From Gammaproteobacteria bacterium (GTDB taxonomy: Bacteria > Pseudomonadota > Gammaproteobacteria > Pseudomonadales > Pseudomonadaceae): a DNA stretch of 64,000 bases. The notes below the pieces were generated by a model, which saw only the letters and a program-made list of their open reading frames with translations, did no database searches and had not been told where the DNA came from. Location: contig JAAYFD010000025.1 in NCBI GenBank assembly GCA_012728415.1, positions 52,948 to 116,947 on the forward strand, read 5' to 3'. Positions 1 through 64,000 of this stretch are shown here, in pieces. Made by a program: the position numbers and the translations under genes. How positions within the stretch are numbered: position 1 is the first letter of the stretch; every line of letters starts with the position of its first letter.

Positions 1-832
1 GCTGATTGCCTTCGAGCAAGGCATTGAATGTGTGGAAAAACTCTTCCTGGGAGCGCTCTTTGCCGGCAAAAAACTGGATATCATCAATCAGCAGGGCGTC
101 AACCGAGCGATAGTAGCTTTTGAACTCGTTGATTGCGTTCATTTGCAGGGCCTTCACCATATCGGCGACGAAGCGTTCGGAATGCAAGTAAATGACCCGG
201 GCACCCGGTTTTTTTTGCAGTAGATGATTACCTATTGCATGCATCAAGTGGGTTTTACCAAGGCCAACCCCCCCATACAGAAATAGTGGGTTATAGCCGT
301 GGCTGGGGTTGTCTGCCACTTGCCAGGCCGCGGCGCGGGCCAGCTGGTTTGATTTACCCTCAATAAAACTGTCAAAAGTAAAAGAGCGGTTCAGATTGCT
401 GACGTGTTTTGGGGCAACGGTCTTTGTTTCTGCTGCAGTTTCAGCAGGAGCAGAAGCCGGGGCAGTCGGTGCAGACGTGACAGGCTGGGGCTGGCTGACA
501 GGTGTTGGTACAGGCGTTGGTACAGGCGTTGGTACAGGCGTTGGTACAGGCGCTGCAACAGGTGCAGCTGCGGGCTGCTGATTGCGGCTGCCGATTAGCA
601 GGCTGACGTCCGGCACCTCTCCGTTATTGCGTTCCGTCATCAGCTCCAGCAACCGGGTGAAATATTTGTCATTGACCCAATCCATGACGAAGCGGTTGGG
701 CGCATAGACCAGCAGGCGACCGCCCGCGCTTTCAACCTGCAATGGACGAATCCATGTGTTGAAATGCTGGGCAGGCAGCTCATCACGCAGAAAATCAACG
801 GATTGCAGCCAGAGATTGACAGGCACGGACAT
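1..832 (-). CDS. dnaA: Chromosomal replication initiator DnaA (partial, 3' end outside window)
   Basis: Not in ORF track because it is open at the left edge. Reverse-strand translation from ATG at 832: [32 protein letters not shown]... (domain I), then ...[51 protein letters not shown]... (Walker A) ...[28 protein letters not shown] (Walker B). Confidence 0.96.
499..558. repeat. 12-bp tandem repeat (caggcgttggta, about 4-5 copies) inside dnaA, encoding a (PTPV)n linker
   Basis: caggtgttggta / caggcgttggta x3 / caggcgctgcaa read directly at 499-558. Confidence 0.95.
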
Positions 833-883
833 CTCCCGAAAGATGGATCTAAAGACGGCTCATTGTAGCTGTGCCGTCAAGAG

Positions 884-892
884 TTATCCACA
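884..892 (+). promoter_or_regulatory. Consensus DnaA box TTATCCACA upstream of dnaA
   Basis: Exact 9-mer TTATCCACA at 884-892, about 52 bp upstream of the dnaA start codon. Confidence 0.75.
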
Positions 893-940
893 GCGGTCTG
901 ATGCAGGCCGGCTGTACGAAAACAGGACGCTCTATTACCA

Positions 941-1321
941 ATGGGAATCAGTATTACATTAGGAGAGGTGGTTGCCGGGCTGCTTTTGCTGGCCCTGGTG
1001 GCCTGGTTCTGGCGTGGCAGGGGGGTACGTGAACTGGCTTTACAGCATGTGCAAGCGCGTTGCCGTATTGAGGGTTTGCAGCTGCTGGATGCTTACGTGG
1101 CGTTTATCGGATGGCGATGGCTGACCAGTGCCGGGGGGCGTGGGCGGCTGGTGCGTTGCTATGGCTTCGAGTTTAGTGCAACGGGTGTTGAGCGTCGTAG
1201 CGGCTGGCTGGCCATGCATGGCCGACAACTGGTATCGCTGGAGTTGCCGCCCTACCCGGTGACTGATAACGGAACGGATGCTGTGCAGAACCCGTTCAGG
1301 CAACTTCCAGGTGATGATTGA
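941..1321 (+). CDS. DUF3301 domain-containing protein (one N-terminal TM segment)
   Basis: 126-aa ORF, N-terminal hydrophobic helix, pattern [21 protein letters not shown]...[23 protein letters not shown] typical of DUF3301. Confidence 0.75.
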
Positions 1322-2795
1322 CCCTTGCCAGCCATTGTGACTCTTTCGCCAAGTCGGCTGCAGCCAGCGGGTTGTCCTCTACCCAGCCAGCAGGAAACCG
1401 GATGCTCAGCTTGTTGCCGCTGGCACGCAGTTCAAGGTCAGGGATGCAGTGCCTGGTGTTGCGCACGCGATGCAGCAGGATTGCCAGGCGCAACACTACA
1501 CAGAGCCTGAGGAGCGGAGTGGCATCGCTGCCGAATTCGTTGAAGCGGTCAGCAGGGATGTTGCGGCGATGACCACGCACCAGTAGCGCCATCATTTGCT
1601 GCTCCTGGCGTGAAAAGCCGGCCATGTCCGAGTGCTCTACCAGATAGGCTCCATGTTTGTGAAAGTGGTAGTGGGCGATATCAAGGCCGACTTCATGCAC
1701 ACGGGCTGCCCAGCTTAGTAGCTCGCCATGCCATTCTTCATCCAGGTCCCAGTCGGGTGCGACTTGTTCCAACAGCTCCATGGCCTTGTGTTCAACGCGC
1801 TGGGCATGGGTAGTATCTACATGGTAGCGAGCCATCAGGGAAGAGATGGCCCGCTCGCGGACATCTTCATGATGGTGGCGGCCTAGCAGGTCATAGAGCA
1901 CGCCTTCACGCAGAGCACCATCAGCCTGGGTAATCTGTTCCAGATCCAATGCGTCGAAAACGGCTTCAACAATGGCCAGGCCTGAGGGGAAAATCGAGCG
2001 GCGTTCGGGCTTGATGCCTGGTAGGCGAAGCTCGTTGGCATTTTTCAGCTGCAACAGGTGATGTTTCAGGAACTCAATGCCGGGTCGGTTGATTTCGCCC
2101 TGGCCGCAGCCCGCACTTTGGCAGGCTTGTGCGACCGAGCGTAGTGTACCCGATGCGCCAACACAGTCCTGCCAGCCCAGCCGGCGCAACGTTTGTTCGC
2201 TTTCCATCATTTCGAGGCGGGCAGCGGTATAAGCCCGGGCATAGCTGTCCGGGCTGATGCGGTCAGCAGGAAAGAAGCGCTGGCCATAGCTGACACAGCC
2301 CATCTGCAAGCTGGAGCGGTACTGGGATTCAAAATCCTGTCCAATAATGAACTCGGTGCTGCCACCGCCAATGTCTACGACCAGCCGGCGACCAGGACGG
2401 TCTGGCAAGGTGTGCGAAACGCCCAAATAAATCAGGCGGGCTTCTTCGGGGCCGGAAATAACATCCACATCATGGCCAAGAATGGCTTCGGCCCGCTCGA
2501 TAAATTCGCGCCGGTTGATGGCAACCCGCAGCGTACTGGTGCCTACCACCCTGACACTGCCTGGCGGCAGGTCGCCAATGCGCTGGGCAAAGCGGCTCAG
2601 ACAGTCCAGACCACGTTGCATGGCATCTTCCTGCAGATACAGGTGCTCATCCAGCCCAGCTGCCAGCTGCACTTTCTCGCCCATCCGGTCCAGAACCCGG
2701 ATGTCCTGCTGGTCAGTCTTGGCCAACAGCATGTGAAAACTGTTCGAGCCCAGGTCGATGGCTGCTATCAGGGGAAAGTTCTTGTGCTGGGGCAT
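1296..2795 (-). CDS. ppx: Exopolyphosphatase (Ppx/GppA family)
   Basis: [30 protein letters not shown]; internal start [16 protein letters not shown] at 2795 preferred over ORF start 2912. Confidence 0.92.
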
Positions 2796-2992
2796 GGCCT
2801 GACTCCCGGATTGGCAGTGCTTCGCCCCGTGTTCTGGCAGCAGGGCAAGGCATGTCAATGATGTAGAGTGTTGAACAGACAGCAGGGAGCTTCTGGCTGG
2901 CTGGAAAATCAAGAGCCGGCTTTCACTGCCACTAAAGTCGAGCTATGATACCTGTCATCTGTACCAATTTACATTACATAGCGGAGTCTTTC

Positions 2993-3319
2993 ATGAGTGA
3001 ACATATCAGCAACATCACCGACGCAGGTTTTGAGCGCGATGTCCTGCAGGCAGAAGGGCCGGTTCTGGTTGACTACTGGGCCGAGTGGTGTGGCCCGTGC
3101 AAGATGATTGCACCGGTGCTGGAAGAAATTGCCCAGGAATACGCTGGCAAGATCAAAATCTGCAAGTTGAACATTGATGACAACAAAGAAACTCCGCCCA
3201 AATATGCTGTGCGTGGCATTCCAACGCTGATGCTGTTCAAAAACGGTAATGTTGAAGCCACCAAGGTGGGTGCGCTGTCCAAGAGTCAGTTGGCGGCCTT
3301 CATCGATAGCCACATCTGA
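2993..3319 (+). CDS. trxA: Thioredoxin
   Basis: [10 protein letters not shown] active site; start MSEHISN at 2993. Confidence 0.97.
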
Positions 3320-3326
3320 CAATCGC

Positions 3327-3369
3327 CAACCGGTTGTATGCAGCCATCCCGTCGGCATGCAACCGGTTG
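3327..3369 (+). other. 15-bp stem hairpin in trxA-rho intergenic region
   Basis: CAACCGGTTGTATGC (3327-3341) pairs with GCATGCAACCGGTTG (3355-3369), one G.U, 13-nt loop; no U-tract follows. Confidence 0.8.
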
Positions 3370-3590
3370 TCGCACATGATTTGTCATCCAATCCTGCTTG
3401 CCGGCCCGGCAGCGCTGGACGCACGCCCTAACTGGTGGTAGATTCACCACAGGTAGTGCGAGAGCCGTCACACCTTCATCTGGCCAATACCCTTCCCCAG
3501 CTTGTATTGGATCAATCCAGCATTTTTTCTTGTGGCAGGCCTGTCTGACCGGCAGCTGCCTTTCCGAACACTAATTTCCTTCCTTCCCTT

Positions 3591-4853
3591 ATGAATCTGA
3601 CCGAATTAAAACAAAAGCCCGTAACCGAATTACTGGACATGGCTGCTGCCATGGGCATGGACAACATGGCCCGTTCGCGCAAGCAAGACATTATCTTTGC
3701 CCTGCTCAAGCGCCACGCAAAAGGTGGTGAGGAGATTTCAGGTGACGGTGTTCTGGAAATCCTCCAGGACGGTTTCGGATTTTTGCGAGCTGCTGGCGCT
3801 TCTTACCTGGCCGGCCCGGATGACATCTATGTGTCGCCCAGCCAAATCCGTCGCTTCAACCTGCGTACAGGCGATACCATTGTCGGAAAAATCCGGCCTC
3901 CGAAGGAAGGTGAGCGCTACTTTGCCCTGCTCAAGGTTGATTCAATCAACTACGATCGTCCGGAAAATGCCAAAACCAAAATCCTGTTTGAGAACCTGAC
4001 GCCGCTGTTTCCGACCCAGCGGCTGGTCATGGAAGCGGGAAATGGCTCTACCGAGGACCTGACGGGTCGTACCATTGATCTGGCAGCACCAATCGGCAAG
4101 GGTCAGCGTGGGCTGATCGTCGCACCGCCGAAAGCGGGTAAAACCCTGATGCTGCAGAATATTGCAGCCAACATTGCCCGCAACAACCCGGAATGCCACC
4201 TGATTGTTTTGTTGATTGACGAACGCCCGGAAGAAGTCACCGAGATGCAGCGCACCGTGCGTGGCGAAGTGGTGGCCTCGACCTTTGATGAGCCGCCGGC
4301 ACGCCATGTGCAGGTAGCCGAGATGGTGATTGAAAAAGCCAAGCGGCTGGTCGAGCATAAAAAAGATGTGGTTATCCTGCTCGACTCCATCACCCGCCTG
4401 GCACGGGCCTATAACACTGTCATTCCAAGTTCCGGCAAAGTGTTGACCGGCGGTGTTGATGCCCATGCGCTGGAAAAGCCCAAGCGCTTCTTTGGTGCCG
4501 CGCGCAATATCGAAGAAGGTGGCTCGCTGACCATCATTGCCACCGCACTGGTCGAAACCGGTTCCAAAATGGACGAAGTAATCTACGAAGAGTTTAAGGG
4601 TACCGGCAACATGGAGCTGATCCTCGACCGTCGCATGGCTGAAAAGCGTGTGTTCCCGGCGATCAACATCACCAAGTCCGGAACCCGGCGTGAAGAGCTG
4701 CTCACCACCGAGGACGAGCTGCAGCGCATGTGGATTCTGCGCAAACTGCTGCACTCCATGGACGAGATCGCCGCTACCGAGTTCCTGCTTGACAAGCTCA
4801 AGAGCACCAAGACCAACGACGAGTTTTTCCTGGCCATGCGTGGCGGCAAGTAA
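3591..4853 (+). CDS. rho: Transcription termination factor Rho
   Basis: 420 aa; [42 protein letters not shown], full Rho-like sequence. Confidence 0.98.
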
Positions 4854-4867
4854 GCAAGAGGCGCCCT

Positions 4868-6334
4868 ATGCAGTACACGGATTTGCGCGAATTCATCCAG
4901 GTCCTGGAAGAGCGTGGCGAGCTGAAACGCATCCGGCATGAAATTTCGCCTGTTCTGGAAATGACCGAAATTTGTGACCGTACACTGCGCAAAGGCGGCC
5001 CTGCCCTGTTGTTTGAAAACCCGACCGGCCATAGCATGCCGGTACTGGGCAACCTGTTTGGCACACCAGAGCGCGTAGCCCTGGGCATGGGGGCCGACAG
5101 CACCAGCGAGCTGCGCGAAATCGGCAAACTGTTGGCTCAGCTGAAAGAACCCGAGCCGCCCAAGGGCATCAAGGATGCCTGGGACAAGCTGCCAATGTTC
5201 CGCAAAGTCCTATCCATGGCGCCAAGAGTTAAAAAATCCGGCCCCTGTCAGGAAGTCATCATCGAGGGCGATGACGTGGACTTGGGCAAGCTGCCCATTC
5301 AAACCTGCTGGCCTGGCGATGCCGCTCCACTGATTACCTGGGGCCTGACCATTACCCGCGGGCCAAACAAGCCCAGACAGAATTTGGGCATCTATCGCCA
5401 GCAAGTGATTGGCCGTAACAAGGTCATCATGCGCTGGCTTAGCCATCGCGGTGGCGCACTGGATTTTCGAGACTGGTGCCTGAAACATCCCGGCCAGCCC
5501 TATCCGGTTGCGGTGGCGCTGGGTGCTGATCCGGCCACCATTCTGGGCGCAGTAACACCAGTGCCGGATACCCTGTCCGAATATGCCTTTGCTGGCCTGT
5601 TGCGCGGCAAGCGTACCGAACTGGTCAAGGCCATTGGCAGCGATTTACAGGTGCCAGCGCGGGCAGAAATTATCCTTGAAGGCCATATTTATCCCGGCGA
5701 AATGGCCGATGAAGGCCCCTACGGTGACCACACCGGCTATTACAACGAGGTGGACAGCTTTCCGGTGTTTACCGTGGAGCGCATCACCCACCGCGAAAGC
5801 CCGATTTATCACAGTACCTACACGGGTCGCCCGCCCGATGAGCCGGCAGTACTGGGCGTGGCACTGAACGAGGTGTTTGTACCCATCCTGCAAAAGCAGT
5901 TTCCGGAAATTGTCGATTTTTACCTGCCACCGGAAGGCTGTTCCTACCGGATGGCGGTGGTCACCATCAAAAAGCAGTATCCGGGTCACGCCAAGCGGGT
6001 GATGCTGGGGGTCTGGAGTTACCTACGCCAGTTCATGTACACCAAGTTTGTCATTGTCTGTGATGACGACATCAACGCCCGCGACTGGAACGATGTCATC
6101 TGGGCCATTACCACACGCATGGATCCGGCCCGTGACACCGTGATGATTGATAACACGCCCATTGATTATCTGGATTTTGCCTCGCCAGTTTCGGGCCTGG
6201 GTAGCAAAATGGGTATGGATGCGACAAACAAGTGGCCGGGCGAGACCGACCGCGAGTGGGGCGTGGTTATCGAGCAGGACTCGGCAGTAAAACGGCGAAT
6301 TGATGAGCTGTGGCAAGAACTGGGCATTGATTAG
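4868..6334 (+). CDS. ubiD: 4-hydroxy-3-polyprenylbenzoate decarboxylase UbiD
   Basis: [22 protein letters not shown]..., 488 aa; located after rho as in Pseudomonas-type synteny. Confidence 0.95.
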
Positions 6335-6586
6335 GCGCTAAGCTGACACCAATAGCCGCTTGTTTGATTGGCTCAATTCGTCAGTGTATGTATTCAGGAC
6401 TCTGGCACTGTACTGCTGTTTTTTATGGCGTGCCTCAGTGCCCTGCCCCGAAGCCTTGCCGGACACTTGAGTTGACCAGCCAGTCGAACAGGCGACCAGT
6501 TCCGCTGCCTTCTGCTTGCATACAGCCCGGCCAGGCCCGTTTTGCAGGCATTCATGGCGGCAAAACGTACCCGTAGGAGCCTGTGC

Positions 6587-8371
6587 ATGAAACAAGCTGA
6601 TTTTGATGTGCTGGTGGTAGGCGGCGGCGGTGCCGGTTTGCGTGCTGCCATTGCTGCTGCCGAACAGGCCCAGCAAGGCAACAGCAGTCTGCGTATTGGC
6701 CTGGTGTCCAAGGTCTACCCCATGCGTTCGCACACAGTCGCAGCCGAAGGTGGCGCTGCAGCCGTTACCCAGGAGCATGACAGCTTTCAGGCGCATTTTG
6801 ACGACACTGTAATGGGCAGTGACTGGCTGGCCGAACAGGGCGTGGTGGATTACTTTGTGCGCCATGCCCACCAGGAACTGGTGCAGATGGAGCACTGGGG
6901 CTGCCCCTGGAGTCGCAAGGCCGATGGCAGCATCCAGGTGCGCCGTTTTGGCGGCATGAAAATCGAGCGGACCTGGTTTGCCGCTGACCAGACCGGTTTT
7001 CACATGCTGCACACCCTGTTCCAGACTTCACTGAAGTACAGGGAAATTGCCCGTCTTGACGAATATTTCGTGCTTGACCTGCTGGTGGATGATGACTGTG
7101 TCGCGGGCGTCGTAGCACTGGATGTGGCCAGCGGTGCCCTGCATTTGCTGCGCGCCAAAGCGGTGATTCTGGCTACCGGCGGTGCCGGGCGCTTGTTCCG
7201 TTTCAATACCAATGGCGGCATTGTCACTGGCGATGGTATGGCCATGGCCTATCGCCACGGCGTGCCGCTACGCGACATGGAGTTTGTCCAGTATCACCCT
7301 ACCGGCCTGCCCGGCTCCGGCATCCTGATTACCGAAGCGGCGCGTGGTGAAGGCGGCATTCTGGCCAACAAGGACGGTTACCGCTACCTGCAGGATTATG
7401 GCCTGGGTCCGGAAACCCCGCTGGGTCAGCCGGAAAACAAATACATGGAGCTGGGGCCAAGGGACAAGCTGTCCCAAGCCTTTTGGCACGAGCAGCAAAA
7501 GGGCCGTGCCGGCAAGTACGGCGACAGCGATGTAACCTTCCTTGACTTGCGCCATCTGGGTGAGGCACATATCAACGAGCGCCTGCCATTGATTCGCGAG
7601 CTGGCCCGGGCCTACGTCAATGTGGATCCGGTGAAAGACCTGATTCCGGTGCGCCCGGCAGTGCACTACACCATGGGCGGCATTACCACGGATGCCAAGT
7701 GTGAGACCGCCATCAAGGGCCTGTATGCCGCCGGCGAATGCGCCTCGGTCGGCTTGCACGGGGCCAACCGTCTGGGTTCCAACTCCCTGACCGAGCTGCT
7801 GGTGTTTGGCCGTCTGGCCGGCGAGCAGGCGGTGGCACATGCCCTGGCCAGCCAGCATGCCGACCTGACCCTGCTGCAGGCACAGGCGGGCGTGCAGCAG
7901 CAGAAACTGGCTGCCCTGTCTGGTCACAAGACAAAAGTAAACTGGGTGGACATAAAACGGGCCATGCTGAAAACCATGGAAGAAGGCTGTGGCATCTACC
8001 GTGAAGAAGCCGGCATGCAGAAAACCCTGGATACCCTGCGCGAGCTGAAAGAGCAGATCAGGCAGGCTGCAGTGCAGGACACCAGCAAGACCTACAACAC
8101 CGAGTTGCTGTATTTCCTTGAGCTGGGTTATGGGCTGGACATTGCCGAAGCCACCTGTCTGGCAGCATTGCAGCGCCGCGAGTCCCGTGGCGCCCACCAG
8201 CGTCTGGATGAAGGTTGTACGCAGCGCAATGACGAGCAATTCCTCAAGCACAGCCTGGTACATTATCAGGGTGGTGGCGATGCCCGACTGGAGTGGCAAG
8301 AGGTGGACGTATCCATGTTGCCGCCGGGCGTACGCGCCTATGGCGAGGCGGGCAAGGGGGACAAGGCATGA
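6587..8371 (+). CDS. frdA: Fumarate reductase flavoprotein subunit
   Basis: VVGGGGAGLRAAIAAAEQ; SKVYPMRSHTVAAEGG; HGANRLGSNSLTELLVFG; closely resembles enterobacterial FrdA; start at 6587. Confidence 0.93.
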   Translation: MKQADFDVLVVGGGGAGLRAAIAAAEQAQQGNSSLRIGLVSKVYPMRSHTVAAEGGAAAVTQEHDSFQAHFDDTVMGSDWLAEQGVVDYFVRHAHQELVQMEHWGCPWSRKADGSIQVRRFGGMKIERTWFAADQTGFHMLHTLFQTSLKYREIARLDEYFVLDLLVDDDCVAGVVALDVASGALHLLRAKAVILATGGAGRLFRFNTNGGIVTGDGMAMAYRHGVPLRDMEFVQYHPTGLPGSGILITEAARGEGGILANKDGYRYLQDYGLGPETPLGQPENKYMELGPRDKLSQAFWHEQQKGRAGKYGDSDVTFLDLRHLGEAHINERLPLIRELARAYVNVDPVKDLIPVRPAVHYTMGGITTDAKCETAIKGLYAAGECASVGLHGANRLGSNSLTELLVFGRLAGEQAVAHALASQHADLTLLQAQAGVQQQKLAALSGHKTKVNWVDIKRAMLKTMEEGCGIYREEAGMQKTLDTLRELKEQIRQAAVQDTSKTYNTELLYFLELGYGLDIAEATCLAALQRRESRGAHQRLDEGCTQRNDEQFLKHSLVHYQGGGDARLEWQEVDVSMLPPGVRAYGEAGKGDKA

Positions 8372-9111
8372 AGACCATGGAAATCCGTATCCAGCGCTAT
8401 TTGCCGGAGCAGCACAGCGTGCCACAGGTAGAAAGCTATCAAGTGCCCTTTGACGACAGCACCTCGGTACTGGATGCACTCAATTACATCAAGGAAGAAC
8501 AGGATTCCAGTCTGAGCTACCGCTGGTCTTGCCGCATGGCGATCTGCGGCTCCTGCGGCTTTATGATTGATGGTGAACCCAAACTCGGCTGTAAGGTGTT
8601 TTTGCGTGACTACGCTGCCGCCGGCACCGTACTGATCGAGCCGCTGGCGCACTTTCCGGTTGAGCGCGACCTGGTTGTCGATCTTGAACAGTTCATGCAG
8701 CATCTGGATGCCATCCAGCCCTATATCATCAAGGACAGGCCCAACGGCGTCACCGAGATGAGACCCAACAAACAAACCCCGGCGCAGCTGGACAAATACC
8801 AGCAGTTTGCTGCCTGCATCAACTGTGGCCTGTGCTATTCGGCCTGCCCGCAGTTTGGCCTGAACCCCGAGTTTCTTGGCCCCGGTGCGCTGGCGCTGGC
8901 CCACCGCTATAACCTGGACAGCCGCGATGAGGGCCGTGCCGGGCGCATGCCGCTGATCAACTCGGATGAAGGCGCATGGAGCTGCACCTTTGTCGGTTAT
9001 TGCTCCGAAGTCTGTCCTCAGCAGGTGGACCCGGCGGCAGCGGTCAACCAGGCCAAGGTGCTGTCGGCACAGGACATGGTGTTGCAACTGTTCAGGAGGA
9101 AGAAGGGATGA
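8368..9111 (+). CDS. frdB: Fumarate reductase iron-sulfur subunit
   Basis: MKTMEIRIQRYLPEQ..., CRMAICGSCGFMIDG, CINCGLCYSACPQF; overlaps frdA stop (ATGA). Confidence 0.93.
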   Translation: MKTMEIRIQRYLPEQHSVPQVESYQVPFDDSTSVLDALNYIKEEQDSSLSYRWSCRMAICGSCGFMIDGEPKLGCKVFLRDYAAAGTVLIEPLAHFPVERDLVVDLEQFMQHLDAIQPYIIKDRPNGVTEMRPNKQTPAQLDKYQQFAACINCGLCYSACPQFGLNPEFLGPGALALAHRYNLDSRDEGRAGRMPLINSDEGAWSCTFVGYCSEVCPQQVDPAAAVNQAKVLSAQDMVLQLFRRKKG

Positions 9112-9491
9112 GCTACAAGAGTGAACTGGGCCGTACCTGGTGGCTGAAAAACCCCGCCTTCAAGGCCTATATGCTGCGCGAGGCAACCGTTCTGCCGCTG
9201 GTGTTTTTCATCCTGTGCATGCTGGCCGGCATCTACTCGCTGGGCAAGGGCGAGCAGGCCTGGCAGAGCTGGGTTGTCGTTATGGGGAATCCCCTGGTGC
9301 TAACACTTAATGCGCTGGCGCTGGTGGCCAGCCTGTACCATGCGGCTACCTTTTTTGTGCTGTTTCCAAGAGTCATGCCGGTTCGGCTGGGTGGCCAGAA
9401 GGTGCCTGACAACCTGATTGTGATCGCTCAATGGGCCGGTGTTGCCGCTGTCTTTGTGCTGGCGGCCTGGGTTTTCTGGGGGGTGCTATGA
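9108..9491 (+). CDS. frdC: Fumarate reductase membrane anchor subunit C
   Basis: MSYKSELGRTWWLKNPAFKAYMLREATVLPL, 3 TM segments, ATGA overlap with frdB. Confidence 0.88.
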   Translation: MSYKSELGRTWWLKNPAFKAYMLREATVLPLVFFILCMLAGIYSLGKGEQAWQSWVVVMGNPLVLTLNALALVASLYHAATFFVLFPRVMPVRLGGQKVPDNLIVIAQWAGVAAVFVLAAWVFWGVL

Positions 9492-9847
9492 GAAAAGCAG
9501 TCAAACGCAGCGACGAGCCGGTCTGGTGGGCGCTGTTCAGTGGCGGTGGTGTTTGCTTCGCTATTTTGGTGCCGGCTGCAGCGTTTTTTCTGGCACTGGC
9601 CCTGCCATTGGGCTGGGTCAGTCTTGATCATGAGCAGGCGCTAGCAGCCTTTACCAGCATTTTTGGCGTAGTGTTTGCAGGCGGCGTGATCGCCCTGCCC
9701 GCTTTCCATGCCGCACATCGTATCCGTCATGGCCTGTATGACCTGAAGTTCGGTGCTCGTGGCCTGATCAAATGGCTGGCCTATGGTCTGGCAACGCTGG
9801 CCAGTATCTATGCACTGGGCTGCTGGTTTGTCCGGTTTCTACTGTAG
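9488..9847 (+). CDS. frdD: Fumarate reductase membrane anchor subunit D
   Basis: MRKAVKRSDEPVWWALFSGGGVCFAI..., 3 TM segments; overlaps frdC stop. Confidence 0.87.
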   Translation: MRKAVKRSDEPVWWALFSGGGVCFAILVPAAAFFLALALPLGWVSLDHEQALAAFTSIFGVVFAGGVIALPAFHAAHRIRHGLYDLKFGARGLIKWLAYGLATLASIYALGCWFVRFLL

Positions 9848-9935
9848 GGTACCGTTATAAATGCGGATCGGCTTATAATTACCGGTTCGGGAGTGCAATT
9901 TCCCTCGTCGTGGGCAGGCTTGCCGGCTTTGCCGG

Positions 9936-10712
9936 GTGTTTGTCCGATCCTGTTGGCATAACAGGCCGCATGCTGTCGGCCAGGTATTGAATGTGGAACA
10001 AAACGCAGTAAAAACGCATGAGTGCACCGTAATTGGCATTAACTGCCTGGGTGCTGAAGTCTATGAGGTTTGCTTGCAGCTGCCAGCGGACACAGGAGTT
10101 ACATATCAGCCGGGCCAGTATCTGATGCTGGCTTCGCGTACGGGTGAATTTAATCCCTATTCGATTGCTTCGGCTCCGGCTGAAGGTGGCATGCTGCGTT
10201 TGCAGATCCTGGCCACGAATGCACCGCCCATGAAGCTGTTGGCCGAACTGCAGAAAGACAAGGTTGCCCGGGTGCAGTTGCCATTTGGCGATGTATGTGT
10301 CGACTTGACTGATGAGCGGCCGCTGTTGCTGATTGCTGCTGGTACTGGCATGGCGCAAATGCACAGTATTCTTGAACAAGCCCGGTTGCAGGGTAGCACG
10401 ACGCCTATTCATCTGTACTGGGGTGCGCGCGAAGTACAAAGTTTTTACTGGCTGTCCGCCTGGAACCAGTGGGAAAAAATGGAACATGTCTATCTGCACA
10501 AGGTAGTCAGCCATGATGACAGCTGGGAAGGGCGTAGCGGCTTGTTGTATGAGGCGGTAATCAAGGACATGCCAGATCTGGCTGATTGCCGGGTGATCGC
10601 CAGTGGGTCGCCCGCCATGGTCTATGGCACGCTGGATGCCCTGGTAGAGCATGGCATGCAGCCGGCACAAATGCAGGCTGATGTATTCAGTTATGCGCCC
10701 CGCCCGGCGTAG
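9936..10712 (+). CDS. NAD(P)H-flavin/ferredoxin reductase-like oxidoreductase (FNR fold)
   Basis: YQPGQYLMLAS, NPYSIASAP (FAD), LLLIAAGTGMAQMHSILE (NAD). Start uncertain; GTG near 9984 possible. Confidence 0.8.
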   Translation: MFVRSCWHNRPHAVGQVLNVEQNAVKTHECTVIGINCLGAEVYEVCLQLPADTGVTYQPGQYLMLASRTGEFNPYSIASAPAEGGMLRLQILATNAPPMKLLAELQKDKVARVQLPFGDVCVDLTDERPLLLIAAGTGMAQMHSILEQARLQGSTTPIHLYWGAREVQSFYWLSAWNQWEKMEHVYLHKVVSHDDSWEGRSGLLYEAVIKDMPDLADCRVIASGSPAMVYGTLDALVEHGMQPAQMQADVFSYAPRPA

Positions 10713-10879
10713 TGGGTCGCCTGGATCGCTCTGTGAGTTAATGTTGGCGCTTGTGGGCTCCACACTGTATTGCCATGCACCGGCCATACCCTGCCATGGT
10801 TTATTTCAGCAACCTGTGCCGGAGCCTTGGCCATCCGGATTTGAGTCGACTCAACGAGCCGTATAGGCCGCTGGTGCTG

Positions 10880-11410
10880 CTACCGGTCAGATTTGCCCTT
10901 GGCCGTATATTTCTTTTCCATTTCGAGCAGCTTGAGTTTGCGGTCAACGCCCCAGCGGTAGCCGGAGATACCCCCATCGCTGCGTATTACACGGTGACAG
11001 GCGACCGCAAGAGCTACCGGGTTGCTGGCGCCGGCCCGGGCCACAGCGCGTACTGCTTTGGGTTGGCCTATACGCTGGGCCACCTCGCTGTAACTCAGAG
11101 TGCTGCCCAGCGGGATATGCTGCAGTACGTCCCAGACCTTCATCTGGAATTCGGTACCCTGCAGGTGTAACTTCAGCTTCAGCTCGTGGTCCGGCCGGTC
11201 CAGAAAGTCGGCAACTTTCTTCAGAATATCCAGAGTTTGTTTATCCCCGTCTTCCAGCAAATGCTGTTTCGGAAAACGCTTTTTAAGGTCGGCACGCAGC
11301 TCGTCTGTGCTGTCACCAAGCAGGATTGCACAGACGCCCTGCCCGTCACGGGCCACCAGCAGTGCGGCAAACGGGTGACTTTGTACTGCAAAGTGAATAG
11401 AGTCGGACAT
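10880..11410 (-). CDS. ogt: Methylated-DNA--protein-cysteine S-methyltransferase (MGMT/Ogt)
   Basis: PVALAVACHRVIRSDGGISGYRWG: PCHR-like motif (ACHRV), 176 aa. Confidence 0.85.
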   Translation of the reverse strand: MSDSIHFAVQSHPFAALLVARDGQGVCAILLGDSTDELRADLKKRFPKQHLLEDGDKQTLDILKKVADFLDRPDHELKLKLHLQGTEFQMKVWDVLQHIPLGSTLSYSEVAQRIGQPKAVRAVARAGASNPVALAVACHRVIRSDGGISGYRWGVDRKLKLLEMEKKYTAKGKSDR

Positions 11411-11500
11411 GGTATAGCCTCCGGAAATTTATGCCTGGGCCTACCTTACTGCTGCAGGCGGCCGCGGGGCAATTCTCTTTGAAGTGTATAGGAGATCATC

Positions 11501-11674
11501 ATGGCTACCTTGCTGGAAAAGCCCGAACCACCCGGCGACTATGATTGTTGTGAAAGTGCGTGTGAGCCTTGTGTCTGGGACTTTTATTATGAAGAGCTGG
11601 CTGCCTGGCAGAAGCAGCAACAGGAGTTGAAAGCGGCTGCCGACGGAATGAAAGATGACGACGGAGACGGGTGA
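11501..11674 (+). CDS. Small oxidoreductase-like (PF09791-type) Cys-rich protein, 57 aa
   Basis: Below ORF-track cutoff; ATG at 11501: MATLLEKPEPPGDYDCCESACEPCVWDFYYEELAAWQKQQQELKAAADGMKDDDGDG*; SD AGGAG upstream. Confidence 0.7.
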   Translation: MATLLEKPEPPGDYDCCESACEPCVWDFYYEELAAWQKQQQELKAAADGMKDDDGDG

Positions 11675-11675
11675 T

Positions 11676-11894
11676 ATGGCCAAAGGCTGGGGATCGGAAG
11701 ACGCAGCAACCGAGCAGATGCAGGACACGCTGGAGGATGCGGTCAAGCGGGTGCGTAGCCGCCTGCCATCAGGAGTCAGTGCTGAGCACTGCGACGAGTG
11801 TGGAGAACGGATTCCGGAGGGCAGGCGCAGAGCGTTGCCAGGCGTGAGTTTGTGCGTGTCTTGCCAGGAAAGGCTGGATCGCGACGCACGCTGA
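11676..11894 (+). CDS. DksA/TraR C4-type zinc-finger protein (short, YbiI-like)
   Basis: EHCDECGERIPEGRRRALPGVSLCVSCQERLD. Confidence 0.82.
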   Translation: MAKGWGSEDAATEQMQDTLEDAVKRVRSRLPSGVSAEHCDECGERIPEGRRRALPGVSLCVSCQERLDRDAR

Positions 11895-11939
11895 GTCAAT
11901 GGCAAAGCAGCAAGGCCAGGGTATCGTTAATGTCTCTGG

Positions 11940-12140
11940 CTAGCCGGCCACGGGTGGTGTGCGCGGCAACCAGACAATCATGGCCGCGCAAAACAGGGCT
12001 AGCAGGATGACAAACCAGACGAAGCGGGCAATTCCCTTTTGCTTGCGCTTTTCTTGTTCTTTGGGCAGGGCCATGCCGCACTGCTTGCAGTTGGTCAGAC
12101 CGGACGGGTTTTCTTCCTGGCAAAACAGGCAAACGGCCAT
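11940..12140 (-). CDS. dnrP: DnrP-like protein (zinc ribbon plus C-terminal TM)
   Basis: MAVCLFCQEENPSGLTNCKQCGMALP... followed by a TM helix; adjacent to dnr-like regulator. Confidence 0.6.
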   Translation of the reverse strand: MAVCLFCQEENPSGLTNCKQCGMALPKEQEKRKQKGIARFVWFVILLALFCAAMIVWLPRTPPVAG

Positions 12141-12231
12141 GATGCACTCCTTTGATACGCAAGATTGCAGGCGAACAACATAACTGCAGCCATGAGGTAG
12201 CATGCTTGATGGCAATCAAGCACCGGCTGGT

Positions 12232-12921
12232 CTACTCGTAGTTTTCGAGCCGGTCACGGTCCAGAATGCAAATCAGTCGACCTTCTACACGGATAATACC
12301 TTCATGGCTCAGATGATGGATAATGCGGGAGAAGGTTTCTGGTTGAATTGATAGCTGGCCGGCGATCAGCCGCTTGGCAATCGGCAACTCGAAACTGGGT
12401 GTATCACAGCTGCTGCATGAACGCAGGGCCTGTGATAGCAGGTAGCGGATCACGCGGTGCGTGGCGTTTTTTAATGACAGAATTTCGATTTCGTTGATAC
12501 GTGTATGCAGGCGGATCGATAGCGCAGCCAGCAATGCACTGGCCAGCTCCTGATTTTCACGGATCAGTCCCATATAGGCCGAGTTGGACAGCAGCAGCAG
12601 CTGGGTTGGTGCAACCGCCTGGGCCGTTGCGACGTAGTTTTTGGTGTCCATGAACATCATGGCTTCGGCAAAGGTTTTACGATCACCAATGACTTCAAAG
12701 ACTTTTTCTTGCCCGTCAGGGGTCAGTCGGTAAATCTTGATGCTGCCGGAGATGACAAAGCCAAAGTGCTGACAGGGATCACCCTGGCGAAAAACGTATT
12801 CATCCTTGCTGAGGTTGGCCAGCTGGCTTTCTTCCAGCAGCTTGCCCAGTTGGCTTTCGGACAAGGGCTGAAACAGATGGTGCTCCCGCAGGATTCGTTG
12901 ATGTAAGGGATGTGGTTCCAT
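12232..12921 (-). CDS. dnr: Crp/Fnr-family regulator, DNR-like (no N-terminal Fe-S cysteine cluster)
   Basis: cNMP-binding fold plus C-terminal HTH (SIQPETFSRIIHHLSHEGII); lacks the N-terminal Cys motif of FNR/ANR. Confidence 0.78.
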   Translation of the reverse strand: MEPHPLHQRILREHHLFQPLSESQLGKLLEESQLANLSKDEYVFRQGDPCQHFGFVISGSIKIYRLTPDGQEKVFEVIGDRKTFAEAMMFMDTKNYVATAQAVAPTQLLLLSNSAYMGLIRENQELASALLAALSIRLHTRINEIEILSLKNATHRVIRYLLSQALRSCSSCDTPSFELPIAKRLIAGQLSIQPETFSRIIHHLSHEGIIRVEGRLICILDRDRLENYE

Positions 12922-13010
12922 GAACTGCTCTCGAATTAATAACAGCTATTACAATATGGCTGACTTGGAAGAGTAGCACAAACCGCAGCACTTAGAGAGA
13001 ACGCCAATTA

Positions 13011-13562
13011 TTACTGCCAGTTGCAGAAGCAGCCGCTAGCCAGGGTATTGCCCATCGCAACCGGTCGCCCTTGCCGCAAGGCTTCCAGAATTGGCTCTAT
13101 AAAACTGTTGCTGGACGTACAGACCGCGCCTTCACTGTATGGCCCGAAGTAGGCCAGTTGGCCATAATGGTCAAAAATGGCCACAGCAGGGCTGGCAGGC
13201 AGCTGCTCGCTGCCAGTCATGCGGGTGATGGGTTGCATGCGCTGTAGTGGCCCGGGCAGCTGACCGCGACTGCCGCTTTTCTGTACATGGTAAAACTGTA
13301 CGTCATCGGCAAACTCGTGCATGATTTCGGCAAGGTGTTGCTGATTCCCGGCATTGCACGGGCAGGCCGGCTCCCAGAAGTGCACCAGCCGTATGGGTCC
13401 TTCGCCAGCCAATTCATCAGGTAGCTGTAACCCGTTACCCAAAAAAAGCGTATCAGACATGTCAAAGGGGCGAATATAGCGTGCCTGATACCACCATAAA
13501 GCAGTTAGCATGATTGTAATCCAGGTGAGCAGGAGCAGGGTGATAAATGCTTTTTTCTGCAT
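13011..13562 (-). CDS. DUF6436-type membrane-anchored thioredoxin-like protein
   Basis: N-terminal TM, VHFWEPACPCNAGNQQH, C-terminal GCFCNWQ. Confidence 0.65.
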   Translation of the reverse strand: MQKKAFITLLLLTWITIMLTALWWYQARYIRPFDMSDTLFLGNGLQLPDELAGEGPIRLVHFWEPACPCNAGNQQHLAEIMHEFADDVQFYHVQKSGSRGQLPGPLQRMQPITRMTGSEQLPASPAVAIFDHYGQLAYFGPYSEGAVCTSSNSFIEPILEALRQGRPVAMGNTLASGCFCNWQ

Positions 13563-13676
13563 GGGTGTAGACAGGGTGGTCAGCTACTACGTATTTTGGT
13601 TGCATGGGGTACACACCCCAGACTGCCATGCGGCCGTCTGAAAGACTAGATGCTAATTGTCGCAGGTATAGATATC

Positions 13677-14624
13677 ATGAGTCAGGTGTTTCCCGCTGCA
13701 CATACAGACTGGATGCAGGCAGACTCATTGTCACCCATTTTTGAGGCCGGACCCGAACCAGACTGGGTTAAGCACTGGAGGGCTTATTACGGGATTGACT
13801 TTTCCGCCGCCAGTGCAGCAGTTGAACAGCAGCTGGGCTCGCTCGATGTTGGTGGCTACCGGCTGGCGGTACAGCTGTATCGTCAACGGCGGACAGAACG
13901 CGGCACCTGCATCGTGCTGCATGGCTATTACGACCACATGGGACTGTATGGTCACCTGTATGGCTGGCTGCTGGAACAGGGATTTAATGTGCTGACGTGC
14001 GATTTGCCCGGTCACGGGCTATCTTCAGGGGCGCGGGCCAGCATAGGTTCTTTTGCTGAATATCAGCACGTACTCAAGGCACTGCATGAGCTGGTGACGC
14101 CCTTACGCCTGTCGCTGCCGGTGCACGTGATCGGCCAGAGTACCGGAGCTGCTATCGCTTTGGAGCTGGCCCTGAATGATTGGCCGCAAGGCCTGGGTCA
14201 GCTGGTACTGCTGGCACCATTGGTCAGGCCGAGAGCCTGGCGGCAGTCCCACTTGCTGTATCAGGGGCTCAAACCGTTTGTGCAGCACATACCGCGCCGG
14301 CGTTCACTCAATTCGGGAGACCAGCAGTTCATTGACTTTTTGCAACAGGACCCATTGCAGGCGCAAGTACTGCCCACGGCCTGGGTTGGGGCATTGGCCG
14401 ACTGGATCCCGCATATTGAACAGGCTGGCCGTTCGGCGGTGTCACCGATTATTGTGCAGGGCGATGCTGACCGTACAGTTGACTGGAAGCATAACCTCCG
14501 GGTGCTGGAGGAAAAGTTTACCAGCCCGCGCGTACAGATTCTTCCGGGCGCGCAGCATCACCTGGTCAATGAACTGGAGCATTATCGCAAACAGGGTTTC
14601 GAGTTCATTGGTCGCTATCTTTGA
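13677..14624 (+). CDS. Alpha/beta hydrolase (serine aminopeptidase S33 / lysophospholipase type)
   Basis: VLHGYYDHMGLYGHL, GQSTGAA nucleophile elbow. Confidence 0.82.
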   Translation: MSQVFPAAHTDWMQADSLSPIFEAGPEPDWVKHWRAYYGIDFSAASAAVEQQLGSLDVGGYRLAVQLYRQRRTERGTCIVLHGYYDHMGLYGHLYGWLLEQGFNVLTCDLPGHGLSSGARASIGSFAEYQHVLKALHELVTPLRLSLPVHVIGQSTGAAIALELALNDWPQGLGQLVLLAPLVRPRAWRQSHLLYQGLKPFVQHIPRRRSLNSGDQQFIDFLQQDPLQAQVLPTAWVGALADWIPHIEQAGRSAVSPIIVQGDADRTVDWKHNLRVLEEKFTSPRVQILPGAQHHLVNELEHYRKQGFEFIGRYL

Positions 14625-14762
14625 CATTTGTATATGGTTCGGTTGACCGCACTGGTACAGCTTATGCCGTTGAGGAGCCGGTATTGCGCTATTAACAACT
14701 GACCCAACGCTCAGGCCGGCTAGCCAGCTGCACGGATCGTCAAGGATCTGTTTATTCAGATG

Positions 14763-14790
14763 CAAAAAGGGGCCGGCAGGCCCCTTTTTG
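14763..14790. terminator. Bidirectional rho-independent terminator between hydrolase and serA
   Basis: caaaaaggggccggcaggcccctttttg: GC stem with A-tract 5' and T-tract 3', between convergent genes. Confidence 0.9.
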
Positions 14791-14808
14791 CTGATCATTC
14801 TTACAGGA

Positions 14809-16044
14809 TCAGTCCGAGTATAGTACGCGGCAGCGCATGGTTCCTTCGACTTCTTGCAGCTTGTTCAGCGCCAGGTCGGAGCTGCCGGCGTCAATGTCGA
14901 TCACCACGTAGCCAACACTATCGTCGGTTTGCAGGAACTGTGCTGACACATTGATGTTGTTGTCAGCGAATACCTTGTTGATTGCCCCCATCACGCCGGG
15001 AATGTTTTTGTGGATGTGCAAAATGCGATGCTTGCCAGGGTGGGATGGCAGAGCCACTTCGGGAAAGTTGACCGAGGATACAGAGGTACCGTTGTCGCTG
15101 TATTTGACCAGTTTTTCGGCAACTTCCAGACCGATATTGGCCTGGGCTTCCTGGGTGGAGCCGCCGATGTGCGGGGTCAGGATGACGTTGTCCAGGCCAC
15201 GCAGCGGGCTGACGAATTCTTCGCCGTTGGCACGCGGTTCGACCGGGAACACGTCCACGGCAGCACCGGCCAGGTGGCCGTCCTTGATGGCAGCGGCCAG
15301 CGCATCGATAACCACTACGGTACCGCGGGCGGCATTAATCAGGATGGAGCCCTTCTTCATGGTGCGAATTTGTTTTTCGTCGATCATCCATTCGGTGGAG
15401 GGCAGCTGGGGCACATGCAGGGAGATGATGTCGGACATGGCCAGCAGCTCGTCCAGGCTGGCAACCTGGGTAGCGTTGCCCAGTGGCAGCTTGGTGACCA
15501 CATCGTAGTAAAAGACTTGCATGCCTAGCGCTTCGGCCAGCACTGACAGTTGAGTACCGATAGAACCGTAACCGATGATGCCGAGCTTTTTGCCGCGCAC
15601 CTCATAGGAGCCACTGGCGCTTTTCATCCACTCGCCGCGGTGACAGCCGGCGTTTTTTTCAGGGATGCCGCGCATCAGCATGATGGCCTGGGCCAGAACC
15701 AGCTCGGCAACCGAGCGGGTGTTGGAATAGGGTGCGTTGAAGACGGCAATACCGCGTTCACGGGCTGCATTCAGGTCAACCTGGTTGGTGCCGATGCAGA
15801 AACAGCCGACCGCGACCAGTTTTTTGGCGCAGGCGAATACGTCTTCGGTAAGCTGGGTGCGGGAGCGGATGCCAACAAAGTGGGCATCGGCAATTTTGGC
15901 TTTCAATTCATCTTCCGGCAGGGCGCCGGTGATGTACTCGATATTGGTGTAGCCCGCTGCATTCAGGGTGTCAATGGCGTTTTGGTGAACACCTTCCAGA
16001 AGCAGAAAGCGGATTTTGCTCTTTTCAAGCGAAGTTTTGCTCAT
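14809..16044 (-). CDS. serA: D-3-phosphoglycerate dehydrogenase
   Basis: MSKTSLEKSKIRFLLLEGVHQNA..., GYGSIGTQLSVLAEALGM, C-terminal ACT domain. Confidence 0.96.
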   Translation of the reverse strand: MSKTSLEKSKIRFLLLEGVHQNAIDTLNAAGYTNIEYITGALPEDELKAKIADAHFVGIRSRTQLTEDVFACAKKLVAVGCFCIGTNQVDLNAARERGIAVFNAPYSNTRSVAELVLAQAIMLMRGIPEKNAGCHRGEWMKSASGSYEVRGKKLGIIGYGSIGTQLSVLAEALGMQVFYYDVVTKLPLGNATQVASLDELLAMSDIISLHVPQLPSTEWMIDEKQIRTMKKGSILINAARGTVVVIDALAAAIKDGHLAGAAVDVFPVEPRANGEEFVSPLRGLDNVILTPHIGGSTQEAQANIGLEVAEKLVKYSDNGTSVSSVNFPEVALPSHPGKHRILHIHKNIPGVMGAINKVFADNNINVSAQFLQTDDSVGYVVIDIDAGSSDLALNKLQEVEGTMRCRVLYSD

Positions 16045-16238
16045 GATTTAAACCTGTGTCCTCAGCGAACGCTGCTCAAGGGACGGGATAAAACAAGGAT
16101 GCGAGGGCCAGACGGGTATCTCGACTATTAATACGGTGTTTTATCGCTTTTCACAGCGGTTGTCAGTAATGGTCCGTGAGATGCCGGATATTGGCAGTAT
16201 TGCTGCCGTAAGCCTGGCTGTTCCGGGACGTCTCCGCA

Positions 16239-16258
16239 AATCGTGAGAGTGCACGATT
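16239..16258. promoter_or_regulatory. Inverted repeat AATCGTG-N6-CACGATT in serA/D2HGDH divergent intergenic region
   Basis: Perfect 7-bp arms read directly. Confidence 0.55.
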
Positions 16259-16356
16259 AACAGGGCGTCCATGCTACCATAAGCGCACTAGAAAATAGCC
16301 AGTCCTGTGAGCTGAAGACTTTTCAGGTTGGCATTGAACGATATGAGAGTAATCCG

Positions 16357-17751
16357 ATGAGCGACAACGCCCTGATTGATGAACTGAAAACCCTGCTGGA
16401 TGATGGTAAATTGCTGACGGATTCCGATAGTCTGGCCAGCCATGGAATTGACTGGACCAGGCACTTCTCCCCGGCCCCGCTGGCCATTGCTTTTCCGCGC
16501 AGCATCGAACAGGTACAGGCTGTTGTTTGCTGGGCTAATGAGCGCAAGGTGGCACTGGTTCCTTCGGGTGGTCGCACCGGCCTGTCAGCGGCTGCTGTTG
16601 CTGCCCATGGCGAGGTGGTGGTGTCGTTTGACTATATGAACCAGATTCTCGGCTTCAATGAATACGACCGCACAGTGGTTTGTCAGCCCGGAGTGGTCAC
16701 CCAGCAGCTGCAGGAATTTGCCGAGGAACATGACCTTTACTATCCGGTCGATTTTGCTTCTGCCGGTTCCAGCCAGATTGGCGGCAATATCGGCACCAAT
16801 GCCGGCGGTATCAAGGTCATTCGCTACGGCATGACCCGTGACTGGGTAGCCGGTCTGAAAGTGGTCACCGGCAGCGGCGAACTGCTGGAGCTGAACAAGG
16901 ACCTGATCAAAAACGCCACCGGCTATGACCTGCGCCAACTGTTCATCGGTGCCGAGGGCACACTGGGTTTTGTTGTCGAGGCGACCATGCGCCTGACCCG
17001 CAAGCCCAACAATCTCACCGCGCTGGTACTGGGTACGCCGGACTTTGACTCCATCATGCCGGTGCTGCATGCCTTCCAGAAAGAGCTGGATCTGACCGCG
17101 TTCGAGTTTTTCTCCGACAAGGCGTTGGCCAAGGTGCTGGCCCGTGGCGATGTACCGCCGGCCTTTGATACCGAGTGCCCCTTCTACGCCTTGCTGGAGT
17201 TTGAAGCGGCCAGCGAGGAAGTGATGGAGCAGGCGTTAGGGGTGTTTGAGTACTGTATGGAGCAGGGTTGGGTGCTAGACGGTGTAATGAGCCAGAGCGA
17301 GCAGCAGCTGGAAAACCTGTGGAAGCTGCGTGAATACATTTCCGAGACTATTGCCCACTGGACTCCGTATAAAAATGACATTTCCGTCATCATCAGCAAG
17401 GTTCCCGCGTTTTTGCGTGATATCGACGAAATTGTCGCAAAAAACTACCCAGACTTTGAGGTGGTCTGGTTTGGCCACATCGGTGACGGCAACCTGCACC
17501 TGAACATCCTCAAGCCGGACGACATGGATAAAGACGAATTCTTTGCCAAGTGCGCCACGGTCAACCAATGGGTGTTTGAGACGGTACAGAAATACAACGG
17601 CTCCATCTCCGCCGAGCACGGCGTGGGCATGACCAAACGCGATTACCTGCATTACAGCCGCAGCGCGGAAGAAATTGCCATCATGAAGGCGGTCAAGGCC
17701 GTGTTTGACCCCAATGGCATTATGAATCCCGGGAAGATTTTTGCTATGTAA
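16357..17751 (+). CDS. FAD-binding oxidoreductase, D-2-hydroxyglutarate dehydrogenase type
   Basis: GGRTGLSAAAVA, SSQIGGNIGTNAGGIKVIRYG, AEHGVGMTKRDYL; divergent from serA. Confidence 0.88.
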   Translation: MSDNALIDELKTLLDDGKLLTDSDSLASHGIDWTRHFSPAPLAIAFPRSIEQVQAVVCWANERKVALVPSGGRTGLSAAAVAAHGEVVVSFDYMNQILGFNEYDRTVVCQPGVVTQQLQEFAEEHDLYYPVDFASAGSSQIGGNIGTNAGGIKVIRYGMTRDWVAGLKVVTGSGELLELNKDLIKNATGYDLRQLFIGAEGTLGFVVEATMRLTRKPNNLTALVLGTPDFDSIMPVLHAFQKELDLTAFEFFSDKALAKVLARGDVPPAFDTECPFYALLEFEAASEEVMEQALGVFEYCMEQGWVLDGVMSQSEQQLENLWKLREYISETIAHWTPYKNDISVIISKVPAFLRDIDEIVAKNYPDFEVVWFGHIGDGNLHLNILKPDDMDKDEFFAKCATVNQWVFETVQKYNGSISAEHGVGMTKRDYLHYSRSAEEIAIMKAVKAVFDPNGIMNPGKIFAM

Positions 17752-17888
17752 GGTGGGTGTTTCAGTGCGGTGTTGCCGGGCGAGTCGTGTTACATGTCTT
17801 CGCTGCGCAGCCGCAGTACAGCTTCCAGCCAGCCTGCCAACACACCGCCCGGACAAACACCATTTAATAACTGGCAAAGAGAAAAACA

Positions 17889-18557
17889 ATGAGCTACCAA
17901 CATCAATACCAGGACGGCACTAACATCCACTACCCCATGGGCAAGGTGGTTTGTGTAGGCCGCAATTACGCCGAACACGCCAAAGAATTGAACAATCCGG
18001 TTCCCGACGAGCCGCTGCTGTTTATCAAACCTGGCAGTTCGGTGGTGTGCCCGGTCAACGGTTTCATTATCCCGCAGGATCGTGGTGCCGTGCATTTTGA
18101 AATCGAAATCGCTGTGCTGATTGGCAAGCCGCTGTCCAAGCGTCCCTGTGAGGAAGAAGTGCTGGATGCCATTTCCGGTTATGCCCCGGCGCTGGATCTG
18201 ACCCTGCGTGATGTGCAAGACCAGCTGAAGAAAAAGGGTTGGCCCTGGGAAGTGGCCAAGAGTTTTGACGGGGCCTGTGTAATTGCTCCGTTCATTGTCA
18301 GCGATGCGGTAAGTGATACCACCAACATCGATGTGCGCCTCACCGTCAATGGCGAAGTGCGCCAGCAGGGTAACAGCAGTGAGATGCTTAATCCTGTGGT
18401 ACCACTGATCCAGCACATGGCATACATGTTCAGCTTGCAGCCGGGTGATGTGGTACTGACCGGCACGCCCGCTGGTGTTGGGCCGCTGCAATCGGGTGAT
18501 CAAATCCTAATGGAACTACCCGGCCAGAAATACAGCTTTGAAACTTTTGTGCGCTAG
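17889..18557 (+). CDS. Fumarylacetoacetate hydrolase family protein
   Basis: [15 protein letters not shown]...FIKPGSSVV...[13 protein letters not shown]. Confidence 0.9.
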
Positions 18558-18562
18558 CTGGC

Positions 18563-19375
18563 ATGCCTGAGTTGCCCGAAGTTGAAACGACACGCCGCGG
18601 TATTGAGCCACACTTGCTCAACCAGCAAGTCGAGCGGGTGGTGGTGCGCAATGGTCGCCTGCGCTGGCCGGTGCCGGAAGACCTGGATGTGCGCTTGTCT
18701 GGCCAGCGTATCCGCAAGGTCGAGCGCCGTGCCAAATACCTGCTGATCGGGGCCGATGCCGGCACATTGATCTGCCATCTGGGCATGTCTGGCAGCTTGC
18801 GTCTGGTGCCAGCAGGTACCACACCGGAAAAGCACGACCATGTAGATATTGAGCTGGCCAGCGGTCTGCTGCTGCGTTACACCGACCCGCGCCGTTTTGG
18901 TGCCATGCTCTGGAGCCATGCCCCCCTGTCGCACAGACTGCTGGCCAGTCTTGGGCCGGAGCCGCTGAGCGATGATTTTAACGTGGACGATCTTTACACC
19001 AAAGCCAGAGGCCGCAAGACCGCCATCAAACCGTTCATCATGGATAACGCCGTGGTGGTGGGCGTGGGCAATATTTACGCCAGTGAAGCACTCTTTGCTG
19101 CTGGCATTGATCCGCGCCGCGAGGCGGGCAGCGTAAGCAGGAAACGCTACGCAGTGCTGGTGACTGAAATCAAAAGAGTACTGGCGCGTGCCATCGAGCA
19201 GGGCGGTACCACCTTGAAGGACTTTGTGGGTGGTGATGGCAAGCCGGGCTATTTTCAGCAGCAGCTGTTTGTTTATGGCCGTGCTGGACAGCCCTGCCTG
19301 AAGTGCGGCCGCGAACTCAGTGAGGTTCGACTCGGGCAGCGCTCCAGTGTCTTTTGTGGAAAATGCCAGAGCTGA
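18563..19375 (+). CDS. mutM: Formamidopyrimidine-DNA glycosylase
   Basis: [14 protein letters not shown]..., C-terminal zinc finger [25 protein letters not shown]. Confidence 0.97.
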
Positions 19376-19564
19376 GCTGCTGGTCGGACAGCATTGATTT
19401 GAGCTGCTTTGGCCCGCCCGCCTGTCGACTATTCCGCTCGACACACGGACGGAGAAGGTGGTGGCGATTGGACCATATGTGTCGGCCGGTGCTCTGATAA
19501 ACTCCGGATTAACACTGGCTCAAGCCGGTTACCCAATTTCTTGCCAAACAATGGATTAGCAGAC

Positions 19565-21424
19565 ATGAATACACACCGGCGCTGGCTGTTGCCGTTATTG
19601 GCGGTCGCCGTACTGTCTCTGAGTTTCTGGTTCAGTGATGCCTGGTTGCGTCTGGCGTCTGGTGTGGCGCTGTTTTTGTTTGGCATGCAGTGCCTTGAGG
19701 AAGGGCTCAAGCAGCTGGCTGGCAGCCAGCTGGAGCAGTGGCTGGAACGCAGTACCGCCACCCGCATAAAAAGTTTTCTGTTTGGTGTTGGCGGCACCAT
19801 GGTGCTGCAGTCTACTACGCTGATGTCGATGCTGACGATTGCCTTTATCAGTACAGGCATGATCCAGCTGGCGGGCGGCATTGCTGTGATTCTTGGGGTG
19901 AACCTGGGGACCAGCGGCGGCATGTGGTTGCTCGCGGTGGCTGGTCAGAATATCAGCCTGAGCCCGCTGGCCATGCCGCTGCTGGTGTTCGGTGTGCTGG
20001 CACGCTTTGGTGGCAACAAGGGCGCTGCTGCTGGCCGCATCATTCTCGGCGTAGCTTTTATTTTCCTTGGTATCGAGCAGATGAAAAGCGGCTTTGCCGA
20101 CTTCGGTAATGACTGGGCACTGGGCGAACAGCTGGTGCCCGATGTAGTCGGGAAACTGATGCTGGTGTTGGCGGGCATGGCGCTGACTGCCATGCTGATG
20201 TCCAGCCATGCCACTCTGATGCTGATCCTGGCGGCACTGGCAGCCGGCCAGCTGGAGCTGTGGCAGGCAATGTCGATGGCAATTGGCGGCAGCGTAGGCA
20301 GCAGCATCAACGTTGGCGTGATGGGCTGGCTGGGTGGTAACCGGAGCGGCCAGCGGCTGGCGCTGGTACATATACTGTTCAATCTGGTCAGTGGCACTAT
20401 TACGTTTGTGTTGCTACACCCGCTGGTGTGGCTGGTACAGGCAGTGATGGGGCAGTTAGGTGCCGCGGACAACAGCCTATTGCAGCTGGCGCTGTTCCAG
20501 ACGCTATTCAATATTATTGGTGTGCTGGTGCTTTGGCCATTGCAGACGCGGCTGGCACTCTGGATGCAGAAGCTGCTGCCGGAGCGGGATGAACCCGCTG
20601 TGCTGATCAGTGCTTCCAGTACGCCATCGGTCATGCGTATACGTCAGCCGGTCACTCATGCACGTTACCTGACGGATGCAGCACTGACCGCCACTGATAC
20701 GGCCATCCGGGCTGTGGCGCTTGAGTTACAGCACCTTGGCCGGCTAAGTCTTGAGGTGATCTGTCATGCGCTGTACCAACCGGTCGAACAGTTGAGCAGC
20801 ACCCGAGTAAGCGAGTCGAGCCTGAATGCCTTGCCTGGTGATGCTGTCATGCTGGATGCGGAGGCGTTGTACCAGCTGCATATCAAGGGTGTGTATTCTG
20901 ATTTACTGGGTTTTTTCAGTCGCTTTAACCAGGAAATGGATGAGGATCAGCAGCGCAGCTGGATGACTGCTCGAGTGGCAGCATTACAGCTGGTTGATGC
21001 GGTCAAGGATGCCAAGCATTTGCAGAAAAATTTGGGCCACTATCTGCGTGATGACCGCTCGCTGGTGCACAATCACTATCTGGATCTGCGACGTCATCTT
21101 TTATGGGTGTTGCGGCAGGTGCGCGAGATGGGCAATCTTGATGTGCCCGAAGATGTCTGGTGTAGCCGGCTGGAGTGGCTGGATGGGCAGGCGGCCAAGT
21201 TTGATAGTGACTTCCGCAATCGTATCTTTGCCGAAGTGCGCAACCAGAAACTGGATAACCTGCAGGCCAGCTCGCTTATGAATGACCTGGGTTATGTCAG
21301 TCGTATTACCCAGAGCCTGCGCAATGTGTTACAGCTGGGGATGCTGGACGAAGAAGGAAACTTGCTGCGCGAAGTACGTCAGCTGGGCGCAGAAGATCAC
21401 GAATTTCCGTTGATTGACCTATAG
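19565..21424 (+). CDS. Na/Pi cotransporter family protein (NptA-like, C-terminal PhoU-like region)
   Basis: GGTMVLQSTTLMSML, LGVNLGTSGGMW, internally duplicated TM repeats; start MNTHRRWLLP at 19565. Confidence 0.85.
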   Translation: MNTHRRWLLPLLAVAVLSLSFWFSDAWLRLASGVALFLFGMQCLEEGLKQLAGSQLEQWLERSTATRIKSFLFGVGGTMVLQSTTLMSMLTIAFISTGMIQLAGGIAVILGVNLGTSGGMWLLAVAGQNISLSPLAMPLLVFGVLARFGGNKGAAAGRIILGVAFIFLGIEQMKSGFADFGNDWALGEQLVPDVVGKLMLVLAGMALTAMLMSSHATLMLILAALAAGQLELWQAMSMAIGGSVGSSINVGVMGWLGGNRSGQRLALVHILFNLVSGTITFVLLHPLVWLVQAVMGQLGAADNSLLQLALFQTLFNIIGVLVLWPLQTRLALWMQKLLPERDEPAVLISASSTPSVMRIRQPVTHARYLTDAALTATDTAIRAVALELQHLGRLSLEVICHALYQPVEQLSSTRVSESSLNALPGDAVMLDAEALYQLHIKGVYSDLLGFFSRFNQEMDEDQQRSWMTARVAALQLVDAVKDAKHLQKNLGHYLRDDRSLVHNHYLDLRRHLLWVLRQVREMGNLDVPEDVWCSRLEWLDGQAAKFDSDFRNRIFAEVRNQKLDNLQASSLMNDLGYVSRITQSLRNVLQLGMLDEEGNLLREVRQLGAEDHEFPLIDL

Positions 21425-21482
21425 AAAGCCGCGATCTGATGGCAGCCGGTTTACAGCATTCCGAGAGGTTTTGGGCGAAAAC

Positions 21483-22322
<840 letters not shown>

Positions 22323-22374
22323 TTAGCTCATTCGGGCAGGGCAGGGCAAAAAATGTAACTGCACACGATGGCTG

Positions 22375-23226
22375 TCAGCCAAAGTTGCCATTACGGTAAT
22401 CCTGGATTGCCCGGTAGATTTGCTCCTTGCTGTTCATCACAAAAGGACCATGCTGCTCAATGGGCTCAGCCAGTGGCTTGCCGGCAACGAGCAGATAGCG
22501 GCTGTTTTCCTGTGCACTGATCTGTACACCGTGGCTGCCAGGCGTGTTATCCAGTATCAGCATGCAGGGGGCGGTGCTGCTTTGCCCGGAAACTGTGATG
22601 CTACCCTGATAAAGCAGGATAAACGCATTGTGCCCGGACGGAATTTGGTGCTGTTCGCTGCTACCGGCCGGCTGTTGCACATCCAGGTACAGCGGCTCGG
22701 TATGCGGCCGCTGGATGCTGCCGGCTATGCCATGGCTGTAACCGGCAATGATCATGATCTGGCTGCCGCTTGCAGTTTCCAGGCGGGGTACGCTGTCACC
22801 ATCAAGGTCCTGATACCAGGGTTCGCACATTTTCTCGGCGGCCGGCAGGTTGAGCCACAGCTGGAAACCTTCCATGCGCCCGGCAACTTGTTGCGGCATT
22901 TCCGAGTGTATGACACCTTTGCCGGCACACATCCACTGGACATCGCCACTGTTCAGCAAGCCTTCGTTGCCGGCGCTGTCACGATGCAGCATGCGGCCTT
23001 CCAGCATGTAGGTGATGGTTTCAAAACCGCGGTGAGGATGGTCGGGAAAGCCGGCAATGTATTCGTCGGGCTTGTCACTACCGAATGCGTCCAGCATCAG
23101 GTAAGGGTCCAGGCGTTGTTGCAGGTCTGGGCCATGCAGGTAGCGTGTCAGGCGAACACCGGCTCCGTCGGATGTGGGCAGGCCGCTGACTGCATGTTCA
23201 ATTTTACGCCAAGGTTGGGTAGTCAT
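22375..23226 (-). CDS. Pirin family protein
   Basis: PYLMLDAFGSDKPDEYIAGFPDHPHRGFETITYMLEG. Confidence 0.94.
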   Translation of the reverse strand: MTTQPWRKIEHAVSGLPTSDGAGVRLTRYLHGPDLQQRLDPYLMLDAFGSDKPDEYIAGFPDHPHRGFETITYMLEGRMLHRDSAGNEGLLNSGDVQWMCAGKGVIHSEMPQQVAGRMEGFQLWLNLPAAEKMCEPWYQDLDGDSVPRLETASGSQIMIIAGYSHGIAGSIQRPHTEPLYLDVQQPAGSSEQHQIPSGHNAFILLYQGSITVSGQSSTAPCMLILDNTPGSHGVQISAQENSRYLLVAGKPLAEPIEQHGPFVMNSKEQIYRAIQDYRNGNFG

Positions 23227-23290
23227 GAGCTGTTACTCCCAGGTATGCCGGTGAGGGCGGGTTATTTATTAGGGTGGTTTGCGGACTGCT

Positions 23291-23905
23291 TCAGGTGGTT
23301 TGGAAGCGTTCCAGCGCGGAGTTCAGGTCCTGCTCGGCGGTGGCGAAGCCGGCGGCATTGGCTTCTTCACCCATGTTCAGGCCTTCGGCATAGATAAACT
23401 GCACATCTTCGATGCCGATAAACTTGAGCCAGGCTTTGAAGTAGGGCGTCTGGGTGTCGGCTTCTGTACCACGGTATAGGCCGCCACGGGCAAAGCCGAC
23501 TAGCGCGCGCTTGTTCTTCAGCAGGCCTTCAGGGCCATTGGGGGTGTAGCGAAAGGTTTCCTGGTTGATACTGACGTTGTCGATCCAGTCTTTCAGCTGT
23601 GAGGAGATGCCAAAATTGTACATGGGTACGCCCAGTACCAGTACATCGGCATTGCGCAGCTGTTCGACCAGCGCCAAACTTTGCGCGGCACGTTGCTGCT
23701 GGGCCGTAGAACGGGCATTTGCGGGTGTAAACAATGCCTGAATTGCATTATCGTCAAACACCGGTACCGGGTGTGTGGACAGGTCCAGCACTTCAAGCTG
23801 TGCATGGGGCTGCTCTTGCAGAAGGCGCTGGCTGATGCGGTGGGCGATGGTCGTGGAATGTGCGCCCTGGGTGCGGGCACTGCCATTGACTTGCAAAATT
23901 TTCAT
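23291..23905 (-). CDS. azoR: FMN-dependent NADH-azoreductase
   Basis: MKILQVNGSARTQGAHST..., VLGVPMYNFGISSQLKDWIDNV. Confidence 0.92.
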   Translation of the reverse strand: MKILQVNGSARTQGAHSTTIAHRISQRLLQEQPHAQLEVLDLSTHPVPVFDDNAIQALFTPANARSTAQQQRAAQSLALVEQLRNADVLVLGVPMYNFGISSQLKDWIDNVSINQETFRYTPNGPEGLLKNKRALVGFARGGLYRGTEADTQTPYFKAWLKFIGIEDVQFIYAEGLNMGEEANAAGFATAEQDLNSALERFQTT

Positions 23906-23978
23906 TTCATTCAGGTCCTGTTCTGGTTAGGATGCGATTATTCTATTTCATGGGGTATTAGTTGATAAAGAGGGCCAA

Positions 23979-24899
23979 ATGAACAACACTGTTGCTCCAG
24001 GGGAACGGTTGTCGGCCGATGACTTGTTGATTTTTGCCCGGGTTGCCGAACTGGGCAGTTTCACAGCAGCGGCTGAACGACTGGGTCGCCCCAAGTCTAC
24101 GGTTTCACGGCGCGTCAGCGCGCTGGAAGAACAGCTGGGTGAACGGTTGCTGATGCGTACCACGAGACAGATGCACCTGACGGACTTTGGCCATGTCCTG
24201 CTTGAGCATGCGCAAACGGTGGCGCATGAGGTCAGTGCGGCCTGGGCGTTGAGCGAGGAGCGCAAGCTGGAGCCGGGCGGCCGGTTGCGGGTTTCCATTC
24301 CCAGCGACTTTGCCAACCTGTTTCTGGTGGAGATGCTGGCGGCGTTTTCTGACATGCACCCGCGGGTCAGTCTTGAGCTGGACTTGTCAGCACGGCGAGT
24401 GGACCTGCTGGCTGAAGGGTTTGACCTGGCTGTACGTATTGGTGACTTGACTGATGATGCCCTGCTGGTAGGGCGTAAACTGACGCATATGCAGGGCGGC
24501 CTGTATGCCAGTCCGGACTATATTCGCAAACATGGTATGCCGGTGCAGCCGGATGACTTGCTACAGCATCAAGCATTGCATCTGCGCACCGCCCGCGGGC
24601 AAGTATTGCCGTGGCAATTAAGCAGGGGGCACCAGCAGTGGAGCAGTGAAACGACGGGGCGAATCCACGCCAATACGCCGGAGCTGCTGATGCATCTGGC
24701 ATGCAATCATGCGGGCATTGTTGGCTTGCCGCACAATTTTGCCCGCTTGCAGGTCGTAGCTGGCCGGTTGCAGCCGGTATTGCCTGACTGGCAGTTGCCC
24801 GGAGTAGATGTATGGGCGGTGTTTCCCGGTCGCCGGTTGCTGCCGGCCAAAACCCGGGCCTTCATCGACATGCTGGTAGCAGCATTAAAGGAGCAGTGA
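23979..24899 (+). CDS. LysR-family transcriptional regulator
   Basis: N-terminal HTH: LLIFARVAELGSFTAAAERLGRPKSTVSRRVSALEEQLGERLL; divergent from azoR. Confidence 0.93.
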   Translation: MNNTVAPGERLSADDLLIFARVAELGSFTAAAERLGRPKSTVSRRVSALEEQLGERLLMRTTRQMHLTDFGHVLLEHAQTVAHEVSAAWALSEERKLEPGGRLRVSIPSDFANLFLVEMLAAFSDMHPRVSLELDLSARRVDLLAEGFDLAVRIGDLTDDALLVGRKLTHMQGGLYASPDYIRKHGMPVQPDDLLQHQALHLRTARGQVLPWQLSRGHQQWSSETTGRIHANTPELLMHLACNHAGIVGLPHNFARLQVVAGRLQPVLPDWQLPGVDVWAVFPGRRLLPAKTRAFIDMLVAALKEQ

Positions 24900-24986
24900 A
24901 GACAGGAGGTCAGAGACTTCGGTCGGATATAGGGTTGTGGCATTCTGCTATAGAATTCATGCAGCGTACTGAAAGGAGCTCGCACG

Positions 24987-26897
24987 GTGCTATTTACTTC
25001 TCTCGCATCGAGCCTGGGTGCCGTTGAAGAACTGGCGGTCGGGCGATCCAGGCGCCTGTTGCAAATTTCCATTGCCACTTTTGTCGGGCTGGCATGCGCT
25101 GCAGCTTTCGCCAAGGGTACAACGCAGCTGGTATTGGCCGGCGGTTTGCTGGGTATGCTGCTTTGTGCCGGTTTGACCTGGCGTGGGTATATGCAGGCTG
25201 GTGTAGCTGTACTCTTGGGCAATATGTTTATATTGCTGTCGAGCCTGATTTGGGTATCTGGTGGTGTTCGCGATCTGGCTATGCTGGGTTATCCGGGCCT
25301 GCTGGTGTTTGCCGTTATTCTGGGCAATACCTATATCTTTGCCGGGCTTTTGCTGGCCATCATCCTCTACTGCACACTGCTGGCAGTGCTCACGGTGCAT
25401 GGCCAGTTCACCATGGTCTTGCCCGAGATAACCTATGCGCATATCTTTTTTGTCAATATCATTTTTATTTTGACTGGTTTCAGTGTGTATATCCTGGTCA
25501 AGGATGTGCAGGCACTGACGGTGTCGTTGCGTAAAGAAAATGCCCGTGTGCGTGAGCGGGAAACAGTCATTACCGAGCTGGCACGGCGCGATCAGCTGAC
25601 AGGCCTGTTCAATCGTCGTGATGCAGAAAAGCGCTTTATGCTGATGATGGAGGAGGCGCACAGGGAAGGTTGCCAGCTAGCCGTATTTTTTCTGGATCTG
25701 GATAATTTCAAGCCGGTGAATGATTCGTTGGGGCATGCTGCGGGCGATCAGCTGTTGCAGGAACTGTCCCGCCGGCTGGAAGAGTCCCGTGCGCCACGAG
25801 AGCTGCTATACCGTTTTGGTGGTGACGAGTTTTTGCTGGTTCGTACCAAGCTGCCACGGGAGCAGGAGCAGTGGGAAGACATCCTTCAGGGGCGTGCACG
25901 CCAGTTGCTGGCAGCCATTAGCGAACCGGTACAGATAGGGCAGAACACGATCGTGTCTACCGTTTCGGTGGGGATTGCCATTGCTCCATTGCACAGCGAC
26001 AACTTTGCCGAAATTTGCCGGTTGGCAGATTTGGCGATGTATGAGGCCAAACAGCGTGGCCGCAATGCCTACTGTATCTATGATGAAGAATTGGGACGGG
26101 CCAGTGTTGATAAGTTTCGTATGCTTAAACGTACCCAAGAGGCAATTGAACAGCAGGAATTTGAGCTGTGGTACCAGCCCAAGGTCTGTCTGCAAAGCGA
26201 CCGGATAATAGGGGCGGAAGCGTTGTTGCGTTGGCCGCAACTGGATGGTGACTTTATCGCGCCGGATGAATTCATACCGCTGGCCGAGGAAAGTGGCCAG
26301 ATTACTGCGCTGGGGGCCTGGGTTGCTGGGCGGGCAATTGCCGACTGTGCTGACTGGCAGGCAAGGGGCTTTGAAGATGTTGGTGTTTCAATCAATGTTT
26401 CTTCAGTGCAGTTTCGTTGTGGTTCGCTGCCCGACCGGATTGCCGAACAGTTGGAGACCACCGGTTTGCCGGCCCGGTATCTGGAGCTGGAGCTGACCGA
26501 ATCACTGCTGATTGATGACAGTCAGGGCGTTGAGCAACAGCTGTTGCGGCTGGCACAGCTGGGAGTGGGATTGGCTATTGATGATTTTGGTACTGGTTAT
26601 TCGAATATCAGCTACTTGAACCGCTTTCGTGCGCAGCGCCTGAAAATTGATAAATCTTTTATCATGCCGCTGGCCGATGAAAATGCTAATGAAAATCTGG
26701 TTAAAGCAATGCTGCAGGTGGCCGCCAGCCTGAACTTCCGCGTGGTGGCCGAGGGAGTGGAAACCCTTGCTTGTCTTGAGCGGCTGCGCCGGCTTGGCTG
26801 TCATGAGGGGCAGGGGTATTACTGGTCACCGGCGATGCCGCTTGAGGCTTGGCTAGACTACCTGGCGGCCAGCCGGACGCAGGTCGCACCGGAGTGA
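24987..26897 (+). CDS. Membrane GGDEF-EAL bifunctional diguanylate cyclase/phosphodiesterase
   Basis: N-terminal TM region; DQLTGLFNRRDAE, RFGGDEFLLV (GGDEF), EALLRWPQ (EAL), IDDFGTGYSNISYL. GTG start. Confidence 0.92.
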   Translation: MLFTSLASSLGAVEELAVGRSRRLLQISIATFVGLACAAAFAKGTTQLVLAGGLLGMLLCAGLTWRGYMQAGVAVLLGNMFILLSSLIWVSGGVRDLAMLGYPGLLVFAVILGNTYIFAGLLLAIILYCTLLAVLTVHGQFTMVLPEITYAHIFFVNIIFILTGFSVYILVKDVQALTVSLRKENARVRERETVITELARRDQLTGLFNRRDAEKRFMLMMEEAHREGCQLAVFFLDLDNFKPVNDSLGHAAGDQLLQELSRRLEESRAPRELLYRFGGDEFLLVRTKLPREQEQWEDILQGRARQLLAAISEPVQIGQNTIVSTVSVGIAIAPLHSDNFAEICRLADLAMYEAKQRGRNAYCIYDEELGRASVDKFRMLKRTQEAIEQQEFELWYQPKVCLQSDRIIGAEALLRWPQLDGDFIAPDEFIPLAEESGQITALGAWVAGRAIADCADWQARGFEDVGVSINVSSVQFRCGSLPDRIAEQLETTGLPARYLELELTESLLIDDSQGVEQQLLRLAQLGVGLAIDDFGTGYSNISYLNRFRAQRLKIDKSFIMPLADENANENLVKAMLQVAASLNFRVVAEGVETLACLERLRRLGCHEGQGYYWSPAMPLEAWLDYLAASRTQVAPE

Positions 26898-26934
26898 CGG
26901 TCCTGTCGCCCGGGATGGCCCCTGGCGCCTGCGT

Positions 26935-27360
26935 CTAGAAACCTATCACTTTTCTGCCTGGCTCCAGCAGACGGGCGCCCATGTCGGCTGGCTTCGCAGG
27001 TACAATGCCCGGGCGCAAATCGTCCGCTGCATGGCCACTGTTGGGCAGGTAAAGAGCACACACTGAAGCCGTGGCCCCCTTTTTGATGGCGGCATCCAGT
27101 AGCTGTACCGGTGTGACATTGTTTGGCTTGAGTACTTCGCCTGTGGCACTTTTCAGGGCCATGTCGCCAGCCGAGTCGCATAGCAGGATATCCACCTGCG
27201 CACCCTGTTCTTGCATCTGATTGGCCAGAACCATGGCCATGCCCTGGCTCATGGGGCTGGCTGAAGTCAGGGAAACGGTGACGCTTTGGGTTTCGGCGGC
27301 AACACTGCTGGCAACAGCCATGCTTAACGCAAGGCCAAACGGCAACAAAGACTTTTTCAT
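26935..27360 (-). CDS. Secreted DsrE/DsrF-like protein
   Basis: Signal peptide MKKSLLPFGLALSMAVASSVAAE; DILLCDSAGDMAL...LLDAAIKKGATASVCALYLPNSG. Confidence 0.68.
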   Translation of the reverse strand: MKKSLLPFGLALSMAVASSVAAETQSVTVSLTSASPMSQGMAMVLANQMQEQGAQVDILLCDSAGDMALKSATGEVLKPNNVTPVQLLDAAIKKGATASVCALYLPNSGHAADDLRPGIVPAKPADMGARLLEPGRKVIGF

Positions 27361-27404
27361 GGGGCTCTCCATAAAATCAGGTGAGTGCCCAATATTATTC
27401 TTTT

Positions 27405-27439
27405 GTGTAAACAAAAGCCTGCGGCACTTTGCCGCAGGC
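27405..27439 (-). terminator. Rho-independent terminator downstream of aspartate kinase
   Basis: Minus strand GCCTGCGGCA-AAG-TGCCGCAGGC followed by TTTTGTTT. Confidence 0.85.
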
Positions 27440-27565
27440 ACCAGGGCGTACAGTATGTTGCGATCTCAGCTGTATGCTGAAGACGGCTGTGGGGGTAGCT
27501 GTGATTGTCTTTTGGCATTTCCGGCAACCACCCCATGCAGCAGGTTTCCGGACATGTGGCTGGCA

Positions 27566-29005
27566 TCAAATGGCCTGGTTGATGACATCCTTGTAGTTTT
27601 CCGGCTCGATCAGGGCACTGTGCAGCGCTTTGATGGCGCTGTCATAGTCGTTTTCCTGGACTACGATCTGCACTTCAACCTGGCGGATGGTCTGCTGCAG
27701 GGCCTGCACGCTGATGTCGGCATCGGCCAGTGCGGTGGCAATCTTGGCCAGAATGCCCTTGACCTTCATATTGGAGCCGATGGCGGAAACGATGGCTACG
27801 TTATGCACTGTGACTTCGGCCTTCTCGTACCTCTCTTCGATCAGGCGGGCAGCACGGTTGATGATCTTGCGCGAGCCAGAGCAAAAGTAGGTGATGCTGT
27901 TGGCATCGCGCGACTTGTTGACCATATAAATACGCAGCTGCTTGATGATGCTGGTGATCTGGGTGTCGTAGTCGGGATCGCCAAGCATTTCCTGGTCGAA
28001 TACTTCGATGCCGAAAACATCTTTGCGGCCGGCAATGATTTCTACCCGGGGTGTTTCACTGGAATAACTCTGGCAAATCAGGGTGCCGGCATGCTCTGGC
28101 TCGAAGGCGTTTTTGATGCGCAGCTCGACTCCGGCACGGCGCAATGTGCGGCCGGCGCGGGGGTGGATTGCTTCCATGCCCAGGTTGGACAGCTGGTCGG
28201 CCACGTCATAGTTGGTCATGCCGATCGTGACCACTTTGTCCTGGCCTACCAGGTTGGGGTCGGCGGTGCTCAGGTGGAACTCTTTGTGAATGATGGCTTC
28301 TTTGGCGCCGGTGGCTGCAGCGATCTGGGCAAAGGTGATCTCGGTGTAGCCACGGTCGAAGGTGTTCATCAGGCCTTCGCTGCAGTGAGTGTACCCAGGA
28401 GCGACAACCAGTTCGCTGGCAAAGTCGATATCCTTGAAGTGCTCGGCGATGGTGTTTTCGAAACTCAGTGGCGCCTGGCTTTGTTGCCAGCCGGTAAGAT
28501 CGGCAAAGCGGGCATTGATGCCACGCAGCTTGAGGGCCAGTACGGTATTGAAGGCACTGTGCGCTTCGCCCAGGGAGGCCAGCATTTCGCGCACTTTCAT
28601 CAGGTGCTCGGCCAACTGGAAGTGTCCGTAATGGCACAACTGTTGCAGACTGCGCATAACGTGGATGCAATCATCAATGCGGCCGTTGATGAACTGTCCG
28701 GCCTGCTGCAGGGCATGGCTGTTATCGCTGAATATCTCTTCGTTCTTGGCCAGCATGGCCTCACGCACGGCCTCCAGTGCCTGTTGCCAGGCCTCATCAC
28801 TGCTGGCTTCGGCAAAACGTTGGTACACGCCGGGCTCACCGGTTTTTTTGTGCTCCAGCAGCTGGTTGGTCATGCCGCTGTACGCGGATACGACAAAAAT
28901 TCGCTGATAGACCCCGTGCTCGGGATGCTCGGTCAGAAAAATATTGTTCAGTACTTCGGAAAAGCTGCTCATCGAGGTACCGCCGATTTTTTCTACGCTA
29001 TGCAT
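27566..29005 (-). CDS. Aspartate kinase, resembling the ectoine-associated (Ask_Ect) type
   Basis: MHSVEKIGGTSMSSFSEVLNNIF...FVVSAYSGMTNQLLEHKKTGEPGVYQRF; tandem ACT region at C-terminus. Confidence 0.85.
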   Translation of the reverse strand: MHSVEKIGGTSMSSFSEVLNNIFLTEHPEHGVYQRIFVVSAYSGMTNQLLEHKKTGEPGVYQRFAEASSDEAWQQALEAVREAMLAKNEEIFSDNSHALQQAGQFINGRIDDCIHVMRSLQQLCHYGHFQLAEHLMKVREMLASLGEAHSAFNTVLALKLRGINARFADLTGWQQSQAPLSFENTIAEHFKDIDFASELVVAPGYTHCSEGLMNTFDRGYTEITFAQIAAATGAKEAIIHKEFHLSTADPNLVGQDKVVTIGMTNYDVADQLSNLGMEAIHPRAGRTLRRAGVELRIKNAFEPEHAGTLICQSYSSETPRVEIIAGRKDVFGIEVFDQEMLGDPDYDTQITSIIKQLRIYMVNKSRDANSITYFCSGSRKIINRAARLIEERYEKAEVTVHNVAIVSAIGSNMKVKGILAKIATALADADISVQALQQTIRQVEVQIVVQENDYDSAIKALHSALIEPENYKDVINQAI

Positions 29006-29113
29006 GGAGTTTGAACCTGCTGGAGTTTGACTAATGAACACGCGGCACAGGCCGCGCAGGACCGGTAATTATGGTTTATGCGTTGTTGATGTGCAAACTG
29101 CCGCTTGCCCGGC

Positions 29114-30142
29114 TTAAAAGGGCAGTCCTTTGGGTGCTGGCTGCGGTTCGTGCCGCCAGCCGGGCACACCATCGCGGATGCGCTGTGAGTAGTCACTGCG
29201 GCTGGCTGCGTTCTGCGAGCGCTGATTGATATGACCCAGCTCGCGCAGTTCGCTTAGCTCGAAGCCTTCAATCAGGCCATCCTGCTGCTTGATATAGGAC
29301 GGCAGATAACCGGTCAGCAACAGGCGGGGGTCTAGCGGCAGGCCGTCAACAATCTGCTGCAGCATGGTATATACCAGTGTGGTGCAGTTTACTGTCAGGG
29401 TATTGTAAAAGCGCGGCGTGGCCGCCAGGGCGTTGGCCTGTTCGACATAGGCCATGAACAGGGCGCGACGTACCCGGGCTGGCATGGCGATGCGATACAA
29501 ATAGGTATCCTCGCCACGCACATTGGGGCGCACAGCGATTGCGTCCCGTTCATCGGTGGCTAAAATGCTAAGTTCGAATTGTTTGAAAAAACCGCCCAGC
29601 TCAGAAAAGGCCTCATCTTTTTCTTTGCGGATCTCCACGCTGAAAGTAACGAACTGACCGTCATCAAAACCAAAGGAAACCAGCACGTGCGCAATGCTCT
29701 TCATGCCCCAGTGTGAGGTAATCATGTCCACCGAACGCAAGCGTTGCAGGTCGTACTCGCGAGACTCCCAGCGGATGTCGTAGTCGCTGGCCGAACGCCA
29801 GCTGAAGTTGCGCACGTTGTGCAGGGTCACCCTGCTGCCACTGACTTCACCGGTTGTCATCTGGGCGACTTCGTCGGCCCACTCGCGTTCATGCAGGGGG
29901 GGGATGTCGTTCCACCACAGTAGTAGCTCTCCGTGCAGGACCAGGTAGAGCAGTACACCGGTCTTCCAGTAACCGCGCCACAGCAAATAGAGCGCATAAA
30001 AACTGAGCCCGGCCCAGGTCAGCTGGATAAAGGTGTTTTGTGCCTGGTTGAAAGGCAGCTGAAAATGCAGGGCCAGCAAGCCCCAGACAGCCGCGGGCAA
30101 AATCAGCAGGCTTGACAGCAAGCGCAGGCTCCAGTGCAGCAT
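29114..30142 (-). CDS. DUF4105 (Lnb N-terminal-like periplasmic) membrane protein
   Basis: N-terminal TM helices; NCTTLVYTMLQQIVDGLPLDPRLLLTGYLPSYIKQQDGL. Confidence 0.8.
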   Translation of the reverse strand: MLHWSLRLLSSLLILPAAVWGLLALHFQLPFNQAQNTFIQLTWAGLSFYALYLLWRGYWKTGVLLYLVLHGELLLWWNDIPPLHEREWADEVAQMTTGEVSGSRVTLHNVRNFSWRSASDYDIRWESREYDLQRLRSVDMITSHWGMKSIAHVLVSFGFDDGQFVTFSVEIRKEKDEAFSELGGFFKQFELSILATDERDAIAVRPNVRGEDTYLYRIAMPARVRRALFMAYVEQANALAATPRFYNTLTVNCTTLVYTMLQQIVDGLPLDPRLLLTGYLPSYIKQQDGLIEGFELSELRELGHINQRSQNAASRSDYSQRIRDGVPGWRHEPQPAPKGLPF

Positions 30143-32067
30143 CAGGCCCCCTCCGCAATGAACGGAGCCGGTCGCAGGTGTTCATGCAGAATGCGGCGTA
30201 TTTCCAGAATGGCCTCCGGTGTTTCCTGCACACTATGCCATGAGTGAATTACTTTCTCTGAACGCGCACCCTTCAGGTGGGCACTCTGATAGGGGACTAC
30301 GCCATCACTGGATTGCTGTAACGGAATTTTCAGCTTGTCGTGACCGATAATCGAGTGATAAGGCAGCCCGTCTGCAATGGGCAGCTCGGCGCTGGCGCGG
30401 ATGAATGGATCGCGGCTGCTCAGGTTGTTGATGCTGTTGAAGCCGCGGGCTACTGGCGCGGTGTTGGCGGAAGAGGGGTCAACCATCAGTTGGGCGATTT
30501 CGGTCATGCGGGCCAGCATGGAAAAGGGCAGCTTGATCAGGTTGGCGGCCCAGCGGGCCAGCCGGTGCTCGGCGACCGGGGTGCCGCGATGCGGAGCGGC
30601 AATGAAAACAGCGCGGCGTACCTGTGGCATTGGCTTAAACCAGGCGTAGGGTTCCAGAGCCTTGCGTGCGCGGGTTTTGCGTTGGCCGTTCAGGTCATAA
30701 CGATCGACTACATCTTGCCAGAGCCGGTCGCCCGAGTCCGACACCATCAGGCGCGACAGCACACCGCCCATGCTGTGACCGATGAGCACCAGGTCTTCCG
30801 TGGCTGCATGATGGCTGTGCGGATCCAGAGTGTCGAGCGTTTCCTGCAGGGCTTGGCGAATCATGGTGTGGTTGACCGCAATCGGGGCGTTGGTCGGATA
30901 ATACACCTGCCAGATCTGGTAGTTTTGCCGCAATGTTTCATCGCCCAGGATTTCGTTGGCCACGTTGATCCAGGCTTCAGGGCTGCTGGCCAGCCCGTGC
31001 AGCAGGACGATTACGCGCCGGCGCGGATCATAGGGCTGCATCAGGTAGACGTGGGGCTGCTCGAGGATTTCTCCCCGGCCGATCAGTGTCAGCAGCGATT
31101 GGTTGGCAAAGCCGGAGCGGGCCAGCCACAGGCCGTAACCGGATGTAAAGTTGGCCGCCAGCGGTGCGTATTGGCCGGCCAGGGTGATGTGGTCGAGCCG
31201 GTAGGGGTCAAACCCCATCAGCTCGGCATTGTGGGTATCCAGCACTTCGTCCAGGCTGTCGCCGGGAAAGCGCAGAACCACGGTCAGGGCGGGAAAGGGT
31301 GTTTCGCTGAATGCGTGGCTGCTGCTTTGGCTGGTAACAACTTTTTTTGCCATGACTGCGACCAGTTCGGCCCCGATACCGTCGCGGCGATATTGATTGC
31401 GCAACCCTTTGAATGTCAGTGAGGCAGCGGGTATCAGCTGCTGGGGCAACTGTTGTTCGCGGGACAAACGCAAGTTTTTAAGCTTGCCACTGATGTGCCA
31501 GCTGCCGCTATGAACACTGAAGTTTCCGGAGTGGTCGAGCGTGTCACGCAGATCTTGCTGCTGCTCGTCAAACAGTCGGGTTACCGCCTGCTGTACCGAG
31601 TAGTTATAGTAGTCACGAACCTGGGTCTGGCGATCTTCCAGTGCCCGTTCGCTGGCAGTGCGCTCGGAAAAAAACAGGTAGGCATAGGCATGACGGGCGG
31701 ATTGCAGGTAGGCATGCAAAACCTGCCGTGTACCATCTGTGGCCGCCCTGGCATCCAGTGCTTGTTGCAGCCAGAGCTCAGCCAGAGTAGCAGTGCGTTG
31801 CTCGGCATCCAGCCCACTGCTGTTGACCAGCGGTTCGTGGCACAAGCGGATCTGTTTGCGGCAGGCGTCTGCATCCAGCCCGAGCACTTGCAGTGCGGCA
31901 TGACTGGATGGACTCAGCTTGCCGGTGGTCAGAATGTCGCCACGACGCTGAGAGGTATAGTCGGTGGTGCTGACGCTGACAGTTTTGACACCTGCACAGC
32001 CGGACAGGACCAGAAGTAGTAAAAGCGGCAAAGAGCGAAGAAGTCGGCAAAACAGGAAAAAAAACAT
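30142..32067 (-). CDS. Lipoprotein alpha/beta hydrolase (esterase/lipase)
   Basis: MFFFLFCRLLRSLPLLLLLVLSGCAG lipobox; VIVLLHGLASSPEAWINVANEIL; LIGHSMGGVLSRLMV. Start corrected from 32400 to 32067. Confidence 0.85.
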   Translation of the reverse strand: MFFFLFCRLLRSLPLLLLLVLSGCAGVKTVSVSTTDYTSQRRGDILTTGKLSPSSHAALQVLGLDADACRKQIRLCHEPLVNSSGLDAEQRTATLAELWLQQALDARAATDGTRQVLHAYLQSARHAYAYLFFSERTASERALEDRQTQVRDYYNYSVQQAVTRLFDEQQQDLRDTLDHSGNFSVHSGSWHISGKLKNLRLSREQQLPQQLIPAASLTFKGLRNQYRRDGIGAELVAVMAKKVVTSQSSSHAFSETPFPALTVVLRFPGDSLDEVLDTHNAELMGFDPYRLDHITLAGQYAPLAANFTSGYGLWLARSGFANQSLLTLIGRGEILEQPHVYLMQPYDPRRRVIVLLHGLASSPEAWINVANEILGDETLRQNYQIWQVYYPTNAPIAVNHTMIRQALQETLDTLDPHSHHAATEDLVLIGHSMGGVLSRLMVSDSGDRLWQDVVDRYDLNGQRKTRARKALEPYAWFKPMPQVRRAVFIAAPHRGTPVAEHRLARWAANLIKLPFSMLARMTEIAQLMVDPSSANTAPVARGFNSINNLSSRDPFIRASAELPIADGLPYHSIIGHDKLKIPLQQSSDGVVPYQSAHLKGARSEKVIHSWHSVQETPEAILEIRRILHEHLRPAPFIAEGA

Positions 32068-32242
32068 AAAAAGTGTGCTAAAACAGGTGCCAGATGCAGA
32101 AGAAGGCGCAAAGAGTGCCATTTTGCAGGGTAGCGGGCCGAAAGGCCAGAGCTGTATGTAGAGCAGCTCGGGGTTGTTGTCGGCAACTGGTTCCGGGTGA
32201 CGGTTGCCAGTATTGCCGGACAGTTGATAAGGAGAAAAACGA

Positions 32243-32992
32243 ATGACTGATATTCCTGCTGCTGCAAGACAGGCCGTACTCCAGGCGCGACATCTGGTGG
32301 TGTTTACGGGGGCTGGAGTGTCGGCGGAAAGCGGCGTACACACCTTCCGTGACGCCCTGACCGGGCTCTGGGCACGCTTTGATCCCATGCAGCTGGCCAC
32401 GCCTGAAGCTTTTCGGCGGGATCCCGCACTGGTCTGGGGCTGGTATGAGTGGCGTCGCCAGTTGCTGCTGGGGGTCGAGCCGAATCCGGCCCACAGGGTG
32501 ATTGCCGCACTGGAGCAGCGGTTGCCCAGGGTGACTCTGATTACTCAGAATGTTGATGACCTGCATGAGCGGGCCGGCAGCCGGAAAGTGCTCCATTTGC
32601 ATGGCAGCATCTTTACACCACGCTGCTTCGACTGTGAGCGTCCATACAAATTTGAAGGGGCGCCAGCCATGGCTGCGGAACAGCCACTGGAGCCTCCGCG
32701 CTGCAGTTCGTGTAATGGCCGGGTGCGACCGGGTGTTGTCTGGTTTGGTGAGGCGTTGCCGGAGGGCGCGCTGACAGCGGCGTTTTCTGCCGCAGAAGAC
32801 TGTGATTGCCTGCTGTCGATAGGCACTTCGGGCCTGGTACAGCCGGCGGCACAAATACCCGAGGTCGCTGCCCAGGCCGGAGCCACTGTAATTCATGTCA
32901 ATCCGGAGGCCGTGGCGGTACACTCTGCCAATCAATATAGCCTGCAAGGTCCGGCTGGCCGGATTTTGCCACTGTTGCTCGCTGATGATTAA
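32243..32992 (+). CDS. NAD-dependent protein deacylase, sirtuin (Sir2/CobB)
   Basis: VVFTGAGVSAESGVHTFRD, ITQNVDDLHERAGS, LHGSI, 4-Cys zinc site, RPGVVWFGEALP. Confidence 0.94.
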   Translation: MTDIPAAARQAVLQARHLVVFTGAGVSAESGVHTFRDALTGLWARFDPMQLATPEAFRRDPALVWGWYEWRRQLLLGVEPNPAHRVIAALEQRLPRVTLITQNVDDLHERAGSRKVLHLHGSIFTPRCFDCERPYKFEGAPAMAAEQPLEPPRCSSCNGRVRPGVVWFGEALPEGALTAAFSAAEDCDCLLSIGTSGLVQPAAQIPEVAAQAGATVIHVNPEAVAVHSANQYSLQGPAGRILPLLLADD

Positions 32993-33001
32993 AGGTATTA
33001 C

Positions 33002-34159
33002 ATGCTCAGTCTTGAATTTTATAACCCGACACGCATCATTCTTGGCAAGGGGCGGATTGCCGAACTGGACCAGCACATAGGCACGGATGCCCGTGTGCTG
33101 GTGCTATATGGCGGTGGCAGCGTCGAGCGTAATGGCACGCTGGATGAGGTGCGCCAGGCACTGGGTGCACGTCATGTGCAGTACTTTTCAGGTATCGAGC
33201 CCAACCCGGCCTATGAAACGCTGATGCAGGCGGTGGAGCTGGTTCGTCGTGAACAGCTGGACTACCTGCTGGCTGTGGGTGGCGGTTCGGTGATTGATGG
33301 CACAAAATTCGTGGCTGCTGCCGTCAATTTCACTGGCGACCCCTGGGAGATCCTGCTCAATGGTGGCGAGAATGTCACCGCGGCCTTGCCGCTGGCTTCG
33401 GTACTGACCCTGCCCGCAACCGGCTCGGAAATGAACAATGGTGCAGTCATTACCCGTCTGGCCGACAAGGCCAAGCTGCCCATGCACAGCGACTTGGTGT
33501 TTCCGCAATTCTCTGTTTTGGATCCGACCAAGACTTTCAGCTTGCCTGCCCGCCAGGTCGGTAACGGCGTGGTGGACTCTTTTGTGCATGTCATTGAGCA
33601 GTACTTGACAGTAGCGGGCAACAATCCGGTACAGGACCGTTTTGCCGAGGGCTTGCTGCAGACACTGGTAGAAATTGGTGAGCAGGCGGTGCAAGAAACC
33701 GAAAACGAAGAGGTGCGCGCCAATCTGATGTGGGTGGCCTGTCTTGCTCTGAATGGCCTGATTGGTGCAGGCGTGCCGCAAGACTGGTCAACTCACTTGC
33801 TGGGTCACGAGTTGACGGCCTTGTACGGCCTGGATCATGCCCAGACACTGGCGGTCATACTGCCGGCCATGTTGCAGGTACGACGCGAGGCCAAGCAGGC
33901 CAAGCTGCTGCAATATGCAGCGCGGGTTTGGCAGCTGGAGAGCGGTACTGAGGAAGAGCGTATTAACGAAGCGATTGAGCGGACGCGAGCATTCTTTGAA
34001 GCGGTCGGTGTTGCCACCCGGTTGTCCGGTTATGGGCTTGATGCCGGCTGTATCGAGCCGGTATTGCAGCAGATGGAAGCGCACGGCATGACTGCGCTGG
34101 GTGAGCACGGAGACATTACGCTGGAGACTTGTCGCAAGGTGCTGGAGTTGGCGCTTTAA
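33002..34159 (+). CDS. Iron-containing alcohol dehydrogenase (YqhD-like)
   Basis: MLSLEFYNPTRIILGKGRI, VGGGSVIDGTKF, LTLPATGSEMNNGAVIT. Confidence 0.92.
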   Translation: MLSLEFYNPTRIILGKGRIAELDQHIGTDARVLVLYGGGSVERNGTLDEVRQALGARHVQYFSGIEPNPAYETLMQAVELVRREQLDYLLAVGGGSVIDGTKFVAAAVNFTGDPWEILLNGGENVTAALPLASVLTLPATGSEMNNGAVITRLADKAKLPMHSDLVFPQFSVLDPTKTFSLPARQVGNGVVDSFVHVIEQYLTVAGNNPVQDRFAEGLLQTLVEIGEQAVQETENEEVRANLMWVACLALNGLIGAGVPQDWSTHLLGHELTALYGLDHAQTLAVILPAMLQVRREAKQAKLLQYAARVWQLESGTEEERINEAIERTRAFFEAVGVATRLSGYGLDAGCIEPVLQQMEAHGMTALGEHGDITLETCRKVLELAL

Positions 34160-34432
34160 TGCGCACGTCCTGCGTGACTTCATCCTTGTGGTGCTGTATC
34201 TGGTCACAAGCCTGTCAGGTTTCAGGTGAGTGCATGAAGTTATCGGGTTGCTTATGGGTTGCCCTTTGGACATGGGTAGCCTAGTATTCGCCCGCCGCAT
34301 ATGCGGTGTTTTGAGATATTAAGGCCATATGGAAAGTTCTTGTTTATGTCCATCGCGGACAACTTTGCATAATTTGAATCCTTCTTGCCGGCAGGTGCTG
34401 CCCGCCCTCTGATTGCGTGTTCCGGACTGGTT

Positions 34433-34472
34433 CCGGAGCCGGACTCCGGGTGGTCAGGCCAAGCCACCGGAG
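34433..34472 (+). promoter_or_regulatory. mgtE 5' leader with alternative SD-sequestering hairpins
   Basis: CCGGAG(34433-34438)/CTCCGG(34444-34449) versus CTCCGGGTGG(34444-34453)/CCACCGGAG(34464-34472, includes SD GGAG); ATG at 34479. Confidence 0.5.
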
Positions 34473-34478
34473 ACCGAT

Positions 34479-35834
34479 ATGAGCATTACCCACGAAGATA
34501 TTGCACTCGTCCTGAGTGACGCCTTACAAAACGAACAGCTTGACGAAGCCCTGGCGACCCTGAAAGGGCTGCGCCCTGTTGACATCGCCGATGCATTGGA
34601 ACTGGTTGAGCCTGAGCTGGCCTGGGGCCTGCTGACACGGCTGCCAGACCGTGCCGAAGTCTATGCCTATTTTGGGCCGGATGAACAGGTGCGGCTGGCA
34701 CAGGAGTTTCCGGCGGAAGTGCTGGCCCAGCTGGTTAGTGAAATGCCGTCGGACGAACGAACCGACCTGTTTAAACGCCTTGCTCCGGAGCAGCAAGGTA
34801 GGCTGTTGCCAGCCCTGGCCAAGGTTGAGCGTGAGGATATTCGCAAGCTCGCCTCTTATCAGGAAGGAACCGCCGGCGCCCTGATGACGTCCGACTACGC
34901 CATGCTGCGGGCCGACATGAACGTCGGTCAGGCGCTGCATGCCCTGCGGCTGGAAGCTCCGGATGCGGAAACCATCTACCACTCTTATGTGGTCGGCGAA
35001 GAGCGCAAGCTGCTGGGTGTGGTGTCGCTGCGTGATCTGATTCTGGCAGACCCCTCCACCAAAATCAGCGATCTGATGACAGAAGAGGTAATCAGCGGCG
35101 AAGTCAGCGAAGACCAGGAGGACATTGCCCGCCGCATTACCCGCTATGACTTGTTGGCGCTGCCCATCACCGATGGGCATGGCTGTCTGGTTGGTATCGT
35201 CACCCATGATGATGCCATGGACGTGGTTAGCGAAGAAGCCACCGACGACTTTCACAAGTCGGCAGGTGTCACCACCTCTGTTGGCAACCTGAAAGATGCC
35301 GCCATCGGTCTGCTGTACCGCAAACGGGTGTTCTGGCTGGTGCTGCTGGTGTTTGGCAACCTGTTTTCCGGTGCCGGCATCGCCCACTTCGAGGACATCA
35401 TTGCTGCCAACCTGGTGCTGGTGTTCTTCTTGCCGTTGCTGGTGGACAGTGGCGGTAACGCTGGCTCTCAGTCGGCTACCCTGATGGTGCGGGCCATGGC
35501 CACTGGCGAGGTGGTGATTAAGGACTGGTTGAAGTTGCTGGGCCGCGAAGCCACGGTTGCATTGTTGCTGGGTTGCACCATGGCGGTCGCCGTGGCTTTG
35601 CTCGGCTTTATTCGCGGTGATTCCATGGTGGCACTGGTGCTGGCGCTGAGCATGGTGACCATTGTCATGGTCGGTTGCGTCATCGGTATGAGCCTTCCGT
35701 TTATTCTCAGCAAGTTTAATCTGGACCCGGCCAGCGCCAGTGCGCCGCTGATTACTTCGGTGTGTGATGCCGCCGGTGTTGTCATCTATCTGTACATTGC
35801 CGCTCAGTTATTGGACGAAGTCTCCATCGTCTAG
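34479..35834 (+). CDS. mgtE: Magnesium transporter MgtE
   Basis: N-domain, CBS pair (LLGVVSLRDLILAD / LVGIVTHDDAMDVV), TM domain LPLLVDSGGNAGSQSATLMVRAMATGEV. Confidence 0.95.
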   Translation: MSITHEDIALVLSDALQNEQLDEALATLKGLRPVDIADALELVEPELAWGLLTRLPDRAEVYAYFGPDEQVRLAQEFPAEVLAQLVSEMPSDERTDLFKRLAPEQQGRLLPALAKVEREDIRKLASYQEGTAGALMTSDYAMLRADMNVGQALHALRLEAPDAETIYHSYVVGEERKLLGVVSLRDLILADPSTKISDLMTEEVISGEVSEDQEDIARRITRYDLLALPITDGHGCLVGIVTHDDAMDVVSEEATDDFHKSAGVTTSVGNLKDAAIGLLYRKRVFWLVLLVFGNLFSGAGIAHFEDIIAANLVLVFFLPLLVDSGGNAGSQSATLMVRAMATGEVVIKDWLKLLGREATVALLLGCTMAVAVALLGFIRGDSMVALVLALSMVTIVMVGCVIGMSLPFILSKFNLDPASASAPLITSVCDAAGVVIYLYIAAQLLDEVSIV

Positions 35835-35839
35835 CTGGC

Positions 35840-35877
35840 CTGTTGGCGTGACGGCCTTGCAAGCCGCTCGCCAACAG
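35840..35877 (+). terminator. Large hairpin 3' of mgtE (possible terminator, weak U-tract)
   Basis: CTGTTGGCG...CGCCAACAG 9-bp perfect outer stem with inner CGGC/GCCG. Confidence 0.55.
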
Positions 35878-36131
35878 TTCAGATGTTCCTTTATTGACTG
35901 ATATGGCTCTGGCGGCCAGATAGCGCATACTGCAAGTTTTTTGCCCCGGACCCCGGTTCAGGCCCCTGCCTTCTGCATACAAGCATCTGCTGCAGGAAGG
36001 GAGGGGGTGAGGGGTTCCCGTATGAGCTATCAGGTTGTTGCCGGAGCAATGACCATGCCTGACAGACAGCGCCAAACGGCCTGTTACCGTCCGCCGTTTG
36101 CCGCTGGTTTTACGCATGGAGGGTATACAAC

Positions 36132-36837
36132 ATGGTTTGGGAAATTGTTCTGTTGCGCGTGGCTGCGGCCATGCTATTGGGGGCTGTCGTTGGTGCCGAG
36201 CGGCAATTGCGACAGCGTATGGCAGGTTTGCGTACCAATGCCCTGGTTGCTTCTGGCGCCAGTCTGTTTGTTCTGGTGGCCTCCTTTACCGGGATGACCT
36301 GAGCAGTGCTGGCCGGATATCTGGCCAGGTAGTTTCCGGTATCGGCTTTCTTGGCGCAGGCGTCATCATGCGCGAGGGCATGAATTGCGTGGCCTGAACA
36401 CTGCTGCCACACTGTGGTGCTCTGCAGCCATTGGCGTGCTTTGCGGGCTGGGCCTGCTGGCAGAGGCACTGGTGGGGACCTTGGTGGTACTCTGTGCCAA
36501 TGTATTATTGCGTGAGGCGGCACAGCGTATGAACCGGCTCAATTTTGATACCGGTGAAATCCTTCAGGAGTACACCATTGCCATTGTTTGTGAGGGCACG
36601 GATGAGGTGCATGTGCGTACGCTCCTGCTGCACGCGCTGGGCAGCCTGGACATAAGCCTGAGATCTTTGCAAAGTCACGACACGGGCGAAGGCCGTTCGC
36701 TGGAAGTTGTGGCTGAGGTCTTGCTGAAACGGGGCGGGCATGCGGAGCTGGAACAGGTGGTTAGCCGGATCAGCCTTGAGCAAAGTGTATCCTCTGTGCG
36801 CTGGACATTGCTGAAAGAGCATGAAGACGCTGCCTGA
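36132..36837 (+). pseudogene. MgtC/SapB family protein, interrupted by two frameshifts
   Basis: MVWEIVLLRVAAAMLLGAVVGAERQLRQRMAGLRTNALVASGASLFVLVASFTG | DDLSSAGRISGQVVSGIGFLGAGVIMREGMN | RGLNTAATLWCSAAIGVLCGLG... lie in three frames; frame breaks at about 36291-36293 and 36383-36388. Confidence 0.9.
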
Positions 36838-36880
36838 GGCTCCACCCCCTCCTTTAACAGGAAGGGGGCGAAGGCACGGG

Positions 36881-39800
36881 TCAGTCAATATTCACCACTG
36901 TAATCTCCCCTCGATGTTGTGCGTGCCAGTCGGGCCGGTACATGGATTGCACCTGTACCGGCGGCAGCAGGTATTTGCCCGGGGTTACTGCGCGGACCAG
37001 ATACAGCAATGTAGTGGTGCCCCATGGGCTGACCTCGACTGCGGCAACATAACGGTCGTCAAGGAATGACTGGGTGGCGATTGCAGCTTTCGCCATTGCT
37101 TTTTGCCAGGCTGAAAAACTGGCCACTTCGTCCAGTAACACACTGCTTTGGCCCAGGCTCTGGTTTTCCAGTTCGAAACCTGCTGGCAGCAAGTCGACGA
37201 CGAGTGCATCCCGCACGGCTTCACTGGCGCTCAACTGCAGCCGTACCAGCACCAGGTCGCCGCTGGCCAGCTGGTCCAGCTCTGCTGGATTGCCATCCAG
37301 GCTGAAATAGCTGCGCTCTATTTTCAGCACATTGTCCGGTTGCGGGCTGTAATGCTCGGGGCTTCCCCGGGCAGTGAGCACCTGATAGAGCGCACGATCA
37401 GACGTGTTGGTGACGGTCAGCGGCTGGCGCAAGTCTGCACGTCCAAGGTTTCGGGCGGGCTGTTCCGGCGACAGCCGCAGCTCACGGCCGGCCGTCTGCA
37501 GACTGGCCTGCCAGGGGTCGTTAGCGCTGCCCAGGCCGGCACTGTACAGCGCCATGAAGGCGGCGGCGTTTTCCTGGGTGGACAGCCAGCGTTTGCCGTG
37601 AATGGCGTCTATCAGTTGCTCCAGTCGTGGGCCGAGCTGGTCATCCGGTAACAGGGCGTGGCTGTGCAGGGCGTGGATTTGCCAGGCCAGATCGCTCAGT
37701 GGGCTGCCGTAATCCTGTACCCACAGGTGGCGATCACGCTCGAACAGGCCTGCTTTTTGCAGTAATTGCTGGCTGCGCGGGCTGTCTCCGGAAAGGTTCA
37801 ACGCAACAGCCAGATGCACCAGGGCCAGCGGGGTTTTTGCATCACCAGCCCGGTTATACAGGGTGCGCAGGGCGCTCAGTGGCACCGGCTGGTGCTGTGA
37901 CAACACATAAGCGGCATAGCTCTGGGTGGCCAAACGGCTGTGGGCGATGTCATCGGTGTACGGGTAGTTGACCAGATAGCCTTCACGCACATAACGCAGC
38001 AAGCGTTCGCGGGATTTGTCCAGGCGTGCAGCAGATACATTCAGTCCTTGCCGGCTGGCCTGTTGCAGGAAGTCTGTGGCCAGCACGGTGTTCCAGGGGA
38101 TTTCGTCGCCGTTGGCATCCCACATGGCAAAGGAGCCGTCCGGGCGCTGCATGCTGAGCAGGTGTTCAATGCCGGCCTGCAACAGTTGACGGCGCTGTTC
38201 AGTACTGACCGGCTTGTCGAGCAATTCTGACAGCCGCCCGGCTGGCAGGTGCAGTAGCGGTAACAGGCGGCTGGCGGTCTGCTCGGAGCAACCATAGGGA
38301 TATTCGTACAGCGAGCGCACCAGGGTGGCCAGACTGGTCATGGGCTGTGTTGACAGGGTCAGGCGGGCGCGGGTACTGCCCGGCAGCCAGCCATCCAGCC
38401 AATTATCGGCACTGCTCCAGTGCTCACCTGGCTGCAGCAGACGGGTGATGCGGCGCGACTGATCCGGCCATGGGGAACGTACATCCAGCTGCCATTGCCT
38501 CTGCAGGGCGGGCAGGGTTTCGTCTGGCAGTTGCAGGCCATCGACCCTGAGGGCCAGTTCGCTGGTGCCGGTGGCGATTGCCCGTACCGGTAGCGGCAGG
38601 CGCTGGCGCTGGCCGGCGGCCAGAGTAAGGGTAGCGGGCAGGATGCCGGGCAACTCCAGCTGGTCGCCAGTGCTTAGCTGCAACTGCAGGTTTTGCGGCT
38701 GTTCAGTCAGGTTATGCAGTTCCAGCATTAACTGGCTGTCGTCACCCCGGGTCAGGAAGCGCGGCATGGCGAGCTCAGCCACCAGCGGTGCGGCCACGGT
38801 CATCCGTTGTTCGCTGCTGGCGAAACGGTCGTCATCCCAGGCCTGGGCCATCAGCCGCAACTGGCCGTTGAATTCCGGTAGCGGCAGACGGGCCTCGGCA
38901 TAGCCATTGGCATCCACGCGCAGTACATCGCTTTGCCAGGCAACGATTTGCACATGGCTTTGCGGCCGGTCACCTCCCTGTTCCAGTGCAGCATCGCCGC
39001 CGAAGCGCAAGCGGGCCAGCCCGGCTTTGCCTGCGTCGATCAGTTGCCCATAAACATCCAGCTGGTCAATGGCGTAAGCCTTGCGACCAAAGAAGCTGTC
39101 CAGCGGGTCCGGCGTCTTGAAGCCGGTAATGTTGAGTACGCCGACGTCCACTGCCGACAGCAATACGCGGCTGCTGGCCGGGACCTTGCCATCGGCATCA
39201 CGAACCTTGATGCGCACCGGCTGGTCCTGACCAGGCCGGGTGCTGTCCGGGGCTTCCAGTTCCAGCTGCAGTGCATGGCTGCTGCGGTCCAGCGGCAGAT
39301 GCAGCACGCCTACGGCACGTTTTGCCGTCTGTTCAACGCTGTGCACGCCGGGACGAACCACCAGTGCGGTGACATAGAGGTCGTGACGTGTCCAGTTTTT
39401 GTCGACGGGGACGCGCACGTCCAGCCCGTCGGCCGGCACATCGATGTTTTGCCACCAGAGCGGGCCGTCGGCCGACTCCACCAGCACATAGCCGGAACCG
39501 GCATGGGGTGCCTCGATGCGTACCTTGGCGGTTTCACCGTTGCGGTAGGCGGCACGGTCCAGCTTCAGGCGAACTTGATCGGGCCGCACTCCGCCATCCC
39601 CGCTGCTGTCTTGCCAGCGATAGCCGGCCCAGAAACGTTCGCTGCTGACCAGTCCGGTCTGTGGATTTTCTACTTCAATGCGGTAGGAGCCCCACTGTAC
39701 GGGGAACTCGACGTGTGCCGGCACCTTGCCGTCCAGACTGATTTGTCGCTGTTGCTGGATCAGGCTCTTTTCGCTGTAACGGGAGCGCCAGCCGGTGTCG

Positions 39801-41803
39801 GCGGAATAACTCCAGTAGTAATCGCGGCGTTCGCGGATCAGGCGTACTTGCAGATTGTCAGCAGCTTGCAGCTCTCCTGCAGCGTTGGCCAACACCAGGC
39901 TGAAGCTGGCCAGGGAGTTTTCATCGACCTGGTTGCCATTGGTGTAATGGCCAAGGATGCCGACCAGTTGCGAAGCTGGCCAGACCGCCTGCAGATGGCG
40001 ACGGGTAACCGGGCGGCTGCCGGACTCCATCAGGCTGACCCGGGCCACCAGCTCCAGCGGTGAACGGGCTTCAGCCCACTGGCTCTTCATGTGCAGTCTG
40101 GCGTGGCCTTTGTCGTCGGTGTGGGTTGTCTCGAAGTCCAGGCTCTGGGTTGGCAGCTTCTCTGTCGTCGAGCCGAAATGGTAACCGGGCAGGGTGGGCA
40201 GAGCTTCGCGCAGGGGCCGTATAAACAGTTGGCCCTGTACCTCGCTGTGAGCCGCGGGTGCACCATACAGGAAACGTCCTTTTACCAGGATGTCGAGTGT
40301 CGCATCCGGCTTGAGTGGCTGTTCGCTGCCGGACAAGTCGAGCGCCATGCGCTCGGGCATGAAATCCTCTACCTGAAATTCGTGACGCACCTGGTTGGCA
40401 CCCTGGCTGCCGTCCAGATCAACGAGCAGCTGCCAGCGGCCGGTGGGCGCGCTGCTGGCCAGCTGCAGCTGGTATTGGTAAAAACCAGTTTCTTGCGGCT
40501 GCCAGACAAAGCTGCGCAGCTCCTGGCCGTCCGGTGTCAAGATGCGCGCCTGCACCGGCTGCTCAGGCAGTGGCTGGCCATCGGCATCCCGCAGCAAGGC
40601 ATTAAGAAGAACTGTTTCACCGGGACGGTACAGGTCACGCGGGCCGAATATGAACAGCTGCATGGGACGCTGAGGCGCTCCATCAAGGCCGGCAAACTCG
40701 CTCAGGTCCAGTGCGCCACGCTTAAGTGACAGAAAGCTGGTCTGCTGACCGCTGCGGGCCAGTGCCAGTGTGGCGTCCTTGTGCAACGGCAGTTGCAAAT
40801 GGCCGTTGCGGTCTGTTTTGCCCTCGGCAAGCAGTTTGCCTTTGGCATTGAGCAGCTGAATGTTGACCCCGGCCAGGCTTTTGCCGTTGGCAATGCCCAG
40901 GGTAAACAGGTCCAGCGTCTGCTGTGAGCGGTGTGCGGAGAGGCCGATGTCGCTCAGGGTAAACAGGGTGGCAGGCTGGGTGTAGGTAAAATTGCCGGCC
41001 TGGCGCATGACGGCGAAATAGACGCCCGGTGATTGCAGCGCATCAATGTCGTTGACCGGCAACAGGCTGCGTTGCTGCACATTGTCCTCGCTTTGCAGGT
41101 CGAATCGGCCGCTGTAGACCAGCTGACCCATGGCCTGCAGATCGTCGTTGTCCCAGACGGAGAAGCCGCTGCTGTCATGGCGGGTGATGAAGCGCGGGAT
41201 CGAAGCGTCGTGAAGGCGGAAGAAGTCCACATCCACTTCGTTGACGTTGAGCGACTGCACCGGCAGTCCCTGTGCCAGCTCAATGGGCAGCAGCGAGCCC
41301 TTGCTGGCAAAACCCAGCATGGGCTCCATGTTGCGGGTGGTCAGCTGGGTCTGGCGGCCCTGCTGCAGCCGCGTTCCGGTGATCGCCAGCAGTCCGGCGT
41401 GCACCTCGATATTCAGTTTGTGTCTCGGCGGCAGGTGGCGCTGGTGCAGCTCCATACCGTCATTGCTCAGAACCCAGGCTGGCTCCAGTGCAGCGCCTGC
41501 TGTCAGGTCATTGATGGTGATGAACTCGGCAAATGCCTGGTCCGGTTGCAGGGGTACGGAAAAGCTCAGTACCAGCGCTGCTGCACCGTTCACTTGTTGC
41601 TCGGAGACATCCACCAGTGTAAGTGGCTGATCCTGGTAATGTGCAGGATCCGGAGCGTTGCTGGCTGCTTCTGTAACTGCTGTGGCCGTTGTGGAGGCTG
41701 TTTTGTTTGTGTCGGCTGTGTCCTGGCCACAAGCCAGCAGACTGCCAGACAGCAGGATGACCAAAAGGTAATGCAGAACTCGGGAGGTATGTGTGCTGTT
41801 CAT
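36881..41803 (-). CDS. Bacterial alpha-2-macroglobulin lipoprotein with thioester motif
   Basis: MNSTHTSRVLHYLLVILLSGSLLACGQD lipobox; MG-domain repeats; YPYGCSEQTASRLLPL thioester (CxEQ). Confidence 0.92.
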   Translation of the reverse strand: MNSTHTSRVLHYLLVILLSGSLLACGQDTADTNKTASTTATAVTEAASNAPDPAHYQDQPLTLVDVSEQQVNGAAALVLSFSVPLQPDQAFAEFITINDLTAGAALEPAWVLSNDGMELHQRHLPPRHKLNIEVHAGLLAITGTRLQQGRQTQLTTRNMEPMLGFASKGSLLPIELAQGLPVQSLNVNEVDVDFFRLHDASIPRFITRHDSSGFSVWDNDDLQAMGQLVYSGRFDLQSEDNVQQRSLLPVNDIDALQSPGVYFAVMRQAGNFTYTQPATLFTLSDIGLSAHRSQQTLDLFTLGIANGKSLAGVNIQLLNAKGKLLAEGKTDRNGHLQLPLHKDATLALARSGQQTSFLSLKRGALDLSEFAGLDGAPQRPMQLFIFGPRDLYRPGETVLLNALLRDADGQPLPEQPVQARILTPDGQELRSFVWQPQETGFYQYQLQLASSAPTGRWQLLVDLDGSQGANQVRHEFQVEDFMPERMALDLSGSEQPLKPDATLDILVKGRFLYGAPAAHSEVQGQLFIRPLREALPTLPGYHFGSTTEKLPTQSLDFETTHTDDKGHARLHMKSQWAEARSPLELVARVSLMESGSRPVTRRHLQAVWPASQLVGILGHYTNGNQVDENSLASFSLVLANAAGELQAADNLQVRLIRERRDYYWSYSADTGWRSRYSEKSLIQQQRQISLDGKVPAHVEFPVQWGSYRIEVENPQTGLVSSERFWAGYRWQDSSGDGGVRPDQVRLKLDRAAYRNGETAKVRIEAPHAGSGYVLVESADGPLWWQNIDVPADGLDVRVPVDKNWTRHDLYVTALVVRPGVHSVEQTAKRAVGVLHLPLDRSSHALQLELEAPDSTRPGQDQPVRIKVRDADGKVPASSRVLLSAVDVGVLNITGFKTPDPLDSFFGRKAYAIDQLDVYGQLIDAGKAGLARLRFGGDAALEQGGDRPQSHVQIVAWQSDVLRVDANGYAEARLPLPEFNGQLRLMAQAWDDDRFASSEQRMTVAAPLVAELAMPRFLTRGDDSQLMLELHNLTEQPQNLQLQLSTGDQLELPGILPATLTLAAGQRQRLPLPVRAIATGTSELALRVDGLQLPDETLPALQRQWQLDVRSPWPDQSRRITRLLQPGEHWSSADNWLDGWLPGSTRARLTLSTQPMTSLATLVRSLYEYPYGCSEQTASRLLPLLHLPAGRLSELLDKPVSTEQRRQLLQAGIEHLLSMQRPDGSFAMWDANGDEIPWNTVLATDFLQQASRQGLNVSAARLDKSRERLLRYVREGYLVNYPYTDDIAHSRLATQSYAAYVLSQHQPVPLSALRTLYNRAGDAKTPLALVHLAVALNLSGDSPRSQQLLQKAGLFERDRHLWVQDYGSPLSDLAWQIHALHSHALLPDDQLGPRLEQLIDAIHGKRWLSTQENAAAFMALYSAGLGSANDPWQASLQTAGRELRLSPEQPARNLGRADLRQPLTVTNTSDRALYQVLTARGSPEHYSPQPDNVLKIERSYFSLDGNPAELDQLASGDLVLVRLQLSASEAVRDALVVDLLPAGFELENQSLGQSSVLLDEVASFSAWQKAMAKAAIATQSFLDDRYVAAVEVSPWGTTTLLYLVRAVTPGKYLLPPVQVQSMYRPDWHAQHRGEITVVNID

Positions 41804-42050
41804 GATGGCTTCCTTGGCTGAGGGTTCTATATAACCACGGCGTTGTCCGGTCGTCATCAAAAAGTAACATGGCAAGCGGGCAATCAAATCAATGGTTCTG
41901 GCCTGGCATGCTCAGTGCAAGCTCTCCTGCTGCCCGTATCGCACCGGTTACAGCTTTTGTATATGAGAGGGCTTGCTCTACGACAATTCTGCCTGCACAC
42001 AGGGTTGCCAGAACCTCTGGCTCATCGGATTGCCTTGGCGCAAACCGGGG

Positions 42051-44402
42051 TCAGTCTGTGACCGGCAGCATGATGTTGAACTCCAGCAGAGCGGTTTGGC
42101 CGTTACTGTCGATCGCACTGAGTTGTTGCTTGCCAGGGTACGTGAAAATGTACTGGAAACTTGTACTTCCGCTGGTCTGCTGCAGTGGCCGGCCGTTTAG
42201 GAACCACCACAGAGTGCCGCCTGCACCTTCGGCACTGAATTCGATGGTCAGTTCCTGATTGTTGCCCTGTGGTGGTAATTGCAGCCTGGCACCGGGCGTG
42301 ACACCGAGGATGCGCAACTTGCCGGCTACTGGGTGTGTTGTCGGCGGACAGCTGTTGCTGGCCGGAGGCAGGCGGCGGGACCGATGTTCGGCAGCCGGTA
42401 ACCAGGGCTCCAGTGTTGTCGGCCACAGGGCGATGTCGATAGGTCTGGCAGCTGTACAGTCGGGGGCCACTTGCTGGTCTTTGTCGTTGACCCAGATACG
42501 TTGCCAAATGGGTTGGGGCAGGCCTGCCAGATTCAGGGTTGGTGCTGTGATGCCGTTCAGCGTCCAGGCGATGCGCTGACGCCGGCAGTTGTCATCTCCG
42601 GCCGGCAATGGTTGTCCGCCCGGCCAGCAGACCGCAGCTACACCAACGCTAGGTGGTTGCGGCGGGTTGTTGATGAGTTGGCCGGGCTGTTGCGCAAGAA
42701 TATCGTATACCTGCAATAGCAGGGGCGTGGCACTGACCTGACCGTATTGTCCCGGTACGGGTGTGCCGTCGGGTCGGCCGACCCAGACTCCGATCACATG
42801 GCCGTTGCCCACGCCCAGCGCCAGCGCATCACGGTGGCCGTGGCTGGTACCGGTTTTCCAGGCAAAGCCCTGTCGGCGTTGTTGTACCGTACTGTTGGGT
42901 TGCGGGTAGCCGGACAGGATTCGTTGCACTATCCAGGCGGCACCGGGTGTCAGCAGTCGGCGTGGTTGCAGCGGCGCGTCTGGCTGGTAGCGCAATGGTG
43001 CCGTACTTCCATTGCGACCCAGCGAGGCATAGGCGCTGACCAGATCTTCCAGTTTTGCTCCGGTACCACCGAGAATCAGTGCCAAGTTGGGAATGCCATT
43101 GTCCGGATATTGCAGGCGGATGCCAGCTTGTTGCAAACGGGCATCAAAGCGTTGGCTGCCGTAGTGCTCAAGTAATTGTACCGCTGGCAGGTTGAGTGAA
43201 TTGAGCAGGGCCTGGCTGGCCGGCACCGGTCCGCCAAAACCGCGGGCAAAGTTGCCCGGCTGGTAGCTGGCATGATGCCGGGGCACATCCTGCAGCAGGG
43301 ACTCGGAATGGATCAGGCCATCTTCCAGCGCCAGTGCATAAAGAAAGGGTTTCAGGGTCGAGCCGGGCGAGCGCACAGCTTGCACCATATCGACATGACC
43401 CGAGCGCTGCTCATCATGCAGGTCCGTTGAGCCGAGGTAGGCACGCACTTCCAGGCTGGCCGTTTCTGCCACGACAATGGCTGCGGAAACCCGGGGTGGA
43501 AGACGGTGTTTCCAGCTGGCCAGCAGCAGCTCCAGCCGTTGCTGCAGGGCGAAGTCGAGGGTGGTCTGGATGCGGCCGCCATGTGGCTGGCGCAAGCGGC
43601 GGGCCAGCAATGGTGCCAGTGCCGGCTCCTGACGCGGGGCCAGCCAGATTGCTTCGGCCAGTGCTTCGTCAATCTGTTGTGTGGGCCAGGTTTTGTGTTG
43701 ATACAAGCGGTGTAACAGCTTGTCCCGCGCCGCCTGCGCTCGCAGGGGATGACGGTCTGGCCGCAGGCGGCTGGGTGCCTGTGGCAATACTGCCAGCAGT
43801 GCAGCTTCGGCCGGCGTCAGCTCGCTGGCTGGTTTGGACAGGTAAGCCCAGCTGGCAGCTGACACCCCTTCCAGCGTACCGCCGAATGGCGCGCGGTTCA
43901 GGTAGATTTCGAGGATTGCATCTTTGGAGTAATGCCACTCCAGCTGCAGTGTGCGCCATATCTGTCGCAGCTTGCCTTGGAAAGTACGGCTGTGCGGTTC
44001 GATGATGCGTGCCACCTGCATGCTCAGTGTGCTGCCGCCCGAGACGATACGATCATGGCGCAGGTTGAGCCAGGCTGCCCGCAGCAGGGCGAACGGGTTA
44101 ATGCCGGGGTGCTGGTAAAACCAGCGGTCTTCGTAATCCAGCAGGGCTTGCAAGTAGAACGGTGATACCTCGCCCAATGTCACCGGATAACGCCATACGC
44201 CCTCGTCATCGGCAAAGCGCCAGAGCGGCTGACCGTCACGGGCCAGTACCACCTGCGCACTGCTGGCCTGCACATCCGGCAACGGGTCGAGCCGGTCTGC
44301 CAGCAAAAACAGCAGCCAGCACAACAACAGGAGCAGGGCAGTGCGAAGCAGGAGTTTGCGGAGTCTGGGCATGAGGCGCTGCCAGGAATGAAGGCATGAC
44401 AA
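42051..44402 (-). CDS. pbpC: Penicillin-binding protein 1C
   Basis: Transglycosylase EDRWFYQHPGINPFALLRAAWLNL; transpeptidase SPGSTLKPFLYAL, KTGTSHG; C-terminal BiPBP_C-like domain. Confidence 0.93.
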   Translation of the reverse strand: MSCLHSWQRLMPRLRKLLLRTALLLLLCWLLFLLADRLDPLPDVQASSAQVVLARDGQPLWRFADDEGVWRYPVTLGEVSPFYLQALLDYEDRWFYQHPGINPFALLRAAWLNLRHDRIVSGGSTLSMQVARIIEPHSRTFQGKLRQIWRTLQLEWHYSKDAILEIYLNRAPFGGTLEGVSAASWAYLSKPASELTPAEAALLAVLPQAPSRLRPDRHPLRAQAARDKLLHRLYQHKTWPTQQIDEALAEAIWLAPRQEPALAPLLARRLRQPHGGRIQTTLDFALQQRLELLLASWKHRLPPRVSAAIVVAETASLEVRAYLGSTDLHDEQRSGHVDMVQAVRSPGSTLKPFLYALALEDGLIHSESLLQDVPRHHASYQPGNFARGFGGPVPASQALLNSLNLPAVQLLEHYGSQRFDARLQQAGIRLQYPDNGIPNLALILGGTGAKLEDLVSAYASLGRNGSTAPLRYQPDAPLQPRRLLTPGAAWIVQRILSGYPQPNSTVQQRRQGFAWKTGTSHGHRDALALGVGNGHVIGVWVGRPDGTPVPGQYGQVSATPLLLQVYDILAQQPGQLINNPPQPPSVGVAAVCWPGGQPLPAGDDNCRRQRIAWTLNGITAPTLNLAGLPQPIWQRIWVNDKDQQVAPDCTAARPIDIALWPTTLEPWLPAAEHRSRRLPPASNSCPPTTHPVAGKLRILGVTPGARLQLPPQGNNQELTIEFSAEGAGGTLWWFLNGRPLQQTSGSTSFQYIFTYPGKQQLSAIDSNGQTALLEFNIMLPVTD

Positions 44403-44554
44403 TATGAGGGCTTAAGGCACAGCTGCACTTGCAGCCCGCGGGTGCCGGGTTTGTGGAAGATACATCAGCATGGTACTACAGGCACGTTGTGTGATCATGC
44501 AGAGCCTGGAATGATGTAGTGCCTCAGGGTTTTGTAACGATTGGAAGGAACACC

Positions 44555-45271
44555 ATGGCACAGGATGATCAGTCCAGCGCTGAATACAGCTACCCGGTTA
44601 TTGTCGAGCATGCAAAAACATTGCGAATTTTGTTGATCGATCTGGAGAATTGTCCAAACCACATCCAGGAACTGCAGGACAGCCTGCGTGATTACGACAA
44701 GGTGATTATCTGCTATGCCAGCACGGGTGCGAAAATCCCTCTGGACTGGTTGATGCCGTTGCATGAAACCATCAGTGCCGGTCACTTGCAAATCCACAAG
44801 ATGGACAGTATCGGCAAGAATGCGGCCGACTTCGGCATTTTTTTCTTTGCCGGGATGCTGGCGCAACAGCTTGAGGGGGCAGCAGAGTTCACCATTGTTT
44901 CGGATGATTCCGACCTGGATCATCTGGTCAGCTTGCTGGAGGGACAGGGTCACTCTGTTTTGCGCAAAGGCAAAGAAAAGCCTGCGGCCAGCCAGCAGCC
45001 GATGGCGGACTCCGCTACCGGTATGCCGACTGTCCGTGACGTTGCCAGTGGTGTTCGCCTGTACTGCGAGCACCTGGAGCGATATAGCGGCAATCGCCCT
45101 GCGTCGGAAACCACGCTTAGAAACAGTATCCGCACCCGCATGGGGCAGAATCTGACCATGACCGAAGCGGTGCTGGAGCAGCTGATCAAACTAAAGGCGC
45201 TGTCATTCAACGGCAGCAAGGTGGTTTACCAGTCCACCAAGATCGGCCAGCTGGCCAGGATGACAGTGTGA
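44555..45271 (+). CDS. NYN/PIN-like domain protein with C-terminal winged-helix-like region
   Basis: LRILLIDLENCPNHIQEL, KNAADFGIFFFAGML, TIVSDDSDLDHLVSLLEGQGHSV: acidic residues typical of NYN/PIN RNases. Confidence 0.7.
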   Translation: MAQDDQSSAEYSYPVIVEHAKTLRILLIDLENCPNHIQELQDSLRDYDKVIICYASTGAKIPLDWLMPLHETISAGHLQIHKMDSIGKNAADFGIFFFAGMLAQQLEGAAEFTIVSDDSDLDHLVSLLEGQGHSVLRKGKEKPAASQQPMADSATGMPTVRDVASGVRLYCEHLERYSGNRPASETTLRNSIRTRMGQNLTMTEAVLEQLIKLKALSFNGSKVVYQSTKIGQLARMTV

Positions 45272-45590
45272 TGTCTGGCGAACCGGGCAGGCATGGATGG
45301 CCTATACGATCCGGGCGTATTCAGTCTGTGTAATCTGTAGCAGTTCACCAGACCGGCCTGCTGGTGCGGTTGGCACAACGCAAGCGGACCGGGACACTGG
45401 ATGCCTGCGTGCTGCCTGAACTGGATGCGGACATTGCCGGTGATACTGGACGACGACAAAACAGCATGTGCAGCTGCCTGCTCCATTTTTCAGGTCGGCT
45501 GACTTTCCCGATGGCGCCCTGGCGGTGTCTGATGGTAACAGGCCGGCTCCGCCAGAGTCTGACGGCATTGCCGCCAGGTTCGGAAAATCG

Positions 45591-45980
45591 TCAGTCGTTC
45601 AGCGCTGTCACCCACTGTTTCAGGGTGTCGTTCATCTGTGGATTGGGCGCTTCCATGAAGGACACAACAAAACGGTCATTCAACTCGGTGACACCGATAG
45701 AGCGTGGACGCACCGCCATGGCCAGGGGGGTGGGCAATTTGATGCCGAAGCAGAACACCAGGTGCTTGGCGGCCAGAATGTCGTCAGCAATTTCTCCTTC
45801 CGGCAATGCACTGGTGTGGGCGTAGTGATCAAACAGGGCTATTTTGCAGGCCACTGGACTGGCTTCGACCCTGGCCTCAAGCACTGCCAGGATTTCGTCC
45901 ACAGAGGTAAAACGGGTTTGGCTTTTCAGCAATTCCAGGCTGAGCACCGGATACTTGTCCATAAACTGGGTAAACTGCAT
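45591..45980 (-). CDS. Small conserved protein, DUF6858-like
   Basis: MQFTQFMDKYPVLSLELLKSQTRFTSVDEIL...IALFDHYAHTSALPEGEI...KHLVFCFGIKLPTPLAMAVRPRSIGVTEL; SD AGGAG 8 nt upstream. Confidence 0.55.
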   Translation of the reverse strand: MQFTQFMDKYPVLSLELLKSQTRFTSVDEILAVLEARVEASPVACKIALFDHYAHTSALPEGEIADDILAAKHLVFCFGIKLPTPLAMAVRPRSIGVTELNDRFVVSFMEAPNPQMNDTLKQWVTALND

Positions 45981-46292
45981 GTGCATTGCTCCTGAAGGCA
46001 AAAAGATATTTTACAAGTTGTTTAGCCATCATGCAGTGCGACAAAGGGAATCACAGGGCAAGCGGGTCCGGGCATGGGGCTTGAGGGCTGTATGCCGGCC
46101 TGTCAGGCTTGTATTGCATAAGCTTTACCAGCAAGGCAGGTCTGTTTGGCGTGCAACTGGCTGGCAGGCGGGCGAGAGCGGGCGGCATGACAGCTTCTGT
46201 GACACCTGTGCCCGAGCAACGCACATAGGCCAAATGCAACAAACCGGGTTCAAGGCCCGGTCTGTGCGTGAAGCGGCTTATAACGTTCGGGG

Positions 46293-48128
46293 CTAATCAA
46301 GCAACTCCTTGTTGCGCACCGCACCTTTGTCGGCGCTGGTGGCCAGCAACGCATAGGCTTTCAGCGCGGTGCTGACCTTGCGCGGACGCTCCTTGGCGGG
46401 CTTCCAGCCTTTTTTATCCTGGGCTACACGGCGGGCGGCAAGCTCTTCGTCGCTCACCTGCAGCTGGATAGTGCGGTTGGGAATGTCGATCAGGATGTGA
46501 TCGCCCTCTTCCACCAGGCCAATGGCACCGCCGGCCGCCGCTTCTGGCGAGGCGTGGCCAATGGACAAGCCAGATGTGCCACCGGAGAAACGGCCATCGG
46601 TGAGCAGCGCACATTCCTTGCCCAGACCCTTGGATTTCAGGTAGCTGGTCGGGTAGAGCATTTCCTGCATGCCCGGGCCACCCTTGGGGCCTTCGTAGCG
46701 GATGATGACGATATCGCCGGGCTTGACCTCATCGGCGAGGATGCCGCGTACTGCATCATCCTGGCTTTCAAAGATTTTCGCCTTGCCGTCAAATACCCAG
46801 ATGGACGGATCAACACCGGCGGTTTTCACCACGCAGCCGTCTTCGGCAATGTTGCCGTATAACACCGCCAGACCGCCTTCGCGGTTGTAAGCGTGCTCGA
46901 CACTGCGGATACAACCTTTTTCACGGTCCAGATCCAGCGTCGGCCAGCGGGTTGCTTGGCTAAAAGCAGTCTGGGTTGGAACTCCACCCGGGCCGGCCTT
47001 GTAGAACTCGTGCACGGCCGGATCCTTGGTTTGGGTAATGTCCCATTTGGCGATGGCCTCGGCCATGGTTTTGCTGTGTACGGTGGGCAGGTCGGTGTGC
47101 AGCAGGCCACCACGCGCCAGCTCGCCAAGGATGGCAAAGATACCGCCGGCACGGTGCACATCTTCCATGTGATATTTCTCGATATTCGGCGCTACTTTGC
47201 ACAGCTCGGGTACTTTGCGCGACAGACGGTCGATGTCTTTCAGGTCAAACTCGATTTCGCCTTCCTGCGCGGCAGCCAGCAGGTGCAGGATGGTGTTGGT
47301 AGAGCCGCCCATGGCGATGTCCATGGTCATGGCGTTTTCGAACGCCTTGAAGTTGGCAATGTTGCGCGGCAATACCGACTCGTCGCCGTCACGGTAGTAA
47401 CGCTGAGTGATATCGACGATGGTGCGCGCAGCTTCCAGGAACAGCTGTTCGCGGTCGGCGTGGGTGGCCAGCGTGGTACCGTTGCCGGGCAGGCCCAGGC
47501 CCATGGCTTCCACCAGACAGTTCATCGAGTTGGCGGTAAACATGCCGGAGCAGCTGCCGCAGGTCGGGCAGGCGCTGCGCTCGATTTCGGCCACTTCTTC
47601 GTCACTGGCGTCGTCTTCGGCGGCGATCACCATGGCATCGACCAGATTCAGCGGGTTGGCGGACAGCTTGGACTTGCCAGACTCCATCGGGCCACCGGAA
47701 ACAAACACCACCGGAATGTTCAGGCGCAGTGCAGCCATCAGCATGCCGGGGGTGATCTTGTCGCAGTTGGAGATGCACACCAGCGCATCGGCGCAGTGGG
47801 CGTTGGCCATGTATTCGACCGAGTCGGCAATGATCTCGCGGCTGGGCAGCGAATACAGCATGCCGTCGTGGCCCATGGCAATGCCGTCATCCACGGCAAT
47901 GGTGTTGAACTCTTTGGCTACACCGCCGGCCTTTTCGATTTCACGGGCGACTAGCTGACCCATGTCTTTCAGGTGGACGTGTCCGGGCACAAACTGGGTG
48001 AAGGAGTTGGCCACGGCAATGATCGGCTTTTTGAAGTCTTCGTCCTTCATGCCGGTGGCGCGCCACAGGGCACGGGCACCTGCCATGTTGCGGCCAAAGG
48101 TGGAGGTTTTTGAGCGATAATCTGGCAT
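46293..48128 (-). CDS. ilvD: Dihydroxy-acid dehydratase
   Basis: [27 protein letters not shown]..., 611 aa, [27 protein letters not shown]. Confidence 0.98.
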
Positions 48129-48491
48129 GGCGGCTTCCTGTTGTTTGTTGATGTCAGTCTGCGGATTCTACGCGCTGCCAGCATTTCGGGCAAAGGCGGA
48201 AGAGTGAGCAGAATCAAGTTCGCCGGGGCTTTGGCTGCGGGTTACCAAGGCTGGGTATCGCTCTGGGGTGGGCAAGTCTTGCTACCTGCCGCTTAGGGGT
48301 GCGCTAAACAATGTTGGCAAGATCATCAGAGTCAGGTGAAAAGTAACGAAAAAGCACCAAGCGCTTGTAATAAATAAGCATTTTTTCGCTTCGCTCTCCG
48401 CTTTGTGGCCGTGCTAAAGCGCATTCAACTCAAGGGTTGTGAGTGGCTTTAACCCGGCCCCGACAAACGCAGGGCAATATTCAGTGCTTCC

Positions 48492-49031
48492 TTAGAATGA
48501 CGACCCCGGTTGCTGCAGGAACTCCAACTCTTCAGCGGTGGAGGTACGACCAAGAATGGCGTTGCGGTGCGGATACCGGCCAAAACGGTCGATAATCGCC
48601 TTGTGCTGCAAGGCGGCGCGGTAGCAGCCAGCACTGGCGTGGGTCTTGTACAGCGGCAGGCTCTGCTCATGAATATATGCAGACTCGCTGTGCATCCAGG
48701 GCATCAGCAAAAAGTCACGCTGCTCGGTGCTGGTTAGTTGCTCCAGCGTGCCGTTATGTACGGCTTCCTGGCTGAGCACCAGTGCCACTGGGTCGGTTGC
48801 AAAGGCTTGCGGTGTGTTGCGGTGGATATTGCGGCTGAACTGGTCCAGCAGGATGATTTCGGCCAGGCGGCCTTCGGCACTGTTGCGCCATTGATACAGC
48901 TCGCCGCACCGGGCTTGCTGCAATAGCTGGGCAAACTTTTCCCGTATGGTGTTATCCAGCATGGCAGATGCTTTAAACCACTGCTCTGGACGTAGCTGTT
49001 CAAACCAGAAACTGAGTACCTGCTGATGCAT
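48492..49031 (-). CDS. DUF924 family protein
   Basis: VLSFWFEQLRPEQWF...ILLDQFSRNIHRNTPQAFATD...FLLMPWMHSESAYIHEQSL. Confidence 0.92.
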   Translation of the reverse strand: MHQQVLSFWFEQLRPEQWFKASAMLDNTIREKFAQLLQQARCGELYQWRNSAEGRLAEIILLDQFSRNIHRNTPQAFATDPVALVLSQEAVHNGTLEQLTSTEQRDFLLMPWMHSESAYIHEQSLPLYKTHASAGCYRAALQHKAIIDRFGRYPHRNAILGRTSTAEELEFLQQPGSSF

Positions 49032-49104
49032 AAATGCTTGCCTGCTAACGGAGTTGCAACTGGGCTTTATGGTACCTGATGATGACGGCTGGCTGTACAG
49101 CCCC

Positions 49105-49193
49105 AGTATGAGTGATCTTTCCTGTATGAACGATGCTCCCGGCACGGGCAATATTCTGTATGAGTCATCTTTTCTGTACGAACATTTGCTCCC
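49105..49193 (+). repeat. Imperfect direct repeat (about 36 bp x2) followed by GCGACTTCAGTCGC hairpin
   Basis: AGTATGAGTGATCTTTCCTGTATGAACGATGCTCCC (49105-49140) and TGTATGAGTCATCTTTTCTGTACGAACATTTGCTCCC (49157-49193). Confidence 0.6.
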
Positions 49194-49417
49194 TGCGCGA
49201 GCGACTTCAGTCGCGACCAGTAGTGTTAATGGCCACAGACAAGTGGCAGGTTTTGCCCACCGTATCCATTCTGTTGACTGTAGCCATGCTCCCGTGTTGG
49301 CAGGCCTGAAGTTTTGTTCGCCACTGAAGTGGTCCCTGCAAAATATGGCTTGATGGCATCAAACAGGTAGAACTTTACTTTGGTCAGGCAGTCGAAAAGC
49401 CTCTCTATTCTGGAATG

Positions 49418-50311
49418 TCCATAATGCGTATCAGGCTGGCACTACCTCTATTGCTGTTACTTTCAGGCCTGGGTTATTACTTCGAGCTGGATGACCGCCT
49501 GCTGCAAACTACGCGCGAGCTGCGTACTCCGGTCAGCGAGCGCAAGGCCAGCATCTGGCTCAACCGCTATTCGGCGGATATTCAGGGCAAGCCGATTGAG
49601 CGCCTGCTCAAGGCAGAAACCTCTGGCCTGACCTGGCATGCGCCTAGCAATACCCTGTTCACCATTACCGGCAAAATTCCCAAGCTGGCGCAGCTTAGCC
49701 TGGAAGGCGAGCTATTGCGTGAAATTGACCTGCAGGGCGTAGCTGACCCGGAAGGAGTTGAGGCCCTGAGCGATGGGCGCTTTGCTTTGGTGGATGAGCG
49801 CCGCAGCAAACTGGTGCTGTTTTCCCTGCCGCTGACCGACACCATCGACTTGACGCAAGCCTTGCAGTTTGACCTGGGCCTGCTGGATGACGCTTTTTTA
49901 TACCCAAAAAACAAGGGGCTGGAAGGACTGGCCTGGGATGCGTCCAATTCACGTTTCATTCTTGCCAAAGAACGTGACCCTCATGCTCTCTTTGCCCTGA
50001 GCTTTGATCTGGCCAAAAATCAGGCAGGCGCCCTTGAAGAGCTGCCGTCTGAGGAGTTGTTCATGCGGGATATTTCCGGGCTCGACCTGGACCGCAGGAC
50101 CGGCCACTTGCTGGTGCTGTCAGACGAGTCCAAGCTCGTTCTGGAACTGGACGAAACTGGAGAACCGGTCAGCTTTATGAGCCTGATGCTGGGCTTCAAC
50201 GGGCTAAAACAGAGCATCAAGCAGGCTGAAGGTGTAGCCATGGACGACCAGGGGGTAATCTATGTGGTGGGTGAGCCCAATCTGTTTTACCGCTTTGTGC
50301 CAGATGCCTGA
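49418..50311 (+). CDS. SdiA-regulated domain (YjiK-like) protein
   Basis: GLTWHAPSNTLFTITGKIPKLAQLSLEGELLREIDLQGVADPEGVEALSDGRFALVDERRSKL; KNKGLEGLAWD. Confidence 0.82.
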   Translation, partial: SIMRIRLALPLLLLLSGLGYYFELDDRLLQTTRELRTPVSERKASIWLNRYSADIQGKPIERLLKAETSGLTWHAPSNTLFTITGKIPKLAQLSLEGELLREIDLQGVADPEGVEALSDGRFALVDERRSKLVLFSLPLTDTIDLTQALQFDLGLLDDAFLYPKNKGLEGLAWDASNSRFILAKERDPHALFALSFDLAKNQAGALEELPSEELFMRDISGLDLDRRTGHLLVLSDESKLVLELDETGEPVSFMSLMLGFNGLKQSIKQAEGVAMDDQGVIYVVGEPNLFYRFVPDA

Positions 50312-50440
50312 CGTGCTTCGATCATTGCAGCCAAGCCACTAATCCCGCACACACTCAGTAAACGCCTTGGGTAATGCAGTCAGACCATGTCCGCTGTACA
50401 CAGCACATAACCAAAGTACCCTCAAGGAGTAAGCAAGCAC

Positions 50441-51391
50441 ATGGACACACGAACCCTGCAGGGCTGGGTTGCCGCCGGTGCCTTGCCGCCACAGCATCTG
50501 GAGCAGGCGCTGGAGCTGGCCGCAGCACGGCCTGACCGTATGCGCACGCTGAGGTTTCTTGACCGCTTGTTGCTGATTGCCGCTGTGCTCTGTGCCTGCA
50601 GCGCGGTGGTGTTCTTTTTTGCCTACAACTGGGACGCCATGGGCCGGCTGCACAAGCTGGCACTGGCCCAGGTGGTGCTGGCGTTGCCACTATTAATGCT
50701 GCTCAAATACCCGCTGCAACACTGGCTGGCGCAAAGTGCGCTGTTTGCCAGCTCGCTGTTGCTGGGTGCCTGGCTGGCGCTGATCGGGCAGACCTATCAA
50801 ACCGGAGCCGACGCCTTTGAGCTGTTTTTGCTCTGGGCTGTATTGCTGGTGCCCTGGGCTGTCCTGGCGCGCAGTTATGCGATTGGTGTGCTGACTGTCG
50901 TTTTGTTCAATCTGGCCGCATTGCTGGCCTGCCGCACCTTTACCCAGTTTCCGGCGGATCTGCGCTTTGCCCTGATGTTCGGTATCAACCTGCTGTTCTG
51001 GTTGCCGGTAGCGCGTCTGGCCTGGGCCGGTGACAGCCAAATCTGGCAGCTGGGCAATGTCCTGCTGGTCGCTGTGCTGCTGGTGATCAGCACCGGCTGG
51101 AGCCTGTTTGGCACATATGAGATTGGCGGCCAGTTGCTGCCCTGGGTCGGCAGTCTGGTTTGGCTGGCGTGGATGGGGTTGCTGTGGGTGCTTTATGCCT
51201 GGCGCAGCTTTCAGCGGCCGGTGCTGGTGCTCTGGTTGCTGGTGGTGCCGGTCTGGTGCGCGGGCCGGCTGGAGGGCTGGTTGGGCCATGGTGACGTAGC
51301 GCTGCTGCTTTTGCTGTTGGCAGGTGTCACGCTGACGGTTGCGCTGGGTGGTTATTACTGGCTGAAACCCAAAGGGGCCGCCCATGAGTGA
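50441..51391 (+). CDS. DUF2157 membrane protein
   Basis: N-terminal DUF2157 pattern (LQGWVAAGALPPQHLEQALEL...AVLCACSAVVFFFAYNWDAMGRLHKLALAQ), multiple TMs. Confidence 0.85.
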   Translation: MDTRTLQGWVAAGALPPQHLEQALELAAARPDRMRTLRFLDRLLLIAAVLCACSAVVFFFAYNWDAMGRLHKLALAQVVLALPLLMLLKYPLQHWLAQSALFASSLLLGAWLALIGQTYQTGADAFELFLLWAVLLVPWAVLARSYAIGVLTVVLFNLAALLACRTFTQFPADLRFALMFGINLLFWLPVARLAWAGDSQIWQLGNVLLVAVLLVISTGWSLFGTYEIGGQLLPWVGSLVWLAWMGLLWVLYAWRSFQRPVLVLWLLVVPVWCAGRLEGWLGHGDVALLLLLLAGVTLTVALGGYYWLKPKGAAHE

Positions 51392-52442
51392 TGTGCACAT
51401 GTTTTGGCAAACCCTGCGGCAACATCAGCTGGTGGCCGGTGAGCTTCCGACCGAACTGAACCAAATGCCACTTTATCTGCGGGTGTTTTTGTCCGTTACG
51501 CTTTGGCTGGCTGCGCAGTTCGCCGTGCTGGCAGTGCTGGCTTTGCCCGCTGTGCTATTTGCCTTTATCGGCTTTGACGGCATGACCTGGCCGATTGCGC
51601 TATTAGGCGGGGCATTACTGGGCGCAGCAAGCGGGATCAGCCGTCGCAAAACGAAGTTTTTTATCCAGCAACTTGGGCTGGCAGCAGCACTGAGCGGAGC
51701 CGGCATGCTGGCATCAGGGCTGTTCATGCTCGACATCATAAAGCCAGTCGAACTGCTGCTCATGACGGTTGCCGTGCTAGTGTTTGCTCTGGTTCGCAAC
51801 ACCCTGGTACGCACCCTTTGCGTGCCGGTGCTGGTTATTGCTGGCAGCTACTGGCTGGCCGGCCGGGCAGTTGAGTACGGACAGACAGGGTTGCTGCCCG
51901 CTGTTTTGCCGTTGCTGTTGCTGGTCACTGCCTGGCTCTATCTGATGGAAAGCCGGCTGTCGCACTGGCATGCATGGCTGCATCCGCTCAAACGTGGCCT
52001 GACCATCGCCCTGTGGCTCTGGCTGGTATTGCAGGCCAGCGAGCTGTTCGCGCTGGGTCGTGGCGGCCTGTGGGCGCACGCACCTTTACCGCTGACGCTG
52101 GTGGCGGCTGGCTTTGTTGGCTGGCTGTTGTGGCAGCACAGGGTGGAGCGGCGACTGCAGGCATTTGCGCTGGTGCTGGGCCTTCTGTTGCTGGCTGCCG
52201 GCTGGCTGATTCCCGGCATGACTGTCACCGTGCTGTTGCTGGCCCTGGCCTGGCAGCAGGGCCAGCGTCATTACTGGATTTCCCAGCTGGCTGCCTTGCT
52301 GCTGGTGCTCTGTCAGTATTATTACAGTCTTGAGCAGAGCCTGCTGATCAAGTCATATATCCTGCTGGGGCTGGCGCTGGTGCTGTTTGGCATGCGTTTG
52401 TGGCTGTTGCGGCTGGAAGCCGTCTTCAGTGAGGAAAGCTGA
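51384..52442 (+). CDS. DUF4401 membrane protein
   Basis: Overlaps DUF2157 gene; multi-TM; partner in the DUF2157/DUF4401/GDYXXLXY module. Confidence 0.8.
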   Translation: MSDVHMFWQTLRQHQLVAGELPTELNQMPLYLRVFLSVTLWLAAQFAVLAVLALPAVLFAFIGFDGMTWPIALLGGALLGAASGISRRKTKFFIQQLGLAAALSGAGMLASGLFMLDIIKPVELLLMTVAVLVFALVRNTLVRTLCVPVLVIAGSYWLAGRAVEYGQTGLLPAVLPLLLLVTAWLYLMESRLSHWHAWLHPLKRGLTIALWLWLVLQASELFALGRGGLWAHAPLPLTLVAAGFVGWLLWQHRVERRLQAFALVLGLLLLAAGWLIPGMTVTVLLLALAWQQGQRHYWISQLAALLLVLCQYYYSLEQSLLIKSYILLGLALVLFGMRLWLLRLEAVFSEES

Positions 52443-53002
52443 TGCGCAAAACAGGAATTTTTCTGGTTTTTTTGCTTCTGCTGGCCGGCATCAATTTCAG
52501 CATCTGGCGTACCGAGCAGGTGCTTGAGAACGGACAGGAAGTGATTCTGCAACTGGCGCCTGTCGATCCGCGTTCGCTGATGCAGGGTGACTATATGGCC
52601 CTGCGTTTTGCGCTGGGTGAAGAGGTGCGCGGACTGCTGCGCCAGCAACTGGCTGCCAATGTGCTTGGCGGACCGGCCGGTACCGCCGATATCGGGGACT
52701 GGTTGCCGGCCCTGAGCGGCACCCTGTTGGTGCAGTTAGACGATCAAGGCATCGCCCGCTTGGTCAGTCTCGACGGGGAACAGCCAGCGACAGAAGGCCA
52801 ACTTCGCCTGCACTATCGTTTGCGCCATGGCACTGTGCAGTTTGCCACCAACGGTTTTTTCTTCCAGGAAGGCACGGCAAAGCAGTATGAAGCCGCCCGT
52901 TACGGGTTGTTTCGGGTCAGCGGGCAGGGCCAGCCTTATCTGACGCATCTGCTGGATGAAAAGCTGGAAAAAATCGGCCAGACGGCAGTGCTACAAAATT
53001 GA
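52442..53002 (+). CDS. GDYXXLXY domain-containing protein
   Basis: APVDPRSLMQGDYMALRFAL motif; starts at DUF4401 stop. Confidence 0.88.
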   Translation: MRKTGIFLVFLLLLAGINFSIWRTEQVLENGQEVILQLAPVDPRSLMQGDYMALRFALGEEVRGLLRQQLAANVLGGPAGTADIGDWLPALSGTLLVQLDDQGIARLVSLDGEQPATEGQLRLHYRLRHGTVQFATNGFFFQEGTAKQYEAARYGLFRVSGQGQPYLTHLLDEKLEKIGQTAVLQN

Positions 53003-53094
53003 TTGCCAGCCCGCAGGCCTTGCCACCAGGGTTGCCGCCGCCATAGCCTGACGAGCGGCAGAATGCGCTTTCCTGCAAGCAAACCCTGTGCGGG

Positions 53095-53769
53095 TTACTT
53101 CTTCACAATTTTCTGCACACCATCTTTGCTGCCCAGCAGCAGCATATCGGCCGGACGGGCGGCGAACAGGCCATTGCAGACCACGCCGACAATGGCATTG
53201 AGCTGTTCTTCCAGACCGCGTGGATCGGTGATCTGCATGTTGTGGATATCCAGAATCACGTTGCCGTTGTCGGTCACCACGCCGGTGCGGTAAACGGGGT
53301 CGCCGCCAAGGCGAACGATCTGGCGGGCGACGTGGCTGCGGGCCATGGGGATGACTTCGACCGGCAAAGGGAAATTGCCGAGAAAATCCACTTTTTTGCT
53401 TTCATCGGCGATGCAGATGAAGGTTTTTGCCACCGCCGCGACGATTTTTTCCCGGGTCAGCGCCGCGCCGCCGCCCTTGATCAGCTCCAGATGCGGGTTG
53501 GCCTCGTCGGCGCCATCAATGTAAAACTCCAGGCTGCCCACGTTGTTCAGGTCAAACACCTCGATGCCGTGGTTTTTCAGGCGTTCGGCGGTGGCTTCAG
53601 AGCTGGCCACGGCGCCGGCAAAGTCGTCACGGTATTGCGCCAGGGCATCAATAAAGAAGTTGGCGGTAGAGCCGGTGCCCACACCGATGATGGAGTTTTT
53701 GTCCAGGTAGGGCAGGATTTCTTCAATGGCGGCACGGGCAACGGCTTGCTTTAACTGGTTTTGGCTCAC
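53095..53769 (-). CDS. rpiA: Ribose-5-phosphate isomerase A
   Basis: [44 protein letters not shown]. Confidence 0.97.
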
Positions 53770-53873
53770 ATCAGGCTCCGGATGGATAAATTTTGGCCAT
53801 TATAATGGTTGTGAGCGAGTCTGTAGAGTACACTCGGTGCCCCACTTTCATTGATCTTCAAACTGGCTGCACC

Positions 53874-55388
53874 ATGCTCGAATATACCATCAAAAAAATC
53901 CTCAATGCCCGCGTCTACGATGTTGCAGTGGAAACCCCCATCCATCCCGCAAGGCAGCTGTCTGCTCGACTGGACAACACAATTCTGCTCAAGCGCGAAG
54001 ATTTGCAACCGGTTTTTTCCTTCAAGATTCGTGGGGCCTACAATAAAATTGTTCAGCTCAGCCAGGCTGAGCGCGAGCGTGGTGTGGTTACCGCCTCGGC
54101 TGGCAACCATGCCCAGGGCGTGGCGCTGGCGGCCCAACACCTGGGGATTCGTGCCACCATCGTGATGCCCAAGACCACGCCGGAGATCAAGGTGGATGCG
54201 GTACGGGCCCGCGGTGCCGAAGTGGTATTGCATGGCGAGGCGTTTCCGCAGGCGCTGGAGCTGTCGCTGCAGCTGGTCGAAGAAAAGGGCTATGTGTACA
54301 TCCACCCCTATGATGATCCGGACGTGATTGCCGGTCAGGGCACCATCGCCATGGAAATCCTGCGTCAGCACCAGGGCGACCTGCACGCCATTTTCGTGCC
54401 TTGTGGCGGCGGTGGCCTGCTGGCCGGGATTGCCGCCTACATCAAGTACCTGCGTCCGGAAATCAAGGTAATCGGCGTTGAGCCGAAAGACTCCAATTGT
54501 CTGCAGCAGGCGTTGCAGGCGGATGACCGTGTGGTGCTGCCGCAGGTCGGACTGTTTGCCGATGGTGTTGCTGTGGGTCAGATTGGCGAGCATACCTTTG
54601 AACTGTGCCGCAACTATGTGGATGATGTGGTCACGGTTGACAACGACGAAATTTGCGCGGCAATCAAGGATATCTACGACGATACCCGTTCGATCACCGA
54701 GCCGGCCGGCGCGCTGGCAGTGGCCGGCATCAAGAAGTACGCCTACAAGACCGGCATCACCGGGCAGACCATGGTAGCCATTGACTCGGGTGCCAACGTC
54801 AACTTTGACCGCTTGCGCTACGTGGCCGAACGGGCCGAGCTGGGCGAACGCCGTGAGGCGATCATTGCCGTGACCATTCCGGAAGAGCCAGGTAGTTTCA
54901 AAAAGTTTTGCGAAGCTCTGGGTACCCGCCAAATTACCGAGTTCAACTACCGTTACCACACCAACGGCCAGGCGCATATTTTTGTCGGCGTACAAACCCA
55001 TCCTGACACTGATCCGCGCAAGGAGCTCATTGCCGAACTGCAAAACCAGGGCTTCCCGGTACTGGACCTGACCCGCAACGAGCTGGCCAAGCTACACATC
55101 CGTCACATGGTGGGCGGCCATGCCGATGCGGTCAATAACGAACGGGTGTTCCGTTTCGAGTTTCCCGAGCGCCCGGGTGCGCTGTTCAATTTCCTCAACC
55201 AGCTTGGCGGACGCTGGAATATCTCGATGTTCCACTACCGCAACCATGGTGCGGCCGATGCGCGGGTGCTGGCAGCGCTGCAAGTCAATGAGGACGAGTA
55301 TGCCGAGTTCGAGCAGGCACTGGCCACCCTGGGTTACCCCTGTTGGGAAGAAACCGATAACCCGGCCTATCAGCTGTTTTTAGCGTGA
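53874..55388 (+). CDS. ilvA: Threonine ammonia-lyase, biosynthetic
   Basis: MLEYTIKKILNARVYDVAVETP; SFKIRGAYNKI (PLP Lys), two C-terminal ACT-like domains. Confidence 0.96.
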   Translation: MLEYTIKKILNARVYDVAVETPIHPARQLSARLDNTILLKREDLQPVFSFKIRGAYNKIVQLSQAERERGVVTASAGNHAQGVALAAQHLGIRATIVMPKTTPEIKVDAVRARGAEVVLHGEAFPQALELSLQLVEEKGYVYIHPYDDPDVIAGQGTIAMEILRQHQGDLHAIFVPCGGGGLLAGIAAYIKYLRPEIKVIGVEPKDSNCLQQALQADDRVVLPQVGLFADGVAVGQIGEHTFELCRNYVDDVVTVDNDEICAAIKDIYDDTRSITEPAGALAVAGIKKYAYKTGITGQTMVAIDSGANVNFDRLRYVAERAELGERREAIIAVTIPEEPGSFKKFCEALGTRQITEFNYRYHTNGQAHIFVGVQTHPDTDPRKELIAELQNQGFPVLDLTRNELAKLHIRHMVGGHADAVNNERVFRFEFPERPGALFNFLNQLGGRWNISMFHYRNHGAADARVLAALQVNEDEYAEFEQALATLGYPCWEETDNPAYQLFLA

Positions 55389-55398
55389 GGAGCTGCGT

Positions 55399-55842
55399 GT
55401 GGAGTACTATTTGACGGTCCGTGTCTTGCATGGTGGCGCTGCAGTGCTGCTGATGCTGGGACTGCTGGTGCATGGCGTCATGCTGTGGCGTGCCCGTAAC
55501 GCAAAGGCGGATGTTTTGCAGCGCAAGCTGCAGCGTACCCGTCAGATCAGCCTGCCCCTGTTTGCGTTGCTGTGGCTATCGTTGCCGGTCAGTGGTTGGT
55601 GGCTGGCACACTGGGCAGCCCTGCCGCTGGGCCAGAAATGGCTGCTGATCAGTATTCTGCTGTTGCCATTGTATGTGCCTTTTGGATTTCTTTTGGCTGG
55701 TAACCTGGGACGCTGGCAAAACGTGCTGGCAGAAAAGAGGCAGGCCAGCCGCAGACAGCAGATATTTGCGCTGGTCTGGCTACTGGTTTTGTTGACATTG
55801 TTGCTGGGTACCAGTGCATTGATGGGGGCCAAGCCGGTTTAG
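55399..55842 (+). CDS. DUF2269-like small integral membrane protein
   Basis: 147 aa, 4 TM helices, YYLTVRVLHGGAAVLLMLGLLVHG. Confidence 0.55.
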   Translation: MEYYLTVRVLHGGAAVLLMLGLLVHGVMLWRARNAKADVLQRKLQRTRQISLPLFALLWLSLPVSGWWLAHWAALPLGQKWLLISILLLPLYVPFGFLLAGNLGRWQNVLAEKRQASRRQQIFALVWLLVLLTLLLGTSALMGAKPV

Positions 55843-56201
55843 ACCGGTGTTATTGCCATAGGTACAGGATGAGTTGCAGCGACCTGCCTGGTTCACCCCA
55901 TGAGCCCGTTGCAATGCCTGCAACTCTTTGCGGTGCCGTTCCTTGCCATAATGCTGTCCGGACTCGCGCTGCACCCTGTTTCGCAGCGTGGGCTATCCGA
56001 ACCTGACCGTACAGATCACGGGGCGTGTCAGCCTGTTTCAGGTCCGCCGGGCTTGGCCTGGCCAAGGTCGTTATGTGTGGCGGCCATCTGCATGGCGTGT
56101 TGGAGCGCCTCCCTGAAACTTTGCTCTACTTTTCTCCTGCCGGCTGCCTGTCTGGGCTGCAGGAAGCCTTGCCGGCATATCTGGAAATTACAATAAATAC
56201 C

Positions 56202-56215
56202 TTGATTCCGGTCAA
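56202..56215. promoter_or_regulatory. ANR/FNR/DNR-type box upstream of nrdD
   Basis: TTGAT-TCCG-GTCAA, one mismatch to TTGAT-N4-ATCAA. Confidence 0.7.
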
Positions 56216-56243
56216 TCCAATTTGTGCCGGCTCTCTTTAGTAT

Positions 56244-56259
56244 GCACAACATATTGTGT
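56244..56259. promoter_or_regulatory. NrdR box 1
   Basis: gcaCaAcATaTtGtgt versus consensus acaCwAtATaTwGtgt. Confidence 0.85.
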
Positions 56260-56274
56260 TTTGGTGATAACTTT

Positions 56275-56290
56275 TCACCATATATAGTAA
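56275..56290. promoter_or_regulatory. NrdR box 2 (31 bp from box 1)
   Basis: tcaCcAtATaTaGtaa; phased three helical turns from box 1. Confidence 0.8.
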
Positions 56291-56301
56291 AGGGAACCAG
56301 C

Positions 56302-58041
56302 ATGACCAACCAGCTCGCCAGCCATGAACAACAGCATCATCAGGTTAATGTGGCCTCATCCATCAATGAGTATCTTGAGCGCCAGGACTGGCGGGTCAAC
56401 GCCAATGCCAACCAGGGGTATTCGCTGGGCGGGATGATTCTCAATGTGGCCGGCAAGGTCACCGCCAACTACTGGCTGAACGAAATTTACAGCCCGGAAA
56501 TCGGCGCCGCCCACCGCAGCGGCGACCTGCACATTCACGATCTGGACATGCTGGCCGGCTACTGCGCCGGCTGGTCCTTACGTACATTGCTGAACGAAGG
56601 TTTCAACGGCATTCCCGGGCGTATCGAAGCCGGTCCGCCCAAGCATCTGAGCAGCGCACTGGGGCAGATGGTCAACTTTCTTGGCACCTTGCAAAACGAA
56701 TGGGCCGGCGCCCAGGCGTTCAGCTCCTTTGATACCTACCTGGCGCCCTTTGTGCGCAAGGATGCGATGCAATACCAGCAGGTGCGCCAGTGCATTCAGG
56801 AATTTATCTACAACCTGAACGTGCCTTCGCGCTGGGGTACGCAAACGCCCTTTACCAACCTGACCTTTGACTGGGTGTGCCCGGAGGACCTGCGCGAGCA
56901 GATTCCCTACATCGGCGGGGTGGAAATGCCCTTTGCCTATGGCGACCTGCAGGACGAAATGGATCTGATTAACCGCGCCTACATCGAGGTGATGCAGGCC
57001 GGTGACGGTCTGGGCCGGGTGTTTACCTTCCCGATTCCCACCTACAACATCACCAAGGACTTCCCTTGGGACAGCGAAAACGCCGACCGCCTGTTCGCCA
57101 TGACCGCCCGTTATGGCCTGCCGTACTTCCAGAACTTCATCAACTCCGACATGGAGCCCAACCAGGTGCGCTCCATGTGTTGTCGCCTGCAACTGGATGT
57201 GCGCGAGCTGCTCAAGCGCGGTGGCGGCCTGTTCGGCTCAGCCGAGCAAACCGGCTCGCTGGGCGTGGTGACCATCAACTGCGCCCGACTGGGCTATCTG
57301 TATAAAAACGACCTGCCCGGCCTGTACGCCCGTCTGGATGAACTGATGGACATGGCCCGTGACAGTCTTGAGGTCAAGCGCACCGTGATCCAGCAGCACA
57401 TTGATAACGGTCTTTACCCGTACACCAAGCGGTATCTGGGTACTCTGCGCAATCATTTCTCGACCATTGGTGTTAATGGCATGCACGAAATGCTGCGCAA
57501 CCTGACCGGTGACCGCGAAGGCATGCACACTGAGGCGGGCCGCCTGCTGGCATTGGAGATGCTGGATCACATCCGCGCCAAAATGGTGCAGTACCAGGAA
57601 GAAACCGGCCATCTGTACAACCTTGAAGCCACGCCGGCCGAAGGCACCACCTACCGCTTTGCCAAGGAAGACCAGAAACGCTTTCCGGATATCTTGCAGG
57701 CTGGTTACCCGGATGCGCCCTATTACACCAATAGCTCGCAATTGCCGGTTGGTTATACCGATGATGCCTTCGAAGCCCTTTATTTGCAGGACGAACTGCA
57801 GTGCAAATACACCGGCGGTACCGTGTTGCACCTGTACATGAATGAGCAGATTTCGTCGGTTGAGGCCTGTAAAAATCTGGTTCGGGCATCCCTTGGCCGC
57901 TTCCGTTTGCCGTATCTGACCATTACGCCAACCTTCTCCATCTGTCCGGTACACGGCTATCTGGCCGGCGAACACGAGTTTTGCCCGCAGTGTGACGAAT
58001 TGCTGGAAATCGAAATGGAAAGGGAAATGGCGCAGGCTTGA
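56302..58041 (+). CDS. nrdD: Anaerobic ribonucleoside-triphosphate reductase, catalytic body (lacks C-terminal glycyl-radical motif)
   Basis: INEYLERQDWRVNANANQGYSLGGMILNVAGKVTANYWLNEIYSPEI...; ends ...ICPVHGYLAGEHEFCPQCDELLEIEMEREMAQA* without an RVxGY motif. Confidence 0.9.
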   Translation: MTNQLASHEQQHHQVNVASSINEYLERQDWRVNANANQGYSLGGMILNVAGKVTANYWLNEIYSPEIGAAHRSGDLHIHDLDMLAGYCAGWSLRTLLNEGFNGIPGRIEAGPPKHLSSALGQMVNFLGTLQNEWAGAQAFSSFDTYLAPFVRKDAMQYQQVRQCIQEFIYNLNVPSRWGTQTPFTNLTFDWVCPEDLREQIPYIGGVEMPFAYGDLQDEMDLINRAYIEVMQAGDGLGRVFTFPIPTYNITKDFPWDSENADRLFAMTARYGLPYFQNFINSDMEPNQVRSMCCRLQLDVRELLKRGGGLFGSAEQTGSLGVVTINCARLGYLYKNDLPGLYARLDELMDMARDSLEVKRTVIQQHIDNGLYPYTKRYLGTLRNHFSTIGVNGMHEMLRNLTGDREGMHTEAGRLLALEMLDHIRAKMVQYQEETGHLYNLEATPAEGTTYRFAKEDQKRFPDILQAGYPDAPYYTNSSQLPVGYTDDAFEALYLQDELQCKYTGGTVLHLYMNEQISSVEACKNLVRASLGRFRLPYLTITPTFSICPVHGYLAGEHEFCPQCDELLEIEMEREMAQA

Positions 58042-58180
58042 TTTTGATGTGTTCGTGTGACGGCTGAATATGTTCGTGTGGCACATCCCCGCAGCAGCTG
58101 GGTTCTCATGCCAGTCGAAACATCGTGCAGATTGCACGAAGCTCGAAGCAGCGCCGGGAGATGGATGGAGCAAACCCTGC

Positions 58181-58236
58181 AACGCCATGGATGGCGTTGC
58201 GGAGCCTACATGGATGTACTTGCGGCGTGTTTGCGT
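58181..58236 (+). repeat. REP-like palindromic repeat, copy A
   Basis: AACGCCATGGATGGCGTT hairpin plus GCGGAGCCTACATGGATGTACTTGCGGCG. Confidence 0.7.
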
Positions 58237-58333
58237 AATCCATATCCCGGTGCTGCAAATACCCAGCCCGTGCCGTTGCCAACCATATAACTGCACAGGG
58301 TTTACAGCGGTTGTGGGGACAGGTGGAGCAGGG

Positions 58334-58385
58334 CTATGTCGCCAGGGATGGCGACATCAAGCCTACAGGGATGTATTCACGGCGA
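58334..58385 (+). repeat. REP-like palindromic repeat, copy B (direct orientation)
   Basis: ATGTCGCC-AGGGAT-GGCGACAT hairpin plus CAAGCCTACAGGGATGTATTCACGGCG. Confidence 0.7.
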
Positions 58386-58454
58386 CCCTGCGCAGCCCGC
58401 ACCCCAGCAACCGCAAAACACCAAAACTTTTACACACCACAAAAGGAAAACATC

Positions 58455-58607
58455 ATGAACACAACCAACCTCCCACAAGAACGTCGCCAGCGCTGTGAAG
58501 TCTGGACCCGCGTCATGGGCTACCACCGCCCGGTCAGTGCCTTTAACAAGGGCAAGCGGTCCGAGCATCGCGAGCGCACCCACTTCACCGAAAGCGCCAG
58601 CCGCTAA
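58455..58607 (+). CDS. Separate 50-aa NrdD glycyl-radical domain protein
   Basis: Below ORF-track cutoff from its own start: MNTTNLPQERRQRCEVWTRVMGYHRPVSAFNKGKRSEHRERTHFTESASR*. RVMGY...FNKGK matches the class III RNR glycyl-radical tail (E. coli RVCGYLGS...FNAGK). SD AGGA upstream; nrdG ATG 3 nt after the stop. Confidence 0.85.
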   Translation: MNTTNLPQERRQRCEVWTRVMGYHRPVSAFNKGKRSEHRERTHFTESASR

Positions 58608-58610
58608 ACC

Positions 58611-59330
58611 ATGCCCATCCAAATCGGCGGCATGGTGCCGCTGACCACTATCGACTACCCGGATCACCTGTCCTGTGTGTTGTTTTGTCAGGGCTGCGCC
58701 TGGCGCTGCCACTACTGCCACAACCCGGAGCTGATTGCTCCGGTCGGCAGCACACCAATCACATGGGACGAGGTGCTGGTGTTTTTACACAAACGCCAGG
58801 GGCTGCTGCAGGCCGTGGTGTTCAGTGGCGGCGAAGCCACACTACAACCAGGCCTGCCCGATGCCATGCAGCAAATCAAAGAGCTGGGCTTCAAGGTCGG
58901 CCTGCATACGGCCGGCATCAAGCCCAGGGTGCTGGAAAAGGTCTTGCCGCTATGTGACTGGGTCGGTTTTGATGTCAAGGCCGCGCGCGGTCAGGTAGAC
59001 GGCATAACACAAATCATTGGCAGTGATGCCGCCAACTGGCACAGCCTGCAGCTGTTGCTGGCCAGCGGCGTTGCCTACGAATGCCGTACTACCGTGCACT
59101 GGAACCTGCTGCAGCCTGACGACCTGCGCCTGCTGGCCCGCCAGCTGCAAGAACAGGGCGTACAGCGTTTTGTTGTACAGCCGGCCCGCGACGGCCACAC
59201 ACTGATGCCGGATCTTGGCCCGCAAACGCAGCCGGCCGGACTGCCAGAACTGTGGAATGAACTGGCCGTCCTGTTTGAACACTTCAGTCTGCGCCACTCA
59301 TTTGATTGCCGGCCCGTTCTTTGCCATTAG
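58611..59330 (+). CDS. nrdG: Anaerobic ribonucleoside-triphosphate reductase activating protein (radical SAM)
   Basis: VLFCQGCAWRCHYCHNPELI radical-SAM CxxxCxxC, FSGGEATLQPGLP. Confidence 0.93.
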   Translation: MPIQIGGMVPLTTIDYPDHLSCVLFCQGCAWRCHYCHNPELIAPVGSTPITWDEVLVFLHKRQGLLQAVVFSGGEATLQPGLPDAMQQIKELGFKVGLHTAGIKPRVLEKVLPLCDWVGFDVKAARGQVDGITQIIGSDAANWHSLQLLLASGVAYECRTTVHWNLLQPDDLRLLARQLQEQGVQRFVVQPARDGHTLMPDLGPQTQPAGLPELWNELAVLFEHFSLRHSFDCRPVLCH

Positions 59331-59574
59331 GCACAACGCTTCGCCTGCGCTTGTCGGCCGCCGGAGTGGTCTGGCAGGCTTCAGGCCAGACTGATTACGC
59401 TACTTTGACAGCTGCTGTCGGCCTGGAAAATACCTGATCACCTGGTAGTTTGTTGATATCCCCCTGACTGCCGTACACTGGGTGCACTCAAAACCCACTC
59501 CAATTGACCAGCAGAGCACCTCCTCTCCATGCCTTGCATGCGGGAGTTGGCGTTTTTTTATTTCAGGATTTGCC

Positions 59575-60885
59575 ATGTCAATTTTCAAGTCCTATCGTGG
59601 CCTGTACTTTGCAACCTTTCTGATGCTGCTTGGTACCGGTTTGCTCAGTACTTTCCTGGCGTTGCAGGTCGCTGACCGTGCCAACAGTATTTGGGTTGGT
59701 GCGATGATGACCTCGTTTTATCTGGGTCTGGTAGGTGGCGGCAAAAAAGGCCACCGGCTGATTGCCCGGGTTGGCCATATTCGTGCCTATAGTGCAGCGG
59801 CCGGAATTGTTTGCGCGTCGGCCATCATTCACGGCTTGACCGATAACCTCTGGATTTGGCTGGTGCTGCGGATGCTGGTCGGAGTCGGCATGATGTGCAT
59901 GTATATGGTGGTGGAAAGCTGGCTCAACGAGCAAAGCAACAGTGAAGACAGGGGCAAGGTGTTTTCTGGTTATATGATGGCAACCTACCTGGGCATGGTG
60001 GTTGGCCAGCTGATGCTGGCCGGGCTGCCGGGCCTGGGCATGGAATTGCTGCTGCTGGTGGCGCTCTGTTTTTCCTTGTGTTTGGTGCCGGTAGCCCTGA
60101 CCCGACGGATTCACCCCGAACCACTGACACCGGCGACCCTGTCACCACGCTATTTTTATCAGCAGGTGCCCATGGCCATGGTGACCACCCTGCTGGCCGG
60201 CGCAGTAGTGGGGGCGTTTTACGGGCTGGCACCGCTGTATGCCAGTCGTATCGGCATGGATACCCAGGACGTTGGTCTGTTCATGGCCGTCTGTGTTGCC
60301 GCCGGTTTTGTGGTGCAACTGCCGCTGGGCCGTCTGTCAGACACTTTTGAGCGCCCCAAGCTGATTCGCTGGCTGAGCATTTTATTGCTGTTGGTGGCAA
60401 TGCCGCTGGCGATTGAAACAGCCTGGCCGCATTGGGTGTTTTTTGTTGGCGGCGCGGTCACCTGTGCCTTTGTATTCAGCCTGTACCCACTGGCGGTGGC
60501 GTTTGCCAATGACAATATCGAGCCGGAAAAGCGGGTTTCGCTGGCTGCTGTGTTGCTGGCGGTATTCGGGATTGGAGCCAGCATGGGGCCGCTGCTGGTG
60601 GGTAGTCTGATGCGGGGCATGGGCCCCAACATGCTGTTTGTATTTTTCAGCCTGAGCGCAGGGCTGATTGCCTTGCGTGTACGCCCACAACTGAAGACCC
60701 CGGAAACCGAGGTGCCGGAAGAGCCGGTCGAGCACTTGGCAATGCCCGATGGCCTGGCCAGCTCGCCACTGGTGGTGGCACTTGACCCGCGGATCGAGGA
60801 GGAGCAAGTCCAGGAGCATATGGTGGAAATTCCGCTGGAAGACGGGCCGGATCTGGCGGCAGAAACAGAAGAGCAGCACTTTTAG
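59575..60885 (+). CDS. MFS transporter (YcaD-like)
   Basis: MSIFKSYRGLYFATFLMLLGTGLLSTFLALQVAD, 12 TM pattern. Confidence 0.9.
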   Translation: MSIFKSYRGLYFATFLMLLGTGLLSTFLALQVADRANSIWVGAMMTSFYLGLVGGGKKGHRLIARVGHIRAYSAAAGIVCASAIIHGLTDNLWIWLVLRMLVGVGMMCMYMVVESWLNEQSNSEDRGKVFSGYMMATYLGMVVGQLMLAGLPGLGMELLLLVALCFSLCLVPVALTRRIHPEPLTPATLSPRYFYQQVPMAMVTTLLAGAVVGAFYGLAPLYASRIGMDTQDVGLFMAVCVAAGFVVQLPLGRLSDTFERPKLIRWLSILLLLVAMPLAIETAWPHWVFFVGGAVTCAFVFSLYPLAVAFANDNIEPEKRVSLAAVLLAVFGIGASMGPLLVGSLMRGMGPNMLFVFFSLSAGLIALRVRPQLKTPETEVPEEPVEHLAMPDGLASSPLVVALDPRIEEEQVQEHMVEIPLEDGPDLAAETEEQHF

Positions 60886-60983
60886 GGATGTGCTGCACAA
60901 CCTTGCCCTGACAACGCAGATAATTATTCAGCGTTTCCTTTGGGTGGTTCTTGTTACCCAGACTTGTTTGCCGGGACGCATGG

Positions 60984-61005
60984 ATTTCGCGACTGCGCGC
61001 GGAAT
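60984..61005. repeat. REP-like hairpin in MFS/TSUP intergenic region
   Basis: ATTTCGCG-ACTGCG-CGCGGAAT within GGACGCATGGATTTCGCGACTGCGCGCGGAATGGCGGCGGGC. Confidence 0.5.
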
Positions 61006-61099
61006 GGCGGCGGGCATGCAGGGAGTGCAGAAGGCAAAGACGGCGTGCACGAGTAAGTGTAGAATGCCCGTTTTGCCGTGCATGGCGGTGGGAGCAAAT

Positions 61100-61882
61100 A
61101 TGGAACTGTTGTTGTATCTGGCAGTGGGCGCCGTGTCTGGCGTGCTGGCGGGGCTGTTTGGTGTCGGCGGCGGGCTGATTCTGGTGCCGGCGCTTGTTTA
61201 CAGCCTGAAAGCACAGGGTGTCAGCGCCGATGTGTTGACTCACATTGCCGTTGGCACCTCGCTGGCAACCATTGTTTTCACCTCGGTCAATTCGGTGCTG
61301 GCGCACCAAAAGCACAAAGCAATTTTGTGGCACCTGGTGCGGCCAATCAGTATTGGTGTGCTGATTGGCACGGCGCTGGGGGCGATGACCGCTGCACAAA
61401 TCCAGGGCCCGATGCTACAAAAAATCATCGGTGTGTTTGCCATCTGCATGTCAGCCCAAATGGCTTTCAATTTGGCACCAAAAACCCGTCGCCCGCCACC
61501 GGGTAGGCCGGGACTGGTCGCTGCCGGTGGTTTTATTGGCTGGGCTTCGGCCATTTTTGGTATTGCCGGTGGCTCCCTGACGGTGCCTTTTCTGGCCTGG
61601 CGCAGCGTGGTGATGCAAAAGGCAGTGGCCACCTCGGCGGCCTGTGGTGTCCCCATTGCGCTGGCCGCGGCCATTGGCTATGTATTCACAGGCTGGGGCA
61701 GCGCTGGCCTGCCGGACTGGAGCACGGGCTTTGTTTACTGGCCGGCAGTAGTGGGCATGGCCTCCACCTCGATGCTGTTTGCCCGGGTTGGTGCCAGACT
61801 GGCACACCGGCTGGATCCTGTACTGCTCAAGCGGCTATTTGCTCTGATGCTGCTGGCAATTGGCCTGAACTTTCTTCTTTAA
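61100..61882 (+). CDS. TSUP family sulfite exporter (TauE/SafE)
   Basis: MELLLYLAVGAVSGVLAGLFGVGGGLILVPALVYSL; second repeat GFIGWASAIFGIAGGSLTVPFL. Confidence 0.93.
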   Translation: MELLLYLAVGAVSGVLAGLFGVGGGLILVPALVYSLKAQGVSADVLTHIAVGTSLATIVFTSVNSVLAHQKHKAILWHLVRPISIGVLIGTALGAMTAAQIQGPMLQKIIGVFAICMSAQMAFNLAPKTRRPPPGRPGLVAAGGFIGWASAIFGIAGGSLTVPFLAWRSVVMQKAVATSAACGVPIALAAAIGYVFTGWGSAGLPDWSTGFVYWPAVVGMASTSMLFARVGARLAHRLDPVLLKRLFALMLLAIGLNFLL

Positions 61883-61903
61883 GCAGAATCTGACGAGAAC
61901 GAT

Positions 61904-62698
61904 ATGCTGCAATACCCCGCAATTGATCCGGTTGCCATTGCCATTGGTCCGTTAAAAATCCACTGGTACGGCCTGATGTATCTGGTCGGTATTGGAGCTG
62001 CCTGGCTGCTGGCCAAACGGCGGCTGGCGCAGTTTGACCCGTCCTGGAACAAGGACACCCTGTCGGACCTGGTGTTCTGGTGTGCGCTGGGCGTGATTGC
62101 CGGCGGACGGCTGGGTTATGTGTTGTTTTATGATCTGGCGTCTTACATTGCCAACCCGGCACTGGTACTGCGCATCTGGGAAGGCGGCATGTCGTTTCAT
62201 GGCGGCTTTATCGGCGTGTTGCTGGCGGTATTCTGGTTTGCCCGCAAACAGAAGAAGCCCTTCTGGGCGCTGATGGACTTTATTGCCCCGCTGGTGCCCA
62301 TCGGTTTGGGTGCGGGCCGCATCGGGAACTTTATCAACGCCGAACTTTGGGGCAAGGCCAGCTCTGTGCCCTGGGCGATGATTTTCCCCACCGACCCGGC
62401 CCAGCTGCCACGTCACCCGTCGCAGCTGTACCAGTTTGCCCTGGAAGGTGTGGCGCTGTTTGTCATTCTCTGGCTCTACACCCGCAAACCACGGCCCACC
62501 ATGGCGGTATCCGGGCTGTTTGCCCTGTGTTATGGCATATTCCGTTTTGCGGTTGAATTTGTCCGCGTGCCGGATGCCCAGCTCGGCTATCTGGCGTTTG
62601 ACTGGCTGACCATGGGGCAGATTTTGTGCTTGCCGATGATGGCAGTCGGCATCTTGCTGATGTTTATCGCTTACCGGCGCGAGGAGGCGCAGGCATGA
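61904..62698 (+). CDS. lgt: Prolipoprotein diacylglyceryl transferase
   Basis: [34 protein letters not shown]. Confidence 0.97.
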
Positions 62699-63489
62699 AA
62701 CAGTATCTTGACCTGATGCGCCACGTGCGCGACCACGGTATCGACAAGGCTGACCGTACCGGCACCGGCACTCGCAGTGTTTTCGGTCACCAAATGCGTT
62801 TTGATCTGGCCGACGGCTTTCCGCTGGTGACTACGAAAAAGTGTCATTTGCGCTCTATCATTCATGAACTGCTGTGGTTCTTGCAGGGTGATACCAATAT
62901 CAAATACCTGCAGGACAACGGCGTACGCATCTGGGATGAATGGGCCGATGAAAATGGCGATCTGGGCCCGGTGTATGGCTACCAGTGGCGCAGCTGGCCG
63001 GCACCCAATGGCGAATCCATCGACCAGATCAGCAAGCTGGTGCAGATGATCAAGACCAATCCTGACTCACGCCGCCTGGTTGTCTCCGCCTGGAACCCGG
63101 CGCTGGTTGATGACATGGCGCTGCCGCCCTGCCATGCGCTGTTCCAGTTCTATGTAGCGAACGGCAAGCTCAGTTGCCAGCTGTATCAGCGTTCGGCGGA
63201 CATCTTTCTCGGCGTGCCCTTCAACATTGCCAGCTACGCCCTGCTGACCATGATGCTGGCGCAGGTATGCGGCCTTGAGGCGGGCGAATTCATCTGGACC
63301 GGCGGTGACTGCCACCTGTATTCCAACCACATGGAGCAGGTGGAAGAGCAGCTGTCGCGCACGCCTTTCCCGCTGCCCACGATGAAGATCAATCCTGACG
63401 TGAAGGATGTTTTTGCCTTTCGCTTTGAGGACTTTGAGCTGTGTGATTACCAGGCGCATCCGCATATCAAGGCTGTTGTAGCAGTTTAG
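62695..63489 (+). CDS. thyA: Thymidylate synthase
   Basis: [52 protein letters not shown] active site; ATGA overlap with lgt. Confidence 0.97.
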
Positions 63490-64000
63490 TTTTTTGCTGT
63501 GCGGTGTGGGTGCGGGCTGGTGACTACGCACCTGCGCCGAAGCAAGCTTCGACACAGGTGCTGAGGCCTTGCCCAGTCCCCGGCCCGCACCAATGCACCG
63601 CGTGCATTGGGAGAGTGGGTGGCCCGGCGTTGCCGGGCTGCTGTCGCTTCTTCAGATTGAACGAATGTGTCAGCCTGCCACTTCGATGGTTTCGAGCTGT
63701 AGATTATCGGGTGCATTTGCATATCAAGGCTGTTGTAGCGGGTTGGTTTTTTGCTGTGCGGTGTGGGTGCGGGCTGGTGACTGTGCTGCGGCTACGCACC
63801 TGCGCCGAAGCAAGCTTCGACACAAGTGCTGAGGCCTTGCCCAGTCCCCGGCCCGCATCAATACACCGCGTGCATTGGGAGAGTGGGTGGCCCGGCGTTG
63901 CCGGGCTGCTGTCGCTTCTTCAGATTGAACGAATGTGTCAGCCTGCCACTTCGATGGTTTCGAGCTGTAGATTATCGGGTGCATTTGCATATCAAGGCTG
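63463..64000 (+). repeat. Tandem array of 257/268-bp hairpin-rich units starting within thyA 3' end and continuing past the window
   Basis: catatcaaggctgttgtag occurs at 63463 and 63720, and its start (catatcaaggctg) recurs at 63988; units nearly identical apart from an 11-bp indel (tgtgctgcggc) and a few substitutions. Confidence 0.92.

Follow-up and report, generated by a model that had tools for sequence, protein, structure and literature searches.

Textbooks describe class III ribonucleotide reductase (RNR) as a single chain, lost once oxygen attacks its glycyl radical. The locus examined here raises the question of whether a class III enzyme can instead be built from two chains, with the radical carried on a small, separate protein. 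It lies in a 64,000-nucleotide stretch of DNA, which we call the window, from a member of the Pseudomonadaceae. On the plus strand, the open reading frames and sequence of the window give the order nrdD, a 413-nt gap, a 50-codon ORF (the mini-gene) and nrdG (Table 1). The original prediction, made from the sequence alone, had described a 579-codon nrdD without an RVxGY motif and, 413 bp later, a 50-codon ORF with its own Shine-Dalgarno sequence and nrdG starting 3 nt past its stop. Coordinates and profile matches confirm this layout. We consider it highly probable, on sequence grounds, that the locus encodes a two-chain class III RNR, in which NrdD supplies the catalytic barrel and a second, 50-residue chain the glycyl-radical site.

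Table 1. Features of the split nrdD locus, in window coordinates
Feature	Position	Strand	Basis or remark
FNR/ANR/DNR-type box TTGATTCCGGTCAA, upstream of nrdD	56202..56215	+	motif match; function inferred
nrdD, catalytic chain of class III RNR, 579 aa	56302..58041	+	lacks glycyl-radical loop and ATP-cone
Four-ligand zinc-site motif, complete, CPVHGYLAGEHEFCPQC, near NrdD C-terminus	57943..57993	+	sequence
Non-coding gap, 413 nt, with two copies of a short repeat (CCTACAnGGATGTA, GCCAnGGATGGC)	58042..58454	+	sequence
Shine-Dalgarno-like AAGGA of mini-gene	58443..58447	+	sequence
Mini-gene, separate glycyl-radical chain, 50 aa	58455..58607	+	profile match, conservation, selection
Predicted radical glycine, Gly22 of mini-protein, within RVMGY	58518-58520 (codon)	+	
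nrdG, radical-SAM activase, NrdG2 type, 239 aa	58611..59330	+	profile match

Two matches to the FNR/ANR/DNR-type box occur in the window, where 0.23 would be expected. The 413-nt gap showed no terminator-like site, and no intron or RNA family reached the Rfam threshold there. The repeat copies in the gap (58180-58431) have palindromic cores, and Rfam gives Ysr224 on the minus strand as a weak hit below threshold. In the closest named relatives, of Thiopseudomonas (NrdD identity 98% and 94%), nrdD is split too, and the gaps measure 483 and 227 nt. Relatives such as L003 and L012 have an N-terminal ATP-cone-like region, which the window NrdD (56302-56400) lacks; this absence suggests that allosteric activity control by ATP/dATP has probably been lost in Thiopseudomonas NrdD. 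The source genome also encodes NrdA and NrdJ (two large-subunit matches, named by eye), and class III is thus not necessarily its sole anaerobic RNR.

We compared both chains with profiles and a structure of complete NrdD. The window NrdD matches Pfam NRDD at positions 2-529 of 562 (594 bits), and the mini-protein matches positions 531-562 (35.4 bits, cut-off 26.2). The glycyl-radical motif is thus not on the NrdD chain, which stops at NRDD position 529, but on the second chain. NRDD is the only Pfam family to match the mini-protein at E values up to 1. In NCBIfam NF006126, NrdD covers 91-654 of 684 positions (1051 bits, cut-off 548) and the mini-protein 648-682. When aligned to the Thermotoga maritima NrdD structure 4COI, residues 68-566 of the window NrdD fall on 103-610 and residues 12-47 of the mini-protein on 611-646; the latter match is weak alone (E = 0.09) and its placement is exact. 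The two chains therefore tile at consecutive residues, 610 and 611, with no missing block. These data bear out two expectations of the original prediction, that the small ORF is the segment normally found at the NrdD C-terminus and that the two pieces would tile without loss. The finger-loop CCRL in SMCCRLQLD is invariant in 35 aligned NrdD sequences, the window's included, and the nrdG product matches TIGR02495 (208 bits, cut-off 131), which places a dedicated radical-SAM activase nearby.

A small glycyl-radical protein could also be purely a spare part of the GrcA/YfiD kind, with a fused NrdD elsewhere doing the work. One archaeal genome, G1006, does carry a fused NrdD alongside an unlinked mini-gene. 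However, a profile search of the source genome (assembly 90% complete) recovered no further NRDD piece and no fused NrdD, a point that the original prediction had raised. Likewise, no fused NrdD was hidden beside a split one in ten genomes searched whole, split ones included. The pure spare-part model is thereby refuted for the window, barring a fused copy in sequence absent from the assembly, and we regard it as very improbable.

AlphaFold was used to model two split pairs as one chain through in-frame stops, reading TAA as Q in L037 and TGA as W and TAA as Q in L044. Mean pLDDT was 85.1 for L037 and 84.0 for L044, with pTM of 0.79 and 0.80. In the L037 model the mini-protein core reaches pLDDT 84-92 after a linker at 61-68. 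Foldseek searches of the PDB returned class III RNRs as the top hits for both models. AlphaFold had knowledge of fused NrdD homologues, so the alignment alone leads one to expect docking; the models show that the mini-protein is compatible with NrdD and are no proof of binding.

Alternatively, stop readthrough, frameshifting or splicing, of RNA or of protein, might fuse the products of the two ORFs into a single chain. For some relatives a lone stop codon separates nrdD from a mini-gene in the same frame, and RNR genes are known to harbor inteins and introns (PMC2795772). However, across loci the distance from the nrdD stop to the mini-gene ranges from -43 to +1587 bp, with a 4-bp ATGA overlap (-4) frequent, and the mini-gene occurs in all three frames and after all three stop codons. 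It has its own ATG and usually a good Shine-Dalgarno sequence in the split loci compared, and Rfam shows no intron family in the gap here. In L214 another gene intervenes between nrdD and the mini-gene. In G922, nrdD stands alone and the mini-gene and nrdG form a pair about 95 kb away; unlinked mini-genes such as this one act in trans if at all. Joining is accordingly a most unlikely explanation: the varied gaps, frames and stops, the separate start and Shine-Dalgarno sequence, selection on the mini-gene and the unlinked copies exclude sequencing error, readthrough, frameshift, intron and intein. Separately, seven genomes (G996, G997, G1014, G1040, G1041, G1046 and G1057) have long open frames (about 990-1680 aa) in which the NRDD match is broken up; these probably reflect inteins in archaeal nrdD.

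The mini-gene core from 23 Pseudomonadaceae copies gives a pN/pS of 0.12 and a median dN/dS of 0.067, against pN/pS of 3.2 and 2.1 in the shifted frames. These values indicate strong purifying selection on the mini reading frame, and the dN/dS rejects a pseudogene reading of the mini-gene. They also bear on whether local gene decay or an assembly error has left a dead class III enzyme here. Such decay would fit a gap that contains short repeats and has grown within the genus, and a missing ATP-cone. Against it, the same split is found in other Thiopseudomonas genomes and family-wide, dN/dS is about 0.07 and nrdG is intact, and we give this explanation very little credence. A single Pseudomonadaceae locus (L020, in genome G110, which is 6% contaminated) has TAG where other copies encode the Tyr that follows the radical Gly; this in-gene stop counts against the two-chain reading.

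To what extent is the split shared by other lineages? Among 198 Pseudomonadaceae genomes, 74 had NRDD matches and 73 of these carried a split nrdD; the 74th is truncated by a contig end. An even by-family sample of Gammaproteobacteria gave 28 split, 7 fused and 3 partial among 38, and in the phylum sample many enterobacteria-like genomes carry fused NrdD. Campylobacterota were split in 59 of 75 cases (15 fused, 1 partial), and Cupriavidus necator H16 has a split nrdD on pHG1, where the small gene has 66 codons (WP_011154154). Many small archaea are split as well, and both states occur within one archaeal phylum and within the phylum of a Diapherotrites MAG. The archaeal assignment of the first of these phyla comes from SSU rRNA, for which the archaeal model scored higher in G1009 (1401 vs 1084 bits); G1013, of the same phylum, is archaeal by the same measure (759 vs 574 bits). 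When the split and fused states are placed on a quick tree of 124 NrdD bodies, a minimum of 12 changes is required, and well-supported branches force 6 of these, so on this tree nrdD has been cut or re-joined repeatedly. One row of the tree (L048) was badly trimmed, a flaw that is not expected to disturb the split clades.

These data indicate that the split is the rule across many lineages and no local oddity. The original prediction had suggested a recurrent arrangement, and the pair is indeed found across the family, the class and other phyla. Its choice of Pseudomonas aeruginosa NrdD as a fused comparison was less fortunate: this protein is probably also split, because every assessable nrdD-bearing Pseudomonadaceae genome is.

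The position of the cut was examined relative to the zinc site. At 92 split loci NrdD has all four zinc ligands. None of these 92 mini-proteins has a Cys at -5 of the EVWTR-type motif, the position of the fourth zinc ligand in fused enzymes, and 91 have a Cys directly before the motif (-1). At 23 archaeal loci, which are related and in part near-identical and so do not represent 23 independent events, NrdD has three zinc ligands and all 23 mini-proteins have the Cys at -5. Judged by these ligands, nrdD is cut at two places relative to the zinc site. In the archaeal type the site would be shared between the chains, and the -5 Cys pattern is as that arrangement predicts. The conserved split, the exact tiling, selection and this compensating zinc ligand together support the two-chain enzyme that was originally put forward. 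The -1 Cys is near-invariant in bacterial mini-proteins although the partner NrdD has a full zinc site. Diapherotrites-type archaea also encode a second NrdD-like protein, about 660 aa long and lacking the radical loop (L044 2000-3423; L196-L201), sometimes near the split nrdD; that of L044 forms one further row in the ligand table.

Mini-genes also occur without a neighboring nrdD. Two IMG/VR scans yielded 160 viral loci (L222-L381), to which ANMV-1 was added for a total of 161. At 121 of the 161, the small ORF has no NrdD body within the locus, and the body was absent from the whole record in 49 of 50 viral records, which may be fragments, so that absence is no proof. Neighbors include genes for terminase, portal, tape measure, holin, endolysin, spanin, Sak4, DUF669 SSB, RusA and helicase. 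The viral mini-proteins keep the radical-glycine motif and its flanking residues, and are matched by PHROG family 4132 (phrog_4132, unknown function), for which a function can now be proposed from the NrdD glycyl-radical motif. The ANMV-1 virus encodes a 145-aa version; tblastn against named phage records found little beyond it. Copies also lie in prophage-like regions of Campylobacterota and a gammaproteobacterium (L205, L206, L208 and L209). Two extra copies in G922 (L205, L206) and one in G958 (L208) are in prophage lysis regions, near DUF5675, endolysin and terminase-like genes, and the G463 copy (L209) is about 600 bp from a RecT gene. In the archaea G1006 (L210) and G1009 (L211), an unlinked mini-gene directly follows a rubrerythrin-like gene and is followed by a peroxiredoxin or CDGSH gene, a neighborhood that would be expected of a spare part for oxygen damage.

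The lone phage and archaeal copies suggest a replaceable radical cartridge, and free-standing mini-proteins are candidate spare parts for class III RNR. The free-standing, unlinked and phage-borne copies in these other genomes lend support, at the sequence level, to the replaceable radical subunit that had been offered as the second option for the small ORF. Phage mini-proteins might instead be decoys that occupy NrdG or NrdD and so shut down or redirect host dNTP synthesis. The lack of nrdD in 49 of the 50 viral records and the placement of some copies in lysis modules fit such a role. However, a decoy need not keep the radical-glycine motif and its flanks, yet the phage copies do, and many adjoin replication and recombination genes (Sak4, DUF669 SSB, RusA), where dNTP supply makes sense. 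We therefore consider decoys unlikely, though worth bearing in mind.

For the two-chain enzyme, we propose that the small chain would dock into the barrel at the site of the C-terminal loop in fused NrdD. NrdG would then abstract a hydrogen from Gly22 of the small chain, and the radical would pass to the finger-loop cysteine. Oxygen damage might cost only a cheap, replaceable 50-aa cartridge, because oxygen cleaves glycyl-radical proteins at the glycine. The host enzyme would draw on phage copies, and on those in archaeal oxidative-stress operons, as spare cartridges. More broadly, class III RNR may have its own spare-part system of ~50-aa glycyl-radical cartridges acting in trans: a standing radical subunit in many denitrifying proteobacteria, Campylobacterota and small archaea, and a lone protein in phages and archaeal oxidative-stress operons that keeps or restores host dNTP synthesis after oxygen damage. 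On this broader proposal we are evenly divided. A disposable radical piece, if real, would explain how bacteria that meet oxygen can afford a class III RNR. The two-chain form is probably used by many Pseudomonas relatives and Cupriavidus, and would be a minimal natural system for radical installation and transfer between chains. There is also a practical trap, as NrdD expressed without the small gene is probably a dead enzyme.

A passage in PMC2864759 states, after a 1999 study, that NrdDG of C. necator H16 is essential for complete denitrification. Since nrdD of this strain is split, a split class III enzyme is very likely functional in vivo. In the genome paper on C. metallidurans, NrdDG comprises Rmet_5137 and 5139; the intervening 5138, passed over there, is probably the small radical gene. 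Current annotation (PGAP) gives the small gene the name nrdD in genera that include Cupriavidus, Bradyrhizobium and Allochromatium; a dedicated NCBIfam model for it was not found. The P. aeruginosa literature in scope names nrdD and nrdG only. No description of a split NrdD was found in the searched literature, which covered non-subscription journals, and an earlier mention may exist; within that literature the arrangement is, as anticipated, little discussed, while automated annotation already labels the small gene.

The split enzyme shares its barrel, finger-loop CC, zinc site, RVxGY loop and NrdG partner with the fused class III NrdD of Escherichia coli, phage T4, T. maritima and Prevotella copri. 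It differs in that the radical loop is a separate gene product and, in one archaeal type, in a zinc site that would, from its ligand positions, be shared between chains. YfiD/GrcA and T4 Y06I are likewise small separate proteins that duplicate the C-terminal glycyl-radical part of an enzyme. The glycine is where oxygen cleaves glycyl-radical enzymes, and YfiD and Y06I take the place of the part that pyruvate formate-lyase (PFL) then loses (PMC8683613). They are ~14 kDa and serve PFL, whereas the mini-protein is ~6 kDa and of the NrdD type. As in GrcA, it is a small free-standing protein with an intact radical-glycine motif, RVMGY. Unlike GrcA/YfiD, it is the sole source of the glycine in most hosts; the tail duplication typical of GrcA is not seen in the source genome, which has no fused NrdD, and is present in G1006. 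Membership in GrcA/YfiD is rejected, as the domain is NRDD and there is no PFL-type glycine-radical domain. Andorfer et al. 2021 noted that spare parts had been validated for PFL only and that others may exist (PMC8683613); the loci described here, including the phage proteins of phrog_4132, are concrete candidates. The split class II RNR NrdJa/NrdJb of P. aeruginosa also divides a catalytic chain between two genes, with the C-terminal part separate (PMC9669993). That system differs in class and cofactor, and NrdJb has an IscU-like and a zinc domain with no radical residue. Finally, nrdD also lies in pieces in Aeromonas phage phiAS4 and other phages (PMC3653736). Those cases are introns, inteins or recent breakage near fused relatives, whereas the split described here is conserved, falls at a domain border and has a small piece that occurs alone in phages.
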